From Tubiluchus corallicola (lineage: Eukaryota > Priapulida > Priapulimorpha > Priapulimorphida > Tubiluchidae): DNA of 64,000 bases. The stretch lies in NCBI GenBank assembly GCA_030141605.1, contig JAQGDQ010000041.1, positions 881,165 through 945,164 on the forward strand, read 5' to 3'. This document shows positions 1 through 64,000 of the stretch, one piece after another. The notes under the pieces are model-generated. The model was not told where the DNA came from. It saw only the letters and a program-made list of their open reading frames with translations, and searched no databases. Numbering within the stretch: position 1 is the stretch's first letter; the number at the start of each line of letters is the position of its first letter. Position numbers and translations under genes: made by a program.

Positions 1-391
1 CTTCGTGGAATATTGCCATTTAATCTTTCATGTATGTGTCTGATCATGCACATAGCAAGGATTTTCCATCATCAGTTTCAACTAATAACCCGTCTTTGGG
101 CTTACTTCTATTGATAGCGCTAGGCTACTATATATTTACTGCGTTACACATACAGGGACTCTACATCGCGCTGAATTGCCGCGCCATCTAGTAAGAAAAT
201 TGCAAACATTATGTTCCCAAAACAAAACTAGTAGGACAATTTACATATCTGTGCAGCAAAGTTTTGTATTTAGCTAAATCATTAATTATTTATTAACATA
301 AAGCAATATTAAATAAATATCTACCGCGAAATTAAAAATTGTTTGGCAAAATAGTTTATAAGGAGTTATCCATCCAATTACAATACACTTA
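1..391. other. Window start, no gene seen
   Basis: AT-rich sequence before the tRNA. I see no coding exon, repeat array or promoter that I can support. It includes the upstream flank of the tRNA gene. Confidence 0.5.
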
Positions 392-464
392 GACCGCGTG
401 GCCTAATGGATAAGGCGTCTGACTTCGGATCAGAAGATTGAGGGTTCGAGTCCCTTCGTGGTCG
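392..464 (+). tRNA. tRNA-Arg (anticodon TCG)
   Basis: A 73-base cloverleaf without an intron. The acceptor stem pairs GACCGCG with CGTGGTC (one G-T wobble), leaving G as discriminator. The anticodon stem TCTGA/TCAGA closes a seven-base loop whose middle three bases (425-427) are TCG, which reads arginine CGA codons. The A box (TGGCCTAATGGA) and the B box (GGTTCGAGTCC) are both intact, and CCA is not encoded, as expected for a eukaryotic nuclear tRNA. It is a free-standing Pol III gene and looks functional. Confidence 0.96.
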
Positions 465-467
465 TAC

Positions 468-475
468 TTTTTTTT
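468..475 (+). terminator. Pol III T-run terminator of the tRNA
   Basis: Eight T residues begin four bases after the tRNA discriminator base. A run of four or more T is the standard RNA polymerase III stop signal, so this should end the precursor transcript. Confidence 0.85.
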
Positions 476-719
476 CTCATTTTCGCTTAACCCGCCCAGT
501 CTGAGGCTGTAATACACGTTCTCACAAACACTCGCTCGCATGATGTAGCTACAGCATATAATGAAAGGTTAAAACATGGACAGCTCCTGTGTTGTCCATA
601 CACATTTTAACACCAATAATACCAGAAAGGCATTGTAGTAAAATAATAGATAAAACTCTTAATAAACAGGGGAGAGCCCAACTATAGGTGACATCACAAA
701 CGAACATAATTTTCAACAT

Positions 720-905
720 CAAAAATATTCATCAAATTTACCACTGCGCTCACACCAGCTGTCGAACATGTGCAATACATCAAAAATGAACAGACTGAAC
801 TGAGAGGTACAGCACCTGTTTTCTTGTGCAACACGTTCTCGAAATGCAAGGCTTGTGCTCGTCTAACTAGAAAATGGCGAAATACATGTAACATTGTTAC
901 AGCAA
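720..905 (-). repeat. Interspersed repeat, family shared with 56.16-56.31 kb
   Basis: Read on the minus strand this stretch aligns by eye with 56160-56310 on the plus strand. The shared landmarks are CAATGTTACA, then a CATTT.(A/G)CCATTT segment, then a block around GGTGCTGTACCTCTCAGTTC, in the same order and at similar spacing. A 66-residue open frame on the minus strand (694-894) covers it but matches no protein I know, so I treat it as repeat-derived. The boundaries are approximate. Confidence 0.5.
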
Positions 906-1334
906 CAGCAAAGAACCAGCAGCGCGAATGCGAAATTGCGTTTATGTGATAATAATTCTTTCACGCATGGCATTCTGGAAAAAAAGTACATCTCCTTTCA
1001 ATATTTTAAAGAGTAGATTATTTTCACTTACAGTTTAAGACTTACTGGTTTTGTTTTAAATGTCAGTAGAAGAGCAAAGTTTTAAAAATGGCAGAAAGAC
1101 AACAGGTTGTAAATAATGCAAGTTTTATTATATTCATTATTTCTTTGCTTCAGTAATTTATTTTTTGAAATATTGGTAGCATTTGAGATTTGTTTCAATT
1201 GACAAGATTGTTTAAGTATCATTATTTATTACTATATTGGTATTAATATTACTGTTATTAATAAGTTAATAATTAATATATTATACAGTAGGCCTACTGG
1301 TACTTTTTTAGTAGTAGCATATAGCAGTTACCAG

Positions 1335-2575
1335 TGGTATGCGGAAAGATGGCACGGTTAAAAAACAACACGGTAAAAATGGCATAGGAAAAAATGGCAC
1401 GGTAAAAATGGCACAGGAAAAATGACTCAAATGGAAAAGTAAGTAAAACTGACACAGAAAAAAATGGCACGGTAAAAATGACACAGGAAAAATGGCACAG
1501 GTAAAAATGGCATAAGAAAAAATTGCACAGGTGGAAAATTAGGAAAAAGTGGTACATGACACATGTTATTCTGATGCAGTTGATTTCTATAATAAAACTA
1601 GAAAGTGCTCAGCAAGAAGCAGACCTCTGCCAAAGCTGAACAATCCTAATCTTATTCGTCTGACTTTTTTGATTCAAAACATTTAATACAAAGATAAACA
1701 AGCAAACATGCAAAATGTATGTTTATTGGTATTATTCAGATTAGCAAAAGACTCGCAAAATATTTGTTCAATAAACGGATTTATAGTCAACAATACACGA
1801 ATGTTCCACTTAGTGTTTACCATTAAATTTAGCGGAGTTAATAGACTGACAAATATATGCGTACCAAATCGCCTTATAGGGCTATATGCATTAACAAACA
1901 AAGGCTATAGACAGCGTTACACAGTTTTACAAGTGACATTTTCTCAAAATGTAACCTGGAACTAACTCATAGTTGGGTGTCCTGGTGGATGTAAGTAAAA
2001 AGGAAGTACAAAACACTCCTTCTAAGACGAGATCTTCACCTTCTAAGACAAGACTCTATGAAGTGCTTCACGAACGTTTTTGTACGTGGTGTTCGGTTTT
2101 GTGAAAAAAGATTCCCATTTTGGCATCTATACCCTTCACAAAGTTTCTCTGAAATCTGTTAGATAGTTTTGGGGTAACGGGTAGAAAAAAAAACAAAATA
2201 AATAAACTGTGTTGAAGCATAACTTCCTTGGCAGAGGCAACAATAGCTAAAATAACTATCCCCCACTTAACCCTAATCCTAAGCACACATTTTACTAAGT
2301 GTGCCATTCTTTCCTGTGCCATTTTTACCTCCTTTTCCATTTGTGCCATTTTTACCATGCCATTTTTTCCTGTGCCATTTTTACTTATGTTATTCTTACC
2401 TGTGCCATTTTTACTTACTTTTTCATTAGTGCCATTTTTTCCTGTACCAGTTTTACCTACTTTTTCATTTGTGCCATTTTTGCCGTGCCATTCCTTCCTG
2501 TGCCATTTTTACCTACTTTTCCATTCATGCCATTTTTTCCTGTGCAATTTTTATCCTGTGCAATATAGCATGCCG
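1335..2575. mobile_element. Foldback-like element, copy 1 (tandem-repeat inverted arms)
   Basis: The left arm (about 1335-1555) is an irregular array of short units such as AAAAATGGCACAGG and AAAAAATGGCACGG. The right arm (about 2300-2570) is the same array in inverse orientation (TGTGCCATTTTTACC, TGCCATTTTTTCC, TTACTTTTTCATTTGTG). A unique core of about 750 bases lies between. The same arm-core-arm architecture and a homologous core recur at 58565-59625. Long inverted termini built of tandem subrepeats are the defining structure of Foldback and Galileo-type elements. Both arms stay open in several frames only because the repeat lacks stops, and the resulting Phe/Cys/His-rich peptides are artefacts. 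I see no transposase in the core, so this copy is non-autonomous. The ends and any target duplication are unresolved. Confidence 0.72.
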
Positions 2576-2599
2576 CATTTATACATGTAGCCATGTTTT

Positions 2600-4423
2600 A
2601 GTAACAATAAAACATTAGGAAACTTTTGAGCACACAGCAGGCTTTTAGTTAATTTTGAATGGGGTGAGCTGTTTACGTGGCTCTCACATGCTTTGATCCA
2701 CCGGTGATACTTGTCTACGTGTTTTTATTGGACGGGAGAAACTAACAAGTCATACTTCTTCTAACCTTTCTGGAACATCCACATTACATGTGCTCCAAGC
2801 ACACCACCATTCTATACTCTCTTTCACTGCTATTTAATGAATTTAATAAGTGAAACAATCATGAACACACACTTTCCCTGTATATTATTATGCACTTCAT
2901 ATGCAAATACCACTGAGCTTGGGAGTAAGTCCAAGCATCAGCGATGGATAAGCCAAAATACAGCGGGTCTGATTGGCCATTGCGAGGTGGCCCCCTTCTG
3001 GTAAAAGACAGTCATGCGTTTTTAGTACAATCTAAAAAAGAGGAAACGCTCTGGATTGAACTTTGCGTTTACACTACAGAATGTCCCATGACTCTCATCT
3101 GGTTGTCCGCACCATCCTGCATATCACACATGGGCCAGCTACACCTTACGGGAAATGCAAAGTAGCTTGGCAAGCATTCGATACAAAGCATAATTCACAA
3201 AAATGCTAATTTCAGCACTTTATACTCCATGCTCATCTTTCACAGCACCAGACTTTCTACAGAACCCAATTTGCATATTTTATCAACACTGAGAGAACAC
3301 GTATATATAATTCTAAAGTCATAGTGAAAAAAGCTGCACAGAAGAACCAGATGATATCAAAATCAATTCCTCTGGTGGATTATATTAATAAACGACATTT
3401 GTCAAATGACGAAAAGTAAATGACATTTATAAAATGATGAAAATATGTTAAAGTTTCTTACAATCTCACAAGTGGATCCCATTCGGCGAATAGCAGTAGC
3501 ATAGTCCTAGGAAAAGAATGGTCGAAGCTTAGCCAGCATTGCAAAGCATTCTGCAAGAATAAGTTATTCGCCTAACTTGTGTAAAGCCATCTTAGTCAAA
3601 TATGACAGGTGATGTAACATTACACCAGCAAGGAAACTGCCAGATCACAGATGATCTGCAAGATGCAAGAAACCTAGTGGTTTTCTTGTCCAAGTTTAGT
3701 CAAAATTTCAAAATTAACTTACAAAATCACCTTCCCTTAAGTATTAGTCTGCTTAATCTTTGATGGGTTACCAAATGCATTTTATCTCTGCACTATGAGC
3801 CTTTTATAATGTGGCTGTTTTACCAAAACATAGCACGACATCCTGTTTTTCAAATTCGGTCTAATAATTATGAAACAAACTGAATTCAGTAACTGCTGTT
3901 AAAATAAAAAAACCTACATAACACATAATTAAAATGAAAATGCTTATAACTGTAAGTACGAACTTTAGACAAAACAGACACGATACTTTAAGAACAGCAT
4001 ACTATTTTTAAAGACTGACATTAAGAGACATTATTATTTTATTAACCCACTGTTGGTGATAGTGACAATGGTTCAGCAGAGGCAGTAATTCTTCCATGAA
4101 ATCTTAAAATTTTTACTTACAAACATATTATTTCCCTAAAATATCAAATTGCTACTTAACATCAATCTAGTTAACTTAGCCCACCAAATGTTTAAATGCT
4201 CAGAAAAACAAAACAAAGAGTGAATTTTCATGTAAAATCATAAATTATTTACAAATCAATCACATTACTTACAAGTAACAAAATTTAAAAGCATCAAAAT
4301 GTCAACAAATGATAATAATAATTTATTACAACAAAACAATTATTAGTCGCTGATGCTACTTCTAGCAAGAAAACTTTAAAGAAATACCCTGATATGATAC
4401 AATGCTTAATCAACACAATGAGG
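2600..4423. other. Intergenic stretch, no gene recognised; includes BAG1 3' flank
   Basis: No exon with supporting similarity was found. A 73-codon plus-strand open frame at 2944-3165 resembles nothing I know. On the minus strand an AATAAA (plus-strand TTTATT near 4322) lies about 100 bases after the BAG1 stop codon and is a candidate poly(A) signal. Confidence 0.4.
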
Positions 4424-7400
4424 TCATGTCTGCTTATCATCAGAAATGAGTTGCTCAACCGTTGCTCCAAAATCATCAAGTTGTTCAAGCAGTTTCTGAA
4501 AACACGTGTAAATACTTTCAACAAAAGCAGAAGTGAACTAAAGGAACATACTCAGTATTCACACAAATAACCAGAGTGCATTTTCTGTTAGCTTTAAATG
4601 TCAGCAAACAGATTCTCTTAGCTTCAGATGTCAATTACAAATTCCCTTGGCTTCAAATATGGATATGAAAAACCACATTCTTGAATTGAACAAGCAATTC
4701 ATTTACTTGCAGAATTCTAGTTAAGTTTTTATGTGTAACTGAATATGTGACGTATCAAGGTCAGATCGTTTTCTACTTGATTAGGCTTTCCTTTAAAATT
4801 CTCGAGTTTGTTTACTATTTGTATAAGTGGTAGTAGAAAGGCATATAAATCAAGTTCAACAGTCACAACCCAAATTTTTGTTTCTATCAGTGTGCCTACC
4901 TGTCACAACCCAAATTTCTGTTTCTATCAGTGTACTTACCTGTACACGACACACCAAGCTGCGTTTTCTTGCTCGAGCAGTTCTAAAATGTTCGTCAAAG
5001 GTGATACCATCTAAATGCTCCAAAGTTTTCATAAAGTCTTCTGTAAATGCCGCAATTCTTTTTGACAATTTCTGACAAGCTTCATGCTTCTGAGTTCCAG
5101 TTAACCATCCCTAATTTAGAATTTAAAGAAAATTAAAAACCTAAGTATTAACTTCAACCTGGACTTAATCCACATAGCATTTTCACAACACCATTGTCTA
5201 TACATTTTTAGGAAAATGAAAGTGGTAATAACTTAAATGTGATGGCAGTGGCATGCAGTGGGTTGTGGAACAATGCATGTAACCAGCTAGGGGGTCTGGG
5301 GGAGCGCTGTAAGCCCCAGCCACCAATGCCTTTTCCTGTATTTAAGGGTATTTTTGAGGCCTCAAATGAGATCTAATTCTGGTACACAGACTTCCTCAAA
5401 TGTGAAAAATGTACTTATAATAAGTGAATTTTTAGGCAAATTTATCTATAACGTTTGTAATTAATGTAGAGAATAGATTATAGCGACTTGAAATTCAGCG
5501 GCCCTATGGATGAACCAACAAATTGTAGGCCTCATTTCATTTCTGTTGTCCAGGGCCTACCTAAAATACTTGAGAAAGTATTGTACAACCAAGTTTTAAC
5601 CTACTTGAAAACCATTATTTTACCGAAACAACAATTTCAGATACAGATAAAACATTGTTGATGTGGTATTATCTTGTTATAAACAGAAAACTAGAAATAA
5701 GCAGAGATAGGTAACTGTTGGCCAACAGCAGCTGAAATGTTGGTCAATCTTACATGAAAGCCTGGTGCACCTCATTCATTCAAATGAATGACACTTCGGC
5801 AGGACATGCCAATTACAGCAAAATCATAATAACAAGAATAGTTTCTTTACATTTCAGACATATAAGCGATCTCTAAACTAAATTCACTTAAAAGTGGTGT
5901 ACGCACAGTGAAAGAAAACATCCAGGAACAGAGCCGATAACAATATCTAATGCATTTAAATAAATTCATTTTACTTAACATCAGCATTAAAATAAATACA
6001 ATTTTTATTCACTATCCTCATAGAAAAATGTTTATAAATGCAGAACTGTTCACTTGTTAATAAATTGCCTGGCTGACTATTTTAAATTCTGCACACAGCA
6101 ATCTGTTCATATAAATTCACTGACTTACAGTCACAGAAAGCCAATAAGTCATACCTTGTTTTAAAACTAACCCTTATATCCTAGTTAATTAAAAATATGT
6201 TAATATAGAAACGATGTAAAAGAAATGCTTACCATACATACACTTCTCGCACAATGAAGTCCAACTACTGCACTAAAACTACACTAAAGTCCTATGATCA
6301 TGATAACTATAGCAACTAAAGCAATAAAAATACTGATGTGCTGAAAACTGAAATGAGGGCTAAGAAAAGTCTAAACACTAAAGTAATTTATAAAAACAGG
6401 TAAACACCATTGCACAGTTATTATCTAGCACTCTATAGCAGCTACAGAACTATATCAAATACAGTACCCGTACATATTAAACAATGGCTCAAACAAACCT
6501 CGTGATGCATTCATGCGTAGCTGGGCAGCAAAAACCTAAGTTGAAAACCTATTTCTCTCGCGGATAAACTTGGGATAAAAAACCATGTTGCCGCTAATTG
6601 TGATTGAACGATTTTCAATTACGCCTTTCAAGCTCCCTTTCTAAATTGTAATGAGTGTGCTTCACATTGCAAAATAACTTGAATGCATACAGCTCTGTTG
6701 CTTGTGTAGTGTGATGGTTCTGCAAAACCTACAGCTTACTGACATTATAATACAATACAAGCATAATAAATATTAGCAATAATAATTAGTTTTTAGAAAT
6801 ATTTAGAAGTGTTTTTTACATCATAATTATTTTTGGGAAATTAGAAGACACGCAGCTGTGTGATGGAGTTATGCAGGAAGATAATTATGACAATCATTCA
6901 AAGTATGAAGCTTCTGCTGTACAACCAAATATTTTTCAAACATTAACATATCTGCAAATTACTCATAGACACAAATCTTCAGCAGCAGCCATAAAAGCCT
7001 TAATGATTGCAAATATGTATAATTAAGTCTCTATATATTTGTGAACGGGCAACGAACCATTAGGGTTTAGGTCATGCTTGTTGCTCATACCAATACGCTA
7101 CCTACTCAGTGTAAAAAATAGCCACAAAACATCCACACTGGACAATGCTCTATTGGTGATATAAAAAAGCAAGTATGAGGTAATCATTCAAGGTCATTTG
7201 CCTAAAGTAAATCACTCCATTCATGACATCGAAATTGGCTCATTATTTAGATTCAAGTCTATACAAGCATACCTATTCATCGATCACCAGTCAGAATTAA
7301 TTACTGCTATTTGTTAACTTATCAGAAATCACTACAAAAAGTGCTACATATCAGTTTAGTGTGTGCATAAATGTAAGTGAATTTTTGACCTAATGTGTAT

Positions 7401-9588
7401 AACGTAGACATTATGCACAAATAGATGCAAGAATGTCTACATGAGAACATCATTTGCCAATAAAATAAAATACTAACTATGGCTTTTAGATTTGAGTAAT
7501 GCATTTTTAGGAAAATGGATCTTTGAATTTCCTTTATCTTTCAATTTGCTGGTTTACTTCTACACAGTATGTGCACACATCTAATTGCCTTCCACTTTAA
7601 AGCTAAGGTAAAACTTACTTTGCTTATACCATCAATTTCTAAACTAAGTTCTTCTACACTCTTCTCTTGTTTGTCAACAGTTTTTTCTCTAGATTCTACT
7701 TGTTCCAGTAATGCCTCTTCCTCTGGATGGTGCTGAAGAAAAATAAAGAAAAGCTTTGGAAAACTTTTAAATAAAGGAGTGTTAAATAACTATAGCAAGT
7801 GTTTAAATTACAAAATTCTCCTTCATTGTCAAAACTTTATTACCATACAGCACTCTGAATGCATAGAACTGTCTGGTGTAAGCCAAAGAATAAACTTCTA
7901 AGCTCCAAATGAAACAGAGTTTACAGACTTAAAAGTGATTATTTACTCAGGCTCCCAAAGTAAACTTTAAATACTTAGTCTTACCTCACTTTGCCTTAAC
8001 AAATGTCTTATGGCATTGGTCAAGTTTGGTGCACAAAGTGCACTTGACTACTGCAACTATGCATGCACTTCCAGAAGTTAAACAACCATAGCAAATCCTG
8101 TCCCCACTACACAATATCACCAAGCAAATAGCTGTTCAACAAACTAAGTGAAGTACTATAAAATGTAGAATTTTGTGTGCTGGAAATGTATGAAATTTTC
8201 CGAGGACACATCGATGTACAAGTTTCCAGGTGCATAAATAACTCTAGTAATAAAGCGACTGAGAAAAACTAATCATTGCAACTATAGTATGTACAACCTA
8301 ATTTAAATTTTGTTAAACATTCAGTGTTTACCTGTCGACCAATGAGCATCAGCTTTGCTCCATCCTTTATCCCTGCATCAGCAACACTTTCAGTCAGAGC
8401 CTGGAGTGTTTTCCCTTGAGAAAAACATACAGAATCAACTATAATTATATTCAAACACTTGAATACTAAAATGCAACCAACATCATATTAATATTCGAGA
8501 CGTTATAAAAAGTTGTCATTGTCATCCTAATCACCATTCAATGAACACAAACAACATAAACAATATATTCATCCTACATCTGTACTTACCTTTGTATATT
8601 AACTTCTGCGCACTAACTGGAATACCACTCACTTGTTCAACTTTTTCCAACAGTACACTAATAACAGACTTTTCATCAATTTCAATCTCATGCTTCTTAG
8701 ATCCTACACGTTCAAAGAATATTATTAACTTTACAGTAAATTAAAGCCTAACTAATCATCTTAAGATTTGTTATTTACACTAAAATAGCTATAACATGCA
8801 ATCCCTGCTAGATCAAAATAGCAATATCAAACATAGTCCTGACTGTTATGTATAAATAAAGCTAGAGCTCTCAGAAGAGTACACAGCTGCCACAACAAAA
8901 TCAACATTTCACACTTGAAGAAACAACTGCAAAAATATATATTCTGCACTGACATTTTACAACTTTCACTTAAAATTATACTAAACATGTTGCTGACTGT
9001 TGATGTCTGGCCATGCAGCAAGGGATAAATGGCTAACAATGAGTCCTAAATCGTGATTTGTTTGGCTGTTACTGGTGGCCAATGATCACCTGAGCTTCAG
9101 CGTATATGTTTATCGTTCAACTGCACTCAGCAGCATGTACACTAATTGTTATAAACAGACCTTTAAAAAATTGTAAAAAATTCAAATCAGTATCGATTGA
9201 TCCAAGGTACTAGTAGGTTCGTAATGAGAAACAATATTCCATCGTTCTACCAACTGTCAAGTATCAATTTCTTAGACTACCTCAGGGCTCATGAAACACG
9301 CACGCACGCACACACAGACTGCTTGTGGCAACTATAAAAATACCTTCATATGAAATACTCAGGATGAAAATCTATAAAAGCACAGTGCCCAGAAACCAAG
9401 GATACCAAACAAATGTTAAGAATAATCATTTCAGCAAAATGCATTTAGTCGGATCACTTAAAATCGTCTCAAAGATCAAACTTTAGTTTGAGCTTCACAA
9501 CATTCAGAATTTTTATACTACTGCATATGTATTTTTATGTTTGTGAATTTCAAACGGTGAACTTACCATGAGTAACTGTGACTTTCAT
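4424..9588 (-). CDS. BAG1: BAG family molecular chaperone regulator 1 (six coding exons)
   Basis: Hsp70/Hsc70 nucleotide-exchange co-chaperone of cytosol and nucleus. Coding exons in order of translation: 9588-9567, 8703-8590, 8414-8332, 7732-7619, 5110-4940 and 4495-4424 (stop TGA). Every junction is GT-AG and the phases agree, giving 191 residues. Residues 1-73 form a ubiquitin-like domain (begins MKVTVTHG, ends GAKLMLIGRQ). Residues 74-191 form the three-helix BAG domain, with KLSKRIAAFTEDFMKTLEHL in helix 1-2 and FRTARARKRSLV followed by KLLEQLDDFG at the end. This arrangement and length fit animal BAG1, whose short isoform is of similar size. The first exon codes for only seven residues plus one base, and its ATG lies in a good context (CTACCATGA). 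Intron sizes range from about 175 bases (exons 2-3) to about 2.5 kb (exons 4-5). The donor of exon 5 lies in a 40-base tandem duplication (see findings). The 5' untranslated exons are not located. Confidence 0.93.
4862..4945. repeat. 40-bp tandem duplication carrying a splice donor
   Basis: Two copies of a 40-base unit start at 4864 and 4904 (CACAACCCAAATTT...CTATCAGTGT). Each contains, on the minus strand, a CAG/GT donor-like site: the authentic BAG1 exon 5 donor (CAG|GTAAGT at 4940) and a weaker copy (CAG|GTAGGC at 4900). Confidence 0.85.
5230..5560. repeat. Possible interspersed repeat in BAG1 intron 4
   Basis: A patch more GC-rich than its surroundings, with a G-run segment (GGGGGTCTGGGGGAGCGCTG) followed by CCCCAGCC and later CAGCGGCCCTATGGATGAAC. 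Such G-run patches are common in animal repeat families. No second copy in this window proves it, although 12480-12570 is also C/G-run rich. Low confidence. Confidence 0.25.
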
Positions 9589-10437
9589 GGTAGCAGACAA
9601 TGAACAACTGGATTTGTTATCAACATGGTATATTCATTTCAATACCTGTTAATAATAATAACAAACAAGTCAAAGAAATTTGCAACCTTAAGACACAGAA
9701 AGAAAAATTCAATCTACTTAAAAAAAGTTAAAACTTTAAGGAAAAGGCAGTAAAATTTCAGTAAGAGAGATCAAAGCTTGGCTCTTAATAACGTTAATCC
9801 TCTAATATGAGATACCGAATCAACAGAGCTTGAGAGGTGTTTAGCCACATTTTAATGAGAATACATACACATTTTAATGAGAATACATCCTCTCTCATTG
9901 TCTCTCATTGAGGTAAATACCTTAGAACTAGTTTGGCAAATCAAACCCTCCAGAGCGAGTATTACACTACAGGCTGGAAGCTTGCATGTTGCAACTCCCT
10001 GTTTTGTTGCAGACCTGCAACCTGTAACAAATAGTGATGCGTGTGGACTGCAATAAATTGAAAATAAGTTGTAATTCAACTTAACTGATGTGATTGTTCA
10101 GCAGACTAGTTTCGTTGATAGGCATATAAACTGCTTACAAGTAGTTGACGACTTACACCCCATGCAGCTTATGACTATTCGACTTTACAACTCAAGCACA
10201 ACTTAATTAATTAATTACACAAGACTAACTACAAGTCATATTTCCTTCTATTTTTTAAACAAATAAACTTTAAATTGCTATCTGTTTCGATAAATTAATC
10301 TGTAGGCGCCACAACACTTGGTGCACACACACCATCACGTCCAATTGTACAATACGCTAGTTCTGTCTGGGAATCCATACTTAATTAAAATGGATTAACC
10401 AGCTACAAAAATGGCTAGTTAATTGAACAATGTTCCT
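9589..10437. other. BAG1 upstream region
   Basis: Sequence upstream of the BAG1 start codon. It should hold the promoter and any 5' untranslated exon, but I see no TATA box or other element that I can defend. A duplicated ACATTTTAATGAGAATACAT motif sits at about 9849 and 9871, and CTCTCATTGT is duplicated at about 9892-9910. Confidence 0.35.
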
Positions 10438-10836
10438 TATTGCAAGCGACTTAAGCCTCTAGGTCTGCATACATTGTCATTTGTTAACACGAAGGATGTG
10501 TGCTGACTTAAAACAAGCTTTCAAGTCATTGAAAGAATCAATGATGTGGATGTTGGAAACTTCTTCACATTTAATAGTCATTGGAGGACCATGCGAGGAC
10601 ACCAGTTACCACTGTATACGAAAAGAGCAAAGCTGGATTTAAGAAAATATTTTTTTAGCCATAGGACAATTAATCTGTGGAACGGTTTACCTCAAAGGGC
10701 CATGGAAGCAATCGCAGTTAATCAGTTTAAAGGGCCATCCAAACATACGTTAACGCTATTGAAGAACGAAATTTATATTGACGAATTCATGATAAACAAG
10801 TCTACAAACATCGAGTTTTTTCTACAGCATCCTTAG
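10438..10836 (+). mobile_element. LINE reverse-transcriptase C-terminal fragment
   Basis: The open frame from 10546 encodes a segment with the hallmarks of the C-terminal end of a jockey/CR1-like non-LTR retrotransposon ORF2: NDVDVGNFFTF is recoverable across a frame, followed by RGHQLPLYTKRAKLDLRKYF, then INLWNGLPQRAMEAIAVNQF. Upstream (10440-10545) the homologous sequence is interrupted by stops and a frameshift. The polymerase core is missing, so this is a 5'-truncated, decayed copy. No coding function is expected. Confidence 0.75.
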
Positions 10837-12600
10837 CTAACAGCTGTTGATGAATATATGTCTTTCTCAATGTGTATATCGTGTATATAATGTACCATAT
10901 CATTATAGTGATTACAGTTAAAGTGCAAGCACCATAAAAACATTGTATAGAAAATGAGCTTATGAAATGATGCAGTTTTGGCTTCCTTACACAAGGCTGC
11001 CAAACTAAAGTCGTAATGCGTGTCAACGGGTTAGATGTAAAGGTGGGCTATAACCATCTGGATTACTTTTACTTAGTTCAACAGCTGAACTTAGTAAACC
11101 CTTATTCTCAGTCACATCTGCCTGTCTATGCATGCAATTTCTCAGAGAACGATGATGCAATGCTAACCAAACATGCACGATGGTTGCCTAGCAACAGTCA
11201 GAAATTTCTAAAACCGGTATGTTTCTGACTCCAAAATCTATCTCCTCAAAAACTGCTGAGGTAGTGCAAATGAAACTCAGTACTGTGGAGTACATGTGAT
11301 AACTATCTAAAAGACATAGGAGCAAAGTTTGGAATTTCGTAATATGTGTTATAGTCAATGGACATCAATTAAACTGGGTTGGTGTCATCAATGGTGTACC
11401 AACTGGCAGCTGTGCTACCCGTTTTAGGACCCGTGCTACCGGGCTGGAAAATCTTACCGGACTGGCGGACATAGTCCGCAGGATACTTCTTCTGCAAAGC
11501 ACACAAATTGTTTCTTAAAGTATTTTTTTCAAAATTTTAATAGAAGCAACTTCTGCTGTTTTCCTCTCTTTATTAGTAAAAACGACAAAACTTCAACATT
11601 CTAATATGCATCAAAGTTACAATGTAGTTATTACTTAAGGTAATATTTTTTCTGCGTATCTGCAAATGCTGAGCACTATTTGTCCCTACGTATTGAGTCA
11701 CACTCAAAAACTTGGCAACGGCAAAACGTACAGGTGCATTGTATGTGTATAATAATTATGCGGTAACTGAACTATTATATTAGCAAACTTGTCCGTTCTA
11801 TAAATAGGCTTGCTGTTATAAAGATAAGATATATTGATTTTTCAGCAACACAGCTAGCCTTCCCAGCCCTACTAATCAACAGTACTAAAATTTCCCTGCA
11901 TAATAGTTTTAGCTTAAAATTGTTACCTTGCCAATTCATGCATTTGTGGTTGGCTTCAAGTTGTACTATTATAATTAGTATATCTATTATACTATTATAA
12001 TTGGCCATGCCACCTAATCGCCAATTAGTACAAGTCATGTGCTAACATATTAAAAACTTCACCGTTTAATTCCTTTATGACACTCAAAAATACTTTCTTC
12101 AGTAGTTAAGCAATATCAAACACAAGAAGTGCCAAGATGAGTGAGATATTTTATAGAATTATTGTTGAGTTGTGCCCTGGCAGTGATAGAAACAGTGAGC
12201 CAAATAAAATCAACGGGTCCTTTCTTAGTATAGTTGAGGAAATGTCAGGAACAGTATGTAACATAAGGCAAAATTTCTGTTACGCATCACAGTTTTAAAT
12301 CACTTAACACCATCTGTGCTTGATGTCTATAAAGACTACTAATAAATGCTGTGAGCGAGTGTGTAACAATAACTGAAATAATGTTTGAAGAAAGCAACTG
12401 CATTTCCAATGAGAATACATGTAGGTGGTAAAAACTCTAATAAAATTATCATTTTAGAAGACTATGTACTTTTAAATCTGCGTGGGGCTTTGTAGCCCTT
12501 CACTGTAACCCCCACCCTCCCGCAACTACCTTGATCCTACACACTTCTATAAAAATCTCTGGGCTTGGTCCACCACTGGGGCACCAACTTTTAGTCGCTA
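10837..12600. other. Intergenic, no gene recognised
   Basis: AT-rich sequence between two LINE relics with no supported exon. A short GC-richer patch (about 11400-11490) contains the palindrome GGACATAGTCC variant ACATAGTCC and repeated CCGG words. The region around 12480-12580 is C-run rich (CCCCCACCCTCCCGC). Neither could be assigned. Confidence 0.35.
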
Positions 12601-12603
12601 GGA

Positions 12604-13490
12604 CATTTGTATGATTTTCGGCCTCTGCTGTGCTATTCACGATCTACAATAATGATTTGCCTCAAGACTTTACCTGTGGTAAAAGCTTATTTGCTGATGA
12701 CACAAAAATATATGATGATAAGGTTTGCTGTCCTAACAACCATGAGCATGTGCAAAACAATATTGACCAAACATATAAATAGGTCACCAACGGAATATGA
12801 ATTTTAATATTGACGAATGCAATGTATTACCCATTGGAAGACCAGATATTGCAGATCGCAAATACGCAATGGCACAAGGAAATAGCCGTGTAGAAATTAC
12901 AAGCGTCATTGAAAAAAGACTACGGCATCGTTGTTGATAACATACTTAAATTTCAAAGCCACACTCATCATACTGTCAATAAAGCTCACAGAAGGCTTAA
13001 GCTTATCAAGCGAAATTTCGTTTATTTAGATGGCCCATGATGATCCAATTGCACAAGTCAATGGTCAGACCAATTTTGAATTATGACAATATAGTTTGAA
13101 ATCCAGTGAGGGAAGACATAATAAGAAACACTGGATCAGTTCAACGTCAAGTTAGTAGGCTTGTATCAGCAGTTTCTGGACTACTATACTCTACAAGAAT
13201 CAAGAGGGTAGGGAAACTACTTTAAAATATAGGTGTAAGAGGCAAGACTTGATCCAAATCTTCTGCATCTGAAAAGGTTTTGATGGCATTAATGCTAGCA
13301 AAATGTTTCCATCTCAGACATATCGTGATACAAGAGCACAAAATCAAGGAGAACAGCCTCCAATAGAGGAAGCAGAAAACGAGAGATTCTTTCGATGCGG
13401 GTGGCTGGCGAATGGAATAAATTCCTGGAAACGTAATCAATGCCATTAACTCTTCTCTGTTTAAGTCCCTATTAGATTGATAGTGGCACC
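12604..13490 (+). mobile_element. Decayed LINE: reverse transcriptase with FADD motif to C-terminus
   Basis: A non-LTR retrotransposon remnant read with several frameshifts and stops. The palm catalytic motif FADDTKIY is intact at about 12690-12713, preceded by a LFTIYNNDLPQDF segment typical of RT domain 4-5. Later, NIDECNVLPIG, then KDYGIVVDN.LKFQ.H (the DLGV-type motif region), VNKAHRRL.LIKRNF, SMVRPILNYDN and a C-terminal VINAINSSLFKSLLD can be traced to about 13480. The order matches jockey/CR1-like ORF2. Internal TGA/TAA codons make it a pseudogene. It is probably related to the fragment at 10438-10836. Confidence 0.8.
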
Positions 13491-13494
13491 ACAA

Positions 13495-16400
13495 CCCAGA
13501 AAAGTTTGTCGATCTTAAACTGCCTCAATCATGGCAGTAAGATGTCTTGGGACATAGTCCATGATCGTGGAGACGTTGGAGTGCCGCTGTTTCTTTTTTA
13601 TTCACAAATATAGAAACCAAACAAGATTGGAGAGGTTTAATTAAACTATTTATTAGCTTAACCTCTATCCATCGACAGTAACGCCATAATTATTATGACG
13701 TCTGCATTATTTCAGGGCCGAGCCTAAACGTCGAATTTCAACCACCACTACACTAGGCAACCAGGTTTATTACCAGTGACTAGTATTTAAATTAAAAATG
13801 CTTTACATAAATTGACATTATAATTAGACTCTTACATTGAAATTCAAAAAACGCGTACCACCGAAGCCGAGCATGTGAACCGCCATGACAGAGAACGCGT
13901 TGTCATCTATGGTAAAATCACCCGAGAAAATGATTTATGCCATCTCTCTCACACACCACTCGCTGGCAAATTGCTGCTGTAACAATAATCATGGACTAAA
14001 GAAGCATAAAAAATAAAAGCAATGGAGAGAATAATAATTTCAAAGCAAAATGAAAATTTGAAAAGATAATAATTTTAAAGCAAAACGAAAATATGAAAAA
14101 ATAATATTTTTTTAAAAATAATGTTTGGTAAAGAACATTATATAGGAAATTAATTGTTCTTGACAAGCTGCTCCAAGTTTGTTCATAGTACAATTAGAAA
14201 ACTCTTTTTAATCTGTAGTCTCAAATAACAAAAAAAAACATGACAGGAACAAGTCTATTCTTTGCAGTACAGAAACAACTAAACAAGTTTGCCAGGTTAC
14301 AACAGACAGTAGAGAAGCCAGACGTGGATGCCATGTTCATATATTTATTACACTACAGTACATTTTTTAATAAAACTTTTGAAAGTCAAAGTCAATTTAA
14401 AGTAATAATAAAAATTCAAATAAAATATTTAATAATTATGCATCTTTAATAGAGAGACAAAAATGGCATAACAAAAATCATTTGTGGTGAAAATTAACTG
14501 TTTTTAAATAGAAGCGGTACGCAAGCCCAAGAACACAGAATACAGAATGAATGTACAAGCTTTGACAAAAATAATCGATGTGGCCAATACAGAACTAGTT
14601 ACAATAAGTGACTGTGGCTGGAGCAGTTCAGTGATGTCATCATTTCAAGTGAGGCTTGAAGACAGCGACTGCCACAATAGTAAAGAAGTCATTACGTCAT
14701 CATCATAAAGAGCTACGCCACCTTAATTATATCTAATTACTATACCAAGACACCCTTACAGTTATCTCAATTCGGAAGCTAAAGTGGCATTTACCAAACA
14801 TGCGGAATAAATTATTGCACAAAAATCACTTTATTTTGATGATTCCGTTTATCAAACCTACACTATCACATTATTTTTTCTGCAGTTATTTCTAATGGAC
14901 TGTTTATACACAGCTGGATGTGCAGTAATGCATTTCGGATGTCTGGTAAATGCCGTTTGATAGCCCAAAATGCTAAATGTGCGTAGCACTCTGCTCTGTG
15001 TATGAAACGTTATGAACAAAGAATACTACACTGATTTCTGTTGCCTTTATACCAGTCTAGTTAAATTAGCTTAGATTTCTACATTATTTCAGCCAGTGAT
15101 CTGTACAGTCCACTAATTTGATAGCATGCATTAATTGTCATAAGAGACGTGTAAAGTAGCAGATATCTGCAACCATATTAAGCAAAACATTAAAAAATTA
15201 AATTATACAGAATAAAACACTTATACTTTAATATTGTTGCAAATTTATGCAGAACAGAAAGCAGCATTAAAATCTAAATAGTTTTTGCAAAATGCAAGAT
15301 GTCAGCCTAACAGTATGTGTATCACAGATTAAGCTAATGCACAAAACTTGACAATTCACCAATTTTAACGTAAAAGTGTAAGAATGCGTCACGCAAATGA
15401 CACATATATGTTACAAGCAAAGTGTAAAATCAGGTATTTCATAGAGTGCCAAAATAAGCCAGGTAAAGTGTCTAAAATAATTTCTTCTAGATTCTTCCCA
15501 GGCAATTATACATAATGCAAAAGTTTTATTAAGCAATGTGTGATCCTTAAAGCTGGGTCATATTGTTGCTGGTATTATTGTCAGAATTATCTTTGAAAGC
15601 TATCACAGCCCACAGTTTTCACAGTAGGAATCTGAAATTTTCCATTAAGATATTATGGATTATTGTGCAGACAATAATTGAGTCTGGTTTTTAGGTAATG
15701 AGCCTGGTAATAGGCCCTCAAATGCGCACGTTAATTGAATAACACCCGTTCAATGGATCTGTCCTATATGTTGTTACCTTGTTGGGGTTTCTTTCATTCT
15801 AATATATAAATGGATTTGCTTCAACGATGCATATTTTAAATTTTTACCAAAAAAAGGACCAATCATGACAACAGTAACTGCTTCCCTGATCATTAACTGA
15901 GAAAAAAAGACGAGCTGGATCCAAGCACATTAATACTTTCACTCTAGTTGTATTTCACACAGGATGGTAGTAGAAACACCTAATGAGTCTGTGCTTAAAA
16001 GAAAAGAATGGTTTTATACTGAATTAGAAAAGGGCAGGTAAATAAAGCTGTGAACACTGTTCTTCTAAGTGAAAAAAAACACCATTAATTAATTAATCAT
16101 GTAAATGACTTTAACATCAGGGGCAAAAAAGCAGTCTCCTCGTTAATACCTATGCCATGCAATGTTATGGTCGTTGTCCAACAGAAAGGTAATCGCACAC
16201 CTGTGCAAGACAAAAATGCTGCTAGAAAGTAAACTGCTTGACAAACATTGTGATACACAAATAATGATTGTGCAATCTCATAATGATTCAAAAATCGATT
16301 ACTGCTTGTTTACTTGTTGTCACTGTTGTTACTTGTTGTTACTCAGTCACACATTGCCTCTAACACAAAATATAAATTTTTGTACACGGCTGTTGCAATT

Positions 16401-16557
16401 TCAATTCATAAAAAAAGTTACTCAGAAAAACTGCAAAAATAACATTATAGATGTTTCAAACAATTCTGCATTCCTTGGCACTGGAGAATGTTTTTGGCAA
16501 GCTGGTTGAAAACATGCAGAAGATATTGGAGACACAGGATTTGAATCACAATTTTAT
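13495..16557. other. Intergenic, no gene recognised
   Basis: No exon-like segment with splice support or family similarity was seen on either strand. 13996-14193 and neighbours are very A-rich low-complexity sequence. The 3' end of MTERF3 transcripts should terminate just below 16558 (see that entry). Confidence 0.4.
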
Positions 16558-16558
16558 T
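16553..16558 (-). promoter_or_regulatory. MTERF3 poly(A) signal overlapping the stop codon
   Basis: On the minus strand the stop codon and the next bases read TGAATAAA, so the final A of TGA is the first A of a canonical AATAAA hexamer. Cleavage normally occurs 10-30 bases later, which would leave a 3' untranslated region of only a few tens of bases. This is sequence-based and untested; later sites may also be used. Confidence 0.55.
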
Positions 16559-19500
16559 CACAAAGTTTTTAAGAAATCATTAAATTCACTCGTTGAAACT
16601 TTGGCCATATTTGTACAAAAATTTGCATCAGTTCCACTCACAAGGCTTTTCATTGAGATATAATTTGGAAGTTTTGGATCATACTGATTTCGCCCAATTT
16701 TCTCTAGAAACTTATGCCGCTGTTGCAGAGTGTACTCTCTTGAACGCAGTATGTTTGGCCACTGAATAATCATTTCATGAGAGATTTTCATTTCGTTGCA
16801 GATAAAATTAAACTTCCTCAAAACAACTTCTCTTCCTGTAAAATAAATACAACATTCAATGCAATAAATGATATCTAGAAAGTTATCAATATTTTCATTC
16901 TCTAAAGACTGGAACAATAATGTAATACTACATAGCATATACATACACACATATATATCTATTATGTATATAGCAGTACTAAGAAAAAGAAGATGATTGT
17001 AAAAATAAAAAATGTCACTTCTGCTTCTGGTGTGATTACATTGCTTCCATTTTTTTATTCAATGTTTTTGTTTCACTAATAGTAACAATTTAACTGTCAA
17101 TACTTGAAAATTCAAAAAGTATTTATTTCTCAGGTGTTTATACATGAATAAGTACTCCGGGCTTGTACTGTTGCACAATAACAACAGAACACATGCTCAG
17201 TATATTTCAGTACAACAGCCTCTTGAAGTAACCTTGTTTGACATGGTGTTAAGTTTTGATGCTGAGTGTGAAAAACGAGGCCTAAGTTTTGACTTTGCAC
17301 TCTGGGAATATGCAATAACTCACAAATACATGTCTTACCATTCTCATTTATACAGCTTCTATGAAAGGGAATGTATATCACAAAAAGAGTGTTAAAATAG
17401 ACAGTAAGGATCGCTTTATTATTCTCCTCTTTTGCTCCTTAACTTCCACTTTATTTTCTTTATCCTCAGTACTAATTTTAATTAGTTTGTTACTCTTTAT
17501 TTGTGAACAAATTAACAATCTTGCCAAATTATCTCCAAAAAAATCAGTGCAAAGAAGAACACTATAAAGCAAACTTTCCACATCTTATTTATGGTTATTT
17601 AAATAAATAAGCTTGAATAATCATTTATTCAAGAGAAGATGACAACAACCTTTATTGTCTAACCACTGGAAATGCTGCCTTTGAGAAAGTAAGAAATAAC
17701 CTACTTTTCTCTGTTGATACTGCTGTACTTTGCTCACTTAGATAAGTACTTCAAAGATTCAAGTGGATTTGAAAAACCAAAAAGTCAGAAACTTTGCAGA
17801 TAATGCAGTAATGGATAAAGTAACCCCAAAGTCTATTAAACTAAAAAAAACTGCAGGGAACTAATGACCTATTTGTGAGGCTTCTTTGTTTAGCAACTGC
17901 CATTCAGCTTGACTTAATAAATCTTCTGCCATACTTTAACGCATGGTCTATGTCTTAGCTCATAGAGGGTAATAATTGTTGCGAAATAAACTTCAATGAT
18001 TTATGAACATTCTGGCATTCACAGTCATAATCTAGTTAATGATATCATTAATTGCCAGCTAATTTGAAAAAAAATGGCAATATACAATAATTTTACAGCA
18101 CATTGCAAAAAACACTTAAAGGTAGCATTAGCCATTTCAACTGTAATTTAGGTTACTACACAATCAAGTTTGACATGCATTTGATACACATGTTACGTAT
18201 GGAGCACTTACTATAAGTGCTTCATATAAAAAGGCTGCAAAAGTTTCACAGAAGAAATGAAGACATAAAGAGATCTTGCTGACCAATATTCCACTAAACA
18301 GGAGCGCCAACGTAAAAGAAACCACGAAATATAAATTACATTTAGTTTCCTGTATTACACTCATATTGGCGAATATTACGGCTATATTTCACATTTCAGT
18401 TGATACTAAACACAACTAGTAAAACAAAGAAAAAATAAACGCAAAAAGAAAAACTAAATAACAATATTAATTTTACCTGTCATAAACACTTTTGGACAAG
18501 TTAATAAGATCTGCTTCATTTCAGTTTCTGAAAATCCACATTCTTCTTTCAATGTAAAATGAACATTCTGCAATAAAACATAAGTTACTACTGATAAGTT
18601 AGTTAACAGTTTGTGTATTTACTAATTTTATTCATATGCGAGAATGTTTGCAAATTTCACGGCTCAACCTTGAGTTCTTGCGAGTTATGAAACACAATAT
18701 GTAAAAAAAAGCAAAAAAAAACAATAAAGGCCTGGTACTTTTCAACTTTTCTTCCAAGAGTTATTTACAATGTTCTTATTCTACCGCTGTCCAGTGACCC
18801 ACTGCTATGGCAAATTTGGAGAATGTTCAAAAAAGTTAAAAGAAACTTAGAGATTCCTTAACAAACCTGGAGATTTAACATTGCAGAGTTTTTGTACATA
18901 AAATTTAAATATCCCTTTGTTAAATAACTGTAATTACCATATCACAATAGTAACTTGGCTAATTCAAAATGGTCAAATCGTGATTTTGGTATGCTAAATT
19001 TTGTTGTTGATCACAGTAATATGAGGCAGAATTTGAGTCATCTATTGTGAAGTGAGTGTATTTACAATTAATTAAGGGCTGTATGAATCTGGTGGCACAA
19101 TAAGCTGGTTTGCAGAAGGCTATCGTAATTTTTATTTTTGCATAGCAAAATCAAAACTTAATTTACCAAAAGAAAGCATAAAGACGTGTGTAAAAAATGA
19201 GTTAAAATCCTGAGACTCGCAGTAAAACCGTAAGAGTCGAAAGGTCTGAAAATGTATGGGCAAAACAAATATTGTACTTTTCAAATTCAAAATTGCCAAA
19301 GATAAACAAATTCAGCAACTTCATGTAATGGCAACACCAATTTTAGTGAGCACTTTAAATTTCGCTACTTTAAATTTATTTAAGCAGAGGTTTTAATCTT
19401 TAGCTAACTTTTACTCTTTTGATTTGACAAAGAAATTGTTCTAATGAGTGTAATGAAAAGGTCATCAAATTCATGCTAACAGTAATGTTACTGGACGTTT

Positions 19501-21395
19501 AGGCTTTTGGATTATCATGTAAACATGTCTAACAGACAACATTATCATGAATGAAAATCCCAGAACCTTTTCGTAATTAAATTTGTTTAACGCAAATACC
19601 CTGCTCACTATTATCTAGTCGTGATTTTATGCCGTTATTATTTTGTTTTGTTAATAGTGTGGTTATTAAAGCTGCAACAGTCACGCTGCCATGAACCTAT
19701 TTTGTTTGAAAAAATGGACGTTTCTGATTAGTTATCTAAATCTGACAAGGAGGATGAAGCAGCAACCATAAGAAAGCAAAACAAATACTGCATCGCAAAA
19801 CTCTGAGACTAAACTTATTTTGTTGATAATGAATCAAAATTGCAATTATTGTTCTGATTGAAACTGTTAAATGTCTCTATTTGACTTCCAAAGCAGCAAA
19901 CAATCTGGGTAATTTCATCACCACTTTCATTGTTAATAAAGAAACACTCTGTATCAGATGCACTAACAATTCTGAGTATGGCTCGGTAGAATCAACTCCA
20001 CACAGTACTATAATGTAGTGTATATAAGTCTAACAGCTTTAAGTGCTTATTCTTACACCCAACTAGTATAGAGCATTTTTACCGAAATTTTTTTGTTTGG
20101 CCAAAAAATAATCTTCGGTGATACGTTGACAACATGTCGAACTTCATTTCCTGAAAGTCTGAACTGTGTTTGAAGAAATCCAAGTTTTTCATCTACTTCT
20201 TTTGTAGTCCAAGAAAGAATTCCAGGTGCTCGGATAATAATTGCAGCAATGCGTTCCTGGTTAAACTTTTTTGACAAAAAATAATTCACGCGAACCTAAA
20301 CGGGATTAAACATTAAAGCGATTAGTGGCAACTATGAAACTGTTTTACAACTTAATCAGCATAGTCGTAGCAAATCGGTGACAATGATAACATTTGGTGG
20401 TGAGGGCAACAACAGCACTGTCATTAAGGTGATATTTAATGTACCATCTATCTAAGTAAAAAATAGAAACTGCCATTATCTAACAACAACAGTATCAGAC
20501 ATGTTTCTAAATTTTTCATTTAAATCAATATAGAAAAACACATACATTCATAATTTATTGCACTTTTAAAATACTAATGAAAATTAATTACCTAGAAAAA
20601 TGAAAAATTTGACTTTAATTTGTTTTAGATGAGCTTCTACCAGATATGTATAATATCAATGATTTGTCAACCAATCATTTTTCAAGTAGGAAATAAAGAA
20701 ATAAGAAACATTTGTACCTGCAAGTTTTCTAAATCCTCCTGGAATATAAATGGGTTGCCTGTTATCACGCTGCCAATATCATCTCCACTGACACCCAAGT
20801 CAGCCAAAAAGAATACATATGGTTGAATGTCTTTCTTAAAATCCAAACCTATCAATAAATTGGCCGCATGTTTTTTCTCACATTTATGTAAATCCACCCC
20901 AAGTTTCACCAAACTCTGCAGTGATGGTGATTCATTCACATAGGCTGCCAGACTAAATGAGGTTTTCAAAGCTGGACGCACTTCAGATGGATGCAGTTCT
21001 TTTTCTTCAAGAGAAAGCGCAAGCTCGTCTAGGTCGTCAGTTTTATCTGCAGATACCTTCAGACCTTCTAACACTTCTAAGTAAGATATCCTTTCTTCGG
21101 GGCTTTCATTAATGTCACGAAGTAAAACATTAGATTTAAGATGGTTCCTAATTTTATCTTTGCAAAGCACACTGCTTGACTTGACATGGTTCTCACTTTC
21201 AATGTTTTCATCTTCCGCTTTATTGTGACAAAATCGGGAATGTAGTTTGTGCTTGCAGCTTAACTGAGTTTGATAGCACCGATTTGCCTCCAAAGCATGA
21301 CTAAGCAAAACACATCGTGATAAGAAAGCGACGTTAACATTAGAGTGCCTCAATATATGTAAAAAATTCTGTAATGATAGCTTCGACCGAGCCAT
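16558..21395 (-). CDS. MTERF3: Mitochondrial transcription termination factor 3 (four coding exons)
   Basis: Mitochondrial nucleic-acid-binding regulator. In mammals it represses mtDNA transcription initiation and supports mitoribosome biogenesis. Coding exons: 21395-20718, 20295-20083, 18567-18477 and 16835-16558 (stop TGA). They join in frame to 419 residues, very near the human length. The first 60 or so residues are basic and hydroxyl/aliphatic-rich with few acids, as in a mitochondrial presequence. Residues about 150-226 (SLAAYVNESPSLQSLVKLGV, EDLENLQ) match the conserved start of the mTERF domain. Exon 2 carries the repeats IAAIIIRAPGILSW and VVNVSPKIIFWP. Exon 3 gives EMKQILLTCPKVF. 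The end (IGRNQYDPKLPNYISMKSLV ... FNDFLKTL) is the diagnostic MTERF3 C-terminus. The start codon has CCATTG on the plus strand (CAATGG). Promoter unresolved; an 82-bp satellite begins about 255 bases upstream. Confidence 0.95.
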
Positions 21396-21649
21396 TGTTC
21401 CTGCAGCAAAGGAATATCAGAACTGTAGTCCAAGATAAACTAAGAAAGATCTAAAAAATAAATATTAAGTTCACATTAATTACTAAATGATGCTAAACAA
21501 TAAATATAAGTGGTAAACACTAGCTGATGATCAAACACTAGTAAAATTTAAAATTTAACAATAATTATGATCCATTATACGTTTCAAAAAATAATTTCAT
21601 TTTAAAATTCACTTGCAAACTGAGAAAATAAGTTCAAAATCTGGACAAA

Positions 21650-21966
21650 CTTAGTTGAAAATGTACCGTAAGATAGATGCAAAAGTAAGCTCCACTTAGT
21701 CAAAAAGCATTCTTGCCGAAACTCACACAAACTTAGTTGAAAATGTACCGTAAGACAGATGCAAAAGTAAGTTCCAGTTAGTCAAAAAGCATTCTTGCCG
21801 AAACTCACACAAACTTAGTTGAAAATGTACCGTAAGATAGATGCAAAAGTAAGCTCCACTTAGTCAAAAAGCATTCTTGCCGAAACTCACACAAACTTAG
21901 TTGAAAATGTACCGTAAGATAAATGCAAAAGAAAGCTCCACTTAATCAAAGAGCATTCAGAAACTC
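21650..21966. repeat. 82-bp tandem satellite, about 3.9 copies
   Basis: Unit starts (CTTAGTTGAAAATGTACCG) fall at 21650, 21732, 21814 and 21896, an exact 82-base period. The copies differ at only a few positions (for example AGATAGATG versus AGACAGATG), and the fourth is shorter and more diverged at its end (CAAAGAGCATTC). High identity suggests recent expansion. It sits upstream of MTERF3 and has no coding capacity. Confidence 0.93.
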
Positions 21967-23595
21967 GCACAGATGATAAGTTCATTTCACAGTTACATTA
22001 GAATGAGAATCAGAGTAAAATTTAAATCTTGCAAAGTTACACTTAAAACAAACTACAGTGTAGTACATCATAAAAGTTTATTATATCAAAGTATTCTCTA
22101 GACAATTGCGAATTTATCATGACCTTAAAATTTTGTACGGAGGCCTCGCATAGCCTATTGTTTTGGGAGTATGATTGGAACAGTGACCTGAAAACTTTGT
22201 GACTAGCTTTTTCGATTGAACTCAATGGCTTTTAAAATTCACCAGACTTTAACACACTGGAGCTATTTTGAATGACAATGATAAAAAATGTTTAACAAGT
22301 ATTCAACAGAAAATAGTAATCAAAAGTGTGGTTGCTATGGATTTTAGAAGAGCAAACTGAAGTTACGCCTAAATCCAGTACATGGCTCTTCCTGATGAAG
22401 ATCTGGTCTTGTCAACCCGAAACAAAATGGCTGCTTCCACAAGCTACAATCGGAGTTACATAATACAAGTTTTTTTTACAATTGCAGTACTAGTTTCTAG
22501 ATAGAAAAGTGGATAAGGAGTTAATAAAATTAGACCTTTGGTATTTTTGGACATTTTTATGATAATTTGATGCTAGACTATAAAAGTACGATATATTTAG
22601 CATTTGTTTTCATAAAAAATAAAAAATCGATGTTTGAAGCATCATAACGTAGTTTTAACTCTGCCAACTTATGGACGGTTTTGGTTTGCAAGCACACATA
22701 TAATAAGCTGTTTGCCAAATTAAAAAAAATGCAATACACGTAACTTTAACTAACTTTAATATCAGCAATGATTCAGCATTAATTTATCTGAGTCATTAAT
22801 GTTCTGGGCATACAAATGTTTATCAGCAAGAATTAGTATGTTAGTCTGCTGAGTTACATATTATACAAAACGAGTAAGCAACAAACTATATAGAATTTAG
22901 ATAAGTTTAAAGTCGAAACATGTCCAGTGTGGTCTGTTTTGCTGAATTTTTTTTTCGAAGATGCGTCTGAATTTCGAAGGACAGGAAGAAGTAAAGTAGA
23001 GTAAAGAATATCTTGCTTGAGTTCAATGAAGTGTTGCAGGTAAAATCAGAATAGTCACTCTCTACAGTACATGGTGCAGTGTTTCCAGCACGTCGCATTT
23101 CATCAGCTGATACAGTAATTTCTGGTTAGCCGTCGTCGTTACCGCTGTATTGTTGTTAGGGTCATTAAGTAGAAAAAATGCAACTTTAGGTGTAAAATGT
23201 GTTTAGAACAAAAATGCTGATCTGGCTATAGTTATAACGCGGGGCAATCGTGTGGTCTTGTGTCACAATTCTGTCTTCACAGTGCGCAAGATGGGTTTAT
23301 AAAGCGAAGTTTGGATTTAATAAACGGCGGGTTATCGATAGGCTAAAGTATTATACAGTTCTGTTTTACTACAACCGTAGACTGTAGTACTAGTAGTAAT
23401 ACTAATAGCAATAGTGGCCACAATAAGCGGCTGAATTTACTATCCGTGGATTTATTAAACGGATTTTACTGTGCATACATTTTTTCCACGAATCGTCACC
23501 TCTTCGCTGAACGTGATATTGTTCAGTCTTCGTATAGTTGAAAAAACGTAGTAATATTATTATCTATCAAATTCAACTTATGATCTTCCATGCTT
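21967..23595. other. Intergenic, no gene recognised
   Basis: No convincing exon. 23120-23480 is less AT-rich and holds two related phrases, GGATTTAATAAACGGCGGG (about 23311) and GGATTTATTAAACGGATTTT (about 23449), whose meaning I cannot tell. Confidence 0.35.
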
Positions 23596-24104
23596 GTAGG
23601 GCGCCGAGTAAACCACTAGCCGAAGTAGGACACTTCCGGTAAAAGGCATGTGTTAAATTTGGGGAAGAGCAGTGTCATACACGGGCAGCCCAAGTAGGGC
23701 ACTAGCGATTTCTGTCGAGAATCGAGATTTATGACATAATAAAACACAAAGTAAATTTGTTTTAGAAAAAAGTAACTTTATAATAATGATGGATAGTCCT
23801 CGACAATTTACAAATGTATTTTTTGCAATAATATCATCATTACTATTAGCTCCATTAATATCATCATTACATTAAACTAAGTATCTAATGCTTTAAAGAG
23901 AGAAACTATGTAGGGCACATAACTCCCTAACCCGTTTACTTAGTAGAAAACAATTATTTGTTCAAGAGGGAGTGAAAAGGTTGGTGAAAGACTCAATTCG
24001 CGACCTGTCTCTAGCGTCCTACTTCGGCTACAACGCGTCCTACTTGGGCTAGCCCATGTACGTCAATTGTCCTACTTCGGCTAACGGATTACTCGGCGCC
24101 CAAC
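23596..24104. mobile_element. MITE-like element with inverted ends, copy A
   Basis: The left end (GGGCGCCGAGTAAACCACTA then GCCGAAGTAGGACA) is matched in inverse at the right end (TCCTACTTCGGCTAACGGAT then TACTCGGCGCCC). An internal CAGCCCAAGTAGGGCAC also has an inverted partner near GGGCTAGCCCATG, so the inverted ends extend about 100 bases. A related copy lies at 54366-54980 with the same internal order, including GACATAATAAAACA and AAGTAACTTTATAATAATGA. No open frame encodes a transposase. The target duplication was not resolved. Confidence 0.8.
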
Positions 24105-24196
24105 ACGTTATGTTCCCGGTTTCTTTCGTTGGGTATCTCCTGTACGCGGACACAAAGTTAAGTTTGCTAGAATTTATTCACTACCATCTTATGTGT

Positions 24197-24907
24197 TCGC
24201 CTAGTAGGGATGAGCATTCTCTACCAAAAAGCGAATTCGAATCGAATTTGTAACATTCGAATTCGAATTGAACTGAACTTCAGAATTTCAAATTCGAATT
24301 GGCATGGAAAGATTTTTGAACAAGTTTTCGAACCACCAACAAAAACTAGTCTTACAAAGATCATATAAGTATATAAAATTGCTTTGTTCTGCAGTAAAAC
24401 TACCAATAATTTCTTTAAAAACTGTGCACAGAGATCACAAGTAAATGACGCCAGTTGCATGATGTATCAAATGTTTTAATGATTAAGAACATAATGTGAT
24501 TGAAGTGCTGAATAATTCGAATTTACAATTTTGGTTTAAATCAAATTCGAACGTTAGATAGACACAGACAATTTTTATTTATCTCCCCAAAATACACATT
24601 TTGCAGGGTAAACGCAAAAATTAATCACGTTTATAACATAATTTGAGAACAGTATAAGTGTGAAGAGGCAAGAAGATGAATTACAGGGGGTGGAAGAGAA
24701 AGGGTTGATCAGAAAATTCATAGTTTGTTAAAACTGCAACCAAATTGCACTAATTGGATGCTCTTTCAAACATTTTGATGATAAAGAACATATGTGGCTG
24801 AAATGCTGAATTATTCTAATCTATAATTTTAGGTTCAAATCGAATTTGAACTGAAAAAACTCATTTGAATCGAATTCGAACATTCGATGCTCACTCCTAT
24901 CGCCTAG
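24197..24907. mobile_element. Non-autonomous hAT element with 8-bp target duplication
   Basis: The element spans 24205-24899. Ends are TAGGGATGAGCATTC and, inverted, TAGGAGTGAGCATCG. The eight bases TCGCCTAG occur directly on both sides (24197-24204 and 24900-24907), the target-site length of hAT transposons. Subterminal regions are crowded with short ATTCGAATTCGAAT-type palindromic motifs on both sides, like hAT transposase binding arrays. An internal direct duplication of about 90 bases links 24462-24550 with 24760-24850 (shared GAACATA, GTGATTGAAGTGCTGAAT versus GTGGCTGAAATGCTGAAT). No transposase frame is present. Confidence 0.9.
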
Positions 24908-26250
24908 TGCTCTTCAGTTTAAAAGGGCTTTCACAAATAATTGTTACTGCATATTAATAATTATTATTAACATACATACTGAGCTTTAATACTGTGTTAC
25001 TATTAAAGTTTAATAATTTGTTGCCATACTTTTTAGAATATTGATTCTTTATAGTACTATTATATACACGCACTTCTTCCATAAGCAACATCATTATGTC
25101 TTTCCAATAATATGGATTGCAAGGCTGCAGTGTAGTGATGTCTAACCAAAGTTACCAAACCAGAGTTTAGTTTGAATATAATCTTTATTTCTATAAGTGG
25201 TGCACCTGTTTATCATCAAAAACAAAATTATATCAAAAGTAGACCAAAATGTATTACAAGCAAACTCGTTATCAATCATCCGAAACCCATTTATTTAATC
25301 CAGACATCGAGGAGGCAGAATTCTAATACATATTTTGATTGAATACTTTTATTTTAGAATAAAGTCCATAAATCAATACTTTAAAAACCATATAACAATC
25401 AAACATTACACATCTAAATAAATAATTATAGCAATTGTTAGTTAACAGCATCTCACAATTAAATTATACACTTAATATAATTATAATTATTTATATATTT
25501 ATAATTTTAGGCTACAGCATATGTGGGAATTTATTCCAATGCTCATGCAACCTAGATATATATGTGCAGTCACTGTGGAATATGTTAGTTATCAATTCAT
25601 TCTAATTTTAATGAATAAATAGATCTTCTAATAACGTCATTAAAACTTAATTAGGTCTACCTACATATGCCCAGCTGAACAATCATAAGAAGTAGGTTAA
25701 ACAAAGTTCGATTGGATCCCTTTATTACGCGCAACTTGTGAGTTCCTTTCGTAGTCATAAAAGTTATTCCACAGTTAAAGTTAGAACAATTATGTTTCGA
25801 AGCTTAACTAATAAGCTTTGTTATTTTACTTCCATACTACAGTGAGAACAATATTTAATTAATTTGTTTGGGTATATGTAGATCAAACGATGCTGGGGTT
25901 TATCTGTTGCTAAAAAATGGTTACCTGTTACTTTTCCTCAGTACAAGACTTCATGGCATTTGTTTCTGTGGCGAATTTTGTATCATTTAAAGGTTTACAT
26001 GTTAGAACTTTTGTTTTAGCATAATTTGCCTTAATATCACATTGTGTTGCGTACTGAATGTACATATTTAGGAAAATACTGAGGACTCATTACAGTAGGT
26101 ATAATAAGACAATTAAGAATCATTGTTTAATTTGCATACCAACTAAACAAGCAAAGAGCTTTGAAGCAAATTATTAATAATTACGTCCCACAATAACTCT
26201 AGCCCAAAAATTCGTGTTTTATAAATGAGATTTTTATCCTTATCTTTCGG
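24908..26250. other. Intergenic, no gene recognised
   Basis: Very AT-rich; no exon, array or element could be supported here. Confidence 0.4.
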
Positions 26251-26253
26251 TTT

Positions 26254-26335
26254 ATGCCCTTTTTCTGTGTCATTTTTACCTTACCATTTTTACCTGTGAC
26301 ATTTTTACAAGTGGCATTTTTACAGCGCAGGCGTG
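26254..26335 (-). repeat. Fragment of foldback-element arm
   Basis: A short run of the arm unit in the right-arm orientation (GTGTCATTTTTACC, ACCATTTTTACCTGTGAC, GTGGCATTTTTACA). There is no core or opposite arm nearby, so it is a solo arm fragment of the family at 1335 and 58565. Confidence 0.6.
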
Positions 26336-27099
26336 CAATAAAGCAATCGTCACCCCCTGCACTCCCTATCTCTTTCCTTTCCTTTATGCATAATTTATCC
26401 TTTTTAATTAATAACTATATCAATAATAGTCTACTTGTATTCTGGTGTAAATGAGGAGATAAATAAAATGTCTATGTCAAAGATTTCTCCTAATGTTTGT
26501 TTTTTTTGGTTTTGAAAAATGTATGGGAAATCCTGAATTATTGTGGTCGGAAGTGGTGCTGAACACACAAACCGCACTCTTTATGCACTTTGCCACTGGA
26601 GCACAGCTGTGTTTATTTTTTTGCCGGATTACTGATGTACTTAACTGCCTTGAGGGCAGATTTCTTTTAACTTAGAGTTCTGCTTGCCCAGCCAATGTCT
26701 ACAATACTCAATAGACTTCATGGATGGTGATGATGATGAATTTTGAACTCAACACTTATATTTTAGAGATTTGACTGCCTAATATCTACAAAAGACTTAT
26801 TGGGGAATTTATTATAAAACCTGCTCGGAATTTAAATGAATTTAAAATAATAATTAGCATAGTTAGTAGTGCTGGCAAACTACTGGCCTAGCAGTGTAGA
26901 GTAGATCTATTGGCTATTATACGTGTTTTGTGTACTTGCTTTGAAGCAGTTTCCTTCTAGAATGAAGTTCTTTAGTTTATGGTCCACTCTAATTTTAAAG
27001 TTAAGCAAAAACAGACTTATGTTGCTCGCTTACCAAAAACCTTATTAAAGTTATGTTCCTGCATGAAAGAGATACAGTCATAATGTTGTACTCTGCTTG

Positions 27100-27400
27100 C
27101 TCTTTGTGTCAGTGACCATGGATGCCACCAACCCCAGACACTGCTCGGCATTGGATAATACTAACGTTGGATGTTCATGCTTGCTCGACATTCCCAAGTA
27201 CCGCTTCATCTTGTACTACCTGGCTTTGTACTGCAGTGCAATGTGCCGCCTCACTGTTCTACCTTGCCATGTACAATGTATAAGTTATGAATGTATACTA
27301 CCTGGAACACTTGTGCAGCGTCCCCGTGTACTGTGACACCGCATACCGACCTCACTTTGTACTGTGGTGCCATTGCAATACACTGTGAGGTGTTACATGG
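27100..27400. repeat. Cryptically repetitive GC-richer region before the MIF4G gene
   Basis: This stretch is clearly less AT-rich than its neighbours and made of degenerate recurring words (TGTACTACCTGG, TGTACTGCAGTGC, TGTACTGTGACACCG, TGTACTGTGGTGCC, CCTCACT). It lies directly upstream of the MIF4G-domain start codon and could be a 5' exon, a promoter region or a decayed repeat. I cannot decide. Confidence 0.3.
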
Positions 27401-27496
27401 TACTTATTTTTACTGTCAGTGTTCTAATGTAAACGGTCTGCACTTAGATGTTCCTTCTACCATTTTAATTTTTAGGGGTATATTTCTTTTCATAGA

Positions 27497-30400
27497 ATGG
27501 CTGGTAGAGGTAGAGGACTCTCATTTGGTAGGGGAAGAGCCTCACTGCAACCCTTGCGCAAACCACAAAAAGTGGAAGATACTACGGTAAAAGTTTCAGT
27601 ATGTTTCTTTTTGTTTAAACTGTATTTAGTAGTACATTAAAGAAATTTGAATCAGTACTACTTTTTGTCTGAGTACTGTGTTTGCCTTTTCATGAAATTA
27701 CCAGTCAGAATAAGTTTACAGATTAGTATTGTAAATTATAAGATTAAAAAATTCTGGTATCACCTGGCAGTATCACCTACCCATATAATATTACTCAAAT
27801 AGATATTCAAACAATGTAAAGTTACTGCATTATTTGTGCAGTTTTTTTTTTAATAAGAAATGCCTCATTTTTTCGTGTTAGAATTGGACAACAGCTTCAG
27901 CTTTCTTAAAAATTCATTTCATTTTCCCTGTCAAATTATATCAGAGGCTTTGATTGTCTGTTACAGGTTAATAGCATGACAATTGACGATGTGACCAAGA
28001 AGTTCAAAGCTTTATCGTTTAACATGAGTGATACAGATGTCACAGAGCTGCAAAGTGCTATAGAAATGTACTGCAGTAATGCAGAAAAGTTAACCGATCT
28101 GGTCAAACAACTGCATGATATGTAAGTTATAAGTGAATAATTATTTGATTGCAATTTTAAGTCAGGTTAGCAGTTTAGCCCACAGAAACTACACATTAAA
28201 AATATGTATTTAACTTACAAATGTACTAAACATATAAAGATCTTGTAGATCTTTTCAAGCTCTACAAATCCATCATAGTTTTATTTATAATGATAATTGA
28301 TAGCTGTGTACAGTATTCTTAATTATGAAATTTTGCAGAAACTGGTTCACACTTAAACAAAATTCATAGCACACGCCACCCGCCACCCAGGTTTGAAGTT
28401 TAAGCTAATTTCTCTGTTGCATTAAAACAACTAATATGGAACCTATTTGCAAAAAATAAAAAAGCAGTATGTATTATGTGGAATTTGGCCATCAGCTATG
28501 ATTTTCTAGGTAAAGAAGAAATGCCATTTTGTGGGCATAATGCAAAAATTTACACTATGCACTCATATCTCAGTTTGCTGGACCTTGCTTTTACAGATAT
28601 CGGAAGAATCGGGCAAAATCTGGACCACTAAAAGTCCTGTATATTACGGACATAGTCCATTGTTTCACAAGCTGACCACAAGTTAGCAGGGTGTCACTTT
28701 GTTTACATCAGCATGTTTATGTGGTTTATTTAAGTCAATTACAGACAGTTTTTATATACTTTTGCATAGGGGCGGCTCATACTAGACATTTTTGAGACAA
28801 TTAGGCGATTGATTCTGCATTACCGTGAGTGTAATACACGGTGCCTACTTTATTAGTTTAGTATCAATAACTACAGACAGTCGGGAAATTCGGACCGACA
28901 TCTCCCCGCTTTTGTGTACTCTCTACTTATATGTATTCTAGCAAGAAGGGAAGTCTTTCGCCTTACTTATTTGTTCAATGAATGGACAAGCCCACAGCAG
29001 CAGGTTTCAGTGGCTTGCAAAAGTGCTGAAAAGTAAAAAAGACATACAGGTAACAGGATTTAGAAATTGCAGTCTCCCAATATTTTCTGGTAAAAATTGG
29101 CAGAAACTGAAAGCTAGGGTTTTGTCTGCATATTGCTACTGGTGATTTAATTGTACAGTGGGTGCCGTTAATTAGACTTACGGTAATTGAATCAGTTGCC
29201 TAATTTACTCAAAAACGTCTGATACTGGCTGCTCCTATTCAGATGTGTATAAAAACTCATACAACAACTAAGAGCACAGAGTTAATTTCAAAAAATTGAG
29301 CATAAGTGTAAAGCCTAGCATTTAAAAAGTCTTGCAGCCTTTGCAGGGCGTAATAAGGTGTGTGAAGAGTGATGACTGATACTTCTATACTAGTGATACT
29401 TCACCTGCAGGCTAAGACATTCATTTGATTAATTGGGTCAAGACACTACACTGTATTTTATGGTCTTAGCTACTTAAGCCTACTTGTTCGTTAATGTATA
29501 TTTCTGCTACACAATTTTAGTTTGTGTCAGTGTCTTTTTTGCCTATTGTTTTGGCCAAGAACTGGGGCTTTTTGACTGACTTGTTATATATATATATATA
29601 ACTGACTGTAATGATTGTAAAACTTTTTACACACAGTAAAAGGAAGAAGAAAAGTAGAAAGGAAGGGAGATAGTTGTAAATGGGAGGCAGACAATTGTGA
29701 AATACCGGGATCATAAAGATCATTAGTATCAGGGCAAACCAGTGTCACTGCAAGACTGTTGTCACATCCTGTGATGTATATTGTCAGAGAGACGAAAGTG
29801 AATTGTCAAAGCATGTAAATGAGTATTTTTGTTTGGGCCAAGACACATCACAGTGCATAACATATGGAGATGATCAAACAATTATAAAGCTTTTCACACT
29901 AAACCGTCAAGGCACAATTGTATACGTCTGCTTGTAGTGGCTTAAATCTATGTACAAACTTTGGCAGATTTGATGGAAATGGCAATCTAAAACCTCCAAA
30001 TGTCTTAGTACACCCGTGTCTACTAGGATTTTTCAATATTCACAAGCAGTAAGGAATTCCTTGTTCCACAGCAATACATCAACAACCCACTGAACTTTCT
30101 CACTCAATCAGATTCCGATAACTCTGGACACCTGCACTTCAGCAGATTCCTTAGCAACTGCTGTGGACTCTGTATCCTAGCAAGATGCCATTTTTGACGA
30201 AGTTTCACAGCTACTTCTTAACACTGCAACCGATCATCTCTGTTTCCTCTGGGGAAAGGAAACTAAAATCATTAATAACAAACTGACTTGATGACCATCT
30301 CACTCCAGTAGACCACAGGATCTCAAATTTGCTGCAAAAATACTTTCCTTCTATAGCAGCCTAACCAGTAATGTAAGCAGCAAGGAGATATCCAGTGTAA

Positions 30401-33400
30401 CTGTCGTGAGTTTAGTGTGCAATCTGGATGATGGCGCCAGCGTGCAATTCTTCTCTGTATCGGCTGCTTGTGCAATGGCATTGTTTGCGAGCACTCTGCG
30501 CTGAGGTTTGGAGATAGCACACATACGGCAGGTCGGGGTTGATTGATCTAATGTGCTTTTCTTGTTTATTTGCTTCCTTGTGTTAACTGCCGAAATAAAC
30601 GTTTTTGTTCATCATCAATAAGTTCTAAATTTTTATTTGATCCTCGACCACCAGTGAACGCAGCTCCAAGGTAACCTCAGCAATAATCGAAGTGTTAAAC
30701 ACTTACATCCAGTTCAATGAATCCCAGGGTACCTGAGTGGGAGCACCAAAACTTACAATAGTGGCCCAATCAGTGTGTTTGGGTAAAGAGCCAATCATGA
30801 TCATAAGTAGAATAAAGTTATGTAATGAGTAAAAAATTATTTCACTGTTTTGAACTTATTTTTTGCTAGATCAGTTTGTAATATTGATTTTTTGTCATTA
30901 ATTGTAATAACTTACCAATAAAGTGACTGTATTCTAATAACTAATAATGTATTAACAGAATTCTCGTTCCTATCTACATTACTTTTCCTATCTACCTTTT
31001 TGTTTAGATGCATACAAGACTCCAACTTAACAAAAGCTGCTGCTATGTTGTGTAATACTGTTGGGTCTATGGAAGTAGAAGGAGTAAAATTCCGCAGTCT
31101 CCTACTCTCTTCTTTACAACAAGATTTTAAAGGTAATTCTATTCGGCACAGGCAATTTTTAATTTCTGCCATTTTTGCTGGTATTGTGCAAATGATAATG
31201 CCTATATAAAACCTATACTGCATGAATATCACTGCCGAAATCATTAGTGCATAGTGATATCTGAGTTTGTTAGTTGTATTTTCTACAACATGTAGACTGC
31301 ACAGCAACTCGAATTATTACATTTTAGAATAAAATAGACAATTCTCTTGTTAACATTAAAAGCATACAAACTTATTTCAATGGTTTAGCGCCATCTTATA
31401 TATTTCATTTTTTGAAGCCATATGTGCCCAAATATAATCTTAGATCAGTTAATTTTTCGACGCTTGTTGTGCCGCATTATAATTTAGTCACATATGGACC
31501 TCTTAGATTTTGCATAGCAGCACCAAAATTATAGAACAATTTACCAACTTATGCACGGAAAATGGCTAACGTTGAAAAGTTCAAATCCTTCCTTAAAACT
31601 TGTTTTTATAAAGAAGACTTTTTAATTTATTAAATATTTAAAATGCCCTTAAAGTACTGGTTTTTGGGCATTTCTGGTGATTTTTTTATACATGAATTAT
31701 AATTTTAGCTTTACCTATAATAGTCAATTGTGTATGTACCACTTATAGGATTTATACATGCAAAATACATTTGTCCATGTTAATGTTAATGCATTTTAAA
31801 TATCCAATAAATTATTATTATTATTATTATTATCATCATCATCATCATCGTTATTATTGTAACAACAGTGGATCCGAGTAACCACGTGTACAACTAAATT
31901 ATAATTTAGTAAATGGAATTTCATCTTACATCTCATAATAATTGTTTAAATGCATGGTAATCATCCTTCTTCATATCATGTCTCTGTGTATATAGTTGGA
32001 AAAGCCCACACTCGCCAATTCTACTGTTTTGTCCTAATTGTTTCTGTCATCTGTTTCCTCAGGAAACTGTGAAAAAGATTTTCGCTTGTTTTTACGCATG
32101 GTGAAATCTACTAGTCACTAGCTAGATCAACTTTTATTGCCCAGTTACGCAATTTCAGTGCTTTAAAAACTGTTTGTAATTTTTGTAATATCCTCTGATA
32201 ACTATAGTAGTTACAGTAATGAACTAGAAAAATGAAACTGTAGCCAAATTGACTGTGATTATGCAGACTGATGTACGGGCAAGTCATATATAGTGTCATT
32301 GCAAGATGTAAATGTCAGCGATTAGAGTTCCAAGTGACATTTTCGTGTATTTTAAGTGATTATTTCATTCAGTTTTTCCTTATCGTAACTTCTAAATATT
32401 GACTTTTTAAGCCGTAATTCCAAAAATTAAACAGAATGCTGCGTTTTAAAACAGCACTCATGGCAATGAATCATTATATTATTCGGTTTTAAAATGTAGT
32501 TCAGGCGTTGTTGATAAATCGTATCATATTTAAAAACTGACGAAAAGCTTTGAACAGGCAGAAATAAACTACTTTAGTTTTTTTTATGATGTCACTGGTA
32601 TCTCCTGCAAATGCATATGTGGCAAAACACACAAAAAATGCTACTGTATGACATTAGATTTTTTTTCTTTTAATTTACACAAATTACACCAGACTGCACA
32701 TCATAAGACATTCCAACCTGCAGCTCTCCAAAATAGGTAGATTCCACAAAAATTGAGCTAAGCCTATGGTCTGAGGCAGAGCTGTTAGCTCCAGTAGTGC
32801 TTTTGATGCCTTTTTGCATTTCAGCATTTTTAGATGCCTATTGTAATACCAATTCTTGCAGTTGAGTTTCAGACAGCACTTTTTAAAAAAAATGCTTTAT
32901 ATTTTTAGACACTTTGTAAACATTTTTCGCATTTTTTTTGAATGTGCAAGTAAATTTCCCCAAGAAGAACTTCAAACCTTTAATTCATAATGTTACTCGT
33001 AATATGACTAAAATTTTGATTGACTGCAATTTTATTTAAACTCACAAATTAAAATTTCCACCTTTAGCAGCTTCATAAGCCAAAAACTTTGTGTAGGTCA
33101 CAGATTCTTATTGTTTTCATGTCGTGGCTGAGTACAATTGCACACCTCTGTTCTAGGTCCTGCTTTCCTAGATGACAGACGATCTTTTTTCGTGTTATCT
33201 AGGACCATAAATGGACTAGCTTATTTTGGGCAAAAGGAGGACTATTTTATCTCACTGTCTATGATCACATTTTACCTTGAAGTAATAGTTGGTGAAAATC
33301 GGTAGAAATATTTCAAAATTCGGAAAAGGTGGATTACTATTAAATTTCGGAGTCGTCTGATCAAATGGTCCAATCAGAAGAGATGGAATGACACATCACA

Positions 33401-35625
33401 GATAATCTTGTGATATATTAAGTACGTAGACAATCAATTTGCTTATTAAACTGCAGCTATGTGGACACTATGAGACATGGACCATGTTCCATTAGGTTGT
33501 TTGAACAGTAGTGTACCGAGTAGGACTTATTCCCGCAAATCAAATCTGTGACCTACAAGTGAGCTGTTAGCTACAGCTTTCTGGGTTAGTTCCAGAAGGT
33601 TAGTACTTTCTGGGAAAACTGGCAACTTAACCATGCTGCAATAGTAAAACTGCAAAGCAAGATATCAGTGACGTTGTGCTAAAAATTTCGCACGCTATAC
33701 TCTCGTATCTCGCATATATTGCATAGATGTAGGTTTGAACAAAACTATGATTTCAGCTTAACATTAAAAATGCTCTCAGTACTGCTTTAATACAATTTTA
33801 TATTTTTCTTTAACCAGCAACTGCCACCATTTATAACTGTTTCACTCAGTAGCTTTACTTTTTAGGCATTGTTAAAGATATACTTGAACTTTATTTTTAC
33901 CTGATTTTATTGTATTTGCAGACAAGGAGACATTGAGAAAGCAGAACGTTTTGATTTTTATAAATAGTTTTATTTTCCTCTGCGATGTCTTCCGTATGTT
34001 ACGGGTCGCAGAAAAACCACTGGCTGTATTGACAGGACCGATCTTTGACTGGTTAATGCTACTCATTGACATGACTGCCTCGGAGGAGGAAACAGAGATA
34101 GCTTGTGAACAGGTAGGCACAAGAATGAAACTGTTTTTGTGTTAAAAGTTGCTATACTAATGTTGTATGGAATTCGTTTGCTATAAAGAGATATGAAAGC
34201 TTTATACAAAATTGGATACTGACAAAATAGCATGCACTTTAAGTATTTTTATTTACAGTAGTTTATCTCCTTAATCCTGTCAAACAAATGTAGCAAAATC
34301 AAGATGTGTTTTGATAAACAGGTTGCCACGTTATAAATCATTCGGAAATTGAAATATTTGCTTTTACAGATACTCCCATTTTTAATCAATGTTAAACTGC
34401 AAATGCTGTCTATTTGTTAAATTGTTACTAATACCTAGGGAGGCATCAAAAATGACTTTTTGCCAAGAACAGTTCCTATAAGTTAACTTTTTAAAGAAAA
34501 ATAGAACCCAGTTTTTGTGTAATTGTGTAAAATGATCTAATTTGTAAGACATTAAAATGGAAAATGCTATTTCTTAAAAGAATAGCTTATGTGAAAGGAT
34601 TAATACCGCAGAAGCTTAATTTCACGCAAATAGTTTTTGCCTGTTACATGTGTTTCGCCATTCATTGTTAGATGGACAACGGGTCAACAGTCCCTGTATT
34701 GTGGAAATGGGTTGAGTAAAATATGTGTTGTACTGGGTTATATGTTTCATTGTGACGTTTCACAGTTAGCACACTGCTGAACTTGGAAACTTAAATTTCT
34801 CATACTTAAAATTTACATTGTTGGTATGAATCATAGTCACTGCTGTACAGTAGCACTGTATTTTAATTTTTGCTTTCATGAACACATACAGCAGACCCAC
34901 AGAATGTTTCTGCCATAATCAAAAGTATCCATTTTCTTGATTATCTTTTGGCCTTTAATCAGCATAGACATTTTATGACAAAATCTTATTGGTGCTAAGT
35001 TACTTAGCCATCTGCACTAAGACTAGTATCATAAACACTCATAAGTTACAGAGCTGGGCTGTGGTAATTTCTTACTTGCTGCTGATTTACTGGCATTTTA
35101 CCTTCTGTTGTGGGACAAGTAAATAGGCTTCGTTTGTGAAGTCAGTTAACCAGAATTAAATATAAGAAGACGAATCAAATAGAATTTATTTTTCTCGAAA
35201 GTCTGTAATGCGAAAATTGCTGCTTTGTGTAGAAGCTTAATCAATCTGTAAATTTAAAACTTCTTTTGAAAGAAAAGAATGCGTTTCAGTCCTGTAGTTA
35301 GATGCGCCATGCATGATTTCTGGAAACGGCAATCTGCTTGGTGTAATGTTGACAAGCTTGTGTTATTCTTTTTGCAAATTTGTTATAGTTAATGCAAATT
35401 GGCGAACTTTTGGAAAAACATGGCAGTAAAGAGAAGATGAACTCTGTAATGGACTGCATTCGCACAAAACTTTGCTCAGAAGAAATATCGTCTATCGAAC
35501 GTTATCATCTCTTGTGTGCTTTGGAGCATTACCTCTGCAATTGGCTGCTTCCGGAAGCTACGGTCACCACTTACAGTAATCTTAAAAACAAAATAAACCA
35601 AGGTGAATTTTTGACTTCAAGGTGA
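27497..35625 (+). CDS. MIF4GD: MIF4G domain-containing protein, MIF4GD-like (five coding exons)
   Basis: Likely cytoplasmic translation or mRNA-metabolism factor. MIF4GD/SLIP1 in vertebrates binds SLBP and stimulates translation of histone mRNA. Coding exons: 27497-27586, 27967-28121, 31008-31132, 33922-34112 and 35389-35625 (stop TGA); phases agree and give 265 residues. Residues 1-30 are an Arg-Gly-rich tail (MAGRGRG, FGRGRA) not typical of vertebrate MIF4GD. The MIF4G HEAT-like fold covers roughly 85-250. SNLTKAAAMLCNTVGSMEV, then VLIFINSFIFLCDVFRMLRV and MQIGELLEKHG align by eye with the same positions of MIF4GD. CTIF or another single-MIF4G protein is the alternative. An acceptor-like TTTTCATAG ends one base before ATG, so a 5' untranslated exon is likely. 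The introns contain a MITE, a solo LTR and a LINE tail. Confidence 0.85.
28767..29237. mobile_element. MITE with about 65-bp inverted repeats and TA flanks
   Basis: The element spans 28769-29235 in intron 2 of the MIF4G gene. The left end (GGGGCGGCTCATACTAGAC ... TTTTTGAGACAATTAGGCGA ... ATTACCGTGAGT) matches the reverse complement of the right end (GGAGCAGCCAGTATCAGAC ... TTTTTGAGTAAATTAGGCAA ... ATTACCGTAAGT). TA flanks both ends, consistent with a 2-bp TA target duplication, though two bases alone are weak evidence. No open frame; the superfamily is not assigned. Confidence 0.82.
29586..29602. repeat. (TA)n microsatellite
   Basis: Simple alternating TA run in intron 2 of the MIF4G gene. 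Confidence 0.85.
30391..30712. mobile_element. Solo LTR with 5-bp target duplication
   Basis: The LTR spans 30396-30707 (312 bases), begins TGTAACTG and ends CACTTACA, so the ends are inverted TGTAASTG. The pentamer TCCAG occurs directly before (30391-30395) and after (30708-30712). An AATAAA lies near 30593, in the expected 3' part. TG...CA ends, a 5-bp duplication and a poly(A) signal fit a Ty3/gypsy-type LTR left after recombination between the two LTRs. It lies in intron 2 of the MIF4G gene. No internal coding region flanks it. Confidence 0.85.
31355..31860 (+). mobile_element. LINE 3' end (CR1/L2-like) with TTA/TCA microsatellite tail
   Basis: Plus-strand reading gives, with stops, the typical end of CR1/L2-type ORF2: AYKLISMV.RHLIYF-like start, then PYVPKYNLRSVNFSTLVVPH, YGPLRFCIAAPKL, NNLPTYARKMANVEKFKSFL, KTCFYKE (31370-31620). 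A non-coding tail follows and ends in a simple-repeat run (ATTATT changing to ATCATC, about 31806-31858), the usual 3' terminus for CR1/L2 LINEs. It is 5' truncated and sits in intron 3 of the MIF4G gene. Confidence 0.8.
34845..34925. repeat. Interspersed repeat related to 56.4 kb
   Basis: CTGTACAGTAGCACTGTA followed by an A/T stretch and ...GAATGTTT(C/G)TGC is shared in order with 56398-56465. It probably belongs to the same family as 720-905 and 56160-56470. The boundaries are uncertain. Confidence 0.4.
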
Positions 35626-37440
35626 TTTTTGTTCATGTATATTGTAATCTGCAAGTAAAAATTTGTTTGTGATTAATAGCAAGTCTGTATTGCACAATGG
35701 TAATGCATAGCAGAATGTGTTGTCTTGTGAAACGCCATTAAATGAAGCTATACTTGTCATGGGGAGCAATGTAAGTGGATGGGGACACTTTCAGGGGGCA
35801 AAAACAACAACTTACATAAATCAAATGTTTTATGGCTTTTATTACTTGCATTTATACATTATGTTATACATTATACCAAAAGGCAAAATGAAATTATTTA
35901 TTGTAACATTATTGCAGCATCTGCACTACATAATTTACATGAAATTAACAAGGTACAGATGCAATAATTCTGTAGACATAGCTATTTTAACAAAATTAAA
36001 ATTTTAAGTGTTAATTTTACTGTTTGTACGGTTGGTGAACAGTTAACTGAGATAAATTAAAATTGTTACCTATGTCTTTGGTTTTCTCTTTGGCACAATA
36101 TTCTCTCATAATATCCTGTTTAATGCCAAAGATTTTCTCTCATTTATACTAACAATGAGTTTCAGTTGTATAATTTCAACAAGGTGAATATAAATACAGT
36201 AGCTAGTCCACATGGGGGTACCATTAAGCAGGTAAGCACCAGCAATAAGTCACGCTTAGCAGACTATTGTGAATTTGTACAACAAACTGTGATGACACAG
36301 TGCTTTTTCTTTGTAAATTTCTAACACAACAAACAAAATTTCAATGACACTAAAGTGAAACAGTCACATGATTAAGTGAAAAAACGTTAAAAGTTAATTG
36401 TCATTAAAACGAATTGTCGCTAAGTAAGTGAGCCAATAAGTAAGGACTTGATACTTAATAGTACTTTCATTCTTTGTGTTGAATTGTCATCTGGTAGAAG
36501 TGGAAAACTTGTTCCGGAGAGCAGAAATCAAAATTTGTTTCACAAATTTTGTTGTCTGGAAAATTAAATCAGGTCATATACTTGGCTATCTCATGCATTT
36601 TCTCCAGGAGTTAATTTTCCAAGCATCTCAGTACGTGTACTAATTTTAGCATTGTTACATTAAGCATGTTAAGCTAGAATTGTTCTTTTTGAAAAAGAAG
36701 AGAATGTTTTAGACTTCTGTTTTGCAATTTTATGGAAAATTGGCCTGTAAAATGTAGTGTAAATGACTAATCACATTTTTACTTTTTATACCTACAGTTG
36801 AAATGGTTTCTCTTGTCTAGTTGATTTTAATTCTTACTTATACATTATAATCTTAATTACAATGAATTATTCCATTTATATAAAAATTCTGGGTAAACGG
36901 ACTGCATGATGTCTTGAAATGCCACACAATTGTTTATTCTGCTGACTATGGCATGTGCATAATTTCTGGTTTATAGTTAATGCTTGTACAAAAAAATAGC
37001 AATGGTATTTTCACAAAAACTCAGGGTGCTATTACATTAGGGACACTATTATACGTTTTTTTGTAATTGTTACCCAGCAAAAGATGTTCTTCAGAAATGT
37101 GTACCTTTTTTAGAAAATGATTATTGTATTATGATTTTAATTTATAGATATATGTTTAGTGTTTTGGATGTTGCCAAATGGCCAAACCTATAATTCTTGT
37201 TTTATTGATGTGAATCATACTTATTTGTTACATTAGTTGCTGCATTGTCACATTCTTTCACAACGTATTCAGCTCCAGCTGATCAATTTAGTATTTTGCA
37301 AATAAAAATGTTTGTGGTATATATCAGAGCTTCAATGTACAATGTACTTTTGTGAGGAATTGAACACATTCGTCGTGTTTTGAGTTTTGTTTTCTCTGTT
37401 TAAAATAAAAACTTTCCTAGTAAGGCCAAAGTTCAGATTA
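35626..37440. other. MIF4G gene 3' flank and intergenic, no gene recognised
   Basis: It contains the 3' untranslated region of the MIF4G gene at its start. The poly(A) site could not be fixed because several AATAAA-like hexamers occur. No further exon was found. Confidence 0.4.
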
Positions 37441-38063
37441 TTTGCAATTTGATCAGGTCATGAATAAGACTGCAGAAGCACGAACCTCTCCTAAACCCAC
37501 TACTATGTGTACACGTAAAGGTCGAGTTATTAGATTGCCAAAGAAGTATTGTGATTAACGTGTTGTTTGACTTAACATTTTGTTTTGTTTATTACACTGT
37601 ATGCAACTAACTTACAGAGATTCCTTATTGTGTAATTGTCTATATATTTTCCTGTTCCATAGTAGTGTGGATCTGTTGTTTCTGCAAAAATAGTAGTTGG
37701 GATCTGCTGTCACTGTAACATGTGTCTTAATGTTGTATTGATTTCTATTGTGCAAGTTTTCGTTGAGCCTACAGAGGTTAAGTCTAATGTTGTAACCCAC
37801 TTGGCCTATTCTCTCCTGAGAATAGGAGTGGGAGGATGTGGAAGTTGGTCGCGAATTGCGGCCGTAATTGCTGTACGCGAATATGAATATAGTTCTGTTT
37901 GCAAGGATTTCCCAGACTGGTTTTTGGCGACGATGCCATGATCTGAAGTTTTACTAAAATTTGGTTTTGCTTTGTTGTCACTGATTGAGGCAACTCTCCT
38001 ATGTTTTGATTAATAAATACATTTAGCTACTCTACATTGTTCCAGTCCTAATTTGGGATTACA
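37441..38063 (+). mobile_element. Ty3/gypsy-like remnant: pol C-terminus plus 3' LTR
   Basis: At about 37457-37557 a frame reads through TSPKPTTMCTRKGRVIRLPK to KKYCD and a TAA stop. The TR.GR....PK.Y pattern is the usual last motif of gypsy-type integrase/Pol proteins. About 230 bases later, 37791-38063 has LTR character: it begins TGTAACCC and ends GGGATTACA (inverted TGTAA-CCC/TGTAATCCC), with AATAAA at 38012-38017. The 5' part of the element is absent, so a target duplication cannot be tested. This LTR does not resemble the solo LTR at 30396, so a second family is present. Confidence 0.65.
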
Positions 38064-39478
38064 GCCTAAATGTGAGAAAAGTCACAGCAATACATAGCTG
38101 CTCTAATGTATAAAAAAGCAACACAGCATATTAGGCAAGGTCGCTTCAAAGAAAGTTTTTGCGGTAAATTTTTGCACTACATTCTGCATGTCATTTTTTT
38201 CTGTTGGCCTAAAAGTATAATAGTGAGTCAAATACCTCATCAAATCTCAGGGAGCCAGGGTGGTAAGTTGGGTAAAAACTTAGTAGGATAGTAAGTCATG
38301 ATATGCCAAAAATGAAAAAAAAAGCAAAAGATCATAGCTGCTGGAGTGATTCTGTGAAGGATTTAAAAAGTTTTCTAATGATGAGATGATTAACTGTGCT
38401 AATTGCATGTTGACTATTTGCTATATAATGATATGGAAAATGACGAACGCTTCAAACATTGTTAATAAAATACTTTTATTATTACTGTACCACTATTTGA
38501 AAAGCTTTTATATCAGAGTAATCTTGCTGGTCTAGAATTTACAGAAAATTAGACTTGTAGTCAACAGTTACATCACTTATTTTAACTTCTTCAGCACAAG
38601 TGTCATTGTGTTTTATTCTATACGTTTGTTTGAAAGATATTGAGCATCCAAGTTGAGACAAAAAACTCAATTTTTCTCAAAAACCCTAGTTGTTTCTCAA
38701 GAATACAAAGAACAGTCAAGATCGACTTCATGTTGTATGAACAAAGACTGTAAGCAAAGAACAACATACAAAGACTGCATTATATTTATTGTGTACTCCA
38801 ACCTTTCTTTGCAATGTCAAAGTTAATAATGTAATTAATAATAATAATAATAATAATTAGAAAATTTTTCATAAAATATATGTGGACGGTACTTTGAGGC
38901 AAAAATATGCTTTGAGACTGGTCTAGATACAAAGGCATTTCAGAAGGTGCATCTCTCTTAAACATTTCATAGACTACACAATTCCACAGTTCCCTTGAGT
39001 GCAAAGATCAAAAGATTCCTATTCATCACAGCAAGGCTCTTTAGAAAAAAATTACTGATCATTTACAAATCATGTTTATATAACCGATCAACACTAATTA
39101 TGGTGTTTGTTGCTGCACTACAAAGCTATTCCTCTAATTTGTTGTTCCTATTAAAAAATTAACAAAAAAGGATTAAACGTTTCATGGCAGTTTTAGCAAA
39201 GTCCTGTATCATTTACTACATTACAATGTGGTATATATTTGTTTTAAATAAAAAGACAGTTATAAAGGTACATGCGTTCCTTTCTCGCTGTAACTTTGGT
39301 AAAATACAAAACAGTATTTTGACTATTAAATTTTATGACAATTAATACAAAAACTTGAAATTACTTTTAAATTCAAGATTTTAAACATCAGAACTTCCTG
39401 CTCTAATGGAGCAAACAATTACGCTAAGCTAGAATATTATCTAACAGAATTCTTTGTTAATTAATTAGTAGCGCTGTG
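38064..39478. other. Intergenic, includes a (TAA)n microsatellite
   Basis: No gene seen. A (TAA)n run lies at about 38836-38857. On the minus strand this is the 3' flank of the 14-exon coiled-coil gene; a possible AATAAA is near 38787, far from the stop codon. Confidence 0.4.
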
Positions 39479-42400
39479 CTAGACGCGTTTAAATCTCATC
39501 CTTCCACAATTTTCGAGGAATTCTGTAATAAAAACAATTATATAAGATAGGCCTATAATTATAATAAAAGCATAACATTCATTTTAAATGTACCAAAACC
39601 AACTCAGAAAGTTTCTTATTCTCAGATAATTGCATTAATACAACATTCAGGACCACTATCTTTGACATTATTGAAAACTTTTCTCAACAAGTTGCTTTAC
39701 ATTGCGTAGTGATGAATAATTACCCAAATTTCAAGCCAAACTCCAAAATCAAATAAAACCCATCTGGCGATGCAGCACATCTGTTACAAAAAGACAAAGA
39801 ATTAGAAGTTATGTAAAGATTTAAAAAGAGAAACTGACTTTATATCGATTTGCATATCAATAACATATAAAAAGCTAATATTACCATCCTGTTTGGATTT
39901 CTTTTCTTCACTGTCTGGTAGTTCATTTTTGAGGACTGATGTCACTGCTTCTTCCTGATTTGATTCAGATTCCAACTGCTGTTGTTCTCTTTCTTGCACC
40001 TGTGTATGATAGGTAGCGTGAAAAAAATTGAATGGGGTCTTGATTTGTATCAGGGACCTTTGAATTTCAAATTGAACATCGTAGATCATTAGATCACTCA
40101 GTCCTTTTGATCAAAACAGGTTCTGATTAAATTTGAACTTATTAGGATTTACTTTGAATCTCCCTTTAGCGCCTTGATAGCAGTTTAAAATTGTGCGCTT
40201 CTAATTTAAAGTGTATTTGATTAAATCCAGGCTGAGTTAGTCTTTTAATTTGCAGTTTTAGATTTTATTGTCACATTATTTTTGCAGAATATATTTACAA
40301 CAATCATCTATAAGTGCAAAATACTGAACATAAAAATATTTGGTAACAAAGTTAACATCATCAGCCCAACTAAAAAAGAACTATAAGAACATTCTGTTCA
40401 ATTGTACACGATTCCAAAGGCGAAATTATCGGCATAATTGATTATAGCAGGAGTGTCCAACATACGGCCCGCGGGCCAGAATCCGGCCCGCCATGCGTTT
40501 CTATCTGGCCCGCGAAGTTTCTCTTATTTTGTCAAAATTTAATAGACAGCTGCACTTGTAACTCAACTATCAGATTTGCTGGTCGTCAACAATCCATGAA
40601 GGTCACAGTCATTAACACGTGACTTCGATTTCTGACTCAGCAGGTCGCCACAAGGCAGACAGACAGTTTAAACGTAAACATTGTAAACTGATCAAAAGCA
40701 TAAACTTATAAGACTATCTCTTCTATCTTAAATGTAACATAAAATGTATTTTGTGCTTCATTGTCTTTTTGTGGTTGTGAAATTGTTAATCCGGCCCGCG
40801 ACTGCTTTGAAGGTTGTACACTTGGCCCTCAGTTCAAAAAGGTTGGACACCCCTGGATTATAGTTAGACTTGTGATCCTCCTATATGCAGATCTGAGACA
40901 GACTGCAACTCGTGACTGAAATGAGACTGTCTTGTCATTTGTTGGGTTCACAGTCGTTCCTAGTAACAGTGCTCTGCTTGATAACTAAACAATCTTGTTG
41001 AAATACGGCAAGACCCTTTTCAGCTGTAATATATTTTGCCTTTTTTCAAAGCTATAATCCGCACTTCTGTAGCTTATGACTTGCAAGTATCAAGGTACTA
41101 TATAATTTTCACAATCTATTTGAAAGCTAGGATGTCACTGTTGTTTTCAAATTTTTGTAACATTTGATAAAAAACCTGCAATTGTTGACGACGACGGCGA
41201 CGCTTGCTAAGCTTCTCGTGCAAGCCAGCTTGCATGCGAATCCGATTCTCCTCCTGACCTTGATGAAACTGCTGCATCTCCTCTTCATGTTGCTTCTTTA
41301 AATTTTCAATGTTACCTGCACGTAAGAATGTCCAAATATCAATTAGCGATAAACAGTATAAATGCAATAAATGATATCTAATGCTATCAATGCCCCTGAA
41401 CCTACTAGATGAAAAAAATCACGCAAGCTAGGATTGCAACACATACCATGCTGACTGTATTACCAACATAAATTTCAAACATCATCTCATTTTTATTCGC
41501 TTGGCACTCTGTAAGCTAAAATCTGTGGCAGAACTGGAGCCTAGATCATCATGAAGGGTAATCGCCAGAGACGAGGCACAGAAGCCTTTACTGTGATTAC
41601 GAAGTAGCTTTCTGCTCAGTCTCAATACTGTTTACAACATTACAGTAACAAGTTTTGTTCAGATTTAATTTCTGTCATTTCAATTTTCGTGAAATTTCTA
41701 TTTTACAAAATTAAATCCCATATTGAATTTAACAACAAATTATATAATGTGTTTCACACGTCACCACGTCCCAAACTCAACAAATCTACCCTAAATAAAT
41801 TTTTTTATTGACCTATCCTTACATAGTTGCGCTCTCTTTCATGCTCACATCTCAATCTAAATTAGCCCTTTACCATTAAGCCGGACTGAGTCTAAACTCT
41901 AAATCTAAACTTGCAGGCCACGACAATAATAAAACAGCTGGTGATGTTCATTGCTTCAAAATGCATATGTACTTGAGACCATTATTATAGTCAGTCGTTA
42001 GATCAACAATTCAAAGAATTAAAATGCTAATTTTTTTATTTATCACCATCACAGCAATTGACCAGGTCAACCTAGCTTAACAGTTAGTCAAATGATTCTA
42101 CATTTATACAATTTTACCTGTTAGGCTTTTCATTACAACTATGCTATAAATGTCACCCAGGAATAAATATACGTTAAAATTGAGATAAAACCTTGATAAA
42201 TAAAGATCACATCCGGGTATTTCACACGTCGCTCATTATTTTTAAAATTTGCTAAAATAGCTATTACAAGACAAACCATATGACAATTCAACTGCTAAGT
42301 TTACAACTCACTAGAATTTTAGTTGCATCAAACTTCATAAATCGTAAGTCTACTTTATGAAACAAGCCAAACAACTATTCTACATATTGTTGGACAACAT

Positions 42401-45400
42401 AAAAGAAACACATGCAGGCCCAAGGAGAGGGGGTGCAGCTGGACGCCCTACTCTGGCTATGCAACGGTAAAGTTAGAAACTCTAAATTTTTTTGGCTGGA
42501 CAATATTTTTATTGGATTCTCACCTACATTTGAGATTATTTCATATGTTAAACAATGAAGACCTAGTACTGTAAAACATGAATCTTTAACTTGATTTATG
42601 CATGTTAGGCCTAACAATTTGTGCAGCTGGGTCCAGCCACAGAATAATTTCCAATTTTCTAAACCTAACATCAGTTTTGTGCATTGTACAGCCAAAGCTC
42701 GCCTATAGATTTTTCTACAAGTCGGGCAGTCTCAGTTTGCTCACGAGCAATATCCAGGTGATATTACTGATGAACTCATAATGGAGATGAGACATTGGCC
42801 AACATTTACATTCAGTAAACTGAAACAGGTTAAAGTTTCCTTAGATCCACAATGACACAGGGACGGCTAGCAGACCTGGCAATATTCAGTACTGAGCCTT
42901 TTTATTTAGTAGAAAATGAACTGGGACGTATTATGGTTCACTGTGAAATTAAAATATTACAGTTATTAAGAAATAAAGATTATTAAATTATTGTAGTGCA
43001 TTTTATTATCTTCATGTCCTTGTACAGGTGAGGGAAAGATGCCCAAAATTTGTCTTGGTCCTCACATAAAAATTTTTTCGGCAGCCTTGAACACAAGCAT
43101 TCCTTGTCCGTTGTTCTAATGTGGGGAGGTCTCGCAGCTTGGTAGCATGCACTTTGCTCTTAATGTAACTTCACAAAAAGAAGTTCATGGTGTGTGCTCC
43201 AGAGAGTGAGCAATCCATGTGACTTTAAACCTCTGCTTTAGATCAACACAGTAGCAGAAGGAAATGGCACAAAACTTCAAATGCAGGCTCAAAAACTTCT
43301 GACCTACTTAGTAAGAGTTTACCATAAGATGAATGTCATTAGACAACTAGCAGCAAAGAAAACTGAAAAAAATTGCGAGTGATTTATAAAACACCTTGGC
43401 CTATTTGATCAATACTTACCAAATATGTCTTGTTGGGAAGGCATGGCAGCAGATGACAATGTGTTGTCAGCATGTTCTTTTGGAACTTCAGCCTAAAAAA
43501 CAATGAAAAGATATTACAAGATCAATATAAAGATTAACACAGTAACTGAAAGCAGGTAGTGAATAAGATCTCTCCACCCAACTGTACATTCTGCAAAATA
43601 ACCAAACATTGCTTTTCTGAAGCTAAAAGTATAAACAAGACGTGATGTCATGCGATGGGCAACGATTCGTTCTGTTTACCACGAGGAGACATTATGCTGT
43701 TTCATACCTTTAATAAATAGTGATTACTACTTTCCCTTACTTAAATTTTAAATTTAAAAGTACATACTTTAATAAATTTAAATTAACACAACAGAGAAAA
43801 GTAAAACTTAGTGACAACAATATCTGATTTAATTTCGTGCAGCAAGGACTTCAGATAACACAACGTAAATCAGCATAAAATCAAAGACCAATAATAATGC
43901 AATAATCCATTGCATACCTTACGTGGTGAATACAGCAAATTTCACAGCACACAAAGAAGATGTATGGCAAAAGATAGGAGACATCACACTGCAAGAATTT
44001 GACAACCTACACACACAAAAATGCATGTGAAAAGCAAAAATGCAAAACATTACTGACCAGCTATCAGCCATTATTAGCAATTATGCTTCGTCTGCAGTGG
44101 CATGCCAATACACATGTTAGCACATTAATTATCACGATCAAAAAAATCATATTCCATTCATTATCCAGCCAATCGCTTTTGGCAGGTTTCATGTACCTGT
44201 ATTCAGCACAACAAGTGCTAAATTTTTGGCATTTGCTTGCTGTAATAAGGTCAAAATTAGCAAAACGAAAGGCTATGTCATAGTTCATACCAGCGATCGC
44301 TCGGCTGTGAAACAAATTTTATTAGCTTCTGTTTAAAGTAAACTCATCCAATGGTAACTATAATGGCTGATAAAAATAAGTTGCAAAACTGGTTAAGCAG
44401 TTCTTGTGCATATGAACAATGGCATATAGATGTGACAGTACAATAGGTAAAGCACATAGCTTGTAAACGAGAAGTCTATGCTCAATTTCTAACCAGATCA
44501 AAACGAAAGTTTTCCAAAAACTTATTTATTTATAGCTTCGAGTCTTACAATAAAAATAGTATAAACATGGTCTTCAAAATGGGTATAGCTACTCAACTGT
44601 CGACATTTTTGACTCCTATTAGTACATGTGGTGCAGTAGTTGTTGGCATGACTGTTTGCTGGCCATGTTATTTGCAACACTGCACCCTCTTAAGAAAACA
44701 AATGAATTAACCATTATTGAACTGCATTGTGAAATAAAATCAAGTGCAGCAATGCGACTTACCATATTTCTTTATTTATGACTTCACATTGTCATAAGTT
44801 TTAGTTAATGCTATCAATAATTGTGAAAATGTCACAACACAGCAGTTTTTTACTAAAATAATATGCTAAGAAACAAAAAACACTGCAAAACTAAAATAAA
44901 CTCACATAATGCAAATAAACTGACCAGCAGGTCAAAACAAGTTACATTCTCAAGTGATCATTAGCACACTTTACCATTAAATCGGGTTTTATTGTCTGTT
45001 CAGCCAGTTCCTTGTTTATGGACACTGAATCTGCTTCGGCAAATTCAACTTTTGGTTCTTCAGTCTCGGCTACTTTAGCAGCAGGAACCCAAGCATCTAG
45101 CTCATCTGCAAATAAATCTTGATTCATTAAAGCAATATGGCACTCTAAATAAGGCTACATTAGATATCACATATATGACGACATGTTCTTTAAGCTACTT
45201 CACTTTAGCAGCAGGAACCAATGCACATATTCGTGTGCAAGGAATTTGAATGCTAAATGATTAAGCAGTGTTTAATACAATTTTGAACCAGTTACATACT
45301 GTAACATATCCAGCAAGTGAAAAGCACTTTTTCAATCTTTAAATTTTATTATGATAGCTGGGACGGTCAGTAAATGAGACAAAAACCCACTCACCTGAGT

Positions 45401-48400
45401 TCCTTTGGACTCAATACAGAGGAAAAGGGTAAAGAAGGGTATGTCATCTATGCAGTGTTTTAAGTTTATTGATAAAGGTATAAGTGAAGAGAGAGTAAGA
45501 TATCATTAATAAGATTGTTTAAATGCATTTGTGCAGTAATAAATGCAATAGCGTAAAGCTAATATTCAAAGCATAAGTATAAGAAATTGTGTGTACTGCC
45601 ATGTGAACATGAAACAAATGCCAGTTAAGTTCCATAATATCTTATACGTTAATCTAAACAGACAGGTTGCTTTTAGTTTTTATATACTCTACCTATATCG
45701 ATTTGCTCAGCCTCTCGATCACCCAGAACTTCTCGAACCTTCTCTCGCATCAAGAACATGCGCTCTTTGTGTAACTCTTTTTCTTTTTCTGCTTCCAGTA
45801 CCATTACTTCCTCCAAGTCTTTAGTAATGCTAGTATTGATAACCTGCAAACATCACAAAGTAAATAGGTACCCATATTTTACACTTAATCAGGTCTTTCA
45901 AAAGAGTAAAATCATACAAAATAGGATCAATTTCAGTGACAGACGCTAAATTTGTGAAGACAGACAATCTAGTTTTCGCAAAAGCTCATAAGCTCCTAAA
46001 AGATAACCTTAAAAACAGTAGCCTATATGTAGTCAAAGTCCCCAGCAGATAAGAAGGTCCAGAATCGGAACAATGTAAATATATTATTGCTAAATGATGG
46101 TGATGATGATGATGACGATGATGATGGTGGTGGTGACGGTGATTATGATGATGGAGATAAATGAATGTAAGAGGGTGTCATTCATGTCGACAATAATGAC
46201 GACAAAGATAACACTGAAAATGACAACAGTATTTAAAAAACAAGACAGCCATTTACCTCAGTAAACCAGTACAGTAAAGCAGCACATCTCTTATGAGTTG
46301 CATCATAACAATGCCAGGCGTGTGCATGACGTTCCACGGATTGCATGTCAGTGAAAACATAGTGAGCTGCTCGTGCTAATGTATCTACCTCGCTAGGTCC
46401 ACAATACGGAAACTGCAAAGGTCAAAATTGTATAGTTACATAATTATACTAAATGTAATACTGTACATACAAACTATCAACCCAGCATGCACAGCTGCAC
46501 GCACATATAAATACATATACAGATATGCACAATCTGCATGCTGTAAGCATAAAAATGATTTAAGTTTAAAAGATGTGTAGCATGCATTTTCATTTCCCTG
46601 AAAGCAGGCTTAAGACTTATAGCACACACATATTACCACAATCTGAGCAAATTATCAAATAAGTTAATAACACACCAATTTAACACAATTTAATGCAAAT
46701 ATAAAACAATTCGTTCCTTTAAAAAATATTTATATTTGGAAACTGGCAATCACATAAAAGCAAGAACATATTCAAGTAGTCACAGAAAACTGATCTACTG
46801 TTATCGCCGTTTTAATTAGCTTGTACTTTAAGCAAAATGATTGAATCCAGCTTTGACTAAAAATGGTTCTCTGTCCTCAAACTGTGAACAGCAGCACATG
46901 AAGAGATTCTTTGCACAGTAATGATTAACCAAGCAGCTTGTACAGCAAGTGGTCTGTAATGCAATGCAGTCTTATTCAAACAAAAAAAGAAACGTCATGA
47001 CCATATACTAAACTAGCCATGCAGGATGTCAAGAGGATGATTTTATAATTAAATTACTGTATACAGCAACTACTTGTTGGCAGATACACGACTCGTCATG
47101 CAGATGTTCCCAGGGGTACCAGAAGCAGTGGGACAACCTTTTATAACAAAAACTCCAAAAATATAAAGGCTAAACAGTTTTTTCATTACATTATAATGAT
47201 AAATCGTTACAAAATGGATGTGCTTACATCCACATGCACTTCATTAACAAATTTATTGTCCAGAAGAAGTTAGGTTTGTCTATCTTTTGTCATTGCTGTC
47301 GTAATTATTGTTTTTGCTGTCAAACAAAGTTCCCTTTCAACAAAGCTGTCAACCTCTTAAATTTACTTCTGGCACCCCTCTTCAAATATGCATGATAAAG
47401 AAATTTATTTATTGAGCCAATTCTACAATAAATTATATAGGTGATCATTCAGTATGCAACTACTATAGCTATAGTTTATAAATCTATGGACTATATATGT
47501 TACACCCCTGATCAGTCCTACATAACAAATTCTGCAGAAACAGATCTTTTCGGCAAATGTTCATCTATATTAATTATATTCGGCAGATCTATATTAATAA
47601 TATTAATTACATTTAATATATAATTAATAATTATTCTTGCATATTAGAATCAGAATTTAAAGAAGCCACCAACCATTAACATTACAGGTTCAGTTTTACC
47701 TGAATATTCTCCAGCTGTGCATGTGCATTTCGTTGATTCTGTATTGCAGCTACCAGGTAATTCCTAACTTCAGCTGCCATGTGAGACATTCGAGCCAAAT
47801 CACTATGAAATAATATGAGAATTAAGAACTGTTTCATCTTAATTTACTGGCATCCCAAATTAAAATTTCAAATTAGTATTTCAAACTACTACAGTAATAC
47901 TGTACGAATGTCGCTTCTGCAAAGAGATTTATAAATAGACATAATTGCCTTGTAGTCAATTAAAATGTAGTTTTTTATAACACTGTTGTGTATTTATTTA
48001 TATTCTAAAGAAAGTCTAAAATACGTTGATCAGTAAACATCGCAGGTTATGGGCAGAAACATTTTGCAGTCAATAACACCAGCATACATGTAATTTTTTG
48101 TGGGGTAAGTAATGTTATGAGATGCAGGCGATTATAACTGTCATTCAAAAAATATTATTAATGGGTCATTATATCTACTGCATAATTCTTAATCACAACA
48201 AATTTGCATCAACTAATCACCAAGGGCTAAAACAAAACAAAAAACGGCTACAACTTTCACTTTTACTTAGTTAAAACATTAGTCAGTGAATTGCATGCAC
48301 ATTTTCTGTAAGTGCATACAGCTGAATCATACTGAGATTCAAAAAGCGAAAACACCTATTTATATTTAATGTTTCATAATGCAATATAATAAAATTAAAT

Positions 48401-51400
48401 AATAGTCGAGGTTTCAAATGGGCTTTTTTAATTGCAACAATGACTCTTTATTATGACTCAAATCTAAAACTGCTACAGAATAAAGAAGCCATTATTTTTA
48501 TTAGGTGAACAGGGTTACTATCTCTTTGGCTCACAATAAAACACCTTTTGATGCCGCCTAATTGTGTAGTAACCTACTAGCAAGTGCAATCAATAATACA
48601 TTCTGTTTATAGTAGCACCATGGTACACAACATACGTGCAGCTGTCGTTGCTACATACCACTTCACGATGTTAAAATATATCACAAGCAATATGGTATCC
48701 TGAACGAACTATTGATTTTGTTCTTTCTGATAATCAGCCAACTCAAATTCTTAGTAAGCAGCTGAATGTATGCAAATTAGCATGAAAAAGTGCTAAAAAG
48801 TTTTCAGACACTGCAAACTGTAACCAAAGAATGAACATTTCAACTACACATATATACAACACATGAATGTCAAACAAGTAGTTAAATTATAGATATATAG
48901 GGACAGACATCATCTTTATTTATCACATATTTACATGTCGTATATGATACAAAAAACACAGATAACTTAGCAGATATTTTCAAAAGAAAAACACTGATTA
49001 TGGTGATATATGGTTATACTCACAATTGGCAGGTCAATTAATTTAAATGAATTTTATCATTTTTATGAATACATTGCTCTTAACTAGGATTTGAAGAAAA
49101 TTCTCTGGGTGAAATTACAATGCAGTGTTGTTTCGATATATTTGACAAATACCTCCAAGGTTATCTGTCAAGTTAAATCCTTTTCAATGTGGCTTTTCAA
49201 TTTTTTTCTTGATGTAGCTCACATATCGTAGTGACATTTATGAATGATTGTTAAATGCTTGTTAAATTATTATCAAATCAATATACTGTTACGCTGCACT
49301 AGATTACAAATGTCAGGCTTTGTGTGAGCATATGTTTACTGATCAAACACTCATGGTTATTCATTATATTCATCATGAAAGAAGATAAACACTGTAATGT
49401 ATTTGGCAAATGAGGTGAGTTACCAAGACCTTATGCCTTTTGCATAGACCAAGACTTTGCAACAAGCTACTGTAAAAACTGAAAACAACTGCAAAATCAA
49501 TTACACAAATTTTGCATGTACATCATCTGCTAATAATCATCGCAGAAATGTCATCAGTTAAATAGCATACGCTACTATAAGTAGTGATACCAGTGCATGC
49601 CTACATGATATGTATGCACATGTTTTAGTGAATAAAAGCTACAAAGCACAAATCCAACTAAAACATTATTTGCCTAACTTTTTTTTGGCAACACCAAAAT
49701 TCTTACGTTTCTTGCCGCAAGTTTTTCCAACGGCCGACGGCAAAAGCAAGCTGATTACAAGCATAATGTATCAACAGGCGTGCCGTGTGCCATCTATACC
49801 GAGCAATGCTGACTTGTTGACGTCTCTCACTCAGCATGTTCAGCTCAGATTCTAACTTGTCTTCCTTCTCGCTTCCATATTCTCCATCAAAAATTTCACC
49901 TAACAGAATGAGATTAATTTGTATTAACTTTTTCATGACAATACTTGCCAAAACATTTGGTCTCTTTATTTGTTTGTATATACAGGGTTGTCCAAACAAA
50001 ACAAAAATAAAAAGTCAAAATGCGCAAAATCTTAGCGGAATAACAATGAATATATATATTCTATACATAAGAAAAAAATTAGTAGTGAGTTTCATCTTTT
50101 ATTTTTGTTGAACTTTTAAAAAATGTGATGTGTAAAATTGTATTTCTATAAGAAATAAAACAAAATTTTTCCCAAATTTTATGTTTTATATGAAAAAATT
50201 CAGCTTTTGATATTAACATAACTCAGAAAAAATTTTCTATGTAGTTTCCTTCCAGATCAATTACTTTACAAAGCCTAGATTAGAATTGGTCAATAACTGA
50301 ATTACTCTCATTCTGCTGAAATTTAACCCATACTTGAAGTAAAACCTTTTTCAGTTCAGGAACATCAGTGATTTCTCTTACTTTATAAACTTGCAACGAT
50401 AAGTTCTGCAAAAGCTTAAAAGAGGATTTAAGTCAGTGCTGTTTTCCAAGCTAAGCAGATAAAGAGACATCAAAAGCTGGATTTAATTTTTCATTTAAAA
50501 CAGTAAGTATTGTAAAAAAATCTTTCCTTTGTTATGGAAACAATTTTAAACATCACATTGGTAAACGGTTCAGCAAAAATAATACATAAATGTACAAGTA
50601 TTTTTTGTGTAAATTTATAAAACGTATATGTACATGTATATTCATTGTTATTCTGTTAAGTCTTTCTTGACTTTTGACTTGTAATTTTTGTTTTATTAAC
50701 AAATTTTTAGGTAATGTCTTTTATGAATAACCCTGCATACAGTATTTCATATATATATATATATATATAATACTGATATATATCAATGTCCACTTAACTC
50801 TCTGCAAAAACTAAACAAGAATAGTGGTGCTTGATTTTTGTGGCTGGAGTTGTAAGTCAGACTCATTATGAAAAACAATGGGGACTGCTTTGTCTGACTG
50901 TTTGTCTGTCTAACCTGCAATCAAATGAAATCCCAGAAAAAATCAATGACTTACTAAACCCCTTTAGATTTTGCCATCATAAGAAACGAAATATGGTTTA
51001 TATATTTGCTTGTCTGTCTGTCTGGATAGTATGTACAAGTAAGTGGTAGTAGTCATCACCTGTACACTTGCCAATGGACTTGGCAAAGAGTACATGACAT
51101 TCTTTTGACATTTTCTAGAACTATAAGCTGTAAACAAACAGAGGCAGTACAAAGTGTCTGGCATTCTCAAAGTTTAAATTATCTACTCTATGCCATATCT
51201 ATACAATAATGCTCTCAAACATTATGTGTAATATCCTAAATTTATTTAGCTAAACAACTACATGAAACAGCATGTAAACAAAATGATCAAACTAACCTAA
51301 TAAGTCATCCAGTTTCTTGTACAGTTCTTGTAAGCGTGCATTTTCCCGTTTCAACTGCAAAATTTCCATGTTCAAGGTTTGCAACTGCTTCTCAGATGAT

Positions 51401-53810
51401 TCAAGTTCTTTAGCAGCCATTTCCTAGACATTTGCATATGTTAAATGTAATTCATTATTTTCACTTATAGAGTTTAATTAAGAATAAGCTACCACAGTTG
51501 ATGAAAAATTTACTACTCATTAATGAACTCATTAAGACTTCAGCCCATTACGTAGTTTTCAAGTAAATAGCCCACTCTATTACATATATATTCAATTTAA
51601 CAAAGCTAACAAAAACAAAACTAAACATTTATTTTTTACTGATTGATAGTTGCATTGTCAAGCTACTATTTCTAAAAAAAAGAATTATACTTTATACTGT
51701 TTTTGTATACTTTATACGTATACTTCATACTGAGTATACTTTATACTTAATGGTACAGAGTTAGCTCTCAAACTCCACAGAAGAGAGAAGGTACCCCTAG
51801 AATAGTTTACTAACTGAGACCGCTATTTAGTTATTTAATCTTTAGTTATCCAATAATTTTCTAAGAGCAAAGTTGTCTTTTTCAAATACTCTTCCAGCCA
51901 CAGTTGTATACTTCTCTGTTCTTTGCTTCCATGTATTCCTCCTGTTCTTGAGAAAACTGCTTGTTTCCTTGCACTTTGTCCTTTAAGAAAGCCACCAAGT
52001 TGTCAACATCAAGTTTCTCTTTGATTCTGCATTTGCAAAAAAATAATAAACAAGAGAAATCGTGACAGAATAAATCCGATAAACAAATTTAGAAATTACA
52101 AGTTTCAATTATGACAAAAATGTTCTAATAAACAGTGCAGTGTGTAATCAGTCTATGTTAGAAAAGTTATAAAAAATAACATTCACGATACTGGATATCA
52201 AACTAATTTAGCAGGTATAGTTGTCTACAAACTTAAATTAATTTGTCTGCAGCTTTAAATTAAAATGAAAAAGCTAAGTCTGCGGTTCGACAAAATTTAG
52301 CATAACTATCATTAGATTATATAACTGCTAGAAAATTAGCATTATTCAGCTTAAATGCCTTTTATGGTACTAGATTCTAAGTGCCATACTTACGTTTGGT
52401 GCTTAAGTTGCTGATAAGCCTCCTTCATTGATACTACACCTGTCTGCAATTTTTGCTTAAGCTTCTCTTTCATTGTTAGTCCAGCAATCACATTCTTATT
52501 CTCCAGGATTTTAATCTCCTTGTAGATAGTAAGATACTGCTTGATTGCACCAATGGTTATTTCCTTACCAGTTGTCTGTTGAACAAATCAGAATTAAAAT
52601 TTCTGTTTTTATTTAGAATTTTAAAACAAAAACTGCTACAGCCAAATACCACAATGTAATTATAACAAATTACATGATGATGATGATGATGATGGCGAAT
52701 ATGATGATGGTCATGATGACGATGACAATGATGGTGATGATGATGATGTTGGTGGTGGTGGTAGTCGTGGTAATCGCGGTGAATGTGATAATAATGATGG
52801 TGATCCGAACCGATACACATTTTTTTATTTCCCTCGAAACAGATACCAAACCAATACCCATTTTTTTATTTTCCTTGAAACCGATACCGATTATTGATTT
52901 TTTTGGAAACCGATACGGATTTCCAATTAACCAATCACTGATTATTGTTTAGATCAGCTATAAATGCAAATTATTAATACTTGTGTTCACATTTGGAAAA
53001 TTGGAAATATCTTTCAAAACTGGGGCTGTTAATACCTGTCTTTATGTCAAACCCTTCTTACTGCTAATGCTGGAAGCAAGAATTACTTCTCATATTATTT
53101 CATAATCAAGTAATTATGCAACGGGATACCTTCGCTGTTTGTGTTGAAATGTATATACATGTCAGTGTTCTGAACGCAAAAAAAATTATCCAAACCGATA
53201 CTGATTTTTTTATTTTCCTCAAAACTGATACCGAAGCGATACTGATTCCGCATTTTTTGCGAATATCGGCAACCAATCTATCGGAACAATGATAATGATG
53301 GCAACTATTGAGATGATGAAGATAGTGATGATTACGACAAAAATTGATGATCCTGCATTACTCACTAGGGAATACTATTTTAAAAAATGATGTCAAGCTT
53401 ACATTTTTATGGTTTTCCCCAATTTCATCGCCTGTTTTAAATTCACTGCTTGTTATCTGAGCATCTTGTATTCTTGAGTTCCATTCTTTCTATTTAAAGA
53501 TTACCAATTATTAATTAGCAAATAATAAAGAGCAATTGTAGGCACAGTATAGTAGAAAAAAGTTTCATTTATGTCATGGCAAACATACTTAAAACACATA
53601 TATTTTGCATTGTTTACCAAAAACCCCCATGCACCTTTATTTAGATTAAAAATTGTCATTATGTTCTAAAGCTCAAGTTACCTCAATGTCGTTATGATTA
53701 TCCTGGCTTTGTTTTGTATGGACTTGTGGTCGAACTTCTTGGACAGGTTTGCCATTACGATATCCATTATAAACATCTTGTTGAGGTGTCGTACTTGATG
53801 AGCAACCCAT
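39479..53810 (-). CDS. Unrecognised coiled-coil protein with lipidation motif (14 coding exons)
   Basis: I do not recognise this protein. Exons: 53810-53682, 53489-53403, 52575-52394, 52026-51912, 51423-51297, 49899-49707, 47802-47700, 46412-46257, 45843-45693, 45105-44975, 43492-43420, 41315-41176, 39999-39885, 39522-39479 (stop TAG). All junctions are GT-AG and in phase, giving 581 residues. The N-terminus MGCSSS is a consensus for N-myristoylation of Gly2 with a palmitoylatable Cys3, so membrane attachment is likely. Residues about 73-215 are charged heptad-like helix (KEKLKQKLQ, KQLQTLNMEILQLKRENARL). 215-365 is a helical region rich in aromatic residues (RYRWHTARLLIHYACNQLAF, FPYCGPSEVDTLARAAHYVF, HAHAWHCYDATHKR, LLYWFTEV). 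370-410 is again charged coil. 415-480 is acidic and Pro-containing; 480-530 is coil ending in a KRRRRR cluster. The exon 4 donor (GAA|GTATAC) is the weakest junction. Confidence 0.8.
40440..40863. mobile_element. Non-autonomous hAT element, GC-rich, with 8-bp target duplication
   Basis: The element spans 40448-40855 (408 bases). It starts CAGGAGTGTCCAACATACGG and ends with the inverse of CAGGGGTGTCCAACCTTTTT. GATTATAG is duplicated at 40440-40447 and 40856-40863. CAGGGGTGTCCAACC ends and the 8-bp duplication are typical of the hAT families that include SPIN and related MITEs. Both subterminal regions carry GGCCCGCG words, which stand out sharply from the AT-rich host. It has no coding capacity and sits in the last-but-one large intron (between exons 12 and 13) of the coiled-coil gene. 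Confidence 0.92.
46094..46162. repeat. (GAT/GGT)n microsatellite
   Basis: Imperfect GATGATGAT run mixed with GGTGGTGGT in an intron of the coiled-coil gene. Reading frames across it are artefacts. Confidence 0.85.
49983..50735 (-). mobile_element. Mariner/IS630-like element with transposase C-terminal remnant
   Basis: Inverted ends: left CAGGGTTGTCCAAACAAAAC ... AAAGTCAAAA ... GGAATAACAATGAATATA; right, reversed, CAGGGTTATTCATAAAAG ... AAGTCAAAA ... AGAATAACAATGAATATA, about 75-120 bases each. On the minus strand 50350-50225 reads EITDVPELKKVLLQVWVKFQ, then after one stop SRLCKVIDLEGNYIENFF. This resembles the C-terminal end of mariner-type transposases (LK..I...W..., then R...VI...G.YIE). 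The DDE catalytic region is missing, so it is an internally deleted, decayed copy in an intron of the coiled-coil gene. Target TA is present on the left (ATA|CAGGG) but not clear on the right. Confidence 0.7.
50746..50769. repeat. (TA)n microsatellite
   Basis: Alternating TA run right beside the mariner-like element. Confidence 0.85.
52672..52803. repeat. (ATG/GTG)n microsatellite
   Basis: Imperfect triplet array GATGATGATG with a GGTGGTGGT centre. It creates Met-rich, His-rich and Thr-rich open frames on the two strands that are not genes. Confidence 0.9.
52800..53295. repeat. Repeat with CCGATAC motifs
   Basis: Recurring CCGATACCGATT / CCGATACTGATTTTTTTATT words occur at 52808-52930 and again at 53190-53290, near both ends of a roughly 490-base segment. 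The last part (ATATCGGCAACC) is inverse-related to the CCGATA words. This looks like a non-autonomous DNA transposon with subterminal motifs. Target duplication not found. Confidence 0.45.
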
Positions 53811-54365
53811 GTTAAAACTAACTACAATAGTTGAATGAAAAATAATATTGAGTCCAAAAGTAAATGAATAGTACTGTTCAATTTGAAATAAGTTTACCGA
53901 AGTATTACTCTTTCTCATTAAGCTGGATAGAAAGTCGAAACCCCTTACATCATAGCTATAAAATCATTTGCTACAATTTTGGATCTTCAAAATTTACTAC
54001 TTGTATTAAAAATTGGAACAGTAGTATACATACATAATAAACCCAGTAACTATCAGCTGAAGCATATAATCCATAAAATGCTAAAGTACATGTAACAATT
54101 CTCGGTCAGGAAAACAATTTGATATAAATAATAGTGGAAGTCCTACAACAGTAAGGCCAAGCTAACATTTCGGTTAGAAGGCGTAAAAAGGTTTTATTAT
54201 AATTATGGTTTAATATTATAATAAACTTTCTTTTTACTGCTTTCTGAAATACGATAAAATATTGCTACAAATGCAACTGAGATTGATTAAATATAGATTA
54301 AACCAGTAAATAAGCCATAAGAAAATTACAGTTTAAATGATCTATTTTAAGTATTGTCAATAGCT
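53811..54365. other. Upstream region of the coiled-coil gene
   Basis: Together with 54981-55266 this is the intergenic space between two divergently transcribed genes. No TATA box or other defensible promoter motif was seen. Confidence 0.35.
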
Positions 54366-54982
54366 GTGTAGGGCACAGAGTATGCCACTAGCTGAAGTAG
54401 GATACTTCCGCTAAAGTGCATGTGCTAAATTTCTGGAAAAGCTGTGTCGTACATGGGCAGACCAAGTAAGGCACAGGCGATTTCTGTCGAAAATTGAGAA
54501 TTACGACATAATAAAACATGAAACTAAATTTGTTTTAGAAAAAAAGTAACTTTATAATAATGATGGATATTCCTTGACACTTATTTGTCCAATAGGTAGT
54601 GAAATTGATCACCTGTCTGTGAAGCAATGCAAAATAAAAAAATGATATATCTTAAGCAAATGCTGGAATTGCTTAAAACCGTGCTTATTTCACTTCAAAA
54701 AGATTAATATCGAAGTCAAAATTAATATTGGCTGTTATACTAGCTCAGAATAAGATTCTTTTTTGTCAGATGTATAATAAATTATTCAACGTGTACTGAC
54801 GTTTTCAATTATATTATTATTAAATAATAAAGGACAACGGACGCTGCCAGTACGGTTAACGATTCAATTCGTGACCTGTATCTAGAGTCCTACTTGGGCA
54901 TCCCACGTACGACGCATCCTGCTTGACTAGCCCATCTACGCCAATTGTAATACTTCAGCTGGTGACTTCCTCTGCTCTAAAA
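54366..54982. mobile_element. MITE-like element, copy B of the 23.6-kb family
   Basis: It shares with 23596-24104, in the same order, GTAGGGC, CACTAGCTGAAGTAGGATAC, CGATTTCTGTCGA, GACATAATAAAACA and AAGTAACTTTATAATAATGA, then GATTCAATTCGTGACCTGTA, CTAGCCCATCTACGCCAATT and TACTTCAGCTGGTGAC. It is more diverged and somewhat longer (an inserted AT-rich middle). It lies between the divergent promoters of the coiled-coil gene and MESD. Confidence 0.78.
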
Positions 54983-55266
54983 AGCTGGAATTTTTCATGA
55001 GTCTATACCTACACGACTCGTAAAGTTTACAGGTGTCTCGATACAGTCATCAACTAACAAGAAGCTTTAACGGTAGCGATTAAACGATAATGATACTAAA
55101 CCCACTAAATTCCAAAACGTAACAGTTACACTACAACTATAACATCATTGTGAACAGGTTCTATGATTTTCACTTTCCACTTTGTTGTCATTAGTGACGA
55201 GCATGCTGACATACATTTCATAACGTGCTGCCACCGTGTAACGATTAAACGTACGAAATTTGAGAT

Positions 55267-58200
55267 ATGGCGCCTGCCACTGATATAGGTTTGATTTTCA
55301 TTATTAGTGTCTTAGCAGGTTTGGCAACTTTATCTACTGAAGAAAAAAGTTGGAAAGAAAAAGATATTACAGACTATAACGACGCTGATATGGAGCGATT
55401 GCTAGATCAGTGGGAGGTAGGAAAATAGAGTGTAGGTAAACAGTTATGCTAACTTTGCACTTGTTTTCTGCAGAACTTTCAAAATATGTACGAAGATTGT
55501 AAACGTTAACCGTTACATCCTAATTGCTAACACATTGATTAGTCTATAGCAGTACGAGTGTATTTAAGGAGTATACACTATTATGCATGTAAGGTCACAC
55601 CTCACTGATTTCCTTGCTTCTTCTGTTTTGAGTTGCACGTCAAATTAGCTGTTGTTTTTCTGTCTGTCCCAAACATTCTATTCCCATGTATTCCATGTTC
55701 CCGTACCAAGCTGTATAAGCTTTTGATGTCATAACGATGACTAAGTATGCAGAGTATATCCGACGTCCCAATGAGTTGCTTAAATGAAAGCAGTCAGCTG
55801 ACAGTGGAATAATTGTTGTTTTTCAGCTATACAGCAGCGAAGCTGGTTGACTGGTTTTACTGAGACAATAACGTGGCCTCAGTGGCAAGGTTTTTTGCCT
55901 ACATAAGTGAGGAATTAGAATTCATCATATAATCAATTTAGTGTACATAGGATAATCAAATAGCATTTTATTATAAATTTATTATTAATAAATTTATATA
56001 TTAATTAAATTAAATAATATGGTAAAGACCCAATCTTAAACTGTAGCTGAAAATAATCTAACCTACAAAACTCTAAAAGGGAACATACTGTTTTTTAAGA
56101 TTGACTTACGTGAAAGAATTATTACAGCTGAAACCTATTTTCGGCTTCTGGAGGCTATACTGGTTCTTCAATGTTACAGGCATTTCACCATTTGCTAATA
56201 AGATGGGCAATGGCACCTGCATCTCAGAAACGCATTGCAGAAAAAGTAGCTGAAGGTGCTGTACCTCTCAGTTCACGTGTGGGTCAGTTGTGATGTGGTG
56301 CGCACATTCTAAAGCTCATGCATGAGCAGAACGATAAACATAAAATTTAAATTTTTAAACTTAAAATTTGCAGAAATTTGTGATTTACACTAAATGTTGT
56401 ACAGTAGCACTGTACCTCAATTTTCGTCTTGCAAACATGTGCTAGACGCTCATGGAATGTTTGTGCTGTTGAGAATTATGTTCAGTGTTGTCACAATGTA
56501 AATATTGCAAAAAAAATAAATTAATTCTAATAGGCCACAGTTGCAAACTAGCCTACCTGCACAACATTTACCTGAACTCAAAGTTTCTAGGAAAACATGC
56601 ACTTTGAAGCTGGAGTACCACATGCCAGTGTGATTCACAATGAAATTTCTGTATTCGACAAATTCAGACAGTTATCGCTTAGCTCACGCTTTTACATACA
56701 TGCTGTCAATCATATTTTGCTTGTTTTTCTTAGTCTTTATAATAACTGTTGTAATTTTTCTTAGTTTTTATAATAACTGTTGTAATTTTAGTTGGTGTAC
56801 TTCAAAATTTACTTTACGCCTGCCAATTCTTGCATTCTCAACTTCTTGTATGTATGAATGTGCCAGCTGTTCCTGATAATAAGTTTTCAACCTATAGCAA
56901 GTTCTACTGTTTCTCTTAGCTGTTCAAACTGTGCATGAAAATTATATTAGATAGCTCTAGTTGCCAGCCTTTCCTGTGCCATATTGAATTGCTATGATAT
57001 TCATAATTGTATACTGGTCAGTATGCAAATTACATAATCTTGATATGTGCTGACAAAATATCAAATGATGATTTGTGTGCATGTGCTGAAGAAGTCCAGA
57101 TAAACAAATCCAAACAAGAGGACTTCGTTGGCTAGGTCATGAGCTAACTATTGTTTGAGCTTCTGAGATATGTTCTGTGTGTATCTCACTACCTACACCC
57201 TTCAATCAAGAAAAAACAAAAGGATTTAGCAAATGCAGTCTCTTAATTTCAGAAACTGTATGTTGTGGGTTGTAATCACAGATATATGTGCTTGGCTTGA
57301 ATTTGGCATCAGATTTCATTTATTTTTGTCATAACCAGAACTGTCTCTGTATTAACTGTTTATTTATTATGACTATTTAGCAACTGAAGTTAAGCAGAAA
57401 TGTTGATTCTTGTCAGTAAACAGATTGGTGACTGCAAAGTTCAGTACTTGTTCAGGCAGCTTCATCTGCCACACTTTCTGTAACAGTTACTTGAGCAGAA
57501 AGGATGTATGCATTACACACGCCTGAATAAATATGTGGCTGATTGGCTGAGAAATTCCACACTGGTCCACTATCTCGTGTTAAAGGAGCATCCTTATTAA
57601 TAGAATTGATTCAGGTTCTGCCCCAACCATCTACATCGAATAGGCTTTGCCATTGACTGTTCGATTCTATCTTGAAAGGTATCAAACTGTATTGAAAAAA
57701 ACACACCATTGTTCCTTTTAATGGAGAAGGTTTTGAAAGTCATGGCCCCCAAGGCACTCCCTATGTCCCTTTATGCATAAATGGTCTCACACTTGTGATA
57801 CATTATCTTTGTACAGAATTGTTCCCATTTGAACATTTTTCTGATTAACAATGTATTATAAGCAAGCAGCATGTCACTGATATTTCCTTACTCACTTGAT
57901 GATTAGTCAATTGATTTTCAGTGTACATCATATCCATATCAAATGTGGAGAGATGCTCTGATTGTCTAATCTAACTTTGTCTAGTAGACTCAAGTCATTT
58001 AAACACTGCACAAGGTTAGTCACAATGAAATACTACCAGTTCATGACAACTGTGAGCTGATACATGGATCCTAACAGCTTCCTGATTCTTTTTTTAGTTT
58101 GGAAAGTGGAATAGCTGTGATCCAATCCTAATGTAGTGCACCACATTATAATGACTTTCTGAACAATGAGACATAGAAGAGTTGCATACTCTAAAAGCAA

Positions 58201-61200
58201 TAATTTTTTGTTTTACACACCCTGATGACATGTTAATGTTTAATGAAAACAGTTTCTTGCATGCACTTTCCCCACAACTTACAACTTACAATAGGTGGTG
58301 AGTGCAATGATATTGGCTGATATAGAAGTAAATTTTCTGTTCAACGTATCAGCAACATGAGGTGAATTCCTTCCTACAAAATCATCAGTGATTATTCAGC
58401 AGTTTGCATAAATAAAATGTGTTTTTTGTTTGGTGAAATGTTTTGTATGCCTAGAAAATGTGTAGGTATTCTTAATGATATTCTACAGCTGCAGCCTATA
58501 ATTTAATGTGTGTGATTTGGATACAAATCGACTAATTGGTCGTCTGTATTGCAGTTTTGACATAAAAATTGCACTAGAAAAAAATGGCATGGTAAAAATG
58601 GCACAGGAAAAAATGGCACAGGTAAAATGGCACAGGAAAATATGGCACAAATGGAAAAGTAGATAAAAATAGTGCAGGTAAAAAAGGCACATATGTCATT
58701 TTGATGCAATTGATTTTTATACCAAAACTAGAATGCACTCAGTAGGAAGCAGGCATTTCTTCCAAAGCCGAACAATCCTAAACTTATTCATCTGATTTTT
58801 TATTAAAGAACGTAAGACAAAGATAAACATTGGAAACATACACAATTTTTCATGTATTTGGTATTTTATAGACTAGCAAAATTTTTGTTCATTAAATAGA
58901 ATTATAAGTAATATTTCACATATAATTGTTTATCTGCCTTTGTTTAATTGTTAACTGTGGCGATATATATGCATATTTACATACTAAATTGGCTTACAAG
59001 GTTTATACACAAAGACAAAAGTTATAAACAGTGTTGCAGAGTTTTCCAAGCAAGGATTTCTCAAAATGGAACCTAGAACTAACTCATAGTTGTATGTCCA
59101 GGTGAGATAATAAAAATGAAGTACTAAACACTCCCTCTAAGACCTTCATGAAGTGCTTCACGAACGTTTTTTGTACGTGGTGCTCTGTCAAGTTTCGCGA
59201 AAAAAGAACCGGCGAAAAGATACCCATTTTGGCACCCTATACCCACCCTTCTTCACAAAGTTATGGAAATCTGTTAGATAGTTTTTGTGTAGTAGGCTTA
59301 CTGCCATAAAAGACAAAAACCAGCCAAACAAACAAACTGTGTTGAAGTATAACTTCATTGACAGAGGTAAAAATAACAAAAATAATTATACACCACTGTA
59401 ATCTTAACCCTAAACACATATATTACTAAGTGTGCCATTTTTACCTACTTTTCCATTTGTGCCATTTTTTCCTGTGCCACTTTTACCGTGCCATTTTTCC
59501 TGTACCATTTTCACCTATGCCATTTTACCTACTTTTCCATTTGTGGCATTTTTACCTGTGCCGTTTTTACCTACTTTTCCGTTTGTGTTATTTTATCTGT
59601 GTCATTTTTACCTACATTCAGTCAAATTACATCCATAGAGCAAAATCAGTATACCTGGCACAAACCATTTATCGTAAAATACGGCTTTTTGTTTTAATTG
59701 CCATGGAAATAATCAAATACATTACAGAACTCAAGTATGGGAAAGTAGTGAAAAAAGGGGATTTATGCCTGGCATTGGCATGGCGTGATTTACCCATACC
59801 CAGCGTGATCTACTAAGCAGGCAAATGTTTTTTTCAGGACGGTTGGTCAGGTTTACACATCACAATTGTGCTCTAGATAGTGACTAATAGTCTGCGCAAA
59901 CAATTTTTTCAAAAGGCAGTGTGAGGTCTAACTAACCGATCAGAAAGAAACGCGTCAGTAAGTTTTAACGTTCGGAAGCGTCACGTGATTTATCGCCCGT
60001 CTTATTCCTTTTCTGGAACGTTCTAGAAAAATCGCCGAAATTCAGCATACACGGCTACTCTTTTCCAGCAAAGTCTAGTTTGTGCGCCAGCACGCTAGAA
60101 GCTTCGAGAAAAATTCATAACTGAGCCGGAACATATAAACGCAGCTGATAGGCCGGCTTAAGCAAGTACTAACTGTATTTTGTAAACGAGTGGAGTTCAG
60201 AGTTCTACCGTTCTACTTGAATATCACCGAATTTGCATTACTTTGGAGGATAATTGCTATTTTGAAAGTACATATTCAGTAATTCATACATTTGTAGCAA
60301 AAAGTTGCACCAGCTTTGCGTAACCGAACTAAGATAATGTCTCTGATTGTGCCGTTTGACTTTTATGAATCCTTTTCGCCGTATAATACCCTGGATAGGC
60401 TCGTGCGAGACATGAAAAGATTTGAGAGGATATTGCCTCCTCAAGACTTGGGTTTTGGACGAAGGTACGGTTTGACGACTAGCCAAGGTGTCGACCAGCA
60501 AGGAAGAAAGACTGTGGATATGCATTTCAACATGAAAGAGTACAAACCCGAGGAGATCAAGGTTACAGCTGATGGTAATGTGTTGAAAGTAGACGCAAAG
60601 CACGAAGAGGAGACGAAGAATAGTAAAATTCACAGGGAATGTCATCAAGCGTTCACCTTGCCAGATGACACCGATGTGCAAGCTCTGAAATCATCTTTGG
60701 ACCAAGGCGTGCTATCCATTAGAGTACCTCTTAATACACCTGCTGCTGTTGAAGTGGCAAATAGTACTGCTATTCCAATAGAGTTTGTGAACAAGACAAA
60801 GAGCAAATTGTAAATGATGGTGTTCCATTGTATACTATAAATGGCAACATTGTAAATTATTACGTTTTTGTTATGTCATTCATCAAACAAATTTGTTATA
60901 AATTAATGTAAATGTTAAATGTAGTAATAAATATAGCGACTCTGAGAAGAGTGGATTTTAATCCCGTTATAGCAAAGTACAGCAAGTCTTTGTAGTTGTA
61001 AGTTTTGGTAATGGATTGCTTACAGTCATAAACATGTTATTACTCTGTTTAACGAAAAGCCCAATTAGTTCCACATAAAGAACAGTATTTAAATTTAAAT
61101 TGGATAACTTATTCAGAGATTGCTAAATAACAAAACAATTTTTTAATTGTACGTAATTTATTTTATTACTGTAACCGAAGAAGTATGTTTGTAATTGCTA

Positions 61201-62060
61201 TTTTATATTTTAACAGAATTCAGGTGCAAGCATTCATTTGTAATATTTTTGTTAATTCTTGAAATAAATTAGTGTGTACTTTTAAAATGTAATTTTCTGT
61301 TATTAGTTCTTGTGGTGTGTTCAAAACATTTCATTACATTTTCCCATCATAAATTTTGTACTCTTGGGACAACAGTTTAGGGCCAAAATTTTTCAATGTC
61401 AAGTCTGTCAGTCAGTGAAAGCAAGAAAGTATTTCATTCACTGGCTGATTCTGGATGTTAACCTCGTTATTAAATTGAGGATGAGGGTTCGCATCTAGAC
61501 ATCACTAAGATGCCATTACCGGTTCAGTATTTCAGCTTAGCAGATTAGACTTGATAATGACCCAGATTCCAATCTTGCTGCTGCCATCATAGGTGAGTTT
61601 TGGTACTGAATGCTGGATTTGAATTTCCAGTGTCCCAAACTGATTTAAATTTTCATTCCAGTTTCACAAAAAGTGTTGCAAGGGGAAAACATCAAAACAC
61701 AGATTTTAATAATTCAAATCAATCATTTGTTAAGCTTCATTTTGCTTTTAACAGCTTTTAAAAACAATCAATGACAATCAGTTTAACTATGGATGATTAT
61801 TATGCAGCGCTTCATATTACTGACTGATTTGCAATATTTTGAATCTAGTTCACTTCTAGTGGCATTTGTTTTAAAGTGAGTTGATTTCTCTTTTTAGGCA
61901 AATGACGAGGATGAATTAGAACCAGATGAACTACCGCCGTATAAACGACCCCCACGGGGTGATCCTATAGATTTGTCAAAAATAGACCCAAATGATCCAG
62001 AAGGTTTGATGCGTTTAACAAAAAAAGGACAAACTGTTATGATGTTTGTTAAGCTTGGAG
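55267..62060 (+). CDS. MESD: MESD, LRP chaperone (first two coding exons; 3' part beyond window)
   Basis: Endoplasmic-reticulum chaperone needed for folding and export of LDL-receptor-family proteins, including the Wnt co-receptors LRP5/6. Exon 1 is 55267-55416 (50 codons). It begins with a signal peptide whose hydrophobic core is IGLIFIISVLAGLATL, then the family signature DYNDADMERLLDQWE. Exon 2 is 61898-62060 (54 codons plus one base) with ELPPYKRP, DLSKIDPNDPEG and LTKKGQTVMMFV, matching the second conserved block. The remaining conserved half (the thioredoxin-like core and ER-retention tail) is not found before 64000, so the gene must continue past the window. The first intron is about 6.5 kb and contains a foldback-like element and an entire small heat-shock gene on the same strand. 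Confidence 0.92.
56160..56470 (+). repeat. Interspersed repeat, related to 720-905 and 34845-34925
   Basis: The first half aligns with the reverse complement of 720-905 (CAATGTTACAGGCATTTCAC; GGTGCTGTACCTCTCAGTTC). The second half (GTACAGTAGCACTGTACC ... GAATGTTTGTGCTG) aligns with 34846-34920. This copy therefore joins two segments seen separately elsewhere and best shows the family's extent. It lies in MESD intron 1. Confidence 0.5.
58565..59625. mobile_element. Foldback-like element, copy 2
   Basis: The left arm (about 58568-58690) has AAAAATGGCACAGG-type units. The right arm (about 59428-59620) has the inverse units (GTGCCATTTTTACCTACTTT, CCATTTGTGCC). The core between (58691-59427) is homologous to the core of copy 1 (1556-2299). 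Shared landmarks in order: GAACAATCCTAA, AACTAACTCATAGTTG, GAAGTGCTTCACGAACGTTT, TTGTACGTGGTG, TACCCATTTTGGCA or CCCATTTTGGCA, and ACTGTGTTGAAGTATAACTT. No transposase is visible. It is inserted in MESD intron 1, about 400 bases upstream of the small heat-shock gene promoter. Confidence 0.75.
60011..60028. promoter_or_regulatory. Perfect four-unit heat-shock element
   Basis: TTC-TG-GAA-CG-TTC-TA-GAA: four alternating nGAAn/nTTCn units at exact five-base spacing, the consensus for HSF1 trimer binding. It lies about 105 bases upstream of the TATA box of the small heat-shock gene. Confidence 0.9.
60098..60110. promoter_or_regulatory. Three-unit heat-shock element
   Basis: GAA-GC-TTC-GA-GAA, three correctly spaced units. 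A further TTC follows one base out of register. It is the proximal HSE, about 25 bases upstream of the TATA box. Confidence 0.85.
60134..60139 (+). promoter_or_regulatory. TATA box of small heat-shock gene
   Basis: TATAAA after the two heat-shock elements and about 200 bases before the start codon, predicting transcription start near 60165. Confidence 0.8.
60337..60813 (+). CDS. Small heat-shock protein (alpha-crystallin/HSP20 family)
   Basis: ATP-independent holdase that binds unfolding proteins under stress; cytosolic by its lack of targeting signals. Single uninterrupted frame of 158 residues, a usual size for animal small HSPs. N-terminal arm with PFDFYESFSPYNTLDRLVRD (residues 6-25), alpha-crystallin domain at about 52-133 (VDMHFNMKEYKPEEIKV, GNVLKVDAKHEEE, HQAFTLPDDTD, LDQGVLSIRVP) and a C-terminal IPI motif at 146-148 that docks into neighbouring dimers. 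A short KTKSKL tail follows. The start ATG (60337) is preferred; an in-frame extension upstream has no ATG. AATAAA lies at 60926. It is intronless, with its own TATA box and heat-shock elements, nested in MESD intron 1 on the same strand. The antisense open frame at 60238-60681 is a shadow. Confidence 0.96.
   Translation: MSLIVPFDFYESFSPYNTLDRLVRDMKRFERILPPQDLGFGRRYGLTTSQGVDQQGRKTVDMHFNMKEYKPEEIKVTADGNVLKVDAKHEEETKNSKIHRECHQAFTLPDDTDVQALKSSLDQGVLSIRVPLNTPAAVEVANSTAIPIEFVNKTKSKL
60926..60931 (+). terminator. Poly(A) signal of small heat-shock gene
   Basis: AATAAA about 115 bases after the stop codon, with no earlier canonical hexamer between it and the stop codon. Confidence 0.7.
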
Positions 62061-62175
62061 GTAACTGTTGTTTACTCATTATTTTGTATCTTACATACCT
62101 TCTTGTATTTCTGTAGTAATACCTGTGTTTTGTGTTTAGCCTTTCCTGTTTCTCTTTTTGTTCTTTTTTGCTGTT

Positions 62176-62179
62176 TCTC

Positions 62180-62210
<31 letters not shown>

Positions 62211-62236
62211 CTCTCTCCCTCTCTCCCTCTCTCCCT

Positions 62237-62280
<44 letters not shown>
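62176..62280. repeat. (CT)n / (CCCT)n microsatellite
   Basis: Long pyrimidine run of CT with CCCT interruptions in MESD intron 2. It produces Ser/Leu and Arg/Glu open frames that are not genes. Confidence 0.95.
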
Positions 62281-62283
<3 letters not shown>

Positions 62284-63089
62284 GCATACTAAATGATCAA
62301 TAAATTGCTATACAGATATGAAATATCACGCATAACAATAGTGAACTGCTAAAAAAGTAATACTATGCTTATCTAACACAAGAAAAACATTGATGAATTA
62401 TAAAATGTGTACAAAATGTAAAAGTGAAAAGCATTTGAGAAAAATCACATGGTAGAACATGCTTAAAATATAATTACTTGCTCTTTCACACATATTTCTC
62501 TTAACAAACACACAAGCAAAGTGCTTTTGTGTACTACTGATTTCAGTATAACACTGCCAAGTAAGACCTAGCATTTTATTACAAATATGTGAATATAAAG
62601 TTAGTTTGCCTGAGCTATACATATAGTACTTTACAAATTACAATAACAACAATGAAGGACAGTCAGAGATAGCTCAGCGGTTTCATGCAGTGTCATTCAA
62701 GGCAAACTGGATACTTTCCATATGGGTCGCAGTAAGAGCGCTATTTCATGCTTTCTAGGTCACACAAAAAGTAACTTGAAAAACATCCCAACGTCAACCT
62801 AAACAACCGACAATACTATTGAAAAATGGTTCACAATTGTAAATCCAATTATCCTCACTTCAAGAGATACACACTTACTAAGTTAAAAATGCTTAGAGCT
62901 CATCTTTACGAATGGCAAGTTATGAAAGATCACTACCATCTAAGTGATTGTTGATGAATGGCACCACAGACAGTTCACTAACAATGCGTACTTTTAATGA
63001 AAAGTATTTTTGATGACCAAAATGCTAAATTAGAGTCCAATTTTAAGAACAAGATAATTGGTCACTTAATGAAAGTAGCAAGATTGTAC
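62281..63089. other. MESD intron 2, no exon recognised
   Basis: I looked here for the next MESD exon (plus) and for the C-terminal PTP4A exon (minus) and found neither. The TAGCTCAGCGGTT phrase near 62671 resembles a tRNA A box, but no cloverleaf or B box follows. Confidence 0.4.
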
Positions 63090-63220
63090 CTTCCTAATCC
63101 AGCAACGCAGTGTACTGCAATACAACAACCAGGATCTTCGCGAAATCTTTTCTTCAAAAGTAAGATCCAATCTTCAACAATATTCTCAGGTGGAGGACTA
63201 CCATCATCAAAGCACCAATC
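63090..63220 (-). CDS. PTP4A: PTP4A/PRL-type phosphatase, single catalytic exon (partial)
   Basis: A 131-base exon bounded by a good acceptor (TTTCGCAG|GATTGG) and donor (GGAAG|GTACAA). It encodes 43 residues plus two bases: [20 protein letters not shown] then [20 protein letters not shown] and G(R). This corresponds to the WPD-type loop and the P-loop HCxxGxxR of PRL phosphatases, which are prenylated dual-specificity phosphatases at the plasma membrane and endosomes. The catalytic Cys and the FDDG aspartates are present. The Pro of WPFDD is Cys here. Upstream exons (CAAX-type PRLs have an N-terminal exon set) would lie above 63220, but none was identified to 64000. The next exon (after GLGR) was not found below it either. 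It is therefore either an exon of a gene interleaved with MESD or a gene fragment. Confidence 0.75.
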
Positions 63221-64000
63221 CTGCGAAATTAAAAGACAAAGCTTTTTAAGTATTAAACTACTACAAGATACAGTTTTAACAGCTCCGCTGTAGAAATTGC
63301 ATTGCAAAATAATGCAAGCTCTATAGGAGGAATGTAATGACTGGTTTACAACTTTTAACATTCTTACTGAAATCAGGGAAATGCTGAATTAAATTGTCAA
63401 AATCTTGTTCAGTGGTCTAGATACATCTTAAAAACGAACTTTCGTGCCTTACAGATTGCTTTTTTGTCCAAAAGTGTGCTTATTATGTTTTGGGATGCCT
63501 AAAATCAACAAAAATAAGTTTTTAAGACTGCCTGTGCAAAATTTTGAAAAATTTGTTGGGTGCCCTTTGAAAAACAGTCACAGTGCGATACCCCAGTCAC
63601 CCGAGAAAACTATAACAGTTAAGTTGTAACATCCATGGGGGTGAGCAAATTTATGAATTACCTGAACAGAGACCACTTTTTAATTATGAAATACCAACTT
63701 TTGCAAAAAAGGCCAAAAGGAGGCCCAAAAGTTTTTAGCTTTCTATTTCTTGCAAACATCCTGAAATCAAGAATAACCATGAATGAGGTGGCACAGTGAC
63801 ACTAAAATCGAGATGACTTATTGTACATCTACGTATACAAATCATACATAGGCCTACCAACACAATTAATATATGCTAGCAGCATCATACGTATTTTAAC
63901 ACTGAGATTTCAACTTAAATTGACAACTAAGGGCTTATTTTGAGGTAAACAGAGTTGCAGTGAAACAGAAAGTTAAAACTATTAAAGCCAACAACACTTA
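63221..64000. other. Window end, no further exon recognised
   Basis: It should be intronic for MESD (plus) and PTP4A (minus) if both genes continue. No additional exon with family similarity was found. Confidence 0.35.

Follow-up and report, generated by a model that had tools for sequence, protein, structure and literature searches.

Known elements with arms of tandem units

DNA transposons whose arms are built of short tandem units are a kind that is already known among the Mutator/foldback elements, because Tm1, Muta1/Muta5 and Tetris all have arms of this type. In the TU elements of sea urchins, the outer domain of the TIR likewise consists of 15-bp units in tandem, and these elements make 8-bp target duplications. 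In Tm1 from Meloidogyne, as far as the available text of the paper goes, the ends consist of asymmetric 7-bp tip motifs, a GGA and a variable number (1-9) of 13-15 bp tandem units, most of them 14 bp long, followed by a purine-rich 12-bp motif and then one more unit; the two arms differ in unit number (PMC3169594). The same text describes mostly 9-bp duplications and mostly non-autonomous copies, and one Tm1 copy in M. incognita that codes for a MULE-like transposase (PMC3169594).

Two MULEs from Aedes aegypti, Muta1 and Muta5, have TIRs that consist of a terminal motif and nine tandem repeats of 12-15 bp, according to the part of their description available to us. They make 8-9 bp duplications and have hundreds of derivatives with a variable repeat number; Muta1 is active in a yeast transposition assay and was labelled a type 2 Foldback element by its authors (PMC5225508). 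Tetris from Drosophila virilis, in the accessible portion of its report, has long tandem-repeat TIRs, 8-10 bp duplications and no conserved reading frame, was assigned to Mutator by its authors and seeds satellite DNA (PMC4079207).

Two copies in the window

The window, by which we mean the whole 64-kb stretch of DNA that was analysed, contains two features of this type, at 1336-2564 (copy 1) and 58554-59619 (copy 2). Both follow one plan, in which AAAATGGCACAGG-type units of 14-15 bp are arrayed in the forward direction before a core of about 740 bp and in the reverse direction after it. The individual features are:

1336..1346, plus strand: left terminal motif of copy 1, GGTATGCGGAA (family form GGTGCGCGGTA), from comparison with the family left end
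1336..1558, plus strand: left arm of copy 1, forward AAAATGGCACAGG-type units and purine-rich ATGGAAAAGTAGG-type motifs
1559..2299, plus strand: core of copy 1, without a conserved reading frame, from alignment to copy 2 and a consensus of 24 copies
2300..2564, minus strand: right arm of copy 1, a reversed array with an unrecognisable terminal motif (best 11/18)
26265..26323, minus strand: candidate solo arm relic, four reversed units
58554..58688, plus strand: left arm of copy 2, a forward array with a degenerate left terminal motif, its start set by eye
58689..59430, plus strand: core of copy 2, from alignment to copy 1
59431..59619, minus strand: right arm of copy 2, with an intact terminal ACCTACATTC (59610-59619)

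Copy 1 therefore has a defined start at 1336 and a degenerate right end, its array continuing until about 2564, and copy 2 has an exact end at 59619 and a degenerate left end near 58554. Tandem Repeats Finder called the arrays independently in both copies (1345-1532 and 2300-2564; 58563-58649 and 59431-59615), and so recovered the opposed tandem-unit arms with a core between them that the initial annotation had described. The homologous core that it had claimed for the second copy is equally clear, with 69.6% identity between 1559-2299 and 58689-59430 (E 5.6e-89). Folded together as DNA, the two arms of copy 1 reach -136 kcal/mol versus a mean of -58 for 40 dinucleotide shuffles (z -17), and those of copy 2 reach -92 versus -37 (z -15).

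Unit-like 13-mers with at most three mismatches occur 32 times forward and 37 times reverse in the window versus 12 and 6 times in one base-shuffled window. As such 13-mers are fairly frequent by chance, it is their clustering, and not single matches, that counts as evidence. The solo arm reported earlier near 26254-26335 survives as the four reversed units at 26265-26323; neither a core nor a terminal motif lies beside them, and a solo arm relic is a plausible reading. Copies 1 and 2 are very probably old members of a Mutator/foldback family, whose elements are non-autonomous DNA transposons that move by cut and paste.

The window itself looks like animal nuclear DNA. Its G+C content is 30-38% in 2-kb steps, and it contains a tRNA-Arg at 392-464 and an HSP20 frame at 60298-60813. 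An array with an 82-bp tandem unit (21645-21958; 3.8 copies at 95%) lies past the upper end of what may be an mTERF-like frame on the minus strand (20682-21416), for which the match is weak (E 0.006, below the cut-off).

Size of the family in its own genome

The genome from which the window comes (343.5 Mb in 2344 contigs) was searched with copy 1. This gave 1239 first-look candidates, the best 40 of which were scored, and all 40 matched and were read; because the query contained arms, the sample is biased toward copies like copy 1. After L009 and L011-L014 were dropped as duplicates of L010, and copy 2 was added, 36 non-redundant copies were available; row L006, the same place as L015, was likewise left out. 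The six contigs L009-L014 are 100% identical over 9 kb, and the two contigs L058/L059 are 100% identical over 706 bp; these stretches are assembly duplicates or recent segmental duplications. With their identical scores L009-L014 were considered as young copies for dating, and this was rejected because the whole 9 kb is identical; they were counted once.

Forward units are present to the left of the core in all 36 copies and reversed units to its right in 33 of them, L017, L028 and L040 being the exceptions. Genome-wide and with at most three mismatches, a left-end pattern has 435 matches versus 24 for the reversed control pattern, and a right-end pattern has 1235 versus 6. In the 36 copies that were read, 16 of the 17 left-pattern matches are true ends, and the pattern detects 16 of the 36 copies. 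Only 21 of the 57 right-pattern matches in those copies are true ends, the others being junctions of a unit and a purine-rich motif within the arms. A copy number taken directly from the 1235 right-end matches was thus rejected, since most such matches fall inside arms. Scaling both counts by their true-end shares gives very roughly 800-900 copies, as judged from a biased sample, and a family size of several hundred copies is a safe statement.

Ends and target duplications

When the outermost units are lined up, the family has sharp, fixed ends. On the left the sequence is GGTGCGCGGTAAAAATGGCAC; on the right, in the inward direction, it is GAATGTAGGTAAAAATGGCAC. The outer seven bases thus form asymmetric tips, the left one being GGTGCGC and the right one GAATGTA, whereas the GGTAAAAATGGCAC that comes next is common to both ends. 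The majority base at each of the outer 22 positions is present in 66-100% of 30 copies.

A total of 46 copies were examined for target duplications. Thirty were kept, in which both ends match at least 13 of 18 positions and flanks are available, and 16 were left out as being without two recognisable ends or enough flank. Duplications of 9 bp with 8 or 9 of 9 matches are present in 9 of the 30 copies versus 0 of 870 mis-paired flanks. With one mismatch allowed, the other lengths gave 0/30 (7 bp), 2/30 (8 bp) and 1/30 (10 bp). Exact 9-mers flank L005 (AAATTTCTC), L020 (AAAAACATT) and L057 (ATTTTAGAA); by eye, L003, L022, L060, L068 and L049a have a similar 9-mer with an indel or a shift, and these were left uncounted.

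Fewer than 8 of 9 matches were found in 21 of the 30 two-ended copies. Copy 2 is among them, with no target duplication (3/9 by script, 2/9 with the left end set by eye), and L016, L008 and others with clear ends have none either (0-1 of 9). Age may explain the copies without a good duplication. Copy 1 is unscorable because its right end is lost. The ends and the 9-bp duplication length are settled for the family, though not for the two copies in the window.

The length of the duplication also bears on which transposase moved these elements. Galileo makes 7-bp duplications, and hAT and P elements make 8-bp ones. The long TIRs of Galileo contain tandem repeats that are bound by the THAP domain of its transposase, as stated in the part of its description available to us, and this would favor a foldback of the P superfamily such as Galileo, or else a hAT element, whose TIRs contain tandem repeats. 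However, the peak here is at 9 bp and not at 7 or 8 bp, and we regard this explanation as very unlikely. The 9-bp duplications are typical of Mutator-type elements (Tm1, Muta1/Muta5 and Tetris) and therefore point to a Mutator-type mover.

Anatomy of the arms

The spacing between units is 15 (200 cases), 14 (150), 27 (51) or 26 (36) bases, and the two longer spacings accompany a purine-rich ATGGAAAAGTAGG motif between units. The left arms have 2-86 units and the right arms 0-17, the two numbers within one copy being unrelated (rho 0.01). For example, the left arm of L015 is about 1.45 kb long and has 74 units within three mismatches. The innermost part of the left arm is the purine motif plus exactly one unit, followed by the core, in 27 of the 36 copies. 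Right arms have the motif followed by one unit in 9/36 copies and by two units in 11/36, and the motif is absent in 9/36. Like those of Mutator/foldback elements, the TIRs of the family are thus composites in which the number of short tandem units varies.

The resemblance to Tm1, within the limits of the text available on that element, includes the order of the parts (tip, GG box, variable units, purine-rich motif, one unit, core) and the 9-bp duplication; one Tm1 copy has the same tip at both ends, as L051 does here. The sequences are different. The unit, compared by eye, is CGATTCAGTATCCGC in Tm1 and AAAATGGCACAGGA here, the tips are CGGTTAA / CCTACCC in Tm1 and GGTGCGC / GAATGTA here, and one left arm here (L015) has dozens of units whereas Tm1 has 1-9. 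Since the unit and tip sequences differ, the present elements form a family of their own within this kind and are not members of Tm1. The earlier statement that the arm unit and core resemble no familiar family needs a qualification, as the type of arm is that of Tm1, Muta1/Muta5 and Tetris.

Muta1 and Muta5 share with the present family the tandem-repeat TIRs, a variable unit number and a similar duplication length, a resemblance judged from the descriptions; unlike here, autonomous copies are known for them, and the available part of their description mentions no asymmetric tips. Tetris, as far as its accessible text goes, is similar in its tandem-repeat TIRs, its non-coding nature and its duplication length, but its repeat unit, TIR-220, is far longer than the units here. 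The sea urchin TU elements likewise have tandem-unit TIRs and differ in their 8-bp duplications. No published record of the family was found by word search or by searching with core or unit letters, repeat databases being outside that scope. The family is therefore new to the literature searched and may already be catalogued in repeat databases. The unit letters matched a single paper, which according to its title is on human CTXN3.

The position of the arrays is relevant to a transposase of the Rehavkus type, a PHD-finger relative of MULEs that could have moved the same element. The duplications of Rehavkus are 9 bp long and a minisatellite precedes its 3' TIR; the hosts named in the available text are arthropods or insects and annelids (PMC6446971). 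Here, however, each end has an array, and it is the arrays that make up the TIRs, rather than preceding a 3' TIR. A Rehavkus-type mover is unlikely.

The core

Cores from 24 of the 36 copies were aligned, leaving out 12 interrupted, partial or doubled copies, and gave a consensus of 861 positions. The cores diverge from it by 7.5-15%, with a median of 19% between copies, and the consensus has stops in all six frames and no coding frame, which marks the copies seen as old and their cores as non-coding. A search with the core only gave 898 candidates, of which 40 were scored. Nineteen of these are copies already read with arms, four more adjoin listed left or right ends and the other 17 are without readable flanks.

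These data address the question of whether the arms are satellites independent of the core. In the copies read they are not, as left units are present in 36/36, and 23 of the 40 scored core-only matches agree with this. The same evidence weighs against independent minisatellites that flank a repeated core by chance, and against a Helitron or Helentron with tandem repeats, a thought suggested by oyster Helentrons, which carry satellite-like arrays in the portion of the report available (PMC7492417). The arrays are opposed, the ends are fixed and the arm-core junction is kept in the 24 aligned copies. In addition, 9-bp duplications are present, and Helitrons are not known to make a target duplication. 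Either of these explanations is extremely improbable. The foldback-like transposon family proposed in the initial annotation is instead what the aligned cores, the arms that accompany the core in the copies read, the fixed ends and the 9-bp duplications indicate.

Near the right arm (window about 2271-2284) the core consensus contains CCCTAACCCTAA, two telomere-like repeats. The right side of the core may resemble a widespread animal repeat with CCTTGGCGGAGGTAA at its end. Exact patterns of 25 and 23 bases based on this repeat had 0 matches in viral contigs and prokaryote genomes, and a search of published text for core letters returned 12 papers, none of them a repeat paper as judged by titles.

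Transposase class and predicted mechanism

Very probably the family is a Mutator-type, non-autonomous foldback DNA transposon. The class of the transposase, Mutator-type (MULE), is the most likely one given the duplications and the arm plan of related elements. Each arm is a TIR whose 7-bp tip is not the same at the left and right ends; behind the tip come a GGTA box and then 14-15 bp units in varying number. We predict that a MULE-type transposase encoded elsewhere binds the arms and excises the element, and that a staggered cut at insertion leaves the 9-bp duplication. The number of units presumably changes by slippage or unequal exchange. By analogy with Galileo, whose tandem TIR repeats bind its transposase, the AAAATGGCACAGG units are probably repeated transposase binding sites.

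Mutator/foldback elements thereby gain a large, well-delimited family with clear ends and target duplications. Its sets of arms with many unit numbers offer a test of whether tandem units in foldback arms bind the transposase and, through their number, adjust how mobile an element is. In annotation, these opposed minisatellites are to be read as transposon ends and not as satellites.

Search for an autonomous copy

The autonomous copy with a transposase for which the initial annotation had suggested a genome search was not found in the own genome by PF10551 and FLYWCH profile searches or among facing left ends. FLYWCH is the DNA-binding domain of the Muta1 type, according to the available text (PMC5225508). 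It had no match in the own genome, but the search controls gave none either. PF10551 has seven matches at E<=0.001, among them L048 on a bacterial-looking contig, and no ATGGCAC array lies near any of the seven in the flanks read. Flanks longer than about 1.5 kb were covered only on both sides of C390 and of one C1741 copy and on one side of C2289; for C2151 and two further C1741 loci about 1.5 kb per side was covered, less at a contig end.

Several candidates were rejected. C1027 and C4 (L049 and L050) each consist of two ordinary copies in inverted orientation, C162 (L051) is a short copy with a flipped core, C2067 (L083+L085) is an 863-bp copy and C2289 (L056) is a copy of 0.57 kb, with an armless MULE fragment about 5 kb away. 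L057 (1.63 kb) was considered as a gene capture and rejected, its interior being mostly another repeat. Neither of its two peptides has a Pfam family over the cut-off, and the one that was searched matched no solved structure. The separate repeat in L057 is about 910 bp long (L057:328-1240; best 40 of 212 candidates scored).

Other transposases are present in the genome. In L045/L054/L055 (G000:C1741:159300-168400), a frame for a MULE transposase (PF10551, Transposase_mut) is enclosed by inverted ends that contain tandem units of 34 bp, CCTCATTTGCATTAACCAATCAGCAGATGACACC. These units are different from the ATGGCAC-family repeats, and the element shows that MULEs with subterminal tandem repeats exist in this genome. 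Related MULE frames are at C1741:141281, C1741:180405 and C2151:26382. L048 (G000:C1597) has an IS256-type transposase beside a bacterial-looking gene. Weaker PF10551 matches include many 400-residue frames, on contigs C31, C1700, C1719, C1720, C1798, C2237 and others. A bacterium, either a symbiont or a contaminant, seems to have been co-assembled; of that contig set L048 alone was read.

A second array family

The same genome has a second array family, with the unit TTTGGTACTAGGAAA spaced 16 bp (flanks of L033; L049:917-1107). Further examples are at G000:C1810:600964-602495 and C460:503239-504633. A 25-base pattern of this family has 302 matches versus 0 for the control, and matches can be neighbours in one array; in the window the array pattern has no match at up to three mismatches. 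Among 100 TTTGGTACTAGGAAA places listed, a plus run is followed by a minus run within 2.5 kb 11 times, and the reverse order occurs 0 times, so this family forms opposed arrays too. Both units contain TGGYAC and then AGG, with one base between them in the second family, and the two families are apparently related.

It is possible, although we offer the idea tentatively, that the arm units of the foldback families here all derive from a single binding word, which takes the form TGGCACAGG in the first family and TGGTACTAGG in the second, on a Tm1-like plan. If true, an old animal MULE lineage would keep the order of tip, GG box, n units, purine motif, one unit and core under selection. The binding word would shift between families, as expected if the transposase and the word co-evolve, with arm length tuning affinity.

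Structural variants

The interior was sampled behind 20 of the 36 exact left ends. In 16 of the 20, core sequence follows within about 440 bases, limited to its first bases in L068 and L083. The other four are more varied: L072 has a left end and a mostly non-core interior, L073 consists of arms only (289 bp), L074 continues into other sequence after two units and L078 is still within the array at the end of the sequence read. Of the core, L083 retains just the two outer portions, with a different sequence between them. In L051 and L075 the core is flipped relative to the left end, L051 having a left-type tip at both ends, and L049 and L050 consist of two copies each in inverted orientation. 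The flipped cores and the inverted pairs are consistent with arm-to-arm recombination.

Two of these loci have other sequences beside them. A frame follows the truncated foldback end of L074; it matched no Pfam family, but it looks like the tail of a LINE reverse transcriptase. L083+L085 (G000:C2067), which has an 8/9 target duplication, adjoins sequence that encodes a WH1 domain (E 1.6e-12), presumably a Homer-like one.
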